Shown: positions 1 to 53,514 of the stretch, in pieces
Layout: each line of letters begins with the position of its first letter
Numbering within the stretch: position 1 is the first letter of the stretch
From: Bifidobacterium breve
Lineage (GTDB): Bacteria; Actinomycetota; Actinomycetes; Nanopelagicales; Nanopelagicaceae
Direction of reading: 5' to 3'
Length of the DNA: 53,514 nucleotides
Assembly (NCBI GenBank): GCA_945860275.1
Contig: CAMAPN010000006.1
Span: 1-53,514, forward strand
The notes under the pieces: model-generated
The model's input: only the letters and a program-made list of their open reading frames with translations
The model's database searches: none
What the model was told of the DNA's origin: nothing
Position numbers and translations under genes: made by a program

Positions 1-206
1 GATACAGCTGCAATTTGTCCTTCATATTCATCACCGTGCGTTCCGCCAACAACTAGTACCGTGGGACCTGTTCCGTTTTTGATAGAAATGATGGGAACTT
101 GATGGCTCGCCCAGCCGCTGTGATTAGTGGAATCGCCAACTACGAGATAGCCGGTGTTCTTCCCCGGCGTGTTCAGATCAAAGGAGATAGAAACGGTTGT
201 CGACAC
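1..206 (-). CDS. Succinylglutamate desuccinylase/aspartoacylase-family (M14-like) hydrolase, partial
   Basis: N-terminal 68 codons of a gene that runs off the left edge. Reading the minus strand from GTG at 206 gives a protein with the motif VVGGTHGDEYEG around residue 60. This is the HxxE zinc-binding signature of the AstE/AspA branch of M14 zinc carboxypeptidases, which remove acyl groups from amino acids or other small amide substrates. The start was chosen because TATAGT ends six bases before this GTG, the leaderless pattern seen repeatedly in the window; the frame stays open further upstream, so a longer N-terminus is possible. It is divergent from the dehydratase at 387. The substrate cannot be told from this fragment. 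Confidence 0.7.
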   Translation of the reverse strand, partial: MSTTVSISFDLNTPGKNTGYLVVGDSTNHSGWASHQVPIISIKNGTGPTVLVVGGTHGDEYEGQIAAV

Positions 207-212
207 ACCAGA

Positions 213-218
213 ACTATA
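213..218 (-). promoter_or_regulatory. -10 hexamer TATAGT of a leaderless promoter
   Basis: TATAGT, then six bases, then GTG at 206. The transcription start would fall at or next to the start codon. No Shine-Dalgarno is visible. The rest of the 207-386 divergent region holds only the AAGGAG ribosome site at 375-380 for the plus-strand gene. Confidence 0.5.
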
Positions 219-386
219 GAAGTGAATAATGATAATGGAAAGGTTTGCTGGGAATATGGCGAAGGAATCGCTAGGGTGATTCGGGAGGGGCGCACCCGCG
301 CAGCGAGGTGGCTCTGAGTGGGGATGCGCGAAAGCGATTTGAATCGGCTTATATGATTCCGGAAGGAACGCGATAAGGAGATAGCT

Positions 387-1550
387 GTGAAAATAACGAA
401 AATCTCAACAACCGTCGTAAATGCAGCGCTTCGCAACTGGGTCATCGTTCGAGTAGATACTGACGAGCCAGGCTTGTATGGTCTTGGCGAAGCAACCGTT
501 GAATTCCAAACCGAAGCGGTCGTTGGCGCCGTTAAATCAGTGGCACCGCTGATCATCGGCCGCGATCCATTAGAAATTGAACGAAACTGGCAAATCATTT
601 ATCGCCATCCTTTCTTCAAAGGTGGCGTTGTTTCGATGTCCGCACTTAGTGGCATCGATCAAGCGCTTTGGGATATTCACTCAAAGAACATGGGAGTGCC
701 ACTCTGGCGCGCGCTTGGTGGATTAGCTCGTGATCGAGTGCGGCTATATGACCATCTCGGTGGTGGAAATTCTGAAGCGGTTTACGACTCTGATACCGCT
801 AAATCCTTCGCGGAAAAGATGCATGAAAGTAAAGAACTTGGCTTCACGGCTGTAAAAATTCTTGCAGTGCCGCAAGCTGCTCCGTTGGAAGGTGCAAAGA
901 AGTTAAAGCACGCAGACACGTTAATGCGTGCTGCGCGCGAGGCTGGTGGCGATGACATCGACATCATGGTTGATTTTCATGGCCGAACTTCTGCAGCAAT
1001 GGCAATCCAGTTCGCGGAGGTACTTGCACCATACCGCCCCTTCTTCCTCGAAGAGGTAGTACAACCAGAACAGTACGAAGCGATGAAGCGCGTAAAAGAG
1101 AAAGTATCAATCCCGCTTGCTGCAGGAGAGCGGCTCTACACGCAACAGGAGTTCTTGCCTTTCCTCAAGTCAGGGGTCTTTGAAGTGGCTCAACCTGATG
1201 TCTGTCACGCCGGAGGAATTACAGGCTTGCGAAAGATCGCCGCGCTGTGCGATGCCTTTGGCGTAGTTATGGCGCCGCATAACCCACTAGGGCCAATTGC
1301 AACGATGGTGAATGTCCATCTTGGATTAGTTACGCCCAACTTCCTCATTCAAGAAGTGATGCGTGCAGATGTGCCATGGCGTAAAGAAGTGGTGGAAGGC
1401 ACACCAGATATCGTCGATGGACACATTCTCCCGCCATCGAGTATCGGAATTGGCGCAACAATCAACGACGCCGCAGCTGCGAAGCATCCATTTAAACAAG
1501 ATGCTCCCACGCAGTGGTTCCATAGCGATGGATCAGTTGCTGACTGGTAA
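387..1550 (+). CDS. Enolase-superfamily sugar-acid dehydratase, D-galactonate dehydratase-like
   Basis: 387-residue protein of the mandelate racemase/muconate lactonizing enzyme group. It should dehydrate an aldonate to a 2-keto-3-deoxy acid in the cytosol with Mg2+. Metal ligands are visible as D196 (in VDFHGR), E222 (LEEVVQ) and E248 (AGERLY). H198 and H298 (APHNPLGP) match the acid/base pair of the DgoD (galactonate dehydratase) type. The GTG start is supported by AAGGAG six bases upstream. It differs from DgoD in a longer loop around residues 125-175. The 3' end overlaps the convergent MFS gene by 18 bp. The exact substrate is not determinable; galactonate or a related six-carbon acid is likely. 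Confidence 0.8.
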   Translation: MKITKISTTVVNAALRNWVIVRVDTDEPGLYGLGEATVEFQTEAVVGAVKSVAPLIIGRDPLEIERNWQIIYRHPFFKGGVVSMSALSGIDQALWDIHSKNMGVPLWRALGGLARDRVRLYDHLGGGNSEAVYDSDTAKSFAEKMHESKELGFTAVKILAVPQAAPLEGAKKLKHADTLMRAAREAGGDDIDIMVDFHGRTSAAMAIQFAEVLAPYRPFFLEEVVQPEQYEAMKRVKEKVSIPLAAGERLYTQQEFLPFLKSGVFEVAQPDVCHAGGITGLRKIAALCDAFGVVMAPHNPLGPIATMVNVHLGLVTPNFLIQEVMRADVPWRKEVVEGTPDIVDGHILPPSSIGIGATINDAAAAKHPFKQDAPTQWFHSDGSVADW

Positions 1551-2693
1551 GCCTTCTTTTGTAGGACCGTTGATCTTCCACATGTAGTAGCTTCCGAGTG
1601 CAATCGGAATCAAAGCGCCATACCCGACAACATAACCGAAGTTGTCAAAGACGATTGCCAGAATAAAAGGCGCGAATCCGAATGCGAACGACGTTCCCAT
1701 CATGTAGCGAGAAATTCTCAGGTCGGCATGTTCAAATCCTTCCGAAACTCGGAAAGCTCCCAAGCCAAAAAGTGGCGCGATTCCAACAGCTGCAATCGTT
1801 AAGCCCACCATAGTTATGTAGGGATCGTCGAATAAACAGACAATCGCAGCACCTGACATGATTGCAGCAACAGCCAAACGTATTACTACCGCAGGATTTG
1901 GTTGGAGGTACGCAAAAGAAAGTCGGGACGCTGCGATTCCGTAGCTGAGAATCGCAGAGCCAAGCGCTCCAAGCGCAATCGGCGCATCACGACTAACTAA
2001 CAAATCAAGCGCCCAGAAACCAATACCCACTTCAAGAATGCAATTGGTGACACCGAGAGCAACGATTTTTGTTTGAACCGCCTTACTGACCATCGTGGTG
2101 GAATGGTGATGGGTGCTCTCTGGAACTATGAACTTCACTTTCCATACTCGCATCAGCGAAATCGGCGTGAGAATTAATGCGCCAAGGATGATAGGAAGGC
2201 GCCAACCGCGATCGACGTGCAACGACGCACTGATAAGCAAGATGGCAGTTGCGCCAACAATCGCTTGAATGCCAGTTTGCATCATCATCCGTCGCATCGA
2301 CGGCGCGCTATCGTGCGAGATCTGCGCCAAACTGATTGCATTCACAATTGTTTGTGAGAAGGCGGCGACGCCAACAGCGGGGACGGTGATGAGAATTGTT
2401 GGCGCAGTAACAAGCGCCATTACGCCGATAAACATCAGAAGTAACATCGTCCGAACGACCCAGTCGCGACCAAACTTATTGATCAAGGGAACAGTGAGAC
2501 GAGCGCCTAATGTGGCGCTTATTCCGACAGCGATATTGTGTGTTCCTGCGAGCGTGCGACTGATGTCGAGATCGAGTCTTAAGAGCGGAATTGCAGCTCC
2601 TGCGGACCAGAGTAGATACGAGCCAATTGCCGCCATAATCAAGAGCGAGCGGAAAGTATCTGATTCGTTCCTTGCGTTCTGCTCGCTTTTCAC
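1533..2693 (-). CDS. MFS transporter, probable sugar-acid or sugar permease
   Basis: 386-residue polytopic membrane protein with about 12 hydrophobic segments and an N-terminal cytoplasmic tail of about 15 residues. The sequence after the first helices (GRDWVVRT, near residue 75) resembles the MFS loop 2-3 region. GTG start, five bases after the stop of the gene at 2699-2959, so it is translationally linked to the operon that begins with the SDR at 4007. The neighbours (SDR dehydrogenase and, converging, a galactonate-type dehydratase) suggest transport of a sugar acid. No substrate-specific motif was recognised. Confidence 0.75.
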   Translation of the reverse strand: MKSEQNARNESDTFRSLLIMAAIGSYLLWSAGAAIPLLRLDLDISRTLAGTHNIAVGISATLGARLTVPLINKFGRDWVVRTMLLLMFIGVMALVTAPTILITVPAVGVAAFSQTIVNAISLAQISHDSAPSMRRMMMQTGIQAIVGATAILLISASLHVDRGWRLPIILGALILTPISLMRVWKVKFIVPESTHHHSTTMVSKAVQTKIVALGVTNCILEVGIGFWALDLLVSRDAPIALGALGSAILSYGIAASRLSFAYLQPNPAVVIRLAVAAIMSGAAIVCLFDDPYITMVGLTIAAVGIAPLFGLGAFRVSEGFEHADLRISRYMMGTSFAFGFAPFILAIVFDNFGYVVGYGALIPIALGSYYMWKINGPTKEGLPVSN

Positions 2694-2698
2694 TCGCG

Positions 2699-2959
2699 TT
2701 ACTTTATTACGATAGTTATTGGGGTACCTAGAATATTTTGGGCAATCCTTGATACTTCTCGAATTCGTTCTTCTTTTCGCATCGCGGAATAGTCATGCTC
2801 CACTGCGAATTTTGAAGAATCTCGAAAATCCAAAGTAAGAATTCCGTCGGAGAACTCCGCAAGTCGTCCATCAAAGAAGGCAAGCCAGAGAATTCTGTCG
2901 ATGCGCAGCAGCTCGTCAAGAACTTCATTCCATCGTCTTTTGATTTCCTCGAGCGTCAT
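2699..2959 (-). CDS. Free-standing domain resembling the C-terminal part of DNA polymerase III gamma/tau
   Basis: 86-residue soluble protein. The pattern IKRRWNEVLDEL, then an ILW helix, then a strand pair around SDGILTLDF, then a helix ending in ITIVIK resembles the small alpha/beta domain that follows the clamp-loader core in Gram-positive and actinobacterial DnaX proteins (typically a W..VL.. helix, a LTL.F strand and a final V.V strand). No ATPase domain is attached. It lies between a small membrane protein gene and an MFS gene, with gaps of 25 and 5 bases, in the SDR operon. The family call is from pattern memory only; the function in this setting is unknown. Confidence 0.5.
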   Translation of the reverse strand: MTLEEIKRRWNEVLDELLRIDRILWLAFFDGRLAEFSDGILTLDFRDSSKFAVEHDYSAMRKEERIREVSRIAQNILGTPITIVIK

Positions 2960-2984
2960 TTAGTGCACGCCCGCAAGCTCATAC

Positions 2985-3206
2985 TTAAGCCAAGAAGGAG
3001 TAGATGATGGCGATTGCTGAAATGACGAGCGCGACTATGAATCCCGGACCTTTTTGAAGTTTGAGATTTATTGGCTTACTCAATGTTGCCAGCAGTAAAA
3101 GCGCACCGACGATAATCGCAAAGCCCCCTGCATTGAAATCTATATAGCGCCAGTTGATGAGACCAACAGCGAGCGAGGTATAGGCAACGAGTCGAATATT
3201 CGTCAT
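2985..3206 (-). CDS. Small membrane protein of unknown function
   Basis: 73 residues with two or three hydrophobic segments (roughly residues 5-20, 27-45 and 52-72) separated by short polar turns such as KPINLKLQKG. I do not recognise the family. The start codon lies nine bases after the SDR stop and the stop lies 25 bases before the next gene, so it is an interior member of a four-gene minus-strand operon (SDR, this gene, DnaX-like domain, MFS). It could assist the transporter, but nothing in the sequence shows this. Confidence 0.6.
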   Translation of the reverse strand: MTNIRLVAYTSLAVGLINWRYIDFNAGGFAIIVGALLLLATLSKPINLKLQKGPGFIVALVISAIAIIYSFLA

Positions 3207-3215
3207 GTCAGCAAT

Positions 3216-4007
3216 TTACCAAATGGTCCATCCACCATCTACTACCAACGCTTGGCCAGTAATAAATGATGAACCAGGAGCAGCGAGAAAGAGCAAAGCG
3301 GTGCGCAATTCTCGATCAGTGCCGATCCGCCCCATTGGCGTTGCTTGAGAAACGGCATCTAGAAGCGGTCCGGGGGAGAAGTATTGGCGGTTTACAGGGC
3401 TGTCGAAGCTGCCGGGACAGAGCGCATTAACGGTGACGCCAGACTTTGCCACTTGGGCAGCAAGAAACTTGGTCAAGCCAATGAGCGCATGCTTGCTCGT
3501 GAAATATGAGGGCATATGCACGCCAAGGCCCGGATAGCGGTTCTCATCCCCTGCAACTACACCGTATATAGAGGAGATGTTGATGATTCTTCCCCAATTA
3601 TTCTCGATCATCCCTGGTAAGAGGAGTTGGGAGAGCCAAAACGGCGCTTCGACATTAAGAGTCATGATGCGCTTCCAGTCAAGTGATTGCTCCTCCCACC
3701 ATGGCGCGCGATGGGCAAGCCCTGAGCTATTGACCAAAATATCGATATGTCCAACGCGTTGCGCCAATGCACGAACATCCTCATAGTCCGTAACATCACA
3801 GCGCTCTGCAGAAATTTTCGGGTATTTTCCGCGCAATTGCTCAACCACGGTATCGAGAAACTCTTTCCGTCGGCTAGCAATAATCACTTCTGCACCTGCA
3901 TCTAAGAGCGCTTCAGTGAATTGTCGCCCTAATCCATCGCCACCACCTGTGACGAGCGCGCGCTTACCCGAAAGTTCGAAATCAGTGAGATTTACGTGAT
4001 TGGTCAT
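3216..4007 (-). CDS. SDR-family oxidoreductase, gluconate 5-dehydrogenase/KduD-like
   Basis: 263-residue classical short-chain dehydrogenase. The cofactor motif TGGGDGLGR is at residues 20-28, NSSG is in place of NNAG near residue 93, the catalytic Ser is in INISSIYG, and YFTSK supplies the Tyr/Lys pair near residue 168. The C-terminus ITGQALVVDGGWTIW is typical of sugar-acid SDRs such as gluconate 5-dehydrogenase or 2-dehydro-3-deoxygluconate 5-dehydrogenase. ATG start, with TACCGT seven bases upstream and no clear Shine-Dalgarno. First gene of an operon with an MFS transporter. With the IdnD-like enzyme at 12806 it could form an idonate/gluconate interconversion, but that is an inference. 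Confidence 0.75.
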   Translation of the reverse strand: MTNHVNLTDFELSGKRALVTGGGDGLGRQFTEALLDAGAEVIIASRRKEFLDTVVEQLRGKYPKISAERCDVTDYEDVRALAQRVGHIDILVNSSGLAHRAPWWEEQSLDWKRIMTLNVEAPFWLSQLLLPGMIENNWGRIINISSIYGVVAGDENRYPGLGVHMPSYFTSKHALIGLTKFLAAQVAKSGVTVNALCPGSFDSPVNRQYFSPGPLLDAVSQATPMGRIGTDRELRTALLFLAAPGSSFITGQALVVDGGWTIW

Positions 4008-4014
4008 GCATGTG

Positions 4015-4020
4015 ACGGTA
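4015..4020 (-). promoter_or_regulatory. Possible -10 hexamer TACCGT for the SDR operon
   Basis: TACCGT followed by seven bases and ATG at 4007. One base longer than the commonest spacing in this window, so the leaderless reading is tentative. Confidence 0.35.
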
Positions 4021-4033
4021 GCAGGTTCACAGA

Positions 4034-4777
4034 TTAAGCAGAAGTAGAAGCGAATTCACCTGACTGTGCGAGCTGCTGCTTTTGGCGCTCTGGCTTCTCG
4101 GGTTTCCCTGGCTTCTCTTGCTTGCCTCGTGGATTCGGTTGCGGCTGGCCAGGTTGAATCTGACGCTTGCCATTTTTTGCCAGAGTTGGATCAATAGGCT
4201 TAATTGGTTCTAGGGGACGCATCGGAATGTTCGGCCGCGCAGGTGGCGTTGGCGGTTCACCTAACGCTTCTAACGCGACTTGCCGGGCAGTGGTTGCGGC
4301 AAGTGTTGCTGCGCCAAGCGCGTTACGGGCGGCAACTTTCGCTTCAGTGCTCTTCGCGGCGGTGAATGCAGCTTTGAAATCTGCACGCGCCTTATTGAGA
4401 TCTTTCTTGAAATCATCATTAATCTCTTCGATGAGAGCGCGGTTGGCATCATCCCACGCATCACGAGCAACTTTGAATTTATCCATCTCAATTTTAAATG
4501 CATCGTCCGCCGCTTTTCGTAGGACATTCCATTTTTCAAGTGCAACTTTGTACTCGTCAAATTTAATTTTGTACGCATCGAGTTGTTGCTGATAGCTCTG
4601 CGGTGTTGCAGAAGGTGATGGTGAAGCTCCCGGTGCTGGAGTAGTGGTAGCAGAAGATGTACCGCCAGAAGTTTCAGTGGCGCTCGCGCTAGTTGAGCTC
4701 ATGCTGCCCATGGCAAGCGATATCGCTACTGCTACCACTGTGAATCGAGCTCGTGAAGCGCTCGTTACCTCAGCCAT
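4034..4777 (-). CDS. Secreted coiled-coil protein with low-complexity linker and Pro/Lys-rich tail
   Basis: 247 residues. An N-terminal signal sequence (hydrophobic stretch about residues 10-30, Ala-rich cleavage region) is followed by a Thr/Ser/Pro/Ala linker (about 35-60), a long charged helical region (about 60-175) rich in Lys, Asp, Ala and aromatic heptad positions, and a Pro-rich basic C-terminus with repeated GKxEKPxKPEK units. No known enzymatic domain is visible. AGGGTGGG lies upstream of the ATG. The architecture suggests an exported, cell-envelope-associated protein. It is divergent from the two-component system at 4927, which may control envelope functions, but no operator is evident. 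Confidence 0.65.
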   Translation of the reverse strand: MAEVTSASRARFTVVAVAISLAMGSMSSTSASATETSGGTSSATTTPAPGASPSPSATPQSYQQQLDAYKIKFDEYKVALEKWNVLRKAADDAFKIEMDKFKVARDAWDDANRALIEEINDDFKKDLNKARADFKAAFTAAKSTEAKVAARNALGAATLAATTARQVALEALGEPPTPPARPNIPMRPLEPIKPIDPTLAKNGKRQIQPGQPQPNPRGKQEKPGKPEKPERQKQQLAQSGEFASTSA

Positions 4778-4914
4778 TTCATGCCCACCCTTTCACCAAC
4801 CGGATAAGGCAATGCTCGCCTGGGAATATGTGAAGACTCTGTGAAAACCGTACCGAGAGCTTTGGAGTTTGCCCATGGTCAGCGATACCCCTCCTCATTG
4901 CAAGAGCTTGCCAG

Positions 4915-4920
4915 TAGCCT
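4915..4920 (+). promoter_or_regulatory. -10 hexamer TAGCCT of a leaderless promoter
   Basis: TAGCCT, spacer TGCCGC, then ATG at 4927. The same spacer sequence occurs before the dehydrogenase gene at 12806. No ribosome site precedes the ATG. Confidence 0.5.
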
Positions 4921-4926
4921 TGCCGC

Positions 4927-5628
4927 ATGGCGAACCAGGGCTCAGCTAGCGCTCATATCCTCGTGGTTGACGACGAGGCAGGGGTGCGTGACCTGCTGGG
5001 CGATGCGCTACGAGTTGCCGGGTATTCGGTCTCCGCTGCCCCCGATGGGATGTCCGCCCTCACGGCGCTTAGGGGTGCGGCGGCAGACCTATTAATCATC
5101 GATATCAATATGCCTGTGATGGATGGATTCGAGCTATTGGAGCAGCTTCGTAAGAAGGGCGACCGCACGCCCGCGCTGATGCTCAGCGCCCGCGGTGAGA
5201 AGGCTGACGTGACTCGAGGGCTGCGGCTAGGCGCTGATGACTATGTAACCAAACCTTTCGGATTAGAAGAGCTCCTCCTTCGGGTTGGCGCGATTCTTCG
5301 GCGGACTAAAGCGGCAGTAGTTGAGAACAGCGTTCTGCGTTGTGGCGCGCTCGCTCTTGATGAGGATCAACATAAAGTCTTCTATGCCGATGCAGAAATA
5401 GAGCTTTCGCCAACAGAGTTCAAACTCTTACAAGAGTTGATGCGAAATAAAGGCAGGGTGCTTACCAAATCTGCGCTACTGCGCGATGTATGGGAGATTG
5501 ATTTCGAAACTGAGACGAGCGTTCTCGATACTTACATCTCTTACTTGCGCAAGAAGTTAAATCGTGATGGCTTGGAATTCATACGAACGGTGCGGGGCGT
5601 CGGCTACCAAATCGTGGAACCTGCGTGA
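4927..5628 (+). CDS. OmpR/PhoB-family response regulator
   Basis: 233-residue two-domain regulator. The receiver domain (about 10-120) has the acidic pair in VVDDEAG, the phospho-acceptor Asp in LLIIDINMP near residue 60, and the conserved Lys in VTKPFG. A winged-helix DNA-binding domain (about 135-230) has the SPTEFKLLQ motif and the RTVRGVGYQI end typical of OmpR proteins. ATG start from a leaderless-type promoter. Its last codons overlap the kinase start (GTGA), so the pair is co-translated. The stimulus and target genes are unknown; the adjacent envelope-like protein is one candidate target. Confidence 0.9.
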   Translation: MANQGSASAHILVVDDEAGVRDLLGDALRVAGYSVSAAPDGMSALTALRGAAADLLIIDINMPVMDGFELLEQLRKKGDRTPALMLSARGEKADVTRGLRLGADDYVTKPFGLEELLLRVGAILRRTKAAVVENSVLRCGALALDEDQHKVFYADAEIELSPTEFKLLQELMRNKGRVLTKSALLRDVWEIDFETETSVLDTYISYLRKKLNRDGLEFIRTVRGVGYQIVEPA

Positions 5629-6980
5629 GATTACAGACTCGATTTGCACTCATTGCGGGTGCGATCACCTCTTTAGCGTCGCTATCTATTGGTTACTTTG
5701 CCATCACTACCGCGTTTAACTCAGAAATCACTCGCGTGGATGAATTAATTGGCAGGGTCACCACTCAATTAGATTCAAGAGATCCACTATCGAGCGCAGT
5801 TTTCTTGGCGGACGAGAGTGACTCTGAATTGCTAGTGGCACTCCTAGATAGCTCTGGAGAATTGATTACTGTACGAACTTCAGCAGAGGGCGAGATTTTG
5901 GAGCTTCCTGCAGTGCAAGTGAAAAACAGAACAGGCAGCATTGAAACGCTTGGCGTTAAAGAGAGATATCGAGTTGAGACGCTCGAGCTACCGCAAGACT
6001 CTTTTCTTGTATTGGCATACCCAATCCGAGATATTTACGACAATCGCTTGATAAATATTGAGAGACTCGCCTTATTTTTGTTAGTGGCCCTGCTCCTGGC
6101 ATTCGCTGCCACGCGTGTATTGATTAGGCCAGATATCAAGAAAATCGAGCGACTTGCAGGTCGTGCCCGTGAAATCGCTAATGGTCGAAAGTGGGAGATT
6201 GAAGTTGTCGAAACTGGAAACTCAGAGGTTAATGATTTGAGTAGGGCGCTTAATCAAATGGTGGGTTATCTACAAAATGCGCTCGAGGGCGAGCGACGCA
6301 ATAGCCAGAAGATGCAAGAGTTTATCGGTGATGCTTCACATGAACTGCGCACACCGCTGACTGTCATTAAGGGGTATGTGGAGCTGTTAGCACGCTCGGA
6401 GCAGCTTGATGCGGATGGGAAGAAACGAGCAATTGATCGACTAACAAATGAAATTGATCGGATGGAACGATTGATATCGGATTTGCTCTTCTTGGCCGAA
6501 ATAGGGGAGCGGCAAAGTCAACTTGATGATGCGGTGAACATTTCTGATCTCTTACGAATTCAGTTGACTGACTTGAAACTTCTTGAGCCCATCCGTGAGA
6601 TCGAGGATGCAATAACTCCAGAGGTTTTTATCATTGGCAGCTTGCCACACATGCAGCAGTTGTTGGCCAATATCTTCTCGAACATTAGACGTCACACTCC
6701 GCAAGATTCCCCGCTCTACGCGCATCTTGATTATGTGAACGAAGGTGTGCGGATTCGGATTGGCGACGGGGGTTCGGGGCTACCTGAAGAGGTTTACCAA
6801 AAAGGCGTGCAGCAATTTCAGCGTTTCGATAGTTCGCGCTCTCGGGAGAGTGGAGGCTCTGGCCTTGGCATGAGCATTATGCGCGCGATTGTTGCAGAAC
6901 ATAAAGGAAGAATGGAGTTTCGGCAGAGTCGTTTTGGCGGATTGGAGATTGACATCATCTTTCCGCTTAAAGAGGATTAA
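5625..6980 (+). CDS. Sensor histidine kinase
   Basis: 451 residues. There is one membrane segment near residues 7-29, an extracytoplasmic sensor region of about 115 residues, a second segment near 145-170, a HAMP linker, a dimerisation domain with the phospho-accepting His in GDASHELRTPL, an N box (NIFSNIRRHTP) and a G box in the form SGGSGLGMSI. The D box reads IGDGGSGL. GTG start overlaps the response regulator stop by four bases. Typical HisKA/HATPase_c kinase. Its extracytoplasmic domain was not recognised. Confidence 0.9.
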   Translation: MRLQTRFALIAGAITSLASLSIGYFAITTAFNSEITRVDELIGRVTTQLDSRDPLSSAVFLADESDSELLVALLDSSGELITVRTSAEGEILELPAVQVKNRTGSIETLGVKERYRVETLELPQDSFLVLAYPIRDIYDNRLINIERLALFLLVALLLAFAATRVLIRPDIKKIERLAGRAREIANGRKWEIEVVETGNSEVNDLSRALNQMVGYLQNALEGERRNSQKMQEFIGDASHELRTPLTVIKGYVELLARSEQLDADGKKRAIDRLTNEIDRMERLISDLLFLAEIGERQSQLDDAVNISDLLRIQLTDLKLLEPIREIEDAITPEVFIIGSLPHMQQLLANIFSNIRRHTPQDSPLYAHLDYVNEGVRIRIGDGGSGLPEEVYQKGVQQFQRFDSSRSRESGGSGLGMSIMRAIVAEHKGRMEFRQSRFGGLEIDIIFPLKED

Positions 6981-6990
6981 CTAGAAGAAG

Positions 6991-8214
6991 TTATTGCGGT
7001 GGCGCGCTATTTTCAATAGCACTGCGATCTTCCGCCTCCGTTGTTATGCGATTAGCTGGCTCAAGAATTTTTCTCCCGAAGGTGAGTACGAGCAACCCAA
7101 TGGAGACCGCAATAGTTGTACTCAGTAAAGTAAACCGCGGCGAGAACTGACTGGCGATAATTCCGCCAAGCGCTGCGCCAAGGGCCATAAATGAACCATC
7201 AACAGTCCAGATCCAACCAAGTGCACTCACCGCTGTTCCTTTTGGTCGAACCGCTTCAAGTACCTCCCAATAAAAGACTTGTACTGCGCCGCCGAAGAAT
7301 CCAATGAAGAGCGCAATGAAGGCCATGCTCCATCCGGGATAGGTGAGTGCAAGTGGGAGAGTGGCAATCATCCAGAGCGAATAGGTGCGAAGCAGCCCCT
7401 TCAGCGCCGATGTTTTTCTTGAGATAAGCCCCGCGACTAAACCTCCTGCGACGGAGGTTATCGCCAGACAAGCGAAGATAGGTCCGCTCCAACCAGGGAT
7501 CTTCTCCAAAGTGGCAAATGCAGGGATTCCCACGTCGAACGCGCCCCAGCCAAAACCAACGAACATCGCCTCCAACATCAGTAGCCGCATTGCAGGCAAT
7601 CGCCAAATCGCAATATGAGATTCGCTCTTTTTTTCTGGTACCCACGTTGATGAAATTTTTGTGAAACCGAGGGAGAGTCCTCCGACAGCCATAAAGAGCG
7701 CGCAGAGAATTAGCGCGCTTCTTGGATACGGTGAGAGCGCCAGCGTTGAGGCAAGAAGTGGACCGAAAACTCGCGTGGCATTAATAACCGATGTGTCGAG
7801 TGCATAGGCAGTGCGCAGTGAAATTTCGGGAACCGCGACTTTCCAGAGCGGACGGACGGAGAGGTTGATGGGCGGTGAGACCAAACCCATGAGCAGGGAG
7901 AGCGGCAAAATCAAACTCTTGCTTGTTGTGAATTCCAGGACGAGCAACCCTGATGCGTAGAGCGGGACGAGTATTCGAATGGGCCATTTCTGTCCCCAAC
8001 GGTCAAGGGCCGCACCGCGCAGACCTGCAGTGACGGAATTGGCAAAGGTATTCAGGCCCAGCGCAATGCCAGCGTATGCGACGGAGTCAGTCAATCGTTC
8101 GACTTTGAAGAAGAGCGCAAGTCCGACCATTGCATATGCCACCCGTGCGGGGAACGAGCTGAGCAGAAGTATTTTCGTGTTTTTGATCGCTAGTAATTCC
8201 CCATATTTACGCAC
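6991..8214 (-). CDS. MFS transporter
   Basis: 407-residue membrane protein with about 12 hydrophobic helices, an MFS-like loop DRWGQKWPIR after helix 2, and a polar C-terminal tail of about 25 residues. Organisation resembles the two-lobed MFS exporters annotated as antibiotic or multidrug efflux in actinobacteria, but no substrate can be assigned. GTG start at 8214 with TACCTT six bases upstream and no Shine-Dalgarno. It is divergent from the secreted protein at 8232, with only 17 bases between the two start codons. The stop lies ten bases from the convergent histidine kinase gene. Confidence 0.75.
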   Translation of the reverse strand: MRKYGELLAIKNTKILLLSSFPARVAYAMVGLALFFKVERLTDSVAYAGIALGLNTFANSVTAGLRGAALDRWGQKWPIRILVPLYASGLLVLEFTTSKSLILPLSLLMGLVSPPINLSVRPLWKVAVPEISLRTAYALDTSVINATRVFGPLLASTLALSPYPRSALILCALFMAVGGLSLGFTKISSTWVPEKKSESHIAIWRLPAMRLLMLEAMFVGFGWGAFDVGIPAFATLEKIPGWSGPIFACLAITSVAGGLVAGLISRKTSALKGLLRTYSLWMIATLPLALTYPGWSMAFIALFIGFFGGAVQVFYWEVLEAVRPKGTAVSALGWIWTVDGSFMALGAALGGIIASQFSPRFTLLSTTIAVSIGLLVLTFGRKILEPANRITTEAEDRSAIENSAPPQ

Positions 8215-8231
8215 TTAGGTAAGGTACAGGC
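8215..8231. promoter_or_regulatory. Overlapping divergent -10 elements for two leaderless genes
   Basis: On +, TAAGGT (8220-8225), six bases, ATG at 8232. On -, TACCTT (8226-8221), six bases, GTG at 8214. The two hexamers share five base pairs, so the polymerases cannot occupy both at once. Any -35 contacts must lie inside the opposite coding sequence. Confidence 0.6.
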
Positions 8232-10007
8232 ATGCGCACGCGATTGAAACCACTCACTCTAGTTTTCGCCTTATTTGTGGCACTTATGAGCACATCAAGT
8301 GCGCTCGCCGCCATTACCTACACGGTCGAATTTCGTGACCACTATGGCGTGACTGGTGGGCTGGAAAATTCCTACATATCTAGTGGAGTGCCAGGTTACA
8401 ACGTGCAAGGTGAGCGACTATGCACATCGCTATCTGATCCCAATTGTGCGATGACTGCAACAATCTTTGCAGTACTGCCGTATTGCCAGAGCGCAAGTGA
8501 GGCTAATTGTGTGGAGTCTCTCGCCGTCACCACGCCCCGGGTGAACTCAGGTGCAGCGACGTATCTGCGGACGGTAGGAAATAAAGTCTTTGAAGCAGAT
8601 CCAGCGAACGGATTACCTGCGGGAGCGAATTGGTCGCTCTTTGAGGTTCCGAGTCTAAAGAGCGCAGGATTGCACTCTACGTTTGGAGTAAAAGTTCGAG
8701 TAGAGCTTCAGAAGATTCCATTTGTTGGAGTGAAGGCAACCTCATTCTCTGCGATTGTTACGCCTTATGAGATCGGGACAACATCGGCAGCAGATAGCGT
8801 CCTTTCTAATTACATCAATCCGCTGGGACGTTCATCGATTAGAGGTACCGGGGGAGATATCAATTGCCTGTGGGTGAAATCCGGAGAGTGTGGTCGCGAG
8901 AAGGCATTCCCTGCAGATTCGACTGTGACACTCAAACTGCATATCGGAAATTACTTGACCTCGTGGTTGCATGGCAGATTGGCTGAGCCAACAGTTTCCA
9001 TCACACAACTTGATCAGCGACAAAACACGCTCACCGTCTCAGGTAAACCAGTTGTTGTACCTGGAGTGAAAGGCACGGCAAACACAGAGGTAATTCCAGG
9101 AAAGACTCCACTGCAAGATGGTGGCGGAATTAAATACGATTCGTCGCAAGATACGTCGTTAGAGCAATTTCTCTTCTTTGAGAAATTCTTTAATAAGAAG
9201 GCAACAGTCCTTGATGAAGTCTGGTCGTTTAGATCTTTAGGCCTCGAGTCTGTAGCAAGTTCTGCAGCGGATACCTTAGGCGTGGGTAATCCATTGGGAA
9301 GTATTTCGTCAGTCCTCGGCGGTGCTGCGGGCGGACTGGGCGGACTGGGCGGAGCAACCAACCCGCTGACTTCAGGTACGAAATCCATCAGCGATCTCAC
9401 TGGTCTTGGCGCGAGCGCTGCAAAATGTGTGCCTGAAGCTAGCCAAGTTGTGGGCGCGATTCTTGGCACCGATTCGGTGAGTTCCTTAATAGGTTTGGTA
9501 ACAACCAATGCGCTGACCTATGCAGCGGGACCGCCGAAATACAGCGATGGATTCTTAAATTACAAAGTGGCAGGCCTGCATCTGAATCCAGATAGCTCAA
9601 CCTTTCAAGGATCGTATGACCTCGTCATGAGCTCAAAGATTGCCCGATGCATTTATGGGTTTGAAGGCGCTGGGCCCTTATACGCGACCGTTTCAGTGGT
9701 CAATAGTGAAGGCGGCGAAACCACGCTAGCTACTGAAAGCGTAAAAGAAGAGGGTGGCTGGCTTCGTTTGAAAGCTCGCGGATTCACCTTCTCCTCGCCA
9801 ACGTTGAAAATTAAATTAAGTCAGGGTTCTCCAGCTGCGCCGGCGCAACCTGCGCAAACGGCAGAGCCGACAAAACCTTCAGCTGCCCAGTCTGCGCAAC
9901 CCACAAAGCCAGCAAAGCGAATTTCCATCACCTGTGTGAAGGGCAAAGTGGTGAAGAAAGTCTCCGGAACCACACCGAAGTGTCCTTCAGGATACGCAAA
10001 GCGGTAA
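8232..10007 (+). CDS. Large secreted protein with C-terminal Cys-pair motif, function unknown
   Basis: 591 residues. A classical signal peptide (basic MRTR, hydrophobic core, cleavage near ALA|AITY at about residue 26) precedes a mostly beta-like ectodomain with several paired cysteines in the first 110 residues, a Gly-rich turn (GGLGGLGG, about 375), an Ala/Pro/Thr/Lys-rich linker (about 535-565) and a C-terminal module of about 25 residues with ITCVKGK, a KKV strand and PKCPSGY before a basic end. I recall similar CVKGK...CPxGY tails on exported proteins of freshwater actinobacteria; if so it is a surface-retention or export tag. The ectodomain family was not recognised. ATG start, leaderless type. 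Confidence 0.65.
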   Translation: MRTRLKPLTLVFALFVALMSTSSALAAITYTVEFRDHYGVTGGLENSYISSGVPGYNVQGERLCTSLSDPNCAMTATIFAVLPYCQSASEANCVESLAVTTPRVNSGAATYLRTVGNKVFEADPANGLPAGANWSLFEVPSLKSAGLHSTFGVKVRVELQKIPFVGVKATSFSAIVTPYEIGTTSAADSVLSNYINPLGRSSIRGTGGDINCLWVKSGECGREKAFPADSTVTLKLHIGNYLTSWLHGRLAEPTVSITQLDQRQNTLTVSGKPVVVPGVKGTANTEVIPGKTPLQDGGGIKYDSSQDTSLEQFLFFEKFFNKKATVLDEVWSFRSLGLESVASSAADTLGVGNPLGSISSVLGGAAGGLGGLGGATNPLTSGTKSISDLTGLGASAAKCVPEASQVVGAILGTDSVSSLIGLVTTNALTYAAGPPKYSDGFLNYKVAGLHLNPDSSTFQGSYDLVMSSKIARCIYGFEGAGPLYATVSVVNSEGGETTLATESVKEEGGWLRLKARGFTFSSPTLKIKLSQGSPAAPAQPAQTAEPTKPSAAQSAQPTKPAKRISITCVKGKVVKKVSGTTPKCPSGYAKR

Positions 10008-10011
10008 GTGG

Positions 10012-11511
10012 TTAGCGCCTTGTAATTTGGCTGAGCGCATCCTCTGTTGCTGATTCAACGCCATCGCTTTGGATTTTTTCGAAGAAGTGCGTGACATCTG
10101 TCTTTAATCGAGTGAGAGCGTTTAATTCTTTTGTGAATATCCGCCCTTCACTGAAGAGCTGTTCCACAATGTATGCTGGTTTTTCTGCTTTCGCGCTGAG
10201 CCCTGCTAAGTATTCCAGCGCCGGATCTTTCATCGCGCGGGCAATGGGTCCAGGATCAAATCCTTGCGGTGGCGCGACGCACGCTAACCAAGCAGCGAGA
10301 ATGAGCGCCGTCAATGGAGTGGTATTTCCTGCCTTGCCATGAAAGAGGCTTGTTTGGGTGATCCGCGGTGGAAGTTTTATCGAACCATCAGAACCAATCC
10401 GCGCTGTTGTATCTGAAAGTACGGTGTTAGACCATCGCGAAAAAAGCTCTTCTATGTAGTGATCAGCATCAACTTGGCTTGGCATCGAAAAGGTAGGGAG
10501 CATCTCGTTTTTCATAAAGGCGCGCACGGCGCTCTCGATGTACGGAGTAAATCGCGCCTGCGGCACCGTTTCTTTTCCTGCCAACGCTCCCACGTAAGAC
10601 AGTAGGGAATGGGAACCATTAAGCAGGCGCAGCTTCATCGTTTCAAATCTGTCGACTTCGCTACTGAATAAGACCCCGGCATGTTCCCACGCTGGGCGAC
10701 CAGCGATGAAGTCATCCTCAAGCACCCACATCGAGAACTTCTCTGCTGGCACGGGTATTTCATCACGGACGCCAATTCGCTCTTGAACTAATAACCGGTG
10801 CCGTTCCTCGGTACTGGGAACAATTCGGTCAACCATCGAATTCGGAAATGATGTTGCCTCATTGATGTACTGCGCGAGCAGCAGTGCATCTGGAGGTGGG
10901 AGTTGGGCGGCGAATTCTAGGAGCACTCTCTTTGTGGTCGCACCATTTGATGTCAGATTATCGCAACTAACAATCGTGACTGCCCCTCGATGTGTTTGTG
11001 CACGTGCTAGTAACGCCTTAGCAAGTAATCCGATCACAGAGTGCGGCGTGGTGAGATCGTCGAGATCGTGGATGATTTCGCTACGTCGTTGATCGAGACC
11101 ACCAGTCTCGGTTGAATAGCAGTAGCCAGATTCGGTAATTGTGAGCGAGATGATTCGAGTGTGCTCATTGACGAGAAAAGCCATGACCTCCTCGAGCGCG
11201 CCCGGTCCACCAGAGGCGCCGACATGGATGCCCGGAATAAGGGTTCGTTCTGAATCTGGATGAATATCAACAACTGAGTAGAGGAAATCTTGCGCTGCTA
11301 GTTCGTGTGCTGCTGTCGAACTGCGCAGTGAATAACCATAAATTCCCCAGTCGCCGCCAGAGTGGGCCACAGCTTGCGCGGTATGGACTGCAAAATGCGC
11401 GCGATGGAAATTCCCCAAACCAATGTGAACTATTCCAAGCTTTGGCGCCTTACTTAAAATTGTGGCAGAGCCAGGTGCACTTTCCTTGGTTAACCTCACC
11501 ATGTTTGTCAC
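10012..11511 (-). CDS. Mannitol/fructuronate-type NAD-dependent reductase (UxuB-like)
   Basis: About 499 residues, typical for the polyol-specific long-chain dehydrogenase family. The N-terminal Rossmann motif GIVHIGLGNFHRAH is at about 26-39, and the catalytic Lys lies in KLRLLNGSHS in the second half. In its usual role the UxuB enzyme interconverts D-fructuronate and D-mannonate. It is directly downstream of the mannonate dehydratase-like gene: GTG at 11511 overlaps that stop codon (GTGA), so these are two consecutive steps of hexuronate breakdown. TTG 11514 and ATG 11502 are alternative starts. Mannitol or arabinitol dehydrogenase activity remains possible, but the neighbour favours mannonate. 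Confidence 0.85.
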   Translation of the reverse strand: MTNMVRLTKESAPGSATILSKAPKLGIVHIGLGNFHRAHFAVHTAQAVAHSGGDWGIYGYSLRSSTAAHELAAQDFLYSVVDIHPDSERTLIPGIHVGASGGPGALEEVMAFLVNEHTRIISLTITESGYCYSTETGGLDQRRSEIIHDLDDLTTPHSVIGLLAKALLARAQTHRGAVTIVSCDNLTSNGATTKRVLLEFAAQLPPPDALLLAQYINEATSFPNSMVDRIVPSTEERHRLLVQERIGVRDEIPVPAEKFSMWVLEDDFIAGRPAWEHAGVLFSSEVDRFETMKLRLLNGSHSLLSYVGALAGKETVPQARFTPYIESAVRAFMKNEMLPTFSMPSQVDADHYIEELFSRWSNTVLSDTTARIGSDGSIKLPPRITQTSLFHGKAGNTTPLTALILAAWLACVAPPQGFDPGPIARAMKDPALEYLAGLSAKAEKPAYIVEQLFSEGRIFTKELNALTRLKTDVTHFFEKIQSDGVESATEDALSQITRR

Positions 11512-12725
11512 CAATCTGTGACTGTGCCATCGAGTGATCTCGCATATGGCAGGTAGGCCGGAGCATAGGGGAATTTCGCAGCAGCTTTCTCATCAAATTC
11601 CACGCCTAAACCTGGGTTATCTCCGGGATGAAGGTATCCATCTTTCAATGTGTAGCTGGAGTGGAAGACCTCACTTACGAGTGGGTCGTAACCCATGAAT
11701 TCTTGGATTCCCAGATTTGGCGTGGAGAGATCGACGTGCAAAGAGGCGGACATGGTGATTGGTGAAATGTCAGAGGGTCCATGTGGGCCGAACTTGATTC
11801 CATAGAGAGCGGCAAGATCGAAAATTCTTCGCGCATGCGAGATTCCACCTGCATGCATCACCGAACAACGGACATAGTCGAGCTGTTGATTGATGATGAG
11901 ATCTTTAAAATCCCAAATTGTGTTAAATACTTCACCAATTGCCAGTGGAATTGTGGAGTGTTCTCGAATCAGCTTTAACGCCTCCTGATTCTCTCCAGGA
12001 GTGACATCTTCGAGCCAGAATAATCCAAAGGGTTCAAGTGATTTACCAAGTTGTGCTGCTTGAATCGGAGTGAGGCGATGATGGGCATCATGCAACAGTT
12101 CGATATCTGGTCCTACGTGCTCACGTGCGGCTTCGATTACTTTTGGTACGTGCCGTAGATATTTTCCGGAGTCCCACATTTCAAGTTTTGGATACGCACC
12201 ACGTGTTGCTGGTTCATAACCTCCAACTCCCTGCGTGACGCCATAAACCGAATCTAAACCTGGAACTCCACTTTGAACGCGAAGCGCCTTGAAGCCTCGA
12301 GCTAAGTTCACATCGAGGGCATCTTTGAGCGCAGGTATATCCCAGCCAACGGTGTGGGTGTAGGTCAGAATCTTTTCGCGGACTGCGCCGCCTAGTAATT
12401 GATAGACGGGGCGATTAACAGATTTACCTTTGACATCCCAGAGCGCTAAGTCCACTCCACCTATTGCCGCCATGGTCACCGGGCCACGACGCCAGTAAAC
12501 GCCGCGATAGAGAAATTGCCAAATATCTTCGATGCGATCAGGGTCGAGCCCAATTAAGAGCGGGGCTACGTGATCTTGTAGATACGAGGCAACGGCCAGC
12601 TCACGTCCATTGAGTGTTGCATCGCCCCAACCGACTAAGCCATCGCTAGTGGTTACTTTGATGGTGACAAAATTCCGACTTGGGCTACAGACAATTACAT
12701 CTACTTTTTCGATCCTCGAAGTCAT
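11508..12725 (-). CDS. manD: D-mannonate dehydratase-like enolase-superfamily enzyme
   Basis: 405 residues; dehydrates D-mannonate to 2-keto-3-deoxy-D-gluconate in ManD orthologues. Metal ligands D213 (LLHDAHHRLTP), E239 (FWLEDVTP) and E265 (AIGEVFN) and catalytic H315 (GPHGPSD) are all present, and the ManD-type 150-180 loop with a conserved Tyr is retained. ATG 12725 is chosen because GGAGGT lies seven bases upstream; the in-frame TTG further out falls on that ribosome site. It overlaps uxuB-like 10012-11511 by four bases. The exact subgroup (high-activity mannonate versus gluconate or promiscuous) cannot be told by eye. Confidence 0.8.
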   Translation of the reverse strand: MTSRIEKVDVIVCSPSRNFVTIKVTTSDGLVGWGDATLNGRELAVASYLQDHVAPLLIGLDPDRIEDIWQFLYRGVYWRRGPVTMAAIGGVDLALWDVKGKSVNRPVYQLLGGAVREKILTYTHTVGWDIPALKDALDVNLARGFKALRVQSGVPGLDSVYGVTQGVGGYEPATRGAYPKLEMWDSGKYLRHVPKVIEAAREHVGPDIELLHDAHHRLTPIQAAQLGKSLEPFGLFWLEDVTPGENQEALKLIREHSTIPLAIGEVFNTIWDFKDLIINQQLDYVRCSVMHAGGISHARRIFDLAALYGIKFGPHGPSDISPITMSASLHVDLSTPNLGIQEFMGYDPLVSEVFHSSYTLKDGYLHPGDNPGLGVEFDEKAAAKFPYAPAYLPYARSLDGTVTDW

Positions 12726-12732
12726 AAGTAGC

Positions 12733-12738
12733 ACCTCC
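12733..12738 (-). promoter_or_regulatory. Ribosome binding site GGAGGT for manD
   Basis: GGAGGT seven bases before ATG 12725; it decides the start codon and shows that this gene, unlike its divergent neighbour, uses a leadered mRNA. Confidence 0.7.
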
Positions 12739-12793
12739 AAATTTTGGAATTATTGATAACAGAGAGATTCTTTCACACTGGACGAGGGCGGTA

Positions 12794-12799
12794 TACCCT
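12794..12799 (+). promoter_or_regulatory. -10 hexamer TACCCT of a leaderless promoter
   Basis: TACCCT, spacer TGCCGC, ATG at 12806. Identical spacer to the response regulator promoter at 4915-4920. Confidence 0.5.
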
Positions 12800-12805
12800 T
12801 GCCGC

Positions 12806-13852
12806 ATGACCTTGAATCAGGAGCTAGCCATTGGCACACATCAGGCATTTGTGATTCACGGGAAGTGCAATGGCGCAATAATTGAGATGCCGCTGGAGGC
12901 GCCTGGCGCTGATGAGATTCGAGTAAAGGTCGCATACGTTGGAATTTGTGGCTCTGATTTACATTATTACTTCGAAGGTGCCAATGGCAGCTTTGCTATC
13001 AATGAACCTTTGATACCAGGCCATGAGATTTCCGGGCACATCGATGTCGATCCACTGGGCGAGTTCTCCGTCGGATCAGCTGTTTCAATCTTTCCCGCTC
13101 AATCAGGAAGGGCAATTGCAGGCTTAGAAGATCGACCGCACTTGTGGCATGGAGTCAGATACATGGGCAGCGCTGCCACCACTCCACATACACAAGGCGG
13201 AATGGCGCAATTCATCAATGTGAAACGAACGATGGTTAAGTTACTGCCGGAGGGCGTCACCCCGTCTATCGGTGCGCTTGCCGAGCCACTTGCTGTAGCG
13301 CTACATGGTGTGAATCTTACTGGCAACCTCAGTGGAAAAAAAGTTTTGGTGTCAGGCTCTGGACCAATTGGCTTACTCTCAATTGTTGCGGCACGTAGCG
13401 CTGGCGCCGAAAGCATCACTGCGACTGATCTCTTTGATGAAGCGCTAGAGCGCGCTCGACTAGTTGGAGCTGATTCGACGATTAACGTTGGGGTTGAATC
13501 GCTTCCAGAGAATTCATTTGACGTTGTACTTGAATGTAGTGGTAGCGCGCGTGCAGTAAATAGTGCGATTGCTGCCGCACAACGTGGTGGCGTGATTGTC
13601 CAGGTCGGAATGTTGGGTTCTGGGGCGCACCCAATCGATTTTGGCGCGATAGTGACCAAAGAGTTACGAGTGAACGGCGCATTCCGATTCAATGAAGAGA
13701 TGGAACAGGCGCTAACACTTTTACAAGAATCTCCGGCTTTAGAAAAGTGTATTAGTCACACATTTGGTTTCACTGAAGTTCTTCAAGCGTTTGAGATGGC
13801 AAAAGATGCTAAAAATTCGGCGAAGGTGCTAGTCAAGTTTTCGACTGATTGA
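12806..13852 (+). CDS. Medium-chain polyol dehydrogenase, L-idonate 5-dehydrogenase-like
   Basis: 348 residues of the zinc alcohol dehydrogenase superfamily. Catalytic zinc ligands are visible: Cys in VGICGSDLHYY and the His-Glu of PGHEISG, with a Glu in LAEPLAV. The Rossmann motif SGSGPIGLL follows near residue 185. The segment YMGSAATTPHTQGG is the part that resembles L-idonate 5-dehydrogenase. The structural zinc loop (about residues 97-115) carries none of the usual four cysteines, so that site is lost. Likely NAD-dependent oxidation of a sugar acid or polyol; divergent from manD/uxuB, which fits a shared sugar-acid role. Substrate uncertain. Confidence 0.75.
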   Translation: MTLNQELAIGTHQAFVIHGKCNGAIIEMPLEAPGADEIRVKVAYVGICGSDLHYYFEGANGSFAINEPLIPGHEISGHIDVDPLGEFSVGSAVSIFPAQSGRAIAGLEDRPHLWHGVRYMGSAATTPHTQGGMAQFINVKRTMVKLLPEGVTPSIGALAEPLAVALHGVNLTGNLSGKKVLVSGSGPIGLLSIVAARSAGAESITATDLFDEALERARLVGADSTINVGVESLPENSFDVVLECSGSARAVNSAIAAAQRGGVIVQVGMLGSGAHPIDFGAIVTKELRVNGAFRFNEEMEQALTLLQESPALEKCISHTFGFTEVLQAFEMAKDAKNSAKVLVKFSTD

Positions 13853-13864
13853 GCAGATCTGCGG

Positions 13865-14581
13865 TTACCCGCTATTTAAGTTGCCAATCAAGTAGCTGGC
13901 CAATTGTTGTTCTGGTTTTTCTTTGCCACCATGCTCTGAGGTGAATCCAGCAGTGCCATCCTGGCCGCAGAGCGCCTTGATCACGACTGCACCTCCTGGA
14001 TGCTTATCTATCCATTGCGTGAGGTCATACACCTTGCCATTAACAGCGCTCCAACAATCCTCCGGAGAATTATGCAATGCAACTTCACTCATCGAAATTG
14101 TCCCCGCTGCTGTCCCGGAGGAGACTTCTTGCCCACCTGCAATCCGTGATTTCCATACTGCCTCAGCTCCAGTATGGCCAGTAAGTATCGATAGTCCGAT
14201 GACGATTAAGCCAACAACGGTAGCTATAACTCCAAGGGGATTCACTTTTTCGTTTTGGGTTTTCTTCCAATGCCGAATGAGCAATGAAGTGACGAGCAAG
14301 AAAATGAGTGCGGAAAAAAAAAGATAAGTGCCGAGATCGGAATGTCGCTGCGGCAATCCAACCCGCTCAGCAAGGGCCTCGCCAGATTGTCTAGCGATGA
14401 AAGTTGCAAGCGTTCCGAGGAGGACGCCAATGCCGCTCAGGGTTAAATAGCGCTTACCAGTTCTTGGTATCCAGATGGCAGCAAGCACACCAATTACAGC
14501 CAGGGGCAAAAGTACGACCGCGAAGTGAACGATTAATGGGTGAAGTGGCAGCCCAGCAACTGTGTCAAAGAGCGATTCCAC
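13865..14581 (-). CDS. DUF2231-type membrane domain fused to a cytochrome b5-like heme domain
   Basis: 238 residues. The N-terminal part (about 1-140) has four hydrophobic helices and begins with GLPLHPLIVHFAVVLLP, the signature of DUF2231 membrane domains. A short linker leads to a cytochrome b5-like domain (about 160-235) with the axial His in IDKHPGG and a second candidate His in TSEHGG, plus the VNGKVYDLTQW strand typical of b5 folds. This suggests a membrane electron-transfer protein; orientation and partner are unknown. GTG start, TTTAAT six bases upstream. It converges on the dehydrogenase at 12806-13852 with a 12-base gap. Confidence 0.75.
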   Translation of the reverse strand: MESLFDTVAGLPLHPLIVHFAVVLLPLAVIGVLAAIWIPRTGKRYLTLSGIGVLLGTLATFIARQSGEALAERVGLPQRHSDLGTYLFFSALIFLLVTSLLIRHWKKTQNEKVNPLGVIATVVGLIVIGLSILTGHTGAEAVWKSRIAGGQEVSSGTAAGTISMSEVALHNSPEDCWSAVNGKVYDLTQWIDKHPGGAVVIKALCGQDGTAGFTSEHGGKEKPEQQLASYLIGNLNSG

Positions 14582-14654
14582 ACGATTATTAAATCAGAGG
14601 CTGACCGTGAATTACTGCAGATTCTTCCGATTGTTGAAATCATAAGAAGTGAGA

Positions 14655-14660
14655 TAGATT
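14655..14660 (+). promoter_or_regulatory. -10 hexamer TAGATT of a leaderless promoter
   Basis: TAGATT, six bases, GTG at 14667. A possible -35 TTGTTG lies about 18 bases further upstream. Confidence 0.5.
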
Positions 14661-14666
14661 GGGTTC

Positions 14667-15572
14667 GTGAGAGCAGTTATCTCAGCTGAGAATCTAACGA
14701 AAAAGTATGGCGATTTAGTCGCGGTAGATCATGTGACCTTTGATATCCCTGCAGGGGCTATTACGGGCTTTGTTGGCCCAAATGGTGCCGGAAAGACCAC
14801 AACGATTCGTATGCTCTTGGGATTGGTTAAACCCTCAGCGGGTAGCGCTCGAATATTAGAACACCCGATCTCTGAACCTGAAACATATCTGCCTTTTGTA
14901 GGCGCGATGATCGAAGGGCCTGCCTTCTATCCTGCGCTCTCCGGGCGAGAGAATCTACGGGTGCTCGCGCGGCTGGGCGACTTTCCCTATGAGCGAGTGG
15001 AGGAACTCCTGGAATTAGTCGGCCTTGCAGATCGTGCCACCTCGAAATTCAAAACCTATTCACTCGGCATGAAACAACGGCTCGGAATTGCTGCAGCGCT
15101 ATTGCCGCAGCCGAAGGTCTTGATTCTTGATGAACCGGTCAATGGTCTTGATCCTGCAGGCATTCACGAAGTGCGAAATTTGCTTCGATCACTTGCTGAT
15201 TCAGGAATCTCCATCTTCGTCTCGTCGCACATCTTGAGCGAGTTAGAGGTCATTGCCGATCACCTTGTCGTTGTTGATCACGGAAAGGTGCTTTTTCAAG
15301 GCGCCACCAAAGATCTTCTTGCGGCACATAAGCCGCGCCTTGCGGTGCGCGGCAGTAACGCATCAGATCTCAAGAGTGTGCAGGAGCTTGCTTTTGCAGC
15401 AGGTTTTCCAGGGGAGATTATTGGCGATCAATTAGTCATCATGGCGCCAGAGAGTTTTGCCGGAGAGTTAAATAAGGCTGCCTTTGATAAGGGGATTGTC
15501 CTTACCCTCTTGCAAGTAACTCGCCCCACTTTGGAAGAGAGCTTCTTTGAGATCACAGGGGGAGAGAAATGA
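14667..15572 (+). CDS. ABC-2 type exporter, ATP-binding subunit
   Basis: 301 residues. Walker A GPNGAGKTT near residue 38, signature YSLGMKQRLG near 133, Walker B VLILDEPVNGLDP near 155 and the switch His in SSHILSELE. The C-terminal 80 residues form the accessory domain usual in BcrA/CcmA-like ATPases that pair with ABC-2 permeases. GTG start from a leaderless-type promoter. The stop overlaps the ATG of the permease gene, so the two make one transporter. Substrate unknown; such pairs often export peptides, lipids or drugs. Confidence 0.9.
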   Translation: MRAVISAENLTKKYGDLVAVDHVTFDIPAGAITGFVGPNGAGKTTTIRMLLGLVKPSAGSARILEHPISEPETYLPFVGAMIEGPAFYPALSGRENLRVLARLGDFPYERVEELLELVGLADRATSKFKTYSLGMKQRLGIAAALLPQPKVLILDEPVNGLDPAGIHEVRNLLRSLADSGISIFVSSHILSELEVIADHLVVVDHGKVLFQGATKDLLAAHKPRLAVRGSNASDLKSVQELAFAAGFPGEIIGDQLVIMAPESFAGELNKAAFDKGIVLTLLQVTRPTLEESFFEITGGEK

Positions 15573-16360
15573 TTCGCGTCTTCCGCTCAGAGTGGCGCAA
15601 ACTTCGCCGGCCGACGCTCTTTGCTGGCACGTTAGGAATAGTTTTTGGCTTGAGCGTTCTGATTACCTCACTTCTCTTCATACTCCTTGATGGTGAAGGT
15701 GGCAATGGCCCACGTGGACGTATCATCACTCGAGATACGTTGGCGCTGCCTAGCGGTCTGTACTTGGGTTTTACGAACTTCGCTGGCTTACTCGGAACGA
15801 TTGCACTTTCAGTCTTTGCTGCACAAACCGCGCTCGAATACACCAATGGAACGCTGCGCAATCTGCTTGTCCGCCAACCAAAACGACTTGTACTTCTAGC
15901 AGGCAAACACCTGTCCATGTGTAGCTTCGCTCTACTCACAGTTCTGGTTAGTGCAATCGGAAGCATCGGTATCTCACTCGCACTCGCAGGAACAAAGAAC
16001 GTCAATACCGACGCTTGGTTTACCAGTGAATCTTTTGAGTTGTTCTACTCAAACTTAGGAAACGTTTATCTCTCCGCGATTGCCTACGGCACTGTGGGAA
16101 TGGCAGTAGGCATTATCTTGCGCTCACCTATATCGTCGATTGCTATCTCTCTTGCTTGGATCCTCATCCTGGAAGGCATTCTCTCGTTCACGGTCGATGG
16201 GCTCGATAAGTGGCTCCCTGGGCAGCTAATGAGCCTGATTGCCGAGAGCTCTAATTCCGACATCAGCTACACCTATGCTCTAGTCGGCACCGCGATTTAT
16301 TTGACCATTTTTGGTGGTATTGCGACCACGCTATTTCTGAAGCGAGACGTCTCTAACTAG
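15569..16360 (+). CDS. ABC-2 type exporter, membrane subunit
   Basis: 263 residues with six predicted membrane segments (first near 18-38, last near 238-258) and the RNLLVRQPKR cytoplasmic loop that follows the second helix in ABC-2 permeases. ATG overlaps the ATPase stop (ATGA), so it is co-translated and is the second half of the exporter. The stop codon lies inside the inverted repeat at 16339-16372. Substrate not determinable. Confidence 0.85.
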   Translation: MIRVFRSEWRKLRRPTLFAGTLGIVFGLSVLITSLLFILLDGEGGNGPRGRIITRDTLALPSGLYLGFTNFAGLLGTIALSVFAAQTALEYTNGTLRNLLVRQPKRLVLLAGKHLSMCSFALLTVLVSAIGSIGISLALAGTKNVNTDAWFTSESFELFYSNLGNVYLSAIAYGTVGMAVGIILRSPISSIAISLAWILILEGILSFTVDGLDKWLPGQLMSLIAESSNSDISYTYALVGTAIYLTIFGGIATTLFLKRDVSN

Positions 16361-16372
16361 ACGTCTCGCTTC
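16339..16372. terminator. Bidirectional hairpin between convergent genes
   Basis: Perfect 14-bp inverted repeat (GAAGCGAGACGTCT, loop of six, complement) spanning the stop of the ABC permease and sitting 18 bases before the stop of the 5'-nucleotidase on the other strand. There is no long T run, so it is a hairpin-type ending or mRNA stabiliser rather than a textbook intrinsic terminator. Confidence 0.6.
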
Positions 16373-16389
16373 GATTCGGTCAGGAACTA

Positions 16390-18396
16390 TTACTGCCAGA
16401 TGATTCTGCCTTCACCCGTCAGCTTTGTGTAACGGGCATCAGAGGCAGCAATTGTTGGCAAGCCGCTCAATCCTTTGGGGAAAGCTGAGAGGTACTCAAA
16501 GAGAGCCTCCTCGTAAGAAATCCCAAAGGCATATTTTTTCAGTGCAGCCAACGTTGGATAGTTGTCGCCACCATCCGCCGTGAAGTTGTTGGTTACGATG
16601 GTCACTGATGGTGCACCGGGAACTAAAGCTCCATCCGTGATAATTTTTCGACCGTCAGCCAAAATTAGGGAATTCACTCTCGTGCCCTCACCAGTAATGG
16701 ATCCCGTGGACGCACCTGCGGCGGGGTTGGAAACGACCTGGGCAGTGCCTGCACGCAAGCACACCACCTTGATTCCTGAGACCTGCAGGAATTGTCCACC
16801 ACCGGCAGTCGAAACGGAGCAGGAGCGTTCAAAAATCGACTTTAGATTTGCCGGAGTCACATCCACCACCGCAACCAAGGTGTTACTAAAAGGCAATAGG
16901 TCGAAGGTATTCCCTCGACTTATATTTCCTGCCTTCCCATCAACAGGAAGTGTGATGGCAGGGTTTTGGCGAATGCCACCACCGTTTTGAATTGCAATCA
17001 TTGGAGTTGCCACTGACGGCTTAGGTAGCCCAGCCTTTTCGTGTCGATTTGCGTACCCGAATGCAAAAGCGTCAGCGACGAGATTGCCACCATTGGTTTC
17101 CGAGGTGCGTACACCAAGCACTGTGGCACTTCCTCGATCGGTATTAAACACGATTTCACTATTCGCAAAAGGTGTTGAAAACTTTGCAAGACACTCGTTG
17201 AGCGGTTTTTCTACCAGATTTACGATGTCAGTGGCTGGCTTTACGGTGTCTTTGATTTTGAGTGCCACGGCAATTTCCCCGTCAGGTATCACGCGTCGGG
17301 GATAGGAATAGAGCGTATCGAAACCTGCAAAATTTCCTGCCGCGTCAAAATTAACATCTAGGCGCCCGAGGTATTTATAGTTGCCGCTAGTTGTAACTAG
17401 TGGAACAAATTTGCCCTCGGCGTCCACAAGTGATGTCGGGTACGGACCAACGGGGGCGGATTCGCCTGGGATGAGTTCGATTGAATTTGGAGTGCTAGCC
17501 GCTTGCAGTAATTCATCGCCACCACCAGCAACTGCCACGTCAACGCCCTTTAATAGGTCAACTAATTCACGATCATTTGAAGCAGCCTGGAGGTGGCTCA
17601 CCAAGATAATCTTGTTTACGCCCTGTTTGAGAAGCCCATCAATTTGGCCCTGCACAACCTTGGCTGTGGTTTGCAAATCATTTGAAGTTAACTTGACTGT
17701 TCCTGGACTGGAAATTGTGCGTAGGGTCCAAGTGACCGCCGAGACGACCCCGAATCGATGCTTTGTCACCGGATCAACGTGAATATAAGAAGCCCCAAGA
17801 GCCTTGCCATTTCTGATATTACCTTTGACAAGAGTTTGTTTTCCATACAATCCTTTCAATTCCGAATTGGAGGAAAAATCAAGGTTTCCCGCGAGGAAAG
17901 GATAGTTTCGTTTCCCGTTAGCTTGAAATGATTTTACGTATCGAGCTAAAAAAGAAGTGCCGTAATCAAATTCATGGTTGCCAAGAACGTGTACGTCGTA
18001 GGGCATCTTTGCCTGCGCTATCGCATCAAGAACGGGTTTTGTTGAATTGGTTATTGCAGGCTCACTGCAGATAATGTTTTTGCTCGCGAGAAATGAATCT
18101 CCTGCGTAAACGGAAAGCACCGCATTCCCTAGCGCTCTTGCTTCAGAAATTTCTCGCTTCATAACTGCCGCAAAAGCTGCAGCTCCGCCGACAGGCAACT
18201 TGCCTGCGTCAGTTGTGTAAAGAGCATCCGCAAGCAGCGAAGACTCGCCATCATTATTGTGAAGAAGTGTTAACGTAACTGGAGTTTTTGGTTCTATTGT
18301 GACTTTGTTCTGTGCACCAGCGGGCTGGAGCAAGCCGCCGATTAAAATTGTGATTGCAGAAGTGAGTACCGTGCCTTTGATGACAAATCTTTTCAT
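16390..18396 (-). CDS. Secreted 5'-nucleotidase/UshA-like metallophosphoesterase
   Basis: 668 residues. Signal peptide (MKRFVIKG, hydrophobic core, cleavage near PAGAQ), N-terminal calcineurin-like domain (about 40-330) with VLGNHEFDYG and VSHLQ metal motifs, and a C-terminal 5'-nucleotidase domain (about 370-660) with an NGGGIRQ substrate motif. The first metal motif reads LLHNNDGES instead of the usual LHTNDxH, so one His ligand is replaced. Expected to release phosphate from nucleotides outside the cell. Start at ATG 18396 because AGAGGA precedes it and the signal peptide begins there. Confidence 0.85.
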   Translation of the reverse strand: MKRFVIKGTVLTSAITILIGGLLQPAGAQNKVTIEPKTPVTLTLLHNNDGESSLLADALYTTDAGKLPVGGAAAFAAVMKREISEARALGNAVLSVYAGDSFLASKNIICSEPAITNSTKPVLDAIAQAKMPYDVHVLGNHEFDYGTSFLARYVKSFQANGKRNYPFLAGNLDFSSNSELKGLYGKQTLVKGNIRNGKALGASYIHVDPVTKHRFGVVSAVTWTLRTISSPGTVKLTSNDLQTTAKVVQGQIDGLLKQGVNKIILVSHLQAASNDRELVDLLKGVDVAVAGGGDELLQAASTPNSIELIPGESAPVGPYPTSLVDAEGKFVPLVTTSGNYKYLGRLDVNFDAAGNFAGFDTLYSYPRRVIPDGEIAVALKIKDTVKPATDIVNLVEKPLNECLAKFSTPFANSEIVFNTDRGSATVLGVRTSETNGGNLVADAFAFGYANRHEKAGLPKPSVATPMIAIQNGGGIRQNPAITLPVDGKAGNISRGNTFDLLPFSNTLVAVVDVTPANLKSIFERSCSVSTAGGGQFLQVSGIKVVCLRAGTAQVVSNPAAGASTGSITGEGTRVNSLILADGRKIITDGALVPGAPSVTIVTNNFTADGGDNYPTLAALKKYAFGISYEEALFEYLSAFPKGLSGLPTIAASDARYTKLTGEGRIIWQ

Positions 18397-18409
18397 GACA
18401 TCCTCTCGT

Positions 18410-18432
18410 TTGGCACTATGACACTCTGCCAA
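18410..18432. promoter_or_regulatory. Inverted repeat upstream of the 5'-nucleotidase gene
   Basis: TTGGCA and TGCCAA separated by 11 bases, centred about 25 bases upstream of the ATG. It could be an operator or a leader hairpin. The rest of 18433-18662 shows no gene; a T-loop-like string near 18583 does not fold into a tRNA. Confidence 0.4.
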
Positions 18433-18662
18433 GGTAAACAATGTTTGAATAGCGAGCGTATGGTGTGTAATAAGTTTCTGAAGTTATTGTGAACGCATTT
18501 TTTAGGCTTTCTAAGCCGATCTCTCCCAAGGGTTCGTGGTCTACGTTGATGCGCAAGCGCTCTCTTGTGCATGGAAGGGAAATCTCGGGTTCGCGTCCAA
18601 CATGCGAGTAGCATTGTGGAGGCGGTCTGTAAGCACAAAAATTGGCGAGAGGTGGAATCGAG

Positions 18663-20579
18663 ATGAGTGAAAACCTAAGGTTGACGATCAAACCAACTCC
18701 AATCGTCGTTGCCAAGAACGTTCTGGTACCAATGCGTGATGGCGTTGGGCTAGCTGGTGATATTTACCGCCCTGCTGAGAATGGCGAAGGGTTGCCCGGT
18801 CCATTTCCCACGATTTTATGTCGCACTCCGTATAACAAGAGCGATCTGCGCTATATCGAGATCGGAGAGTACTTCGCAACCCGTGGATATGCAGTGGTGT
18901 TGCAAGACCTCCGTGGGCGATACAAATCGCAAGGCATTGGTCAATATTTTCATACCGTTAATCCACACGAAGGAATCGATGGTTATGACACCATTGAATG
19001 GATTGCCAGTCGCGATTGGTCTAACGGAAAAATCGGAATGGTTGGTAGTTCATTTGCAGCTGTGACTCAAGTAGCAGCTGCACTGGAGCGTCCGCCGCAT
19101 CTCACGGCAATCTGGCCAGATGTCACGCCAACCAATAATTTTTTTCACCAGGCTCGCGAAGGTGGCGCGATGCAGCTTCATATGTTTTGGGCGCTCTTTG
19201 TTCATGCCCAAGATGAGTTAGAGATCAAAGATAATCCAGCCGCGCAAAAAATTGTGTGGGATGGCCTGCGCGATATGCGCAAGCTGGTTATGCAAACGCC
19301 GTGGCAACCAGGCAAGACCCCACTTGCTGTCGTGCCAAGACTCGAACAAGTCTTGATGGATTACTACACGCGAGGTGAGTACGACGAGTACTGGGCGCAG
19401 AAGTGCAATAACTTCGAGGCCTTCTATCCAGAACATTCCGACATTCCAGGTTTCTACTCTGGAGGGTGGTTCGACCCGTATGCAACTGCCATGACTGATT
19501 ACTACAGTGCGATGGCGAAGAAGAATGGATCCCCGCAACGTTTAGTGATGGGGCCATGGAATCACGTGGGTATGCGTGGCGACTCCACCTTTACCGGTGA
19601 TGTCGACTTCGGACCTTCCTGCGTCTGGGGAGTGGCGCACTATTTCGAAGAGCAACTTCGCTACTTCGATCACCATCTCAAGGGTCTTTCTCCAGAAAAA
19701 GATGAGCCTTCCGTGCAGATATTTGTCATGGGTGGTGGTGATGGCCATAAGACCAGCGAGGGAAAGTACTTCCATGGCGGCAGGTGGCGCAATGAGAAGT
19801 CATGGCCACTTGAGCGAAGTGAACTGACCAAGCTTTACCTGCACTCTGATGGTGGATTAGCAGCAGAACCATCCAACAAGGCAGAAGGGTCACTTACCTA
19901 TCACTTCGATCCAACAAAGCCCGTTCCAACCGTTGGTGGCAGCTTATGTGGATTAATGGAGATGCCAGAGGACAGCGGGAATCTCGATGATATGTGGGCA
20001 CGTTTTCTCTCGCCAGTTCTCAAACTTCGCCATGTCGTGGGGATTGGCCCCATGGATCAGCGAGAGAGCTCACATATTTTCGGAAGTCAATCGCCTTACC
20101 CAGCGCTTGCAAATCGACCAGATGTTTTAGTCTTCGAAAGCGCGCCGCTCACGGAGGATATTGAGGTGACTGGCGTGATTACCGCAGATCTCTGGGTGAG
20201 TTCAAGTGCGCTCGATACCGATTTCACAGTAAAACTTATCGATCTCGCCCCGCCAAATCCGGATTATCCAGATGGTTATGCGATGAACATTGTTGATTCC
20301 ATCATGCGCGTGCGCTATCGGAATAGTTGGGAGCGCGAAGAGTTGCTAGAGCCCGGGAAGGTCTATCCGATTCATATCAAGATTGCCCCGACGAGTAACC
20401 TCTTTAAAGCCGGACATCGCATTCGGGTCGATATTTCAAGCAGTAATTTTCCGCGACTAGATGTTAATCCCAATACTGGTGAGGCGATTGGAAAACATAC
20501 GCACACCGTCGTCGCGGAGAATACTCTTTACTGCAACTCACAATACCCATCGGCGATTAATCTGCCAGTGGTTAAATAA
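18663..20579 (+). CDS. CocE/NonD-family serine hydrolase
   Basis: 638 residues: alpha/beta hydrolase of the X-Pro dipeptidyl-peptidase S15 type (about 20-350) followed by the PepX_C jelly-roll domain (about 380-630, with SSALDTDFTVKLIDL and AGHRIRVDISSSNFPR). The nucleophile Ser lies in MVGSSFAAVTQ, Asp in GGWFDPYA, His in GPWNHVGM. CocE relatives cleave esters or amides such as acylated small molecules. ATG 18663 chosen for the AGAGGTGG upstream. Tail-to-tail with the dehydratase operon, three bases apart. It might release a sugar acid from an ester, but that is speculation. Confidence 0.8.
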   Translation: MSENLRLTIKPTPIVVAKNVLVPMRDGVGLAGDIYRPAENGEGLPGPFPTILCRTPYNKSDLRYIEIGEYFATRGYAVVLQDLRGRYKSQGIGQYFHTVNPHEGIDGYDTIEWIASRDWSNGKIGMVGSSFAAVTQVAAALERPPHLTAIWPDVTPTNNFFHQAREGGAMQLHMFWALFVHAQDELEIKDNPAAQKIVWDGLRDMRKLVMQTPWQPGKTPLAVVPRLEQVLMDYYTRGEYDEYWAQKCNNFEAFYPEHSDIPGFYSGGWFDPYATAMTDYYSAMAKKNGSPQRLVMGPWNHVGMRGDSTFTGDVDFGPSCVWGVAHYFEEQLRYFDHHLKGLSPEKDEPSVQIFVMGGGDGHKTSEGKYFHGGRWRNEKSWPLERSELTKLYLHSDGGLAAEPSNKAEGSLTYHFDPTKPVPTVGGSLCGLMEMPEDSGNLDDMWARFLSPVLKLRHVVGIGPMDQRESSHIFGSQSPYPALANRPDVLVFESAPLTEDIEVTGVITADLWVSSSALDTDFTVKLIDLAPPNPDYPDGYAMNIVDSIMRVRYRNSWEREELLEPGKVYPIHIKIAPTSNLFKAGHRIRVDISSSNFPRLDVNPNTGEAIGKHTHTVVAENTLYCNSQYPSAINLPVVK

Positions 20580-20582
20580 GTT

Positions 20583-21767
20583 TTACCACTCTGCTAGAGC
20601 GCCATCCCTGCTGGTCCACTCTGGTGCGCGCCATGGTTTTGTGTTTGCGGCGACGAAGGCAACAGCTTCTTCATCGACCTCAATACCCAAGCCTGGCTTG
20701 GTCATCAATTCAACGTAGCCATCTTTAACCTTGAAGTCGCCATAATCGACGAACTTGTGGGTATTGGCTTCGGTACCTGGATTACCCAAACCAAGAACTT
20801 GCTCTTGGATAAGGAAGTTAGGCGTTGCAAAGTCCAACTGCAAGCTCGCAGCCAAGTTGATCGGACCGAGCGGGCTATGTGGGGCCATGAAGACGTTGTA
20901 GGTCTCAGCCATCGCAGCAATTCTGCGTAGCTCTGAGATACCGCCTGCATGGCTGATATCTGGCTGTGCGACAGCAAGCCCTGTCCGCAAGACATCTTGG
21001 AAGTCGGTGCGGAGGAAGAGTCGCTCGCCGGTAGCGATTGGAATCGGGGTGGACTCCACAATTAACTGGAAGTGCTTGGTGTACTCAGGGAGCACTGGCT
21101 CTTCAACGAACAAGAGATTAAATGGTTCAAGAAGAGGTAGAAGTCTGCGGGTGTTGGCAAGGCTGAAGCGACCGTGGAAATCGAGCATGAGATCGCGTTC
21201 ATCACCGATATGTTCACGTACCGCTGCAACGCGAGCAACAATCTTGTTCACTTCTTTCAAGTTGTCGATTGGCTCGAGCGCATCAGATGGGCAGAACTTG
21301 AAGGCAGTTAATCCACGATCCATCTGAAGTTGAGTGATTTCACGGAGCTCTTCGATCTCCTGCTTGAGTGAGATTTGGGTCTGCGCCTGGTGTGGAGTCT
21401 TTGTGTTTAGGTGACCATAGATACGTACTCGGTCGCGCACAGCGCCACCAAGTAGTTGGTGGACGGGAACCCCGAGGCTTTTACCAAGAATGTCCCAGAG
21501 CGCTTGATCGATACCTGAGATTGCAGAGAAGGCGATAGCGCCACCACGGTAGAAGCCGCCCTTGAGCATGCGCTGCCAGTGGCGTTCGATCTGAAGGGGA
21601 TCCTTACCAACCAAATACTCCATCAACTCGACTACGCAGGTTGCCGCGGTATCGGTCTTACCTTCAAGTACCGGCTCACCCCAACCGACGATTCCTTCGT
21701 CGGTCTCGATCTTGAGGAATAGTTCACGAGGTGGGGCAGGAAATAATTTATAACCGGTGATTTTCAT
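20583..21767 (-). CDS. Enolase-superfamily dehydratase, D-galactonate dehydratase (DgoD)-like
   Basis: 394 residues. Strong resemblance to DgoD in WQRMLKGGFYRGG, SAISGIDQALWDI, and the C-terminal KPGLGIEVDE. Metal ligands D196 (LDFHGR), E222 (VEEPVLPE) and E248 (TGERLF), catalytic H198 and H297 (APHSPLGPI). A 20-residue insertion around 122-150 is absent in DgoD. Last gene of a carbohydrate ABC importer operon (37 bases after the permease stop), so it likely acts on an imported aldonate. Shares the fold with three other enzymes in the window but is a separate subgroup. Confidence 0.85.
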   Translation of the reverse strand: MKITGYKLFPAPPRELFLKIETDEGIVGWGEPVLEGKTDTAATCVVELMEYLVGKDPLQIERHWQRMLKGGFYRGGAIAFSAISGIDQALWDILGKSLGVPVHQLLGGAVRDRVRIYGHLNTKTPHQAQTQISLKQEIEELREITQLQMDRGLTAFKFCPSDALEPIDNLKEVNKIVARVAAVREHIGDERDLMLDFHGRFSLANTRRLLPLLEPFNLLFVEEPVLPEYTKHFQLIVESTPIPIATGERLFLRTDFQDVLRTGLAVAQPDISHAGGISELRRIAAMAETYNVFMAPHSPLGPINLAASLQLDFATPNFLIQEQVLGLGNPGTEANTHKFVDYGDFKVKDGYVELMTKPGLGIEVDEEAVAFVAANTKPWRAPEWTSRDGALAEW

Positions 21768-21804
21768 GGCTTGAGCTCACGCATCCATTCTCTAGTTGGG
21801 ATTA

Positions 21805-22677
21805 CTACTCTTTTACAGCTCCTGCACTTAGTCCGCTGACCATATAGCGGTTGAAGAAGATGAAGATGATCACCATTGGTACGAGCGCATAGAGCGCACC
21901 TGCCATTACCTCGCCCCAAAGAATGTTGTATTCGCCGATTAACTGACCAATTCCGAGTGAGACCGTCTTCTTTGTATCGGTATTGATAAAGGAAAGGGCG
22001 AAGAGGTACTCATTCCAGCCCGCAATGAAGGCATAGATTGCAGTAGCTGCAACTCCTGGCCATGCGATAGGCAGAATTACGGAGGTGAAGACCTTAATGC
22101 GTCCGGCACCATCGATAGCCGCTGCCTGGTCAAGGTCCTTCGAGATTCCCGCAAAATAGCCACGCATCATCCAGGTACAGAAAGGAATGGTGAAGGAGAC
22201 GTAGGTGATAATCAACGCCGAGATGTTGTCGATTAATCCGAATGTCATGAAGATCTTGTAGTAGGGGATCAACAACATGATGGAGGGGAATAGTTGAGTG
22301 GCGAGTAAGAATGCCATGTAGGTGCTGCGACCACGGAAGTTAAAGCGCGAGATTCCATACCCTGCGAATGTCGAGATGCAGACTGAGATAAGGGTTGCAC
22401 TACAGACGACGATGAGAGAATTCTCAAGGTATTGCAGGAATGGGTGGGTCGACCAAAGATTCTTGAAGTTATAGAGCGTTGGCTCTGAAGGAATGATTTC
22501 AATTGGGGTATCCCAAATTGCATCCTCGCTCTTGAGCGAAGTCGAGATAATCCAAAATATCGGAATGAAGATTAGGGCTGTCATGATGGTCAGGACTGTG
22601 TACGAGGCAAACCTCGTCACAATCCGACTGTTCTTTTTGTTGCTCATGAAAGCTGTCTTTTGTTTACTCTGATTCAT
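21805..22677 (-). CDS. Carbohydrate ABC transporter permease, MalG/UgpE family
   Basis: 290 residues with six membrane segments. The cytoplasmic EAA loop is visible as KDLDQAAAIDGAGRIKVF followed by ILPIAWPG. The N-terminal helix and the large first periplasmic loop (about 45-95) fit MalG. The start overlaps the MalF-type gene by 14 bases. With the binding protein and MalF partner it forms a CUT1 importer; the ATPase is encoded elsewhere, as is common when one shared ATPase serves several systems. Confidence 0.88.
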   Translation of the reverse strand: MNQSKQKTAFMSNKKNSRIVTRFASYTVLTIMTALIFIPIFWIISTSLKSEDAIWDTPIEIIPSEPTLYNFKNLWSTHPFLQYLENSLIVVCSATLISVCISTFAGYGISRFNFRGRSTYMAFLLATQLFPSIMLLIPYYKIFMTFGLIDNISALIITYVSFTIPFCTWMMRGYFAGISKDLDQAAAIDGAGRIKVFTSVILPIAWPGVAATAIYAFIAGWNEYLFALSFINTDTKKTVSLGIGQLIGEYNILWGEVMAGALYALVPMVIIFIFFNRYMVSGLSAGAVKE

Positions 22678-23548
22678 CACGGAGCGCCCTTGCGTAGAAG
22701 AGACTTACAATCATAAGAATTGCAAGAATAATGACCGATTCGGCAGCGGCTCTGCCGAAGTTGAAGTTGGTGAAAGCCTGCAGATAAATCTCAAGGCTGA
22801 CTACTTCGGTTCTACCTGCTGGACCACCAGCAGTCATCAACCAGATGATGGTGAAGTGTTTGAACCACCATGCAGTCTCCAAAATGATGGCGACGAGAAT
22901 GATTGGTTTGAGGCCAGGGAGAGTAATGTGGCGGAATTGTTGCCACTGGTTGGCGCCATCGATTGCCGCCGCTTCGTATCGCTCTTGAGGGATGTTTTTC
23001 ATACCAGCCATCATCATCAACATGACGATGGGGTAGCCCTTCCAGATACAAACGAAGACCACGCCTATGAAGGCCGTAGTCTCTTTGCCGAGCACATCGG
23101 TCTCGGTCTCGATTAGGTTAAAGGTGAAGAGGAAATGATTGAGAAGCCCAAAGAGCGGGCTGAAGATCCATTTCCAAATGAGTCCTACAACGACCTCAGG
23201 GAATAACCAGGGGAGCATGAGGATGACTTTGAAGAAATTTACTAGCGGAATCTTCTGATTGACAATAACTGCAAGGAGTAGGCCCAGCACCATATTGCCA
23301 ATAACCACACAAGCCGCGAAGGCCGTTGTCGTGCTGAGAGTCTGGTAAAACTCGGAATCAGAAATCAGCTGGAGGTAATACTTGGCGCCAACAAACTCCC
23401 ACTCATCGATGAGGTTGGTCTTCTGTGTGCTGATGAACATTCCGTAAGCCATCGGATAGATGACCAATGCAAACATAAAGAGCGCTGCTGGACCGGCAAA
23501 AATCATTCCAGACCGCGACTCACGTTTGGCAAAAGCTGACTTCATCAT
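22664..23548 (-). CDS. Carbohydrate ABC transporter permease, MalF/UgpA family
   Basis: 294 residues with six membrane segments. EAA loop RYEAAAIDGANQWQQFRH then ITLPGLKPI near residue 190-215. Preceded by AAGGGG, with two adjacent ATG codons; the second (23545) is better spaced. Separated from the upstream binding-protein gene by a strong hairpin, which can set differential expression. Forms the membrane pore with the MalG-type partner. Confidence 0.88.
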   Translation of the reverse strand: MMKSAFAKRESRSGMIFAGPAALFMFALVIYPMAYGMFISTQKTNLIDEWEFVGAKYYLQLISDSEFYQTLSTTTAFAACVVIGNMVLGLLLAVIVNQKIPLVNFFKVILMLPWLFPEVVVGLIWKWIFSPLFGLLNHFLFTFNLIETETDVLGKETTAFIGVVFVCIWKGYPIVMLMMMAGMKNIPQERYEAAAIDGANQWQQFRHITLPGLKPIILVAIILETAWWFKHFTIIWLMTAGGPAGRTEVVSLEIYLQAFTNFNFGRAAAESVIILAILMIVSLFYARALRDESE

Positions 23549-23578
23549 TCCCCTTAGTTCAAAGATTTGTATGAAGAT

Positions 23579-23615
23579 AAAACTATAGGGTGAAGATTCT
23601 TCACCCTATAGTTTT
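23579..23615 (-). terminator. Intercistronic hairpin (partial terminator or mRNA stabiliser)
   Basis: 17-bp perfect inverted repeat with a three-base loop, beginning AAAACTATAGGG and ending in four T residues on the minus strand, between binding-protein and permease genes. This is the place where ABC operons often carry a hairpin that keeps binding-protein mRNA more abundant. Confidence 0.65.
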
Positions 23616-23635
23616 CTACTTTATCTAGATTCAGA

Positions 23636-25024
23636 TCAGGAATTGTCGGCGATGATCTTCTTGATCTTCGCGTCTGCTTCTTTCTGAATTTGTTCTGGAG
23701 TCTTCTTGCCTTGGAAGGCTTCCGAGTATGCCTCGTAATCAACCTTCACGATGCTGCCGTTGAAGCCCGCAGTTGGTTCGGTCCATAGACCGCCCTTGAG
23801 CGCTGCAACGAAGCCTTCGGCCATACCACCAGTGACTTGCTTATCCTTCTGAGCCTTTAAGCGTGAAGGTAGGCGCCACTCAACTTCGTTGTACAGAAGT
23901 TGATACTTGGTGGAGAGTTGGAACTTGATGTACTCAACGCTAAGTGGCTTGTTCTTGCCTGACTTAGAGATTGCGTATCCAAGGTTTCCAAGGGTTGTTA
24001 CAGGCTTGGCACCATTGTTTGTTGGCATTGGGAAACCAGCTAGCTTGCCAGCAAGTGATGGGTTGGTCTTCATGACGATACCAAGTGAGTGTGGACCGGT
24101 AACCATCATGACGCCCTTACCGTTAGCGACCTGTGCGCTCGCCTCTGGGTAGCCAGTAGTGGTGTATCCCGGAGGAACAACGCCTTCCTTGACTGCATTT
24201 TGGTACAAGGTAAGAGCATCGAGGTAGCCCTTGGTCATTGCGCCTGACTCCCACTTACCAGCGGCAGTCTCACGGTAGTTGTAGCCACCGCTGTTACGAA
24301 CGACCTGCGAGAAGCGACCTTGGCCGGAACCGTTTGGAGTACCAACGATTGCCCAACCATATTGATCGATCTTGCCATCTTTATCGGTGTCAACAGTGAG
24401 CTTCTTTGCTACAGCGAGGAACTCATCCCAGGTCTTAGGGAATGCAGGGTTTCCTGCAGCAGCCCAGAGATCCTTACGGTAGAGGATTCCCGTTGGAATT
24501 CCGACCCATGGAGCGAAGATCATTTTGCCGTTGATGACGGACTCTTCGAAGAACATTGGATCCCAACCGCTGACGTAATCCTTGCCAAGGAGTGGAATCA
24601 AATCTTCAAATACGCGCATCTGAAGTGCTTTACCAGTGAATGATGTGAAGTGGACGTACATATCTGGCATGTTTCCACCGATTGCCATTGTGGTGAGCTT
24701 CTGTGGCAAGTCGTTTGAAGGAATCGCGATGAACTCAACCTTCACATTTGGGCAAGCCTTCATGAAGTCATCAGCAATCTTCTGCTCAGCTTGTCCGCCA
24801 ACTTCCAAGATGATTGGAGTTGCGATTTTGAGCGTCGTTGCATTCTTAGGGCACTTCGGCGTGTAGAAATCATAAATTTCTTTAGCAGCAGCAGGCTTCT
24901 TTGCAGGCTTCTTGCTAGCAGCCTGTGCAGAGATTGCGCCTACTCCGCTAATCAACAATGCAGCGGCGATGCCGGTGGCAACAGCTTTGCGGCTGAGGCC
25001 AAACCGATTACGAGTTAGTTGCAT
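23636..25024 (-). CDS. Extracellular solute-binding protein of a carbohydrate ABC importer
   Basis: 462 residues. Signal peptide MQLTRNRFG, hydrophobic core, cleavage around SAQA|A, then an Ala/Lys linker. A family 1 binding protein body follows, with TLKIATPIILEVGGQ at the start, FTGKALQMRVFEDLIPL and PWVGIPTGILYRKDLW typical of sugar-binding proteins, and an EF-hand-like acidic turn DTDKDGKID. ATG 25024 is chosen because AAAGGA precedes it and because the adjacent small gene starts with the same residues. There is no lipobox Cys. It captures a sugar or sugar acid for the two permeases downstream. Confidence 0.88.
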   Translation of the reverse strand: MQLTRNRFGLSRKAVATGIAAALLISGVGAISAQAASKKPAKKPAAAKEIYDFYTPKCPKNATTLKIATPIILEVGGQAEQKIADDFMKACPNVKVEFIAIPSNDLPQKLTTMAIGGNMPDMYVHFTSFTGKALQMRVFEDLIPLLGKDYVSGWDPMFFEESVINGKMIFAPWVGIPTGILYRKDLWAAAGNPAFPKTWDEFLAVAKKLTVDTDKDGKIDQYGWAIVGTPNGSGQGRFSQVVRNSGGYNYRETAAGKWESGAMTKGYLDALTLYQNAVKEGVVPPGYTTTGYPEASAQVANGKGVMMVTGPHSLGIVMKTNPSLAGKLAGFPMPTNNGAKPVTTLGNLGYAISKSGKNKPLSVEYIKFQLSTKYQLLYNEVEWRLPSRLKAQKDKQVTGGMAEGFVAALKGGLWTEPTAGFNGSIVKVDYEAYSEAFQGKKTPEQIQKEADAKIKKIIADNS

Positions 25025-25036
25025 TTCGGTCCTTTC
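24998..25036. repeat. 39-bp dispersed repeat, copy 1 (start region of the binding-protein gene)
   Basis: Near-identical (one mismatch) to 25372-25410. It covers the ribosome site and the first codons, MQLTRNRFG, of the binding-protein gene. Confidence 0.85.
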
Positions 25037-25053
25037 GTGATTTTGAGACATGG

Positions 25054-25398
25054 CTACTTCTTTTTCGCTGATGCTTTTTGCATAGCTGTGATTTGCGCTT
25101 GGATCTTCGCGAGAGTAGCAATCAGAGTTGCTTGAGTTGCGAGGATCTCATTGAGTTGATCACCAAATGAGTCAATCAAAGTAGCTACAGCCGCCTGAAG
25201 GGTGGTTACCTGTGCAGCAAGAAGCTTGACATTGTCATTTACTGTCGTAACAGAGGTTTTAACATCTGCAATTGCCGCGTCAGTAGCTGCATCAGCGCGT
25301 GCAGATGAAGCTCCAATTCCGCTCACGAGAAGTGCAGCGATAACGCTGGTGGCAAGAGCCTTGCGAGTTTTGCCAAACCGATTACGAGTTAGTTGCAT
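25054..25398 (-). CDS. Small secreted coiled-coil protein
   Basis: 114 residues. The signal peptide (MQLTRNRFG then a hydrophobic stretch to SARA) is nearly the same as that of the adjacent binding protein. The mature part (about 38-114) is almost all heptad-like helix (LLAAQVTTLQAAV, IATLAKIQAQI) rich in Ala, Thr, Val and Leu, ending in Lys residues. It resembles short extracytoplasmic coiled-coil proteins, but no family is recognised. First gene of the ABC importer operon, 29 bases before the binding protein. It could be a surface scaffold or an oligomerising partner for the binding protein. Confidence 0.75.
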   Translation of the reverse strand: MQLTRNRFGKTRKALATSVIAALLVSGIGASSARADAATDAAIADVKTSVTTVNDNVKLLAAQVTTLQAAVATLIDSFGDQLNEILATQATLIATLAKIQAQITAMQKASAKKK

Positions 25399-25410
25399 TT
25401 TGGTCCTTTC
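25372..25410. repeat. 39-bp dispersed repeat, copy 2 (start region of the small coiled-coil gene)
   Basis: Partner of 24998-25036. The similarity extends into the signal-peptide cores at the protein level, so the two signal regions probably arose by duplication or conversion. Confidence 0.85.
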
Positions 25411-25504
25411 AGGTGGCCATCAGGACACCAATTGCTGAACATGGGGTGGGGATGTGCGCAGTAGATTACTCACAGAGCAACCCCCAAACTAGGATTTTTC
25501 GGGG

Positions 25505-25719
25505 AAAACTTTTATTGATTTTGTTATTAAATTGTTATCAAATTTCAAGGCGAGCGCCGAAACTTACTGTCATGTCATCGTCCTACAACGTGAGTACATG
25601 CCACTTCGGAAAAAAACTTTTATTGATTTTGTTATCAAATTGTTATCAAATTTCAAGGCGAGCGCCGAAACTTACGGTGCAGGTCAGCGTCCTACAACGT
25701 GAGGACATGCCACTGTCGA
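25505..25719. repeat. 108-bp tandem direct repeat, two copies
   Basis: Copy 1 about 25505-25612, copy 2 about 25613-25719, period 108 with few differences. Each unit holds an A+T-rich block with TTGTTAT and TTGATTTT strings, a palindrome GGCGAGCGCC, and a TACAACGTGA element. On the minus strand each copy carries TTGAAA about 16 bases before TAACAA, a possible promoter pair. It lies upstream of the ABC importer operon and downstream of tRNA-Met. No gene is present in 25411-25783. Confidence 0.85.
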
Positions 25720-25740
25720 TTTTCGTGAAAACTACCCATT

Positions 25741-25784
25741 AGTAACAACTTAGTAACAACTTGTGAACAACTTAGTAAGAACGT
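25741..25784. repeat. 11-bp tandem repeats, four units
   Basis: AGTAACAACTT twice, then GTGAACAACTT, then AGTAAGAACGT, head to tail with an 11-bp period, close to one helical turn. It directly abuts the 3' end of the tRNA-Met gene. It could be iteron-like protein sites or a mis-replication tract. Confidence 0.8.
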
Positions 25785-25857
25785 GGGGCGGGTCGGGCTC
25801 GAACCGACGACGACCGGATTATGAGTCCGGGGCTCTAACCAACTGAGCTACCGCCCC
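25784..25857 (-). tRNA. tRNA-Met (CAT)
   Basis: 74-nt cloverleaf: acceptor stem GGGGCGG/CCGCCCC, D arm GCTCAGTTGGTTAGAGC, anticodon stem CCGGA/TCCGG with loop CTCATAA, T arm GTCGG/CCGAC, discriminator A. CCA is not encoded. The paired first base rules out an initiator tRNA. CAT can be elongator Met or lysidine-modified Ile2; the GACTCATAATC-like loop favours elongator Met. Confidence 0.9.
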
Positions 25858-25962
25858 ATTACTGGGAATGGGGCAAGGTTACCGGAGTTCGAGCGTTTAC
25901 TACTGTCGTAAGAGTAATAAGCGCCCGCGGATACTCCAGTTACAACTTGCGTACTTATGTAT

Positions 25963-27180
25963 TTATGGCCGCCACGATCCACCATCGGGCGTGCGCGCTG
26001 TCGTCCAATTCGCAGGCCTGATTGCATTCGTGTTATCTGGGGGATATTTCGCAGCGAGCTTCTCATCGATATCGATACCAAGTCCTGGTTTCTCGTTGGC
26101 ATAGAGATAGCCCCCGCGAAGCTCTGGAGTTCCCGGGAAGACTTCCTTAATGAGATCTGATGGACCCCACCACTCTTGGACACCAAAGTTATAGGAACTC
26201 AAATCAATATGGAGGTTTGCTGCATGACCGATTGGGGAGACATCTCCTGGTCCATGCCAGGCAGTTCGAATACCAAACGCTTCACATAAATGAGCAAGTT
26301 TCTTAGCGGGAGTGATACCACCGATCGTGCTGATATGGCAGCGGATGAAATCAATTAGACGATTTTGAATTAGTGGTAACCATTCTTGCGGATGAGTAAA
26401 GAGCTCTCCCATTGCTATCGGCGTTGAACTCTGTTGGCGCATAATGTGGAACCAGTCAACTGCTTCAGGTGAGAGCGCATCTTCCAAGAAGAAGAGGCGA
26501 TAGGGCTCAAGATTTTTCGAAAGCCGAATTGCTTCAATGGGGGCCAGTCGTTCATGAACATCATGGACGAGCTCTATTTCATCGCCGACAGAGCTTCGAA
26601 TATGCTCAAAAAGCTTGACTGTATTACGCGTATACCCAAGTGGATCGAAATATGTTCCTTCCGGAGCGTTATCCGGCAATTTAAGTTGATCAATTCGACC
26701 GCCATAACCGCCCCATTGGCAGCGAACATAAAGCAGACCCTGCTCCATGTATTTGCGGACATTATCTTCAACCTCTGTTAACGACTTGCCATCAGCATGG
26801 CGGTAGACCGCAGCTGCAGTGCGAGCTTTTCCACCAAGTAGGTCGTAGACCGGCATCCCGGCAACTTTGCCTTTAATATCCCAAAGCGCCATATCCACGC
26901 CCGAGAGAGCGTTGTTGGTAATTGGCCCATTGCGCCAGTACGCATTCACCTGACAGGTCTGCCAAATATCTTCGATATTGGCGACATCTTTACCAATTAA
27001 ATAAGGTGCCAAGTATTGTTCAACGGCCGTTACGACAGCTAGGTAGCGCTGAGTAAACGTTGCACATCCCAAGCCATAGAGACCTGGCTCAGAGGTTTCA
27101 ATTTTGACTACAACCAGAGGAATCGTCTCTGGCGCAGTGAGGATCGTTCGAACATTGGTGATAGTTATGGGCTTCGACAT
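25963..27180 (-). CDS. Enolase-superfamily dehydratase, RspA/ManD-like
   Basis: 405 residues. The sequence around residues 79-118 (YWRNGPITNNALSGVDMALW then VYDLLGGK) and the ligands D207 (HDVHERL), E233 (LEDALSPE), E259 (AMGELF) and H309 (AWHGPGD) place it near RspA/ManD. It has GELF where the mannonate-specific gene at 11508 has GEVF, and a longer mid-loop, so its substrate probably differs (gluconate, mannonate at low rate, or another C6 acid). ATG with TAGGCT seven bases upstream. Single gene, no operon partner. Fourth dehydratase of the window. Confidence 0.8.
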   Translation of the reverse strand: MSKPITITNVRTILTAPETIPLVVVKIETSEPGLYGLGCATFTQRYLAVVTAVEQYLAPYLIGKDVANIEDIWQTCQVNAYWRNGPITNNALSGVDMALWDIKGKVAGMPVYDLLGGKARTAAAVYRHADGKSLTEVEDNVRKYMEQGLLYVRCQWGGYGGRIDQLKLPDNAPEGTYFDPLGYTRNTVKLFEHIRSSVGDEIELVHDVHERLAPIEAIRLSKNLEPYRLFFLEDALSPEAVDWFHIMRQQSSTPIAMGELFTHPQEWLPLIQNRLIDFIRCHISTIGGITPAKKLAHLCEAFGIRTAWHGPGDVSPIGHAANLHIDLSSYNFGVQEWWGPSDLIKEVFPGTPELRGGYLYANEKPGLGIDIDEKLAAKYPPDNTNAIRPANWTTARTPDGGSWRP

Positions 27181-27187
27181 GGCAGGG

Positions 27188-27193
27188 AGCCTA
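27188..27193 (-). promoter_or_regulatory. Possible -10 hexamer TAGGCT
   Basis: TAGGCT, seven bases, ATG at 27180; no ribosome site between. TATAGG, overlapping it, is an alternative. Confidence 0.4.
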
Positions 27194-27329
27194 TATGTCG
27201 GAATTATGAAGAGTCAGCCGGAATCCGCCTCGTCCTTGAGAATCTGCCCAAATAACGTGGAGATGGTGGGCAGCTGGTCATTTTCGTCATTTCCGTCATT
27301 TTCCCGGACTAGTGGGGAATACTCGCTCC

Positions 27330-27923
27330 ATGCTTGGCCACACTATATATATAGGTATCGCGGTATCGCTTTCGATCGTCCTCGCCTCTGGTCAGAGCGC
27401 AGTTGCCGAACCGAAGAGAGTCTTTCCTATCGAAGAGAGCAAGAAGTGCGCGGTGAAATATGCCCAGTACCACCATGATTACCCGGCAACCGACATCATC
27501 ACCAAAAAGGGGTGTGCCTTCTTAGCACCCATCGATGGGACAGTTGATGAGGTCAGTCGGAAAGATCGCTGGAGCGGCAAAACTAATCGTGGGCAAGATC
27601 GTGGCGGATTATTTGTCTCGATCATTGGCAGCGATGGCGTGCGTTACTACGGATCGCACCTATCTGAAGTGGCAGTCGGAATCGAGCCAGGAGTACCAGT
27701 AATTGCAGGTCAAATTCTTGGAAAAGTTGGCGATACCGGTTCAGCGCGCGGAACATCGCCCCATTTACATTTTGGTCTCTCATGGCCGACCGAAAAAGGC
27801 GATTGGAAGATTCGTAGAGGCGCGCTGCTTCCATACAAATATTTGAAGTCCTGGCAGAAGGGTGGAAATCTCTCGCCAGTAGAGGCCATCGAGGGAGCTA
27901 AATCGTCGCCCTCAGGCGCGTGA
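27330..27923 (+). CDS. Secreted M23-family (LytM-type) peptidase
   Basis: About 197 residues. Signal peptide (MLGHTIYIG, core, cleavage near SAVA|E), then an M23 domain with the first zinc motif HHDYPATD, the beta-rich GxxxPVIAGQILGKVG strand and the catalytic HLHFG (HxH). Members cut peptide cross-links of peptidoglycan or act as regulators when inactive; here the zinc ligands appear intact. ATG 27330 is chosen for the signal peptide; AATACT six bases upstream gives a weak leaderless fit. GTG 27312 is an alternative. Gene stands alone. Confidence 0.8.
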   Translation: MLGHTIYIGIAVSLSIVLASGQSAVAEPKRVFPIEESKKCAVKYAQYHHDYPATDIITKKGCAFLAPIDGTVDEVSRKDRWSGKTNRGQDRGGLFVSIIGSDGVRYYGSHLSEVAVGIEPGVPVIAGQILGKVGDTGSARGTSPHLHFGLSWPTEKGDWKIRRGALLPYKYLKSWQKGGNLSPVEAIEGAKSSPSGA

Positions 27924-28040
27924 TGAGTAATTCACCTAGCTGATTCCTGTTGTTAACTTCATATTCCTTGGCTAGCAAACTAGTCACCTCAGAATCTCCT
28001 TAGAAGAAGCAGGTACGCCAATCCAAGGAGATTTTTCGAA

Positions 28041-29831
28041 ATGAGTGAGCGGGAGCAAAGCCAGGTAATTGTGTGTTCGTTCTACACGGAGGATGAATAC
28101 TACTCGGCTCATGCAAAAAAGTTGATAGAGAACCTCGACAAAATCGGAGTGCTTCATCAGATTACAGTCATGGAGAAAAAGCCGGGAGAAGATTGGGCTG
28201 ATATCTGTCGTAAGAAAGTTGGATTCTTAGCAAAAGTTTGTAGCGAGCATCCTGACAAAAAAGTGTTTTGGATTGATGTAGATTGTGAGTTACTAGAAAT
28301 TCCAGAGTTCATTGTTCGCTCAACCGCAGACATTATCGGTTTTCAAAGAAGTTTTGGTTCACCGCTTAGCATCGGTTATCAAAACCGCACAAGGTTTTGG
28401 GAGCCATGTTTCTGGGGAGTTAATAACACTCGTCAAGGTAGAAAAATGATTGAAGATGCTTATGCACTTGAGCAAAATTCTACAATTAAGGCTACTGACG
28501 ATTACTTTTTTGAGGAGGGTTGGCGAGCAAATGCAAGCAACCTAACTTTTCAACTCATTCCATCGAATACTGTGGCGAATCGCGGTGATGAACTAGAGAG
28601 CGCTCGCCCTGTCTTCTTCAAGTTTGGATCAAGTGGGAAAGTTGCCGAATTCAAGAATCAGGTTGAACAACATAAGCTTTCCGGGGCCTCTGGCTCGCTA
28701 AAAAAGCGGATTCGAAAGCGACTACTAAGTCTGGCCAAGAAGATACATCGAATTTTGCCGGCTGGTCTCCGAAAGAAAGCTCGACGAGTAGTTGATAAAA
28801 CAGGTATTACGGGCGCACTGACTCAGGATGCACATAACGGTTTGGTATCACCAGAAGCCAAATCCATTCTCGAATTTGCTCGGAATGGAGCAACGGGTGA
28901 ATTCAACGCGGCTTTCGATGCTTTCAGGCGGGGAAAAATTCCCACATCAGCAGAGAATCGAATGATTTCAGCAGCGCTATCGTTCTTGAACTATGCCACA
29001 TCGCCTTCGGACACCTCGATAAAGTTGGCTTGGTGGAGTCAGCCGTATCCAGGCAACTTCGGTGATTGGCTCTCCCCTTACTTGTTGCAGAAATATTCAC
29101 GGAGCAGGATTGAATTTCAGCCCTTGCATCAACCAACAAAGGCGCCCCATATAGTTGCCGTGGGATCAATTGGTCGTTTTATTGGTCGAAATTCAATTGT
29201 TGTGGGTACTGGGGTGAGCTCGCTGGAATACCCCTTGGAGCCACAAGCCAAATATTTCTCGCTCCGAGGGCCTAGGAGTGCAGCTCTTCTCGCGGAGTCG
29301 GGCGGGCCCGTAGTCGATTCTTTTGGTGATCCTGCGTTGTTAACTTCGCGCATTTACCCCGTAATTCGAGGGGAGACTAATGGCAAAGTAGCGTTCATTC
29401 GTCACCATTCTCACAGAGCGCTCCCAATTAAATTGCCTGAGCATTTTGAGGAGCTGAACGTGCTGCGGTCGCATTCAGCGCAGATAGAGGAGCTTCTCAT
29501 AGGCCTCAATCATTACGAAGCAGTTGTGACGAGTGCGATGCATGTGTTCATTGTTTGTCAATCATATGGAATACCAGTTGCTTTAGTAACATTTAAAGGT
29601 TTTGAAGAATCGGTTCATGGAGACGGGATTAAATACATTGATTACTGCGAAGGAGCAGGCGTCCCTACAGTAACTCCCACTTCGATTCCTCTTGATCTGC
29701 GAAAACTATCACTAGAAAACCTCATGACGAATGAAAAAATTGGAGACGAGAAACTGAATGAAGTGGAAATCAGTTTAGTGAATGCGATCGAAGAGTATTT
29801 AACCACTTCACCGAAGATTGCAGTTCGTTGA
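28041..29831 (+). CDS. Glycosyltransferase-like domain fused to polysaccharide pyruvyltransferase-like domain
   Basis: 596 residues. N-terminal part (about 5-190) resembles a nucleotide-sugar transferase with DVD in VFWIDVDCELLE near residue 83 and FWGVNNT downstream. A basic linker (about 225-270) with KKRIRKRLL follows. The C-terminal part (about 330-590) resembles the polysaccharide pyruvyltransferase family: GNFGDWLSPYLL, VVGTGVSSLEYP, FSLRGPRSAALL, and VVTSAMHVFIVCQSYGIP. Predicted role is in surface glycan assembly. AAGGAG lies ten bases before ATG. Linked to the membrane-domain gene by a four-base overlap. A pyruvylated cell-surface polymer would fit, but the acceptor is unknown. Confidence 0.7.
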   Translation: MSEREQSQVIVCSFYTEDEYYSAHAKKLIENLDKIGVLHQITVMEKKPGEDWADICRKKVGFLAKVCSEHPDKKVFWIDVDCELLEIPEFIVRSTADIIGFQRSFGSPLSIGYQNRTRFWEPCFWGVNNTRQGRKMIEDAYALEQNSTIKATDDYFFEEGWRANASNLTFQLIPSNTVANRGDELESARPVFFKFGSSGKVAEFKNQVEQHKLSGASGSLKKRIRKRLLSLAKKIHRILPAGLRKKARRVVDKTGITGALTQDAHNGLVSPEAKSILEFARNGATGEFNAAFDAFRRGKIPTSAENRMISAALSFLNYATSPSDTSIKLAWWSQPYPGNFGDWLSPYLLQKYSRSRIEFQPLHQPTKAPHIVAVGSIGRFIGRNSIVVGTGVSSLEYPLEPQAKYFSLRGPRSAALLAESGGPVVDSFGDPALLTSRIYPVIRGETNGKVAFIRHHSHRALPIKLPEHFEELNVLRSHSAQIEELLIGLNHYEAVVTSAMHVFIVCQSYGIPVALVTFKGFEESVHGDGIKYIDYCEGAGVPTVTPTSIPLDLRKLSLENLMTNEKIGDEKLNEVEISLVNAIEEYLTTSPKIAVR

Positions 29832-30643
29832 AGTATTTAACATCAAGAATAGCTCTCGCTCTAATTAAGTTACTTCCAGAAAGGAGAGATAAAAGGCGTT
29901 TCTTATTTTTTACGCTATTGGCATCATCAACCTCGATCCTGGAGCTAGGCATCGCAAAGGTCTTCTCCGAAATAATTCTAGGTCAAGATAATCAATTCAA
30001 CAATTTCGCTTCATTACTATTTACTTTTCTGTTATTGAGCGTAGTTTCGAAACTTGCGATCTATCTGCAGAGGACTCGCAGAATCGAAGTGTTTAGCGAC
30101 ACGCACATCAATGAGGAAGGAAAATCGAAGACCAATACTTGGAATATCACTTTGGGAATTGAATGTTCGAACATTGCCAATCACGTCATACAGGTTATTC
30201 TGATAGTGGTATTCATTTCAGCACTCTCACCAGCATTTGGTATTTCAACCAGCTTTATGATCGTATTGTTATTTGCGGTATTTAGCTCAATATTCATTAG
30301 ACAGGAACGTTTTCAGACGAAAATGCTGGTAGCTCACTATCGCAAAGAGCAAATCGACGCTACTAGGAGAATCAGTACCAGGATTAAGAGTGGAGAATTG
30401 GGAGCTTTAGTAGCAAATTTATCCATGATTTCACTGCTATTTTTATTGGTTGCCCTAAATTACTTTGAGTGGATTCCCACAACAGACACCATAGTGAGTT
30501 TTTTTGCAATTCGGCTTTTAGGAACTAATTTGAGTTCGCTATCGTCGTCATTGATGCGTTTTGCTCGTGCACTCGTCAATTCATCGTTTGGTACGACACA
30601 TTTAACTCGCAATTTACCTGACGATGAAACCCTCCTGGCGTGA
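29828..30643 (+). CDS. ABC-exporter-like membrane domain without ATPase
   Basis: 271 residues with about five hydrophobic segments (near 25-45, 60-78, 115-135, 140-160, 200-218). The first part (TLLASSTSILELGIAKVFSE) and the long cytoplasmic helices (HYRKEQIDATRRI) resemble the transmembrane domain of lipid/glycan ABC exporters, but the protein ends before any nucleotide-binding domain. TTG start overlaps the previous stop (TTGA), and its own stop overlaps the ppk1 GTG. It may work with the glycosyltransferase upstream or be a remnant. A small ORF for a missing ATPase is not nearby. Confidence 0.55.
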   Translation: MKYLTSRIALALIKLLPERRDKRRFLFFTLLASSTSILELGIAKVFSEIILGQDNQFNNFASLLFTFLLLSVVSKLAIYLQRTRRIEVFSDTHINEEGKSKTNTWNITLGIECSNIANHVIQVILIVVFISALSPAFGISTSFMIVLLFAVFSSIFIRQERFQTKMLVAHYRKEQIDATRRISTRIKSGELGALVANLSMISLLFLLVALNYFEWIPTTDTIVSFFAIRLLGTNLSSLSSSLMRFARALVNSSFGTTHLTRNLPDDETLLA

Positions 30644-32700
30644 GAATCCCAAGCTTGCAGCTCACAAATAGAGAGTTGAGTTGGCTGGAATTCAACTCAC
30701 GAGTACTGACGCTCGCCGAAGATGAGGGTCTACCCCTTCTTGAACGGGTCCGGTTCCTCTCTATTTTTCACTCCAATTTAGATGAATTTTTTATGGTTAG
30801 AGTTGCCAGCTTGCTCCGTCTCATAGAAATTGGATATGAGAAAGAAGAAGACGAATCTCTCTCAAATAGGCGCGTACTTTCGGCGATATCGGGGCGGGTT
30901 AATTCTCTGGTGTCCCGCGTGGAAAGATTGTTCTTTGAAGATTTGTTGCCTGGGCTCCGTGATCATGGAATTCACATCGAACATTATCGCGGATTGACCC
31001 CAACCGAACGAAAGAATCTTGATTTGTTCTTCGATGAGAACATTTTCCCAGTTTTGACCCCACTAATGGTAGATACTTCTCACCCATTTCCACACATCTC
31101 AGGTTTGTCGCTTAACTTTGGCGTCTACGTGCGACATCGAAATGAAGAGAAACAATTCGTTCGATTGAAAATTCCCCCAAACTTTTCACGGTTGTTACCA
31201 ATCCAGGGGGCTGTGGGTGTGAAATACGTTTGGCTCGAAGAACTTATCGCCGAAAATCTGCAAAAGCTCTTCCCTGGAGCAGTGATAGAGGAGTACTTCT
31301 TATTTCGAGTTACGAGAAATCAAGATTTAGAGATTGACGAAGACGATGCAAACGAGAATCTTCTTTCTTTGATGAAGGAAGAATTGGAGAAGAGAAGATT
31401 CGGAGATGTCGTACGTCTTGAAGTGGAAAATGTCCATAACGAAAATTTACTATTGCAATTGGTTGACGAATTCGCGGCGGATAATCTTCAAATTTACAAA
31501 GTAGGCGCCCCGCTTGATTTGGCTTCGTTATCCGAATTGTGCAACATTGATCGGCCTGAACTGAAGTTTCCACCATTTCAACCAGTCACACATTCGAACG
31601 TGGCTGGGGTCGAAGAGGAGGATTGCGACGGTTTTTTTGGAAAAATTAGACAGAAAGAAACATTGCTCCATCATCCTTATCATTCATTTTCTACTTCCGT
31701 AGGTAAATTTGTGGAAATTGCTTCGAAGGACCCGAAAGTTTTAGCAATCAAACAAACTCTCTATAGAACATCGGGTGATTCGCCAATAATGCACGCATTA
31801 ATCGAAGCGGCAAAATCGGGTAAACAAGTATTAGCGGTAATTGAGATTAGAGCTAGATTTGACGAAACCGCCAATGTGCGTTGGGCACAACAACTGGAGG
31901 AGGCGGGCGTACATGTGGTTTATGGAATTCTGGGGTTAAAAACTCACGCCAAGGCTTCATTGGTGGTTCGTGAAGAAAATGGAATTCTACGTAGGTACTC
32001 TCATGTTGGAACTGGCAATTATCATCCACGAACTGCGCGAATGTATGAGGACCTTGGGTTGCTCAGTTCCGATGAAACATTAGGCCGCGATCTCTCCACG
32101 CTGTTTAATCAACTCTCCGGCTTTGCACCCGAGGCTGAATATTCCAGATTACTAGTAGCACCCACTTTCCTCAGGATTGGAATTCTGGAGAGAATTACAA
32201 GAGAAATAGAGAACCACTTAGCAGGAAAGAGCTCTCGCATACGCATGAAGCTTAATTCCATTGTAGATCCTGAAATTATTGGAGCGCTTTATCATGCAGT
32301 AAACGTTGGTGTGCCAGTTGAAGTAAGCGTTCGCGGAATCTGTTGTATCGATACGCGAGCAGTAGAAACATTCGGAAAGCTCAAAGTTAGATCGTATTTA
32401 GGGAGATTTCTGGAACATTCCCGAGTGTACAACTTCCATAATGATGGCGAACAAGAGTATTGGATTGGTAGCGCAGACATGATGGATAGAAATCTAAATC
32501 GTCGGATTGAGTCATTGGTTCAGATTATTGACCCGGACCATATGAAATACATTGAGAGAATCCTTGATGGAATGTTCTCTGACAAGCATCAGGCATGGAT
32601 TCTGAATTCCGAAAATGAGTGGCAATTTGTTAAAAATTCGGAGGGGCGCGAAATGAGAACTGATTTTCAACAAGAGTACATAAAGGAGATCACTAAATGA
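30640..32700 (+). CDS. ppk: Polyphosphate kinase 1
   Basis: 686 residues, full length. N domain begins NRELSWLEFNSRVLTLA; FHSNLDEFFMVRVASL marks the head domain; catalytic C1/C2 domains contain KTHAKASLV and the autophosphorylated His region YSHVGTGNYHPRTA. Makes and remodels inorganic polyphosphate from ATP. GTG start overlaps the preceding stop. The stop overlaps the NUDIX gene ATG. The upstream coupling to a glycan gene is unusual; the NUDIX neighbour is typical. Confidence 0.95.
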   Translation: MRIPSLQLTNRELSWLEFNSRVLTLAEDEGLPLLERVRFLSIFHSNLDEFFMVRVASLLRLIEIGYEKEEDESLSNRRVLSAISGRVNSLVSRVERLFFEDLLPGLRDHGIHIEHYRGLTPTERKNLDLFFDENIFPVLTPLMVDTSHPFPHISGLSLNFGVYVRHRNEEKQFVRLKIPPNFSRLLPIQGAVGVKYVWLEELIAENLQKLFPGAVIEEYFLFRVTRNQDLEIDEDDANENLLSLMKEELEKRRFGDVVRLEVENVHNENLLLQLVDEFAADNLQIYKVGAPLDLASLSELCNIDRPELKFPPFQPVTHSNVAGVEEEDCDGFFGKIRQKETLLHHPYHSFSTSVGKFVEIASKDPKVLAIKQTLYRTSGDSPIMHALIEAAKSGKQVLAVIEIRARFDETANVRWAQQLEEAGVHVVYGILGLKTHAKASLVVREENGILRRYSHVGTGNYHPRTARMYEDLGLLSSDETLGRDLSTLFNQLSGFAPEAEYSRLLVAPTFLRIGILERITREIENHLAGKSSRIRMKLNSIVDPEIIGALYHAVNVGVPVEVSVRGICCIDTRAVETFGKLKVRSYLGRFLEHSRVYNFHNDGEQEYWIGSADMMDRNLNRRIESLVQIIDPDHMKYIERILDGMFSDKHQAWILNSENEWQFVKNSEGREMRTDFQQEYIKEITK

Positions 32701-33590
32701 TTAAAGGAGCAGGAGTTCTGTTGTGGCGAGAGAGTATGCCGCTATCGCTCGAAGTAGGATTGGTCCATAGACCTAAGTATGACGATTGGTCCTTTCCAAA
32801 AGGCGGAGTTGAGTCAGGAGAGAATCTCATTCAAACTGCATTTCGGGAATGTTTAGAGGAAACAGGGATCTCTCCGCTTTTTGGCCCGTATTTGGGAGAG
32901 TCCAAGTATGTGGAGAGTGGACAAAGCAAAATTATTCAATATTGGATGGGTAGAGCAGAGGATGAGAGCCTAGTCTTTACTCCAAATTCTGAGGTGGATC
33001 AACTTGTGTGGATGTCGGTTAAAGAGGCGCGTCATTTCCTTTCCTATGAGTCAGATAGAGAGCTTTTAGCTCGATTCATTAAATTAGAGAGACATGTCAA
33101 AACTCTGGTTTTCCTTCGCCATGGGAAAGCGGTGAAACGCGCCGACTGGTTTGGAGAAGATTCGGATAGGCCGTTAGCCCATCAGGGAGAATTGCAGGTG
33201 GCGAAGTTGTATTCAGCGATGAAGCCATTTGGGATTGAAGAGGTGCACACTTCTGATGCCCAGCGTTGTATGAGCACAGCTCTCCCAGTTGCCCAAGCTC
33301 TGCGGGTGGAGTGCAAAACCACACCTAGTTTGTCAGAAGATGTATTCGAAAAGGATGACAACATTGCAATCGAATACGTTCAGCAGCTACTCAAATTCAA
33401 TAAGAACACAATAATCTGTAGCCATAATCCCATTTTCTCAGAGATGTTGCTTGCCTTTGAAAATTCTAGAGAATTTTCAAAGCATCTTCCGAGTCTAAGT
33501 CCCGCTGATAGTTGGGTGGTCCATTACACAAATGCTCGAATAGTCGCTATTGACACAATTAATGCACCGAATGTAGAGAAAGCTAGTTGA
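32697..33590 (+). CDS. NUDIX hydrolase fused to histidine phosphatase (MutT1-like)
   Basis: 297 residues. NUDIX domain (about 1-130) with the box GGVESGEN...RECLEETG (residues 41-62). SixA-like histidine phosphatase domain (about 137-285) with LRHGKAV and SHNPI. This arrangement matches mycobacterial MutT1, which hydrolyses 8-oxo-GTP and diadenosine polyphosphates, and the ppk-mutT1 order is conserved in actinobacteria. Overlaps ppk by four bases. Its 3' end overlaps ppx by eight bases on the other strand. Confidence 0.88.
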   Translation: MIKGAGVLLWRESMPLSLEVGLVHRPKYDDWSFPKGGVESGENLIQTAFRECLEETGISPLFGPYLGESKYVESGQSKIIQYWMGRAEDESLVFTPNSEVDQLVWMSVKEARHFLSYESDRELLARFIKLERHVKTLVFLRHGKAVKRADWFGEDSDRPLAHQGELQVAKLYSAMKPFGIEEVHTSDAQRCMSTALPVAQALRVECKTTPSLSEDVFEKDDNIAIEYVQQLLKFNKNTIICSHNPIFSEMLLAFENSREFSKHLPSLSPADSWVVHYTNARIVAIDTINAPNVEKAS

Positions 33591-34494
33591 GCCAATCCAT
33601 TCTACGGAGCACAATTCCCTCTCGGAGCGCCCAGGGGCATGTATTGATCACTGAAATTTCAAATTGATTCATCACTGCTCGAGCCACAAATGCTCCAGCA
33701 ACAATCTGGTTTGCTCGAGTTTCGGATATTCCGGGAAGATTTTTACGTTCCTTAAATGTCATTTTTGATAGACCCAATGCGATTTCGTTTATTGCCTCCC
33801 GCGTGATGCCACTTTGCTTTTTCGACAGAAATTCAGTGCACAATTTCTCGAGGGTCCGATAAGTTTTGCTGGTTCCGACCGCGAGACCACCTTTGAAGTT
33901 GGTTAAATTGGATTGCAAAGGTCTCAGGGTTTCCTCAATATGCCCAGTTAATCGCTTGAGACTTTTTTCTGAGAATGGGTCACCGTCGAGATAGTTCCGT
34001 GTTAATCGCCCAGCTCCCAGCATGACTGAGGTAGTGAAACTAGCTACTTCTTCAACGCCGCGAGCAATCTCCAGCGATCCGCCGCCAATGTCAAATACTA
34101 GAAGGTCTCCTGCAGACCAGCCGAACCAACGACGAGCAGCGAGGAACGTGAATTGCGCTTCTTCGTCCCCTGACAAGACTTGAAGGTCGACACCTGTTTT
34201 CTCTTGCACTTGATTAAGTACGAATTCGCTATTGCCTGCCTCGCGAATAGCTGAAGTAGCAAATGCGAGTAATTCATCGAGCTCAAGTTTTTCAGCCTCA
34301 GAAGTAGATTCCTGGACAGTTCTCAACAAGGTCGCGATTCCAAGTTGGGAGATATTTCCTGCTTCATCGAGGTAATCCGTTAATTTGATGTCATGTTTAA
34401 AGCTTTTGAAGGGAATTGGGCGACCGCTGCGATGACCATCAATCACCTCAAGATGGACTGAGTTGGAGCCCACGTCGAGAACTCCTAGTCGCAT
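33583..34494 (-). CDS. ppx: Exopolyphosphatase, Ppx/GppA family
   Basis: 303 residues, the length of actinobacterial short Ppx proteins. Actin-like ATPase fold: LDVGSNSVHLEV at the N-terminus, DLLVFDIGGGSLEIARG as phosphate 2 motif near residue 140, and ATSAIREA. It degrades polyphosphate and so opposes Ppk, whose gene converges on it. ATG 34494 with TATACT six bases upstream indicates leaderless expression. Confidence 0.9.
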   Translation of the reverse strand: MRLGVLDVGSNSVHLEVIDGHRSGRPIPFKSFKHDIKLTDYLDEAGNISQLGIATLLRTVQESTSEAEKLELDELLAFATSAIREAGNSEFVLNQVQEKTGVDLQVLSGDEEAQFTFLAARRWFGWSAGDLLVFDIGGGSLEIARGVEEVASFTTSVMLGAGRLTRNYLDGDPFSEKSLKRLTGHIEETLRPLQSNLTNFKGGLAVGTSKTYRTLEKLCTEFLSKKQSGITREAINEIALGLSKMTFKERKNLPGISETRANQIVAGAFVARAVMNQFEISVINTCPWALREGIVLRRMDWLN

Positions 34495-34500
34495 TTACGT

Positions 34501-34506
34501 AGTATA
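34501..34506 (-). promoter_or_regulatory. -10 hexamer TATACT of the ppx promoter
   Basis: TATACT, six bases, ATG 34494. The expected -35 position would lie within the cspA terminator hairpin, at 34518-34535. Confidence 0.55.
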
Positions 34507-34517
34507 GATAGCGAACA

Positions 34518-34557
34518 AAGAAAATCGCCCCAGTCGAGTGACTGGGGCGATTTTCTT
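34518..34557 (-). terminator. Intrinsic terminator downstream of the cold-shock gene
   Basis: 18-bp perfect inverted repeat with loop of four (core AATCGCCCCAGTC), followed on the minus strand by TTTTCTTTG. Placed 13 bases after the stop of the gene at 34571. It also overlaps the upstream region of ppx. Confidence 0.85.
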
Positions 34558-34570
34558 AAGGTCTAAGTAA

Positions 34571-34774
34571 TTACTTACCAATTACCTTGTCAGCTTGTGG
34601 ACCCTTTGGACCCTGAACGATTTCGAAATCGACTGCTTGACCTTCATTGAGGGTCTTGTAGCCATTACCGCCGATTGCTGAGTAGTGGACGAATACATCT
34701 TGGCCGCCACCATCTACTGCAATAAAACCGAAACCCTTTTCAGAGTTGAACCACTTCACTGTACCTGTTGCCAT
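34571..34774 (-). CDS. cspA: Cold-shock protein CspA family
   Basis: 67 residues: [15 protein letters not shown] carries RNP1 and DVFVHYSAI carries RNP2. RNA chaperone that unwinds structured mRNA. GAAGGAAG ribosome site four bases before ATG. TATAAC 11-20 bases upstream suggests a short leader. A hairpin (TTCGTCAG, 17-base loop, CTGACGAA at 34818-34850) lies further upstream. Confidence 0.95.
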
Positions 34775-35079
34775 TGAACTTCCTTCGTTATAGAAAAGAA
34801 CGATCGAGAATTCCTCGTTCGTCAGTCTTCACCTGCTACAGCCTGACGAAACACCTACTGGCGAAACGGGCCCTGCAAAGAATCGGACTAGGAGAAGGGT
34901 ACCGCCCCACATGGCAGCTGATGAAATCGCAAAAAATACCGACCAGTAGCCAAAATTCCCCTTGGTGAAGTAGATTTTCGCCCTGTTTTACCTCGCATTA
35001 CCTGCATCACCTCTATGCGGGAGCGCGCTTGATGGACTGGGGAAGGTCACATCAGAGTGCACCTGCTCGGAGGTCTGTT
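34775..35079. other. Intergenic region between divergent cspA and DUF3145 gene
   Basis: 305 bases with no coding potential recognised. It holds the ribosome sites of both flanking genes and one 8-bp inverted repeat at 34818-34825 / 34843-34850. It may serve as control region for cspA. Confidence 0.5.
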
Positions 35080-35595
35080 ATGAATACGTCTGGCGTGAAG
35101 CCTGCTGCCAGAGTGAGCGGATGGGTAGAGATTTTCTCTGCGCCAAACTCGCTCCATTCCCATATTCAATGGTCCATTTCGCAAGCTCTCGATAGCGAGA
35201 TCTCGCTGCAGTGGAGTAGCCAGCCACTGGCCCCCGGAAGTGGACAATGTCGATTGCGCTTTACCGGTGAACCAGGGATCGCGGGCACACTTGCCCGGGC
35301 GCTCGCAGGATGGCATTACCTTCGTTTTGATATTAGTGAAGAGCCAAGTCGAGGATGCGATGGGTCACGGTATTTAGCTACTCCATCGCTTGGGTTATTC
35401 CATGGCTACGTTGGTGGAAGTGGAGATATCTATCTTTCCGAACATCGCGTTCGTGCTGTTCTCGATAGCGCCCTTCGCCAGGGGCGAGATGTTGAGAGCG
35501 CGCTCGAGGATGCGCTGGGAACGCCATGGGAGGAAGAGTTACAACGCTTTCGAATTGGACAAGAGGGAATGCGCTGGCTCAATGTTGCAGGATGA
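35080..35595 (+). CDS. DUF3145-family protein
   Basis: 171 residues. ARVSGWVEIFSAPNSLHSHIQWSI at the start (first part shown only by key residues W, E, A, P, H, W), then HYLRFDISEEPSRGCDGSR and a C-terminal EELQRFR...GMRWLNVAG. This matches the actinobacterial DUF3145 family, whose gene commonly sits next to the FAS operon. GGAGGT five bases before ATG 35080 fixes the start. Predicted soluble, no known function. It converges with accD (27 bases between stops). Confidence 0.75.
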   Translation: MNTSGVKPAARVSGWVEIFSAPNSLHSHIQWSISQALDSEISLQWSSQPLAPGSGQCRLRFTGEPGIAGTLARALAGWHYLRFDISEEPSRGCDGSRYLATPSLGLFHGYVGGSGDIYLSEHRVRAVLDSALRQGRDVESALEDALGTPWEEELQRFRIGQEGMRWLNVAG

Positions 35596-35621
35596 GTGAG
35601 ATTTAGGTGCGCAACAAGTAT

Positions 35622-37016
35622 TTAGAGCGGGATGTTGCTATGGTCCCCGCGACGGTGTGGAGCTGCTAGGAGAGCGTGCGCGATTGCACTACGCGAGCGT
35701 GTCGGTTCGATAATTTCATCAACTACGCCGATTTCAATCGCTCGAGCAACGCCTCCAGAAATTTTCTCATGCTCAGCTGCAAGTTCTAGTTCCATCGCTG
35801 CACGTTGATCATCAGGAAGATCGGCAAGAATCCTTCGATGGAGCACGCGAACGGCAGCAACCGCTCCCATGACAGCAACTTCTGCCGTGGGCCAGGCAAA
35901 AACCCGTGTCGCTCCGAGCGAGCGCGAATTCATTGCAATGTATGCACCGCCGTACGCCTTGCGAGTAATTAACGTGACGCGCGGAACGACCGCTTCGCTA
36001 AAGGCGTGGAGAAGTTTTGCGCCACGACGAACTACACCATCCCACTCTTGACCTACTCCCGGCAGGTAGCCAGGTACATCAACGACGACGACAAGTGGCA
36101 CGCCAAAGGCATCGCACATTCTGACAAAGCGCGCTGCTTTTTCGGCGGAAGATGAGTCAAGGCAACCACCTAGGCGCAGTGGATTATTCGCAACGACGCC
36201 AACGGTTCTGCCACCGAGTCTTCCCAACGTAGTAACGATATTTGGCGCCCATTTTGGATGGAGCTCTTGCAAGTCAGAATCACCATCGAGCAATCCTGTG
36301 ATGAGTGGATGTACATCGTATGCACGCTTATTGGATTCTGGAAGAAACGTTGCTAAATCGATATCGGAGGTATGTGCTTGTAACGCACCTTGATTTCCAA
36401 GCAGTCGAACCAGTCGTTGAATCGAAGCGAACGAGTCATCTTCGCTCTCTGCGACGATATGAACGACGCCACTTCGACGGCCGTGTGGCTCTGGCCCACC
36501 TAATCGCGCCATATCCACTGATTCGCCGGTGACGCTTCGGACCACATCAGGTCCAGTGACAAATATTCGACCTTCTGGTGCAAGCACGATTACATCGGTC
36601 AGCGCTGGACCGTATGCGCCACCACCTGCCGCTGGGCCAAGGACCAAAGAGAATTGTGGAATCTTGCCACTTGCTTGTGTAATCGCGTTGAATACCAAAC
36701 CAAATGCATGGAGTGATTTCACGCCTTCACGTAAGCGCGCACCACCAGAGTGCCAGATGCCAACGATCGGATTTTTATGTTTCATGGCATCGGCGTAAGC
36801 AGCAAGAATTACGTGCGCACCGCCCTCACCCATCGCACCACCTTGAATCGTTGCATCTGTTGCAAAGACTGTGACGCGGGTTCCTGAGACGTAGCCGTAC
36901 CCAGCAAGCATTCCCGAATCATCGCGTTCAGTTAGTGCGGTGAAAGTTCCAGAATCAAGTATTCGCTCGATGCGAAGTTGTGGGTCGCGCACATCTACTT
37001 GTGCTTGTTCGGTCAC
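35622..37016 (-). CDS. accD: Acyl-CoA carboxylase beta subunit (AccD/PccB-type carboxyltransferase)
   Basis: 464 residues, single-chain carboxyltransferase of the acetyl/propionyl-CoA carboxylase type. GGAMGEGGAHVI and SGGARLREGV form the CoA site, and FVTGPDVVRSVTGE plus the AYGGAYIAMNSRSLG crotonase-like motif are intact. It transfers CO2 from biotin to acyl-CoA to give malonyl- or methylmalonyl-CoA. GTG start. Last gene of the FAS operon, like AccD6 in mycobacteria. The biotin carboxylase subunit is not in the window. Confidence 0.9.
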   Translation of the reverse strand: MTEQAQVDVRDPQLRIERILDSGTFTALTERDDSGMLAGYGYVSGTRVTVFATDATIQGGAMGEGGAHVILAAYADAMKHKNPIVGIWHSGGARLREGVKSLHAFGLVFNAITQASGKIPQFSLVLGPAAGGGAYGPALTDVIVLAPEGRIFVTGPDVVRSVTGESVDMARLGGPEPHGRRSGVVHIVAESEDDSFASIQRLVRLLGNQGALQAHTSDIDLATFLPESNKRAYDVHPLITGLLDGDSDLQELHPKWAPNIVTTLGRLGGRTVGVVANNPLRLGGCLDSSSAEKAARFVRMCDAFGVPLVVVVDVPGYLPGVGQEWDGVVRRGAKLLHAFSEAVVPRVTLITRKAYGGAYIAMNSRSLGATRVFAWPTAEVAVMGAVAAVRVLHRRILADLPDDQRAAMELELAAEHEKISGGVARAIEIGVVDEIIEPTRSRSAIAHALLAAPHRRGDHSNIPL

Positions 37017-37022
37017 TAATGC

Positions 37023-38267
37023 CTACTTACCCTCAAAAGAAGTGAAGAGCAAAGCCACGTTGTGTCCACCAAATCCAAAGGAGTTATTGAGCGCCGAAAT
37101 CTTTCCGCTTGGCAATGGTCGTGGTTCATCTCGAACAATATCGAGAGTGATCTTTTCATCGAGATTCTCGATATTTATTGTCGGTGGCGCCAGTCGATGA
37201 TGAAGTGCGAGCACTGCAAAAATTGATTCAAGCGCTCCAGCACCACCAAGAAGATGTCCAGTCATCGATTTGGTAGCAGAGATAGCAACGTGTGCTGCAT
37301 CTGAACCCAGAGCATGTGCGATTGCGCCAGCTTCTGCAACGTCTCCTGCAGGAGTTGATGTTGCATGTGCATTGAGATGGACGATAGAGGCCGGGGATAT
37401 TCCTGACGATTCAATTGCTTCTTTGATGGCTCTGGTTGCGCCGGTTCCTTCTGGGTCTGGCGCTGCGATGTGGAATCCATCTGACGATAAGCCTTGTCCA
37501 ACAACTTCACCGTATATTTGAGCGTTGCGCGCTTGTGCATGTTCGAGCAGTTCTAGAACTAAAACGCCAGCGCCTTCGCCAAGGACGAAGCCATCGCGAC
37601 CCTGATCGTAGGGACGTGATGCACGCTCTGGATCATCATTGCGAGTGGAGAGCGCTTTCATGTTCGCAAAGCCAGCCATCGGTAGTGGGTGAATTGCAGC
37701 TTCTGTCCCGCCAGCCACTACAACGTCTGCTCGGCCATTGCGAATCATTTCAAAGGCATACCCAACTGCTTCAGCTCCTGAAGCGCACGCGCTTACTGGG
37801 GTATGTACTCCCGCTCGAGCACCTAATTCGATTCCAACATATGCAGCAGGCCCATTTGGCATCAACATAGGAACGGTGTGTGGTGATACTTGCCGCGCAC
37901 CCTTTTCTTTTAACACGTCGTATGCGCCTAATAAGGTGAGCACTCCACCGATGCCAGATGCGATTACAACTCCAAGGCGCTCATTGGCAACTTTTGGTTC
38001 GCCAGCATCGCGCCACGCTTCGCGGGATGCAATCAGAGCAAACTGCTCTGATCGATCAAGCTTGCGCATCTCTACGCGATCCATTAACTCGCTTGGCTCA
38101 GTCGCAACTGGAGCTGCAATCTTTGCGGGAATATCAGCTGGCCAATCAGCAGGCAAATGGCGAACACCACTCTTACCCTGCAAGAGCGCGCTCCAAGTGG
38201 AGGCGACATCATGCCCTAATGGAGAGAGCGCCCCTAAACCTGTGATGACTACCCGACGTTCTGACAT
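37023..38267 (-). CDS. fabF: 3-oxoacyl-ACP synthase II
   Basis: 414 residues. Thiolase fold with Cys nucleophile in SACASGAEAVG near residue 165, His in NAHATSTPAGD and in KSMTGHLLGGAG, C-terminal NNSFGFGGHN. Elongates acyl-ACP in fatty acid synthesis. Six bases upstream of accD and eight bases after acpP. Confidence 0.95.
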   Translation of the reverse strand: MSERRVVITGLGALSPLGHDVASTWSALLQGKSGVRHLPADWPADIPAKIAAPVATEPSELMDRVEMRKLDRSEQFALIASREAWRDAGEPKVANERLGVVIASGIGGVLTLLGAYDVLKEKGARQVSPHTVPMLMPNGPAAYVGIELGARAGVHTPVSACASGAEAVGYAFEMIRNGRADVVVAGGTEAAIHPLPMAGFANMKALSTRNDDPERASRPYDQGRDGFVLGEGAGVLVLELLEHAQARNAQIYGEVVGQGLSSDGFHIAAPDPEGTGATRAIKEAIESSGISPASIVHLNAHATSTPAGDVAEAGAIAHALGSDAAHVAISATKSMTGHLLGGAGALESIFAVLALHHRLAPPTINIENLDEKITLDIVRDEPRPLPSGKISALNNSFGFGGHNVALLFTSFEGK

Positions 38268-38275
38268 TACGTTAC

Positions 38276-38524
38276 TTACGATGCAGCGCTGACGATGAAG
38301 TTAACAGCATCTCCGACAGTGGCCATCTTTGTCACTTCATCATCAGGAATCTTGATGCCAAAACGCTCTTCAGCAGCAACGACAACTTCGACCATACTCA
38401 GTGAATCAACATCTAGATCATCAGTGAAGCTTTTTCCCATTTCAATTTCGCTCGGTGCGACTCCAGCGACCTCTTCTACAATCTCGCGAATTCCTGCGAG
38501 TACCTCATTCTCGGTTAGTGCCAT
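38276..38524 (-). CDS. acpP: Acyl carrier protein
   Basis: 82 residues, acidic, with the phosphopantetheine Ser in DLDVDSLSMVEVV near residue 41. Shuttles acyl chains among FabD, FabH and FabF. AAGGGAT lies upstream of ATG. Confidence 0.97.
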   Translation of the reverse strand: MALTENEVLAGIREIVEEVAGVAPSEIEMGKSFTDDLDVDSLSMVEVVVAAEERFGIKIPDDEVTKMATVGDAVNFIVSAAS

Positions 38525-38559
38525 TTCTGCTATCCCTTCTTTTGTTTTCTCTCGTGGAA

Positions 38560-39561
38560 CTACGGTAGTTGAACAACTTGGGCGGCATAGACAAGACCCG
38601 CACCAAAACCAATAAGGAGCGCGGTATCACCACTTTTAATCGCACCTTCTTGATAAAGCGCATCCATCGCCAGCGGAATCGACGCGGCAGAGGTATTGCC
38701 AGAGTTGCGAATATCTCGAGCAATTGCAACGCGCTCAGGCAGATTCATTGCCTTTGCCATTGCATCGATTATTCTCTCGTTGGCTTGATGGGGAATAAAT
38801 GCATCAAGTTGCTCAGCGGAGATTCCCGCTGCCGAGAGCGCCTCGAGGGCAACAGGTGCCATTTGGTACACCGCCCAACGAAAGACAGCCTGGCCCTGCA
38901 TTTTGATGTCCGGCCAACCAATTGAATCGGGATCGCGAAGATCAACCCACGATGGTTCCATCATGATTGCTTCGCGAGCAGTGGCGTCCGATCCCCAAAT
39001 CATCGGGCCAATCCCAGGAGTATCCGAAGGACCGATGATTACGGCACCAGCACCATCTGCGAAGATGAAAGCGGTTCCTCGATCTGCAGGGTCAGTAAAG
39101 TCAGAGAGTTTTTCTACTCCCACGAGGAGCACATATTCGGCAGTTCCAGCGCGGACAAGATCGCTTGCAATTCCCACGCCATAACAAAAACCCGCACATG
39201 CCGCCGAAATATCAAAGGCAGGCACTTTTGGCGCCCCTAATTGAAGAGCGATATCTGTTGCTGCACTTGGCGTTTGGAACGGATAGGTGACGGTGGCACA
39301 GATGACTGCACCAAGTTGCTCTGCCGAAATGCCAGCCCGTTCGAGGGCGCTTTTTGCAGCAGCGACAGACATACTGACGACGCTCTCATCATCGCTAGCA
39401 ATGCGCCGTGCGTGAATTCCACTTCGTTCTTTGATCCATTCATCGCTCGAATCAATTGCCGCAATAATTTCGCTATTCGGGACGCTTCGTCGAGGACGAT
39501 AGACACCAACGCTCATGATTTTTGAGTGTCGCTCCGGCGAAGGAGATTTAATCGCGACCAT
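38560..39561 (-). CDS. fabH: 3-oxoacyl-ACP synthase III
   Basis: 333 residues. Cys nucleophile in DISAACAGFCYGVG, His in FIPHQANERI, Asn in NSGNTSAASIPLA. Starts fatty acid chains from acyl-CoA and malonyl-ACP. ATG 39561 overlaps the fabD stop (TGATG). A 15-residue N-terminal extension precedes the usual start at MSVGVYRPRR. Confidence 0.93.
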   Translation of the reverse strand: MVAIKSPSPERHSKIMSVGVYRPRRSVPNSEIIAAIDSSDEWIKERSGIHARRIASDDESVVSMSVAAAKSALERAGISAEQLGAVICATVTYPFQTPSAATDIALQLGAPKVPAFDISAACAGFCYGVGIASDLVRAGTAEYVLLVGVEKLSDFTDPADRGTAFIFADGAGAVIIGPSDTPGIGPMIWGSDATAREAIMMEPSWVDLRDPDSIGWPDIKMQGQAVFRWAVYQMAPVALEALSAAGISAEQLDAFIPHQANERIIDAMAKAMNLPERVAIARDIRNSGNTSAASIPLAMDALYQEGAIKSGDTALLIGFGAGLVYAAQVVQLP

Positions 39562-40748
39562 CAATGCGCTCCTTGCCCGTGTGGGTGTAACCGAGCGATT
39601 GGCTGGCCGGGTGCAACTGGATCGCCATCTTCAACCATGAATTCAATCACTATGCCGCCGTGATCTGAGAGTAAATCAACGCTCTCTTGTCGATTAGAAA
39701 CTCTGCCGATAATTCGTCCAGCGCTGACTTCATCACCAATCTGAATATCGGTGTGCGTGAATTTGCCAGAAAAGGGCGCAACAATCATGCGCCACGTTGG
39801 ATTATCACTGAGCTCACTTGGGAATCCATGTCGTGCGATGATATCCATCGCAGCAGGAATATCCTCTGGTGTCTTGAGCGCTAACGTTTCAACACCAGGT
39901 AACGCTCGCTTGATGAGGCCAACCAAGGTGCCTGCAGGTGGAACTTCGATAACGGCAGTAACTCCTAATTCGCTCATGCTCTTCATACATAAATCCCAGC
40001 GCACGGGTTGAGAGATTTGCGAAACCATGCGATCGAGAATCTCGCGCCCTGAATGGACTACAGCGCCATCCGCGTTGGAGAGGACTTTGGTCCGCGGATC
40101 ACGCACGGTGACCGAGCGCGCCAGTTGGGCCAGACGTGCGTGGGCGCTCTCCATATAAAAGGTATGAAATGCACCTGCTACCGCCAGTGGTCGAACTCGA
40201 ACACCTTCGGGCGGGTTGGCTTCCAGGGCCTGTAAATTCTCGAGTAAGCCAGCAGCAACTATTTGGCCGGCCCCATTTTCATTCGCCGCAATCAAGTGGT
40301 GCTTATTAATAGCCTCGATAACTACCTCGCGCTCGCCGCCCAGAAGCGCTGACATTCCACTGGTCACGAGGGCCGATGCCTGCGCCATTGCTAAACCACG
40401 TTCTCGCACCAAGACCATCGCCGACTCTGCAGTAATCGCGCGCGCACCTGCTGCTGCGGTGAACTCACCGACCGAATGCCCAGCGACAACGCCGACTTTT
40501 CCGAAGGCATCAGATGGATGGGGAAATAGCGAAAGTGCGCCAAGCAATCCTGCTGAAACGAGAAGGGGTTGAGCATTCTCGGTCGCCTTTATTTCTTCAC
40601 TATCAGCGGTGGTACCGAGATGGAGGAGATCTACCCCTGCCACCGCGCCCCACCAGGTGAGAAGATCTTTCGCTCGCGGAAGTTCAAGCCAGGGGGTGAG
40701 GAACCCAGGGGTTTGCGCCCCCTGCCCGGGAGCTACGAGTGCGAGCAT
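39561..40748 (-). CDS. fabD: Malonyl-CoA:ACP transacylase fused to a biotinyl/lipoyl-like domain
   Basis: 395 residues; standard FabD is about 300. Residues 1-300 are the acyltransferase, with LVAPGQGAQ, Ser in AGHSVGEFTAA, Arg in LVRERG and His in AGAFHTFYM. After a linker, residues about 316-395 form an all-beta module with IVAPFSGKF, IQIGDEVSAG, IIGRV and EDGDPVAPGQPIARLHP, the pattern of biotinyl/lipoyl (BCCP) barrels. The hairpin that should carry the biotinylated Lys reads SNRQESVDLL, with no Lys. FabD loads malonyl groups on ACP. ATG 40748 with TACCCT six bases upstream. Confidence 0.9.
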   Translation of the reverse strand: MLALVAPGQGAQTPGFLTPWLELPRAKDLLTWWGAVAGVDLLHLGTTADSEEIKATENAQPLLVSAGLLGALSLFPHPSDAFGKVGVVAGHSVGEFTAAAGARAITAESAMVLVRERGLAMAQASALVTSGMSALLGGEREVVIEAINKHHLIAANENGAGQIVAAGLLENLQALEANPPEGVRVRPLAVAGAFHTFYMESAHARLAQLARSVTVRDPRTKVLSNADGAVVHSGREILDRMVSQISQPVRWDLCMKSMSELGVTAVIEVPPAGTLVGLIKRALPGVETLALKTPEDIPAAMDIIARHGFPSELSDNPTWRMIVAPFSGKFTHTDIQIGDEVSAGRIIGRVSNRQESVDLLSDHGGIVIEFMVEDGDPVAPGQPIARLHPHGQGAH

Positions 40749-40754
40749 TGGTTC

Positions 40755-40760
40755 AGGGTA
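40755..40760 (-). promoter_or_regulatory. -10 hexamer TACCCT of the FAS operon
   Basis: TACCCT, six bases, ATG of fabD at 40748, indicating a leaderless operon transcript. Confidence 0.5.
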
Positions 40761-40774
40761 AAGGGTGAAATCGG

Positions 40775-40836
40775 TTACTACGGAGTAATTCGTTGGGTTT
40801 TTTCAGTTACTGCTCGGTAACATAGCTATCGATAGC
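40775..40836. promoter_or_regulatory. Three palindromes between fabD and etfB (candidate operators)
   Basis: TTACT-4-AGTAA (40775-40788), GTTAC-6-GTAAC (40806-40821), and GCTATCGATAGC (40825-40836). The first two share the arm pattern TTACT..GTAA and are 32 bp apart centre to centre, about three helical turns. They lie just upstream of the fabD -10, a usual place for a TetR-type FAS regulator; no regulator gene is in the window. Confidence 0.5.
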
Positions 40837-40896
40837 CATCGAGCGCCGAAGCAGCATCCTTTCGGTTCTCCAAAATGTCAGCGCTGGGAGAAATTC

Positions 40897-41694
40897 GTGA
40901 AGATTCTTGTCTGTGTAAAGCAAGTGCCTGATTCATGGGCGGAGAAGAAACTCTCGCCTGCCAAAGTGCTCGATCGGGAGAGCGCCGATGCGGTACTCAA
41001 TGATCTTGATGAGTACGCCGTGGAAGAGGCGCTGCGCATCGTTGAAGCAAACGGTGGCGCTGAAGCGGGGCATACCATCACACTTCTTTCCATGGGGCCA
41101 GAGCGCGCGCAAGAAGCGCTCCGCAAAGGATTATCAATGGGCGCTGACGCTGCGCTTCATATTCATGATGGCGCGCTCGCCGGATCCGATGCGTTAAGTA
41201 CCTCTCGAGTTCTCGCTGAAGCAATTAAAAAAGAACAGCCTGATTTGATTCTCACCGGAACGGAATCCACTGATGCGCGAATGAGCGTGATTCCATCGAT
41301 GATCTCGGAACGACTCGAATTGCCACACCTTTCCTTTGCAGGCGACGTTCAGGTAGATATCAGCGCCGGCAAAGTCGTAACAAAGCGAATGACTGACGAA
41401 GGCGTTGAAGCAATGGAAGCTCCATTGCCAGCTATCGTCACGGTGATCGAGAAAATTAATGAACCTCGGTATCCATCATTCAAAGGAATCATGGCTGCAA
41501 AGAAGAAGCCCATCACACAGATGAGCCTTGCAGATCTCGGTATTGCTCCCAATGAAGTGGGAACCGGTGGCGCATGGAGTGAAGTGAAAGATTTCGCACT
41601 TGCCCCAGCCCGCGGCGCGGGAGTAAAAGTTGTCGATGAAGGAAGTGCTGGCAGCGCGCTAGTTGAATTTCTGGCAGAAAAGAGGTTGATCTGA
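40897..41694 (+). CDS. etfB: Electron transfer flavoprotein beta subunit
   Basis: 265 residues. KILVCVKQVPDSWAE start, ALNDLDEYAVEEALR-like region, GADAALHIHD and the AMP-binding TGTESTDARMSVIPSMI. Pairs with EtfA to pass electrons from acyl-CoA dehydrogenases to the membrane. GTG start preceded by GGGAG. Stop overlaps etfA ATG. The dehydrogenase and quinone oxidoreductase partners are not in the window. Confidence 0.93.
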   Translation: MKILVCVKQVPDSWAEKKLSPAKVLDRESADAVLNDLDEYAVEEALRIVEANGGAEAGHTITLLSMGPERAQEALRKGLSMGADAALHIHDGALAGSDALSTSRVLAEAIKKEQPDLILTGTESTDARMSVIPSMISERLELPHLSFAGDVQVDISAGKVVTKRMTDEGVEAMEAPLPAIVTVIEKINEPRYPSFKGIMAAKKKPITQMSLADLGIAPNEVGTGGAWSEVKDFALAPARGAGVKVVDEGSAGSALVEFLAEKRLI

Positions 41695-42638
41695 TGAGTA
41701 AAGTTTTTGTTTTTGTCGATCACACCAATGGAGCGGTTGCAAAGACTGCTTCTGAGTTATTGACTCTTGCGCGTTCTATTGGCCAGGCTCATGCAGTAAT
41801 TGCGGGTACTTCAAGTGACCTCGATGCTGCCGTTCCCGTGCTCAATAAATTTGGCGCGAGCTCAATCACGCTCTTGGAATCAGGTGAGATCAATAATCAC
41901 CCAAGCTCTGCAATTGCTATTGCGCTGGCTGATCTTGCGAAATCACAGGGAGCAAAGGTAATTCTCCTGCCATCTACTGCGCGCGGAAAAGAGATTGCTG
42001 GCCGGTTGGCGGTTCGTCTCGAGTCAGGCATCATCACCGATGCAATTGCGTTAACCCCTGAACTTGTAAGCACGCAATCAGTATTCGGGGGTTCGACGCT
42101 CGTGCATTCGCAGATCGTAAAAGGAATTCCTGTGATTACCATCCGCCCGAATGCTATTGAGCCCGTTGAGGCGGCAGGTAGCGCAGCAATTGAGAAGGTA
42201 GCAGTTGCTGCAATCATCACAGCAAAGATCACCTCGCGCGAACCTGCAGTCCGCGGTGCACGTCCAGAACTTTCAGAGGCGAACATCATCGTTTCTGGCG
42301 GTCGCGGCACCGATGGAAATTTCGCACCAATCGAAGAGTTGGCAGATGCGTTAGGTGGCGCTGTTGGCGCATCACGCGCTGCTACCGATGCAGGGTGGTA
42401 CCCACATTCACATCAAGTGGGTCAAACAGGAAAGACAGTTAGTCCAGCGCTCTATGTTGCCTGCGGCATCTCTGGTGCGATTCAACACCGCGCTGGCATG
42501 CAAACAAGCAAGACCATTGTTGTTGTAAATAAAGACCCAGAAGCGCCAATCTTTGATATCGCTGATTTCGGCGTAGTAGGCGATCTCTTTGCTGTCGCGC
42601 CACAAGCCACGGCGGGAATTAAGGCGCGAAAAGGCTGA
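41694..42638 (+). CDS. etfA: Electron transfer flavoprotein alpha subunit
   Basis: 314 residues. C-terminal FAD-binding half with VSGGRGTDGNFAPIEELADALG, GASRAATDAGW, QVGQTGKTVSP and IQHRAGMQTS. Forms the heterodimer with EtfB, overlapping by four bases. Confidence 0.93.
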   Translation: MSKVFVFVDHTNGAVAKTASELLTLARSIGQAHAVIAGTSSDLDAAVPVLNKFGASSITLLESGEINNHPSSAIAIALADLAKSQGAKVILLPSTARGKEIAGRLAVRLESGIITDAIALTPELVSTQSVFGGSTLVHSQIVKGIPVITIRPNAIEPVEAAGSAAIEKVAVAAIITAKITSREPAVRGARPELSEANIIVSGGRGTDGNFAPIEELADALGGAVGASRAATDAGWYPHSHQVGQTGKTVSPALYVACGISGAIQHRAGMQTSKTIVVVNKDPEAPIFDIADFGVVGDLFAVAPQATAGIKARKG

Positions 42639-42653
42639 TTTCACTGTGCACCC

Positions 42654-42659
42654 TAGAAT
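42654..42659 (+). promoter_or_regulatory. -10 hexamer TAGAAT of a leaderless promoter
   Basis: TAGAAT, six bases, GTG at 42666. Confidence 0.5.
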
Positions 42660-42665
42660 TAAGGG

Positions 42666-43825
42666 GTGAGTTCTCAAGTGGCCTATCTCGATAACGCCGC
42701 GACAACAGCGATGTTGCCGGAGGCCCTCGAAGTCATGTATCGCGAGGCTGTCAATGTGGGAAATGCTTCGAGCCTGCATGGCGCCGGTCGACGTGCGCGA
42801 CGAGTTGTTGAAGAATCCCGCGAGAAATTAGCAGCGGCAGTGGGAGCTAAACCGCAGGAAATTATCTTCACCGCTTCTGGAACTGAAGCAAATAACCTTG
42901 CCGTCAAAGGAATGTTCTGGAATGCGGGAGCAACCAAGCGCGCAATCCTTTCGTCACCAATCGAGCATCATGCGATTCTTGATCCATTGGAATGGTTAGA
43001 GCGCGAACATAACGTCACACTCCACTTAGCAGATGTTGATGGCGATGGCAGAACCAAAGTGGAGAGCGTTGCGCAATTGCTAAGTGAGCACGAAAACGAG
43101 ATCTCATTTGTCACGGTGATGCACTCCAACAATGAGGTAGGCGCACTACAACCGGTCGAGGAGATTGCTGCGATATCTCGCGAGTACAAGATTCCCATTC
43201 ACTCTGATGCGGTACAAAGTTTCGGTAAAGTGCCATTGGATTTTGCCAAACTAGGCGTAAATGCAATGACCATCAGTGGTCATAAAATTGGTGGCCCACT
43301 TGGCGTAGCAGCGCTCGTTGCAAAGAAGGAACTTGAGTTAACTCCCTTACTTCATGGCGGTGGTCAAGAGCGCGATGTGCGTAGCGGCACATTACATACT
43401 CCAGCGATTGCAGCGTTTGCTACTGCAGCAGAATTATCGCACCAACGATTGCTCGCAAATGCAGACCACATTAAGGCGCTACGTGAACGTTTGATCCGAG
43501 GCGTAACCACTGCCGTTGCAGATGTTCGCCTCAATGGTGGAGCGAGCACGCTCCCTGGAATCGCTCACTTTACCTTTGCGGGAGCAGAGGGAGATGCGCT
43601 CTTATTGCTACTCGATGCCCAAGGGGTGCAATGTTCCACGGGTTCAGCATGTAGCGCAGGAATAGCTCAACCCAGCCATGTATTGATTGCCATGGGTATG
43701 GCTCCAAAAGTTGCGCGATCATCGATTCGCTTCTCGATTGGGACCACAACTACTGAGCAAGAAATTGATAAGACTATTTCAGTAATTAATGAGGTAGTTA
43801 CTAGGGCACGGGCTGCGGGTGTGCG

Positions 43826-43829
<4 letters not shown>
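42666..43829 (+). CDS. Cysteine desulfurase, NifS/IscS family
   Basis: 387 residues. PLP Lys in SGHKIGGPLG, catalytic Cys in CSTGSACSAG near residue 325, N-terminal VAYLDNAATTAMLP. Provides sulfur for Fe-S clusters and tRNA thiolation. GTG start, leaderless. Followed at once by mnmA (stop overlaps ATG), so the sulfur is probably used for 2-thiouridine. Confidence 0.93.
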
Positions 43830-46938
<3,109 letters not shown>

Positions 46939-46947
46939 GATGAGTCC

Positions 46948-47067
46948 ATGTTGATCCTCTCTGAAGCGCGAGAACTGCCGGCCCCTCCGGTTTTCTTTGG
47001 CGTAGTCGCCTTCGCAATCCTGAGCCTGCTGCTCTATTTAACGTTGCGAATCGATAAGGATCACTAA
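46948..47067 (+). CDS. Short single-pass membrane protein upstream of nadD
   Basis: 39 residues: an N-terminal stretch with LPAPPVFFG, one hydrophobic helix (about residues 14-32), then RIDKDH at the end. Small membrane ORFs of this shape (LPxPP then helix) commonly precede nadD in actinobacteria, as far as I recall; function unknown. TAGGAT lies six bases before the ATG. Its stop TAA (47065-47067) is one base into the presumed AUU start of nadD. Confidence 0.6.
   Translation: MLILSEARELPAPPVFFGVVAFAILSLLLYLTLRIDKDH
47056..47060 (+). promoter_or_regulatory. Shine-Dalgarno AAGGA before the presumed AUU start of nadD
   Basis: AAGGA, six bases, ATT at 47067. It is the only ribosome site in register with the conserved nadD reading frame. 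Confidence 0.45.
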
Positions 47068-47648
47068 TTCTCTCTCCAGCTCTTCCAACCGCCTTATTTG
47101 GTGGAACATTCGACCCAATTCACAACGGTCACATTCGCGCAGCTGAAGAAGTTCTAGCGCAGCAATGTGCAGCCAAAGTTGTTTTCTTGCCAGCAGGCGA
47201 ACCGTGGCAAAAGGGGAGCACGCTTACTGCAAGTGCAATCGAGCGAGCGTCGTTAGTTTCGAAAGCAATCTCATCGAATCCGCGATTTAGCCTCTCTACC
47301 CGAGAAATTGAACGCTCTGGTCCGACGTACACAATTGACACAGTTCGGGAATATCAGCAAGAGTTTCCAGCAGAAGATTTCGTACTACTACTTGGTAGCG
47401 ATGCTTTTAATGGAATTCCCACCTGGCGCGATTATGAAGAACTTCTTCAATCGATTGATCTTGTTGTCGCGATACGTCCGGGGGAGCAGTTATCGGATGT
47501 GCCCGGTGCACACCTGCGCGTCATTGAGTCGGAGATGTTCGACATATCGTCTACCGTGATACGGCGCGCAGCAAAGAGCGGTGCTGACCTCGCTAAGTTT
47601 GTACCAGAGGTAATTGCCAATGAAGTGGAGCGGATTTATGGCGCTTAA
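47067..47648 (+). CDS. nadD: Nicotinate-nucleotide adenylyltransferase
   Basis: About 193 residues, normal length. Nucleotidyltransferase motif LFGGTFDPIHNGHIRAA near the N-terminus, ISSTVIRRAAKSG near the C-terminus, and LLLGSDAFNGIPTWRDYEEL typical of NadD. Converts nicotinate mononucleotide to deamido-NAD. No ATG, GTG or TTG occurs in this frame between the upstream stop at 47055-47057 and the GGTFDP motif, so the first 40 residues are lost if the ATG at 47187 is used. ATT 47067 is the best candidate start. Confidence 0.85.
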   Translation: MLSPALPTALFGGTFDPIHNGHIRAAEEVLAQQCAAKVVFLPAGEPWQKGSTLTASAIERASLVSKAISSNPRFSLSTREIERSGPTYTIDTVREYQQEFPAEDFVLLLGSDAFNGIPTWRDYEELLQSIDLVVAIRPGEQLSDVPGAHLRVIESEMFDISSTVIRRAAKSGADLAKFVPEVIANEVERIYGA

Positions 47649-48006
47649 AGCACAGACCATTTCGCTCACAAAGCTTGCAGTCGCTGCAGCCGAAGAGAAA
47701 TTGGCGAAAGATATCGTGGCTTTGGATCTTTCCAATCAAGGGATCTTGTCTGATGTGTTTCTCATAATTACAGGTGCTAACGATCCGCAGTTAGAGGCAA
47801 TCTCTGATGAGGTACAACGAGAATTACAGAAAGCTGGAGAGCGACCAATCCGTCGTGAAGGGATGGGTGGAAGTTCGCAATGGATTCTCCTTGATTACGG
47901 TGATTTAGTAATTCATATTCAGCATCCTGAAGTGCGAAGTTATTATGCGCTCGAGCGACTATGGGGCGATTGCCCAAAGCTGACTACTCAAGTAGGAATT
48001 TCATGA
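47638..48006 (+). CDS. rsfS: Ribosome silencing factor
   Basis: 122 residues. AAAEEKLAKDIVALDLSNQ start and the core SDVFLIITGANDPQLEAI, WILLDYGDLVIHI, EVRSYYALERLWGD of RsfS. Binds L14 and blocks subunit joining in starvation. ATG 47638 chosen for GGAG upstream; overlaps nadD by 11 bases. Confidence 0.9.
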   Translation: MALKAQTISLTKLAVAAAEEKLAKDIVALDLSNQGILSDVFLIITGANDPQLEAISDEVQRELQKAGERPIRREGMGGSSQWILLDYGDLVIHIQHPEVRSYYALERLWGDCPKLTTQVGIS

Positions 48007-48644
48007 GCAAGCGACTGATCATCATGCGACATGGCCAGACCGATTGGAATGTCGAGAATAGATTTCAAGGCCACACTGATATCCCACTCAATGCCACCGG
48101 CCGCGGCCAAGTCGCGCGCGCGGCATCAATTCTTGGTACGCAAGATATCGATCACATAATCTCGAGCGATCTGCAGCGAGCGTTTGATACCGCCGCAGCG
48201 GTAGCTTCGGTGAAGAAGTTGCGCGTGATTTCCGATGCTCGGCTCCGTGAAACTCATTGCGGAAGTTGGGAGGGTCGCACCGGGCCCGATATAGAGGCAA
48301 GTGATGGCGAAAATCTTGCTCGCTGGTTCGATGGTGATGACATACCAGCTGGTGGCGAGGGAGAACGTCGAAGCGATGTTGTAAAGCGGATGATGAACGG
48401 AATTGAAGAAGGGTTGAGTGACTGCGGGCCAGGACAAACGCTCTTAGTTGTCACCCATGGTGGCGCTGCGCGTGGCGCAATTGGTGCGCTTTTAGGGTTG
48501 GTGATTAGCGATTGGGTTGCCATCGGTGGACTTGCCAATGCTTCATGGTCAATCGTTGAAGAACGTAACTCGCGATGGCGATTGATTGAACATAATTCTG
48601 GGGTACTTCCTGAGCCGATCCTTGGCCAGGAATCTTCGCAGTAG
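48003..48644 (+). CDS. Histidine phosphatase (phosphoglycerate mutase-like)
   Basis: 213 residues. Catalytic LIIMRHGQTDWN, then ETHCGSWEGRT, and the second His in VVTHGGAARG. Same neighbourhood as the mycobacterial glucosyl-3-phosphoglycerate phosphatase (nadD-rsfS-gene), so this substrate is a candidate. ATG overlaps the rsfS stop (ATGA). Confidence 0.85.
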   Translation: MSKRLIIMRHGQTDWNVENRFQGHTDIPLNATGRGQVARAASILGTQDIDHIISSDLQRAFDTAAAVASVKKLRVISDARLRETHCGSWEGRTGPDIEASDGENLARWFDGDDIPAGGEGERRSDVVKRMMNGIEEGLSDCGPGQTLLVVTHGGAARGAIGALLGLVISDWVAIGGLANASWSIVEERNSRWRLIEHNSGVLPEPILGQESSQ

Positions 48645-48700
48645 CCAGAACCTGGGCGAGTAGCAGCAACTTTTCTTTTCATCTAGAGTTCTCATGTTTC

Positions 48701-48773
48701 GGGGCTGTGGCGCAGCTGGTAGCGCACCTGCATGGCATGCAGGGGGTCAGGGGTTCAAGTCCCCTCAGCTCCA
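48701..48773 (+). tRNA. tRNA-Ala (GGC)
   Basis: 73-nt cloverleaf: acceptor GGGGCTG/CAGCTCC, D arm GCGCAGCTGGTAGCGC, anticodon stem CCTGC/GCAGG with loop ATGGCAT, T arm AGGGG/CCCCT, discriminator A. CCA is not encoded. TAGAGT is upstream as a likely -10. Confidence 0.93.
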
Positions 48774-48774
48774 C

Positions 48775-49719
48775 GTGGCAGCGCTTCCGACGATTCCCAA
48801 AAACTGGAATAAGCCAGATTCACTTACCGGAAGACATTTTCTTATCACTGGTGCAAGTAGCGGTCTTGGACTTGAAGTAGCTCGAGCGGCAATCGCAGCA
48901 GGCGCTGATGTGACACTTGCAGTTCGAAACATCGAAAAGACAACGGCGCTTATTCCGCAATTGAGTGTAGGCGCCACAGGAAGCGTGCAGGTGCTTAATC
49001 TCGATCTTACAAATTTAGCAAATATCAAGAGTGCAGCTAGCTCCGTAACCAAACCAATTGATGCGCTCGTTCTCAATGCAGGAGTGATGGCGACTCCGTT
49101 GCGCCACACCGATGATGGCTTTGAACTTCAGATGGGCACCAATCACCTTGGGCATTTTGCCTTCGCTGGCCAAGTGTTGCCCGCGCTCGCTGCAAGAGCG
49201 CGAGTAGTAACCGTGTCGAGCATGGCTCATCGCATGGGGTCATTTAAACCAGAGCTAATCATCGATCAATGTTATGGACGTGGTGAGTACAGCCCATGGA
49301 GCGCATATGGTCGAAGTAAATTAGCGAATTTACTTTTCACACTTGAGCTACATCGCCGTTCGCAACACGGTCAATTACCAGGAAAGAAAGAAATTATTGC
49401 AACTGCAGCACATCCAGGTTGGTCATCGACAAATTTGCAGGCAGTTGCTCCGCAAATGAAGAATCAACCATTAGTGGAACGTGGCACGAGTGTGGTGAAT
49501 AAGGTTTTCGCGCAAAGTGCAAAACAAGGTGCGCTCCCAATTCTTTGCGCTGCAACTTTCCCTGAGATTCCTGGTGGAAGTTATCTAGGTCCAGATGGAT
49601 TCTTGGAGATGCGCGGATATCCGAAATTCACGCGCGCAAGTGGCGCAGCCTACGATCAAAACCTCGCCGCAAAACTCTGGGATATTAGTTGTGAGCTCAC
49701 CGGAGTTCGCTGGAGTTAG
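48775..49719 (+). CDS. SDR-family oxidoreductase, retinol dehydrogenase/WWOX-like
   Basis: 314 residues. Cofactor motif ITGASSGLGLEVA, NAG in LNAGVMATP, SSM and YGRSK catalytic residues. Atypical SDR often annotated as a short-chain oxidoreductase; substrate unknown. GTG at 48775 is one base after the 3' base of tRNA-Ala, and no ribosome site can fit, so translation must be leaderless after tRNA processing. The first later ATG in frame falls far inside the Rossmann fold. Confidence 0.8.
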   Translation: MAALPTIPKNWNKPDSLTGRHFLITGASSGLGLEVARAAIAAGADVTLAVRNIEKTTALIPQLSVGATGSVQVLNLDLTNLANIKSAASSVTKPIDALVLNAGVMATPLRHTDDGFELQMGTNHLGHFAFAGQVLPALAARARVVTVSSMAHRMGSFKPELIIDQCYGRGEYSPWSAYGRSKLANLLFTLELHRRSQHGQLPGKKEIIATAAHPGWSSTNLQAVAPQMKNQPLVERGTSVVNKVFAQSAKQGALPILCAATFPEIPGGSYLGPDGFLEMRGYPKFTRASGAAYDQNLAAKLWDISCELTGVRWS

Positions 49720-49738
49720 GTCTACGGGTATGAACCGG

Positions 49739-49744
49739 TACCCT
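49739..49744 (+). promoter_or_regulatory. Possible -10 hexamer TACCCT for leuS
   Basis: TACCCT, seven bases, ATG at 49752. Confidence 0.4.
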
Positions 49745-49751
49745 TAGCAGC

Positions 49752-52226
49752 ATGCAGGAACGAGATACTTACGACATCCAAGGCGCCCAAGAGAAATGGC
49801 TGCCGATTTGGGATGAGCTCGCTCCCTTCCGCTCTGGTCGCGCAGATGACAGCCGTCCCAAGAAATATGTCTTGGATATGTTTCCGTACCCTTCTGGAGA
49901 TTTGCACATGGGCCACGCCGAGGCCTATGCCTTAGGTGATGTCATCGCCCGTTATTGGGTCCAACGTGGATTTAACGTAATGCACCCTATTGGGTGGGAT
50001 GCTTTCGGGTTGCCCGCAGAGAACGCCGCCATAAAACGGAATATCGATCCGGCGGTTTGGACCTACGAGAACATCGCAGTGCAAAAAGCTTCTATGCGTC
50101 GTTATGCGTGTTCCTTCGACTGGGATCGAACGTTTAACACATGTGATCCTGAGTATTACAAATGGAACCAATGGATATTCCTTAAGCTCTATGAAAATGG
50201 TCTGGCATATCGCAAAGATTCAGCAGTTAATTGGTGTCCGAGCTGCCAAACCGTTTTGGCAAATGAACAAGTTGTCGCCGGTCTCTGTGAACGTTGTGAC
50301 ACTCAAGTAACGAAGAAGAAGTTAAATCAGTGGTACTTCAAGATCACCGATTACGCCGACCGACTCCTTGATGACATGGAGCAGCTTGAAGGCAAGTGGC
50401 CTGAGAAGGTGTTAACCATGCAACGCAATTGGATTGGTCGATCCAGCGGTGCGAATGTGCAATTTGCCATCGAAGGGCGAAGTGAGCCCGTGACTATTTA
50501 CACCACACGCCCAGACACTTTGTATGGGGCAACTTTCTTCGTGGTAGCTGCCGACTCTGCAATCGCAGAAGAGCTTGCTTCAGGCAGCACCCCTGCAATC
50601 GCAGAGCAATTTCGTGACTATCTCAATAGCGTGAAGGCAGCCAGTGATATCGATCGCTTGGCAACCGATCGTCCAAAGACTGGTGTCTTCCTTGAGCGGT
50701 ATGCAATCAATCCTGTGAATGGCGAAAAGTTGCCGATTTGGGTAAGTGATTATGTGCTTGCTGACTATGGAACAGGTGCGATCATGGCAGTTCCAGCCCA
50801 TGATCAACGCGACTTAGATTTTGCACGCGCAATGAACCTACCCGTTCGAGTAGTGGTTGAGACGGGCGAAGATGATCCTGGCCTGACAGGTGTAGCCACT
50901 GGTGGCGATGGTGCGCTGATCAATTCTGGTTCACTTAACGGCCTCTCCAAAGATGCCGCTATCGCAAAGATCATTGCTCAACTCGAAAGCGATGGCCTCG
51001 GTAAAGCTGCGCGCAACTACCGACTTCGCGATTGGCTCATCTCACGGCAGCGCTACTGGGGAACACCTATTCCAATTGTGCACTGCGAAAAATGTGGAGA
51101 AGTTCCAGTTCCAGAGCGTGAGTTGCCAGTCAAACTTCCACCTGCGGGCTCACTTGATCTCTCACCAAAAGGTAAATCACCACTTGGTGCTGCGACTGAT
51201 TGGATCAATGTCAACTGTCCGAAATGCAATGGCCCTGCTCAACGTGATGCTGACACGATGGATACTTTCGTGGACTCCTCCTGGTACTTCCTGCGCTATG
51301 CGAGTCCGAATGAATCCGAACGCGCATTCAATAGCGAAGATGTTAAGACCTGGCTTCCGGTCGACCAATACGTTGGCGGCGTAACGCACGCAATCTTGCA
51401 CTTGCTCTATAGCCGATTTTTTACGAAAGCTTTGCATGATATGAAATTGCTCGACTTCACAGAGCCATTTACGCGCCTACTCAACCAGGGCATGGTTGTC
51501 ATGGATGGTTCTGCAATGAGTAAGAGTCGAGGCAACCTTGTTCGCCTCTCTGATGAGTTGGCTACCCATGGTGTTGATGCAATTCGCTTAACCATGGTCT
51601 TTGCCGGCCCCCCAGAGGATGATGTCGACTGGGCCGATGTCTCACCTTCTGGGTCGGTGAAATTTCTCTCAAGAGCATGGCGACTTGCTGGTGATGTCAC
51701 CTCTGCTCCTGGAGTGGATTACAGCACGGGAGATGTCACCCTTCGACGAGCAACTCACAAAGCGCTTCATGATGCTGCGTTTGCCGTTGAGTCATTCCGA
51801 TTTAATGTCGCAGTAGCGCGAATGATGGAGCTAGTGAATGCAACACGTAAAGCCATCGATTCAGGATGTGGCCCAGCCGATGCAGCGGTGCGTGAAGCAA
51901 CTGAGGCGATTGCAATCATGCTCTCGCTCGTTGCACCATTCACGGCAGAAGAGATGTGGGAGCGGTTAGGACATAAGCCAACTGTCGCCCTCGCGGGATG
52001 GCCAGAGGTGGATCCTGCTCTTGTGAAAGCCGAGAGCGTGACTGCAGTAATTCAAATTAATGGCAAGATCAAGACAAGGATTGATGTCGATCCAGAGATT
52101 ACAGATGCCGAGTTTGAGAAGCTGGCGCTAGCAGAACCTTCCGTTGCCTCAGGTATCGCTGGCAAGAAGATTCTCAAAGTGATTGCACGTGCTCCAAAAC
52201 TCGTCAATATAGTTATCCAAGAGTGA
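49752..52226 (+). CDS. leuS: Leucyl-tRNA synthetase
   Basis: 824 residues. HIGH-type motif in [14 protein letters not shown] near 43, zinc knuckle cysteines (CPSCQT, CERC) near 160-180, editing domain with [24 protein letters not shown], and the KMSKS loop in the form AMSKSRGN. Charges tRNA-Leu. Confidence 0.97.
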
Positions 52227-52241
52227 GTCGCAGATTCTCTT

Positions 52242-53084
52242 ATGGCCCGCGTCGCAATTGTCACCGATTCCACTTCATATATCCCGCCAGAATTAGCGAA
52301 GAAGTTGGCGATATCTGTTGTGCCACTTCAGGTGCAATGGAATGGGCAAACATACGCTGAAGCTGATCCGCAAGCGGTAGAAGTGCTTCAGGCGCTACGC
52401 AGGGGAGAGCTTGCGACTACTTCGCGACCTAGTCCAGAACGGTTTGCCGCGCTCTACGAGAAGTTAGCTGCATCAGGGGCAGAAGAAATAGTCAGTATTC
52501 ATATTTCATCCTCTATGTCTGGCACTAGTGAGGCAGCGCGACTTGGTGCAGCCAACTGTGCAATCCCTGTGCATGTCATTGATTCGCGAACAGTAGGAAT
52601 GGCCATGGGATTCGGTGTGATTTCCGCAGCTCTTGCTGCCGACGACGGAATGAGTGGAGAGGATGTAGTGCAGGTGGCTCGCCGCCGGATTTCTGCAACG
52701 AATATTTTCTTCTCCGTTGCAAAATTGGAAAATCTCCGACGCAGTGGCCGAATCAGTAAGGGTGCATCGCTACTTGCAACCGCGCTGGCTATCAAACCAA
52801 TACTTACAGTTGAGGATGGCCATGTTGTGGCGCAAGAACGAGTGCGTACCCAAGCAGGAGCGATCAAACGTTTAGAGGAGATGGCCCGTGAGGCGACCAA
52901 AAATCGAGCGGTCGATGTGGCAGTACATCATCTTGGCGCCCCTGAATTAGCGCTGCAATTCGCTGAGAACTTAAAGGCTGTGCTCTCAGGCGTAGGGCAG
53001 GTAACAATCAGTGAAGTGGGCGCAGTTGTGGGCACTCATGTTGGACCTGGGGCGATCGCTGTAGTGATTGCTCCGAGAATTTAA
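52242..53084 (+). CDS. DegV-family fatty acid-binding protein
   Basis: 280 residues. VAIVTDSTSYIPPELA at the start, TSRPSPERF, SIHISSSMSGTSEAA, DSRTVGMAMGFG, and KLENLRRSGRISKG near residue 165. FakB-like proteins bind a fatty acid for phosphorylation by FakA; no FakA gene is seen here. It lies 15 bases after leuS. Confidence 0.9.
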   Translation: MARVAIVTDSTSYIPPELAKKLAISVVPLQVQWNGQTYAEADPQAVEVLQALRRGELATTSRPSPERFAALYEKLAASGAEEIVSIHISSSMSGTSEAARLGAANCAIPVHVIDSRTVGMAMGFGVISAALAADDGMSGEDVVQVARRRISATNIFFSVAKLENLRRSGRISKGASLLATALAIKPILTVEDGHVVAQERVRTQAGAIKRLEEMAREATKNRAVDVAVHHLGAPELALQFAENLKAVLSGVGQVTISEVGAVVGTHVGPGAIAVVIAPRI

Positions 53085-53146
53085 CCCCAGCCCGTTAGCT
53101 ATTCACAGGCGCTATGAGCACTCCAATCTCACTTTGATAACTCTTT

Positions 53147-53152
53147 TAATCT
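53147..53152 (+). promoter_or_regulatory. -10 hexamer TAATCT of a leaderless promoter
   Basis: TAATCT, six bases (GGCGCG), ATG 53159. Confidence 0.5.
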
Positions 53153-53158
53153 GGCGCG

Positions 53159-53514
53159 ATGCCACCAGCAACCCCACAATCATCTGACTCCCTAGATATA
53201 CGTGAAGCTCTCGAGCGAATTAACCGAGAGTCGCGTCATCGCTCCTTTTTCGCGCTTGCACAGCGATTTCCGATTCTTGGCGAAACGTCTTTTTCGCTAA
53301 CCTCGACACAGAGACGAGCGCTTGCAATCTTTGCTGCAATTGCGGTGGCAATCGCGCTGCTTGCACTGATTAATGGCCAAGCAAAACCTCAGAGCGATGT
53401 CCTAGTCGCTGCGCCACAAGCGAGCGCTGCGGCGCCCGTTGAAATGTCGCTGGTAGTAGATGTACAAGGTGAAGTCATCAACCCTGGTGTCTATCAGTTG
53501 CCGGCAGGTTCGCG
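53159..53514 (+). CDS. ComEA-like competence protein, N-terminal part
   Basis: First 118 residues; runs off the right edge. A cytoplasmic basic segment is followed by one membrane helix (about 55-72, with IFAAIAVAIALLALI) and the start of the SLBB domain, VVDVQGEVINPGVYQLPAG. ComEA proteins bind incoming DNA outside the membrane via a C-terminal helix-hairpin-helix, which would lie beyond the window. Neighbour DegV is a usual actinobacterial partner. Confidence 0.8.
   Translation, partial: MPPATPQSSDSLDIREALERINRESRHRSFFALAQRFPILGETSFSLTSTQRRALAIFAAIAVAIALLALINGQAKPQSDVLVAAPQASAAAPVEMSLVVDVQGEVINPGVYQLPAGS

Follow-up and report, generated by a model that had tools for sequence, protein, structure and literature searches.

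I found that the nadD gene of the window (the whole stretch of 53,514 nucleotides analyzed here) has no canonical start codon, and that its translation very likely begins at an ATT codon (nucleotides 47067 to 47069, forward strand) overlapping the stop codon of a small ORF. AUU or AUC is accepted as the start codon of few bacterial genes, most of which have been found singly. As judged from the comparison of relatives, the missing canonical start and the ATT junction are a real, conserved biological feature, and a non-canonical nadD start is common to six genera of the Nanopelagicaceae family, AUU being used in three genera and AUC in three.

Read from ATT, the nadD gene for nicotinate-nucleotide adenylyltransferase extends from 47067 to 47648 on the forward strand and has 193 codons plus a stop codon. 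The product matches the NCBIfam model NF000840 with 167 bits (cut-off, 150 bits) and TIGR00482 with 150 bits (cut-off, 112 bits), and it aligns to solved NadD chains, the best being 5db4 with an E value of 1.3e-31. The nucleotide-binding/catalytic motif GGTFDPIHNGH corresponds to codons 12 to 22 counted from ATT. The protein therefore has both marks of the NadD family, a score above the curated cut-off and the GGTFDPIHxGH motif near the N-terminus. The gene lies between ligA (NAD-dependent DNA ligase; 44896 to 46938, forward strand; NF005932, 844 bits) and rsfS (ribosome silencing factor; 47638 to 48006, forward strand; TIGR00090, 100 bits), and the rsfS ORF has an ATG start codon and overlaps the end of nadD. 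Is there a second NadD with a normal start in the genome? Only nadD scores above the TIGR00482 cut-off; the sole other match has 25.7 bits, far below 112 bits, and is probably another nucleotidyltransferase such as coaD. Within the genus, NadD proteins are 64 to 91% identical, and the third codon positions of nadD change 2 to 4 times as often as the first or second ones; between the genomes G000 and G001, for example, the changes at codon positions 1, 2, and 3 number 41, 26, and 104. By these sequence features, nadD looks like a functional, single-copy gene. Separately, the draft genome G001 has a second nadD (L136 on the short contig C240) resembling that of genus g17, which is probably a contamination.

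In the nadD frame, a stop codon TAA (47055 to 47057) is followed by GGA TCA CTA and ATT (47067 to 47069), then by CTC TCT CCA GCT CTT CCA ACC GCC TTA TTT, and then by the motif codons from GGT at 47100 (GGT GGA ACA TTC GAC CCA ATT CAC AAC GGT CAC). There is no ATG, GTG, or TTG in this frame between the stop codon and the catalytic motif. The first canonical codon in frame is TTG at 47187, which lies past the motif; thus, a start there would remove the active site. A Shine-Dalgarno (SD)-like AAGGA (47056 to 47060, forward strand), located inside the small ORF and kept in relatives, precedes ATT by 6 nucleotides. It is complementary to the anti-SD in the 16S rRNA 3′ end of a genome of the same genus, G003 (GGATCACCTCCTTTCT). 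The stop codon TAA of the small ORF (47065 to 47067) and ATT have the base 47067 in common, producing a TAATT overlap (47065 to 47069, forward strand). The coordinates given in the initial annotation, and the lack of ATG, GTG, and TTG before the motif described there, all proved exact on re-reading the sequence. In the genomes G000 to G003, TAA closes the nadD frame ten bases before ATT, and GGA, TCA, CTA, and ATT are the sole codons before a variable linker; in G000 and G001, ATT is even the sole AUN or NUG codon in the whole stretch. A coding-potential model trained on a genome of the same genus placed the maximum-scoring start of the nadD ORF at 47067, and nadD was the sole gene of the window for which a canonical start was missing. 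No Rfam match was found at the junction up to E = 1, nor was an RNA structure masking the nadD start, since the folding energies were like those of shuffled sequence.

The small ORF (46948 to 47067, forward strand; MLILSEARELPAPPVFFGVVAFAILSLLLYLTLRIDKDH) has 39 codons with one hydrophobic stretch. Its product resembles a small hydrophobic membrane protein and has no match in Pfam or NCBIfam. The small ORF is kept directly 5′ of nadD in most of the Nanopelagicaceae genera surveyed. Similar ORFs were also seen to precede nadD in some other actinobacterial families.

Is the ATT codon conserved in close relatives? The genus of the window (g1) was represented by five genomes, one of which (G003) is a single contig of 1.55 Mb, and the sister genus (g12) by four genomes. 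It was revealed that AAGGATCACTAATT is identical and in the same place in all five genomes of the genus and in all four of the sister genus, one silent C/T difference in its earlier part aside, and that AAGGAT is kept in all nine. The TAATT overlap is the same in these 5/5 and 4/4 genomes and in 13 genomes of genus g2. The presence of ATT in nine of nine genomes of two genera is not due to chance. The distance from ATT to the GGT codon of the motif varies (33, 48, 33, 45, and 33 nucleotides in the genus and 21 nucleotides in g12), always as a multiple of three; thus, the insertions in the linker respected the frame set at ATT. The third codon positions of nadD differ at 55 to 68% in nearly all pairs within the genus, and recent ancestry therefore does not explain why ATT has been fixed. 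The proposal of the initial annotation that nadD starts at AUU is strongly supported by these relatives. Two kinds of counter-evidence had been named beforehand, a relative with an in-frame ATG or GTG at this site and a frameshift from the small ORF, and neither was found in the genus or the sister genus.

I then examined 114 nadD loci from 16 Nanopelagicaceae genera for an in-frame ATG, GTG, or TTG after the nearest upstream stop codon of the nadD frame. No canonical start codon at all was found in 44 of the 114 loci, which belong to g1 (5/5), g12 (4/4), g2 (12/15), g7 (2/3), g8 (13/15), and g15 (8/9). In the remaining loci of g7, g8, and g15, the sole canonical codon is a TTG immediately at the motif. 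Outside the family, none of 99 nadD loci lacks a canonical codon; all have one within 30 codons, and 89 of the 99 have one at codons −20 to −3. The 19 distinct sequences from g1, g12, and g2 all have the TAATT junction, in which ATT overlaps the stop codon. The junction of g7, g8, and g15 has four variable bases between the stop codon and an ATC that is invariant in 17 distinct sequences (the count omits G024, G078, G106, and G154, whose junctions are of other length or altered). Thus, nadD in the six genera has the two features expected of an AUH start, that is, no canonical codon in frame before the conserved N-terminus and an AUH codon conserved in relatives.

Other genera of the family differ in this trait. 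An ATG, TTG, or GTG codon is available for nadD in g4, g16, g9, g6, g3, g11, and g13, while the probable nadD start in g17, g10, and g5 is a TTG lying within the small ORF by a few bases. The genera g17 and g10 were considered as further AUH cases because ATC or ATT lies at or after the stop codon, but nearly all of them retain a TTG 11 nucleotides inside the small ORF, and they were counted as canonical. Since these other genera use TTG, ATG, or GTG, the non-canonical start is not needed for function. The SD-like sequence is good, with 6-nucleotide spacing, in g1 and g12, and weak or absent in g2, g7, g8, and g15; thus, the mode of initiation may differ between lineages. In a tree of NadD sequences, in which many branches are weakly supported, the AUU/AUC genera are divided between two separate parts, one comprising g1 and g12 and the other g2, g7, g8, and g15. 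This indicates either two origins or the loss of an old state in the other genera.

Non-canonical starts were also found in other genes. In this family and in the other families examined within the class, the infC gene encoding IF3 has an ATC start preceded by a GGAG-type SD sequence (loci L219 to L246; L234 in G003), while no infC match above the threshold was found in the draft genome of the window itself. The infC start being AUC throughout the class, the control of start codons by IF3 is in place. When G003 was scanned for genes whose strong coding signal begins ahead of any canonical start codon, infC ranked first, which validated the scan, and lspA, metX, a few more genes, and nadD were also found. 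The lspA start region is AGAGGAGCG(T/A)CGCTAATT, and lspA appears to start at an ATT that forms a TAATT overlap with the stop codon of the preceding gene in four of the five genus members (L326, at position 1173375 of contig C1 of G003 on the minus strand, and L327 to L331); G001 has an in-frame ATG instead. At the corresponding site, the sister genus has TTAATT, and g8/g9 have CTGATC. From its sequence, the metX start seems to be ATC in G003 (L356) and ATT in G017 (L373); ATG is present in most other members of the family. Thus, nadD is not an isolated oddity. A YeeE-like gene of G003 is a doubtful further AUU case, as an in-frame TTG lies upstream in its relatives, whose codon at the AUU position is ATC.

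How may such a start work? The initiator fMet-tRNA would start nadD at AUU 47067 by near-cognate pairing. Ribosomes finishing the 39-codon ORF would stop on a UAA, the final A of which also begins AUU, and AAGGA inside the small ORF would hold them in place for a restart on AUU. Such a poor start codon would keep the output of NadD low relative to that of its operon neighbours, and this output would depend on IF3, which would limit its own synthesis via the AUC start of infC. The overlap in g1, g12, and g2 and the 4-nucleotide gap in g7, g8, and g15 have the close stop-start spacing seen in translationally coupled gene pairs. It is likely that nadD translation is coupled in this manner to that of the small ORF, and the weak-SD lineages g2, g7, g8, and g15 should depend on the coupling more than g1. 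The explanation as a whole, comprising a functional nadD, an AUU start, restart after the small ORF, and a low, IF3-dependent output, is considered reasonably probable. The sensitivity of nadD to IF3 can, for its part, be called fairly probable. The infC start is ATC in Streptomyces, where IF3 represses the non-canonical start of sigR (PMC5472188); by analogy with this repression, and given the AUC start of infC, an IF3 link to nadD is plausible. In Staphylococcus aureus, AUU and AUA starts give about 10 to 30% of the output of AUG (PMC13009471), and excess IF3 lowers re-initiation in Escherichia coli, less so with an SD sequence (PMC2268962). A special initiator tRNA reading AUU is disfavoured; none with an isoleucine anticodon was found in G003, whose tRNA set is ordinary, with one initiator with the anticodon CAU (picked by eye among three CAU tRNAs).

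The role of the small ORF may be questioned, since 30S subunits might initiate at AUU directly through the AAGGA SD sequence, as in infC, the overlap then being incidental. The good SD sequence and 6-nucleotide spacing in g1 and g12 are in line with such initiation, and infC of the same genomes follows the same logic. However, g2, g7, g8, and g15 have kept AUU or AUC beside the stop codon of the small ORF without a comparable SD sequence, and uncoupled initiation is thus regarded as unlikely, if worth bearing in mind. It is also rather unlikely that AUU and AUC are merely tolerated at stop-start junctions, where a ribosome is parked by the stop codon and the SD sequence, with no selected tuning of NAD synthesis by IF3. 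The junctions of lspA and metX described above would fit such tolerance, and so would the use of TTG, ATG, or GTG by nadD in other genera, as expected of a loosely constrained trait. Nevertheless, six genera have retained precisely AUU or AUC despite large divergence at third positions, with no drift back to ATG, even though a single base change would give ATG back. The sequences are compatible both with a weak start selected for dosage and with one merely tolerated.

More radical readings fare worse than restart at AUU after the small ORF. Ribosomes might shift frame or hop over the stop codon from the small ORF, making a membrane-anchored NadD fusion with no separate start, and it is true that the nadD frame is open well upstream in G004 and g12 and that the small ORF always abuts nadD. 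However, the offset between the two frames is not constant, being one in g1, g2, and g12 and another in g7, g8, and g15, and in G024 the small ORF is in phase with nadD with a stop codon in between. These observations disfavour a frameshift fusion. In G000 to G003, moreover, the shift would have to fall within GGATCACTAA, where no slippery heptamer exists. With neither the constant offset nor the slippery site of a programmed frameshift, this reading is very improbable. That a sequencing or assembly error hides an ATG might be supposed for a window taken from a draft genome of 61 contigs, but four other genomes of the genus, among them the single 1.55-Mb contig, and four of the sister genus have the identical sequence, which leaves this supposition with hardly any probability. 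It is just as hard to believe that nadD is a decaying pseudogene that has lost its start codon. Nothing beyond the missing canonical start speaks for decay, while the gene is the sole nadD of its genome, has diverged mostly at third positions at 64 to 91% protein identity, retains its motifs and operon, and is in the same state in 44 loci of the family.

Restart at an AUU that overlaps a stop codon has partial counterparts in known systems. The infC gene likewise starts at AUU (E. coli) or AUC (Streptomyces and the family and class studied here), has an SD sequence, and is subject to discrimination by IF3 against its start; it differs in being autoregulated by its own product, whereas the product of nadD is a metabolic enzyme and the nadD start is overlapped by the stop codon of a small ORF. 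The GTC start of Streptomyces sigR is also a conserved actinobacterial non-canonical start that was missed by automatic annotation, and it is repressed by IF3 (PMC5472188). In contrast to nadD, whose AUU/AUC starts emerge from sequence comparison, the sigR start is GTC, belongs to a sigma factor, and was shown by experiment. In S. aureus, ccpN (AUA) and cvfC1 (AUU) have conserved AUH starts that lower initiation; they need an extended SD sequence and encode a regulator and a small protein, and stop-start overlaps are not described for them in the available part of that source (PMC13009471). The AUU start of E. coli pcnB keeps the expression of a chromosomal gene low, as cited in PMC1780047 and PMC13009471, though in another gene and organism, and it is not known to be part of a family-wide pattern. 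As for the junction, stop-start re-initiation such as that at TAATG (PMC2268962) involves the same common base between stop and start, coupled translation, and lowered re-initiation in excess IF3. The nadD start, unlike these, is AUU or AUC and goes uncounted in ordinary surveys of junctions.

Thus, nadD probably belongs to a known kind, the non-canonical and probably IF3-sensitive start codons of infC, pcnB, sigR, and ccpN. A literature search on nadD with an AUU start and on the start codons of Nanopelagicales revealed no relevant paper. Judging from the papers searched, the gene nadD itself, the depth of conservation, the exchange of AUU and AUC, and the overlap with the stop codon are new. 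NAD synthesis must pass through NadD, whose poor start recurs in six small-genome actinobacterial genera. The AUU and AUC lineages are a natural, repeated test of whether poor starts set enzyme dosage and whether the IF3 level reaches metabolism.

More tentatively, the start rule may be relaxed in the family, so that AUU and AUC would be regular starts at stop-start junctions (TAATT, TGATC, and TAA followed by four nucleotides and ATC) for several important genes, namely nadD, lspA, and probably metX, and genes besides infC would be linked both to IF3 and to translation of the preceding gene; this wider generalization is possible but doubtful. Gene callers accepting no starts other than ATG, GTG, and TTG would drop or truncate nadD, and false reports of the loss of NAD synthesis are thus possible. 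If the relaxed rule is true, such callers would miss or truncate other junction genes such as lspA and metX too. Another mechanically defined start was noted downstream in the window, where an ORF for a dehydrogenase-like protein (48694 to 49719) begins inside a tRNA-Ala (GGC) gene (48701 to 48774); thus, the true start of the dehydrogenase-like gene must be downstream.
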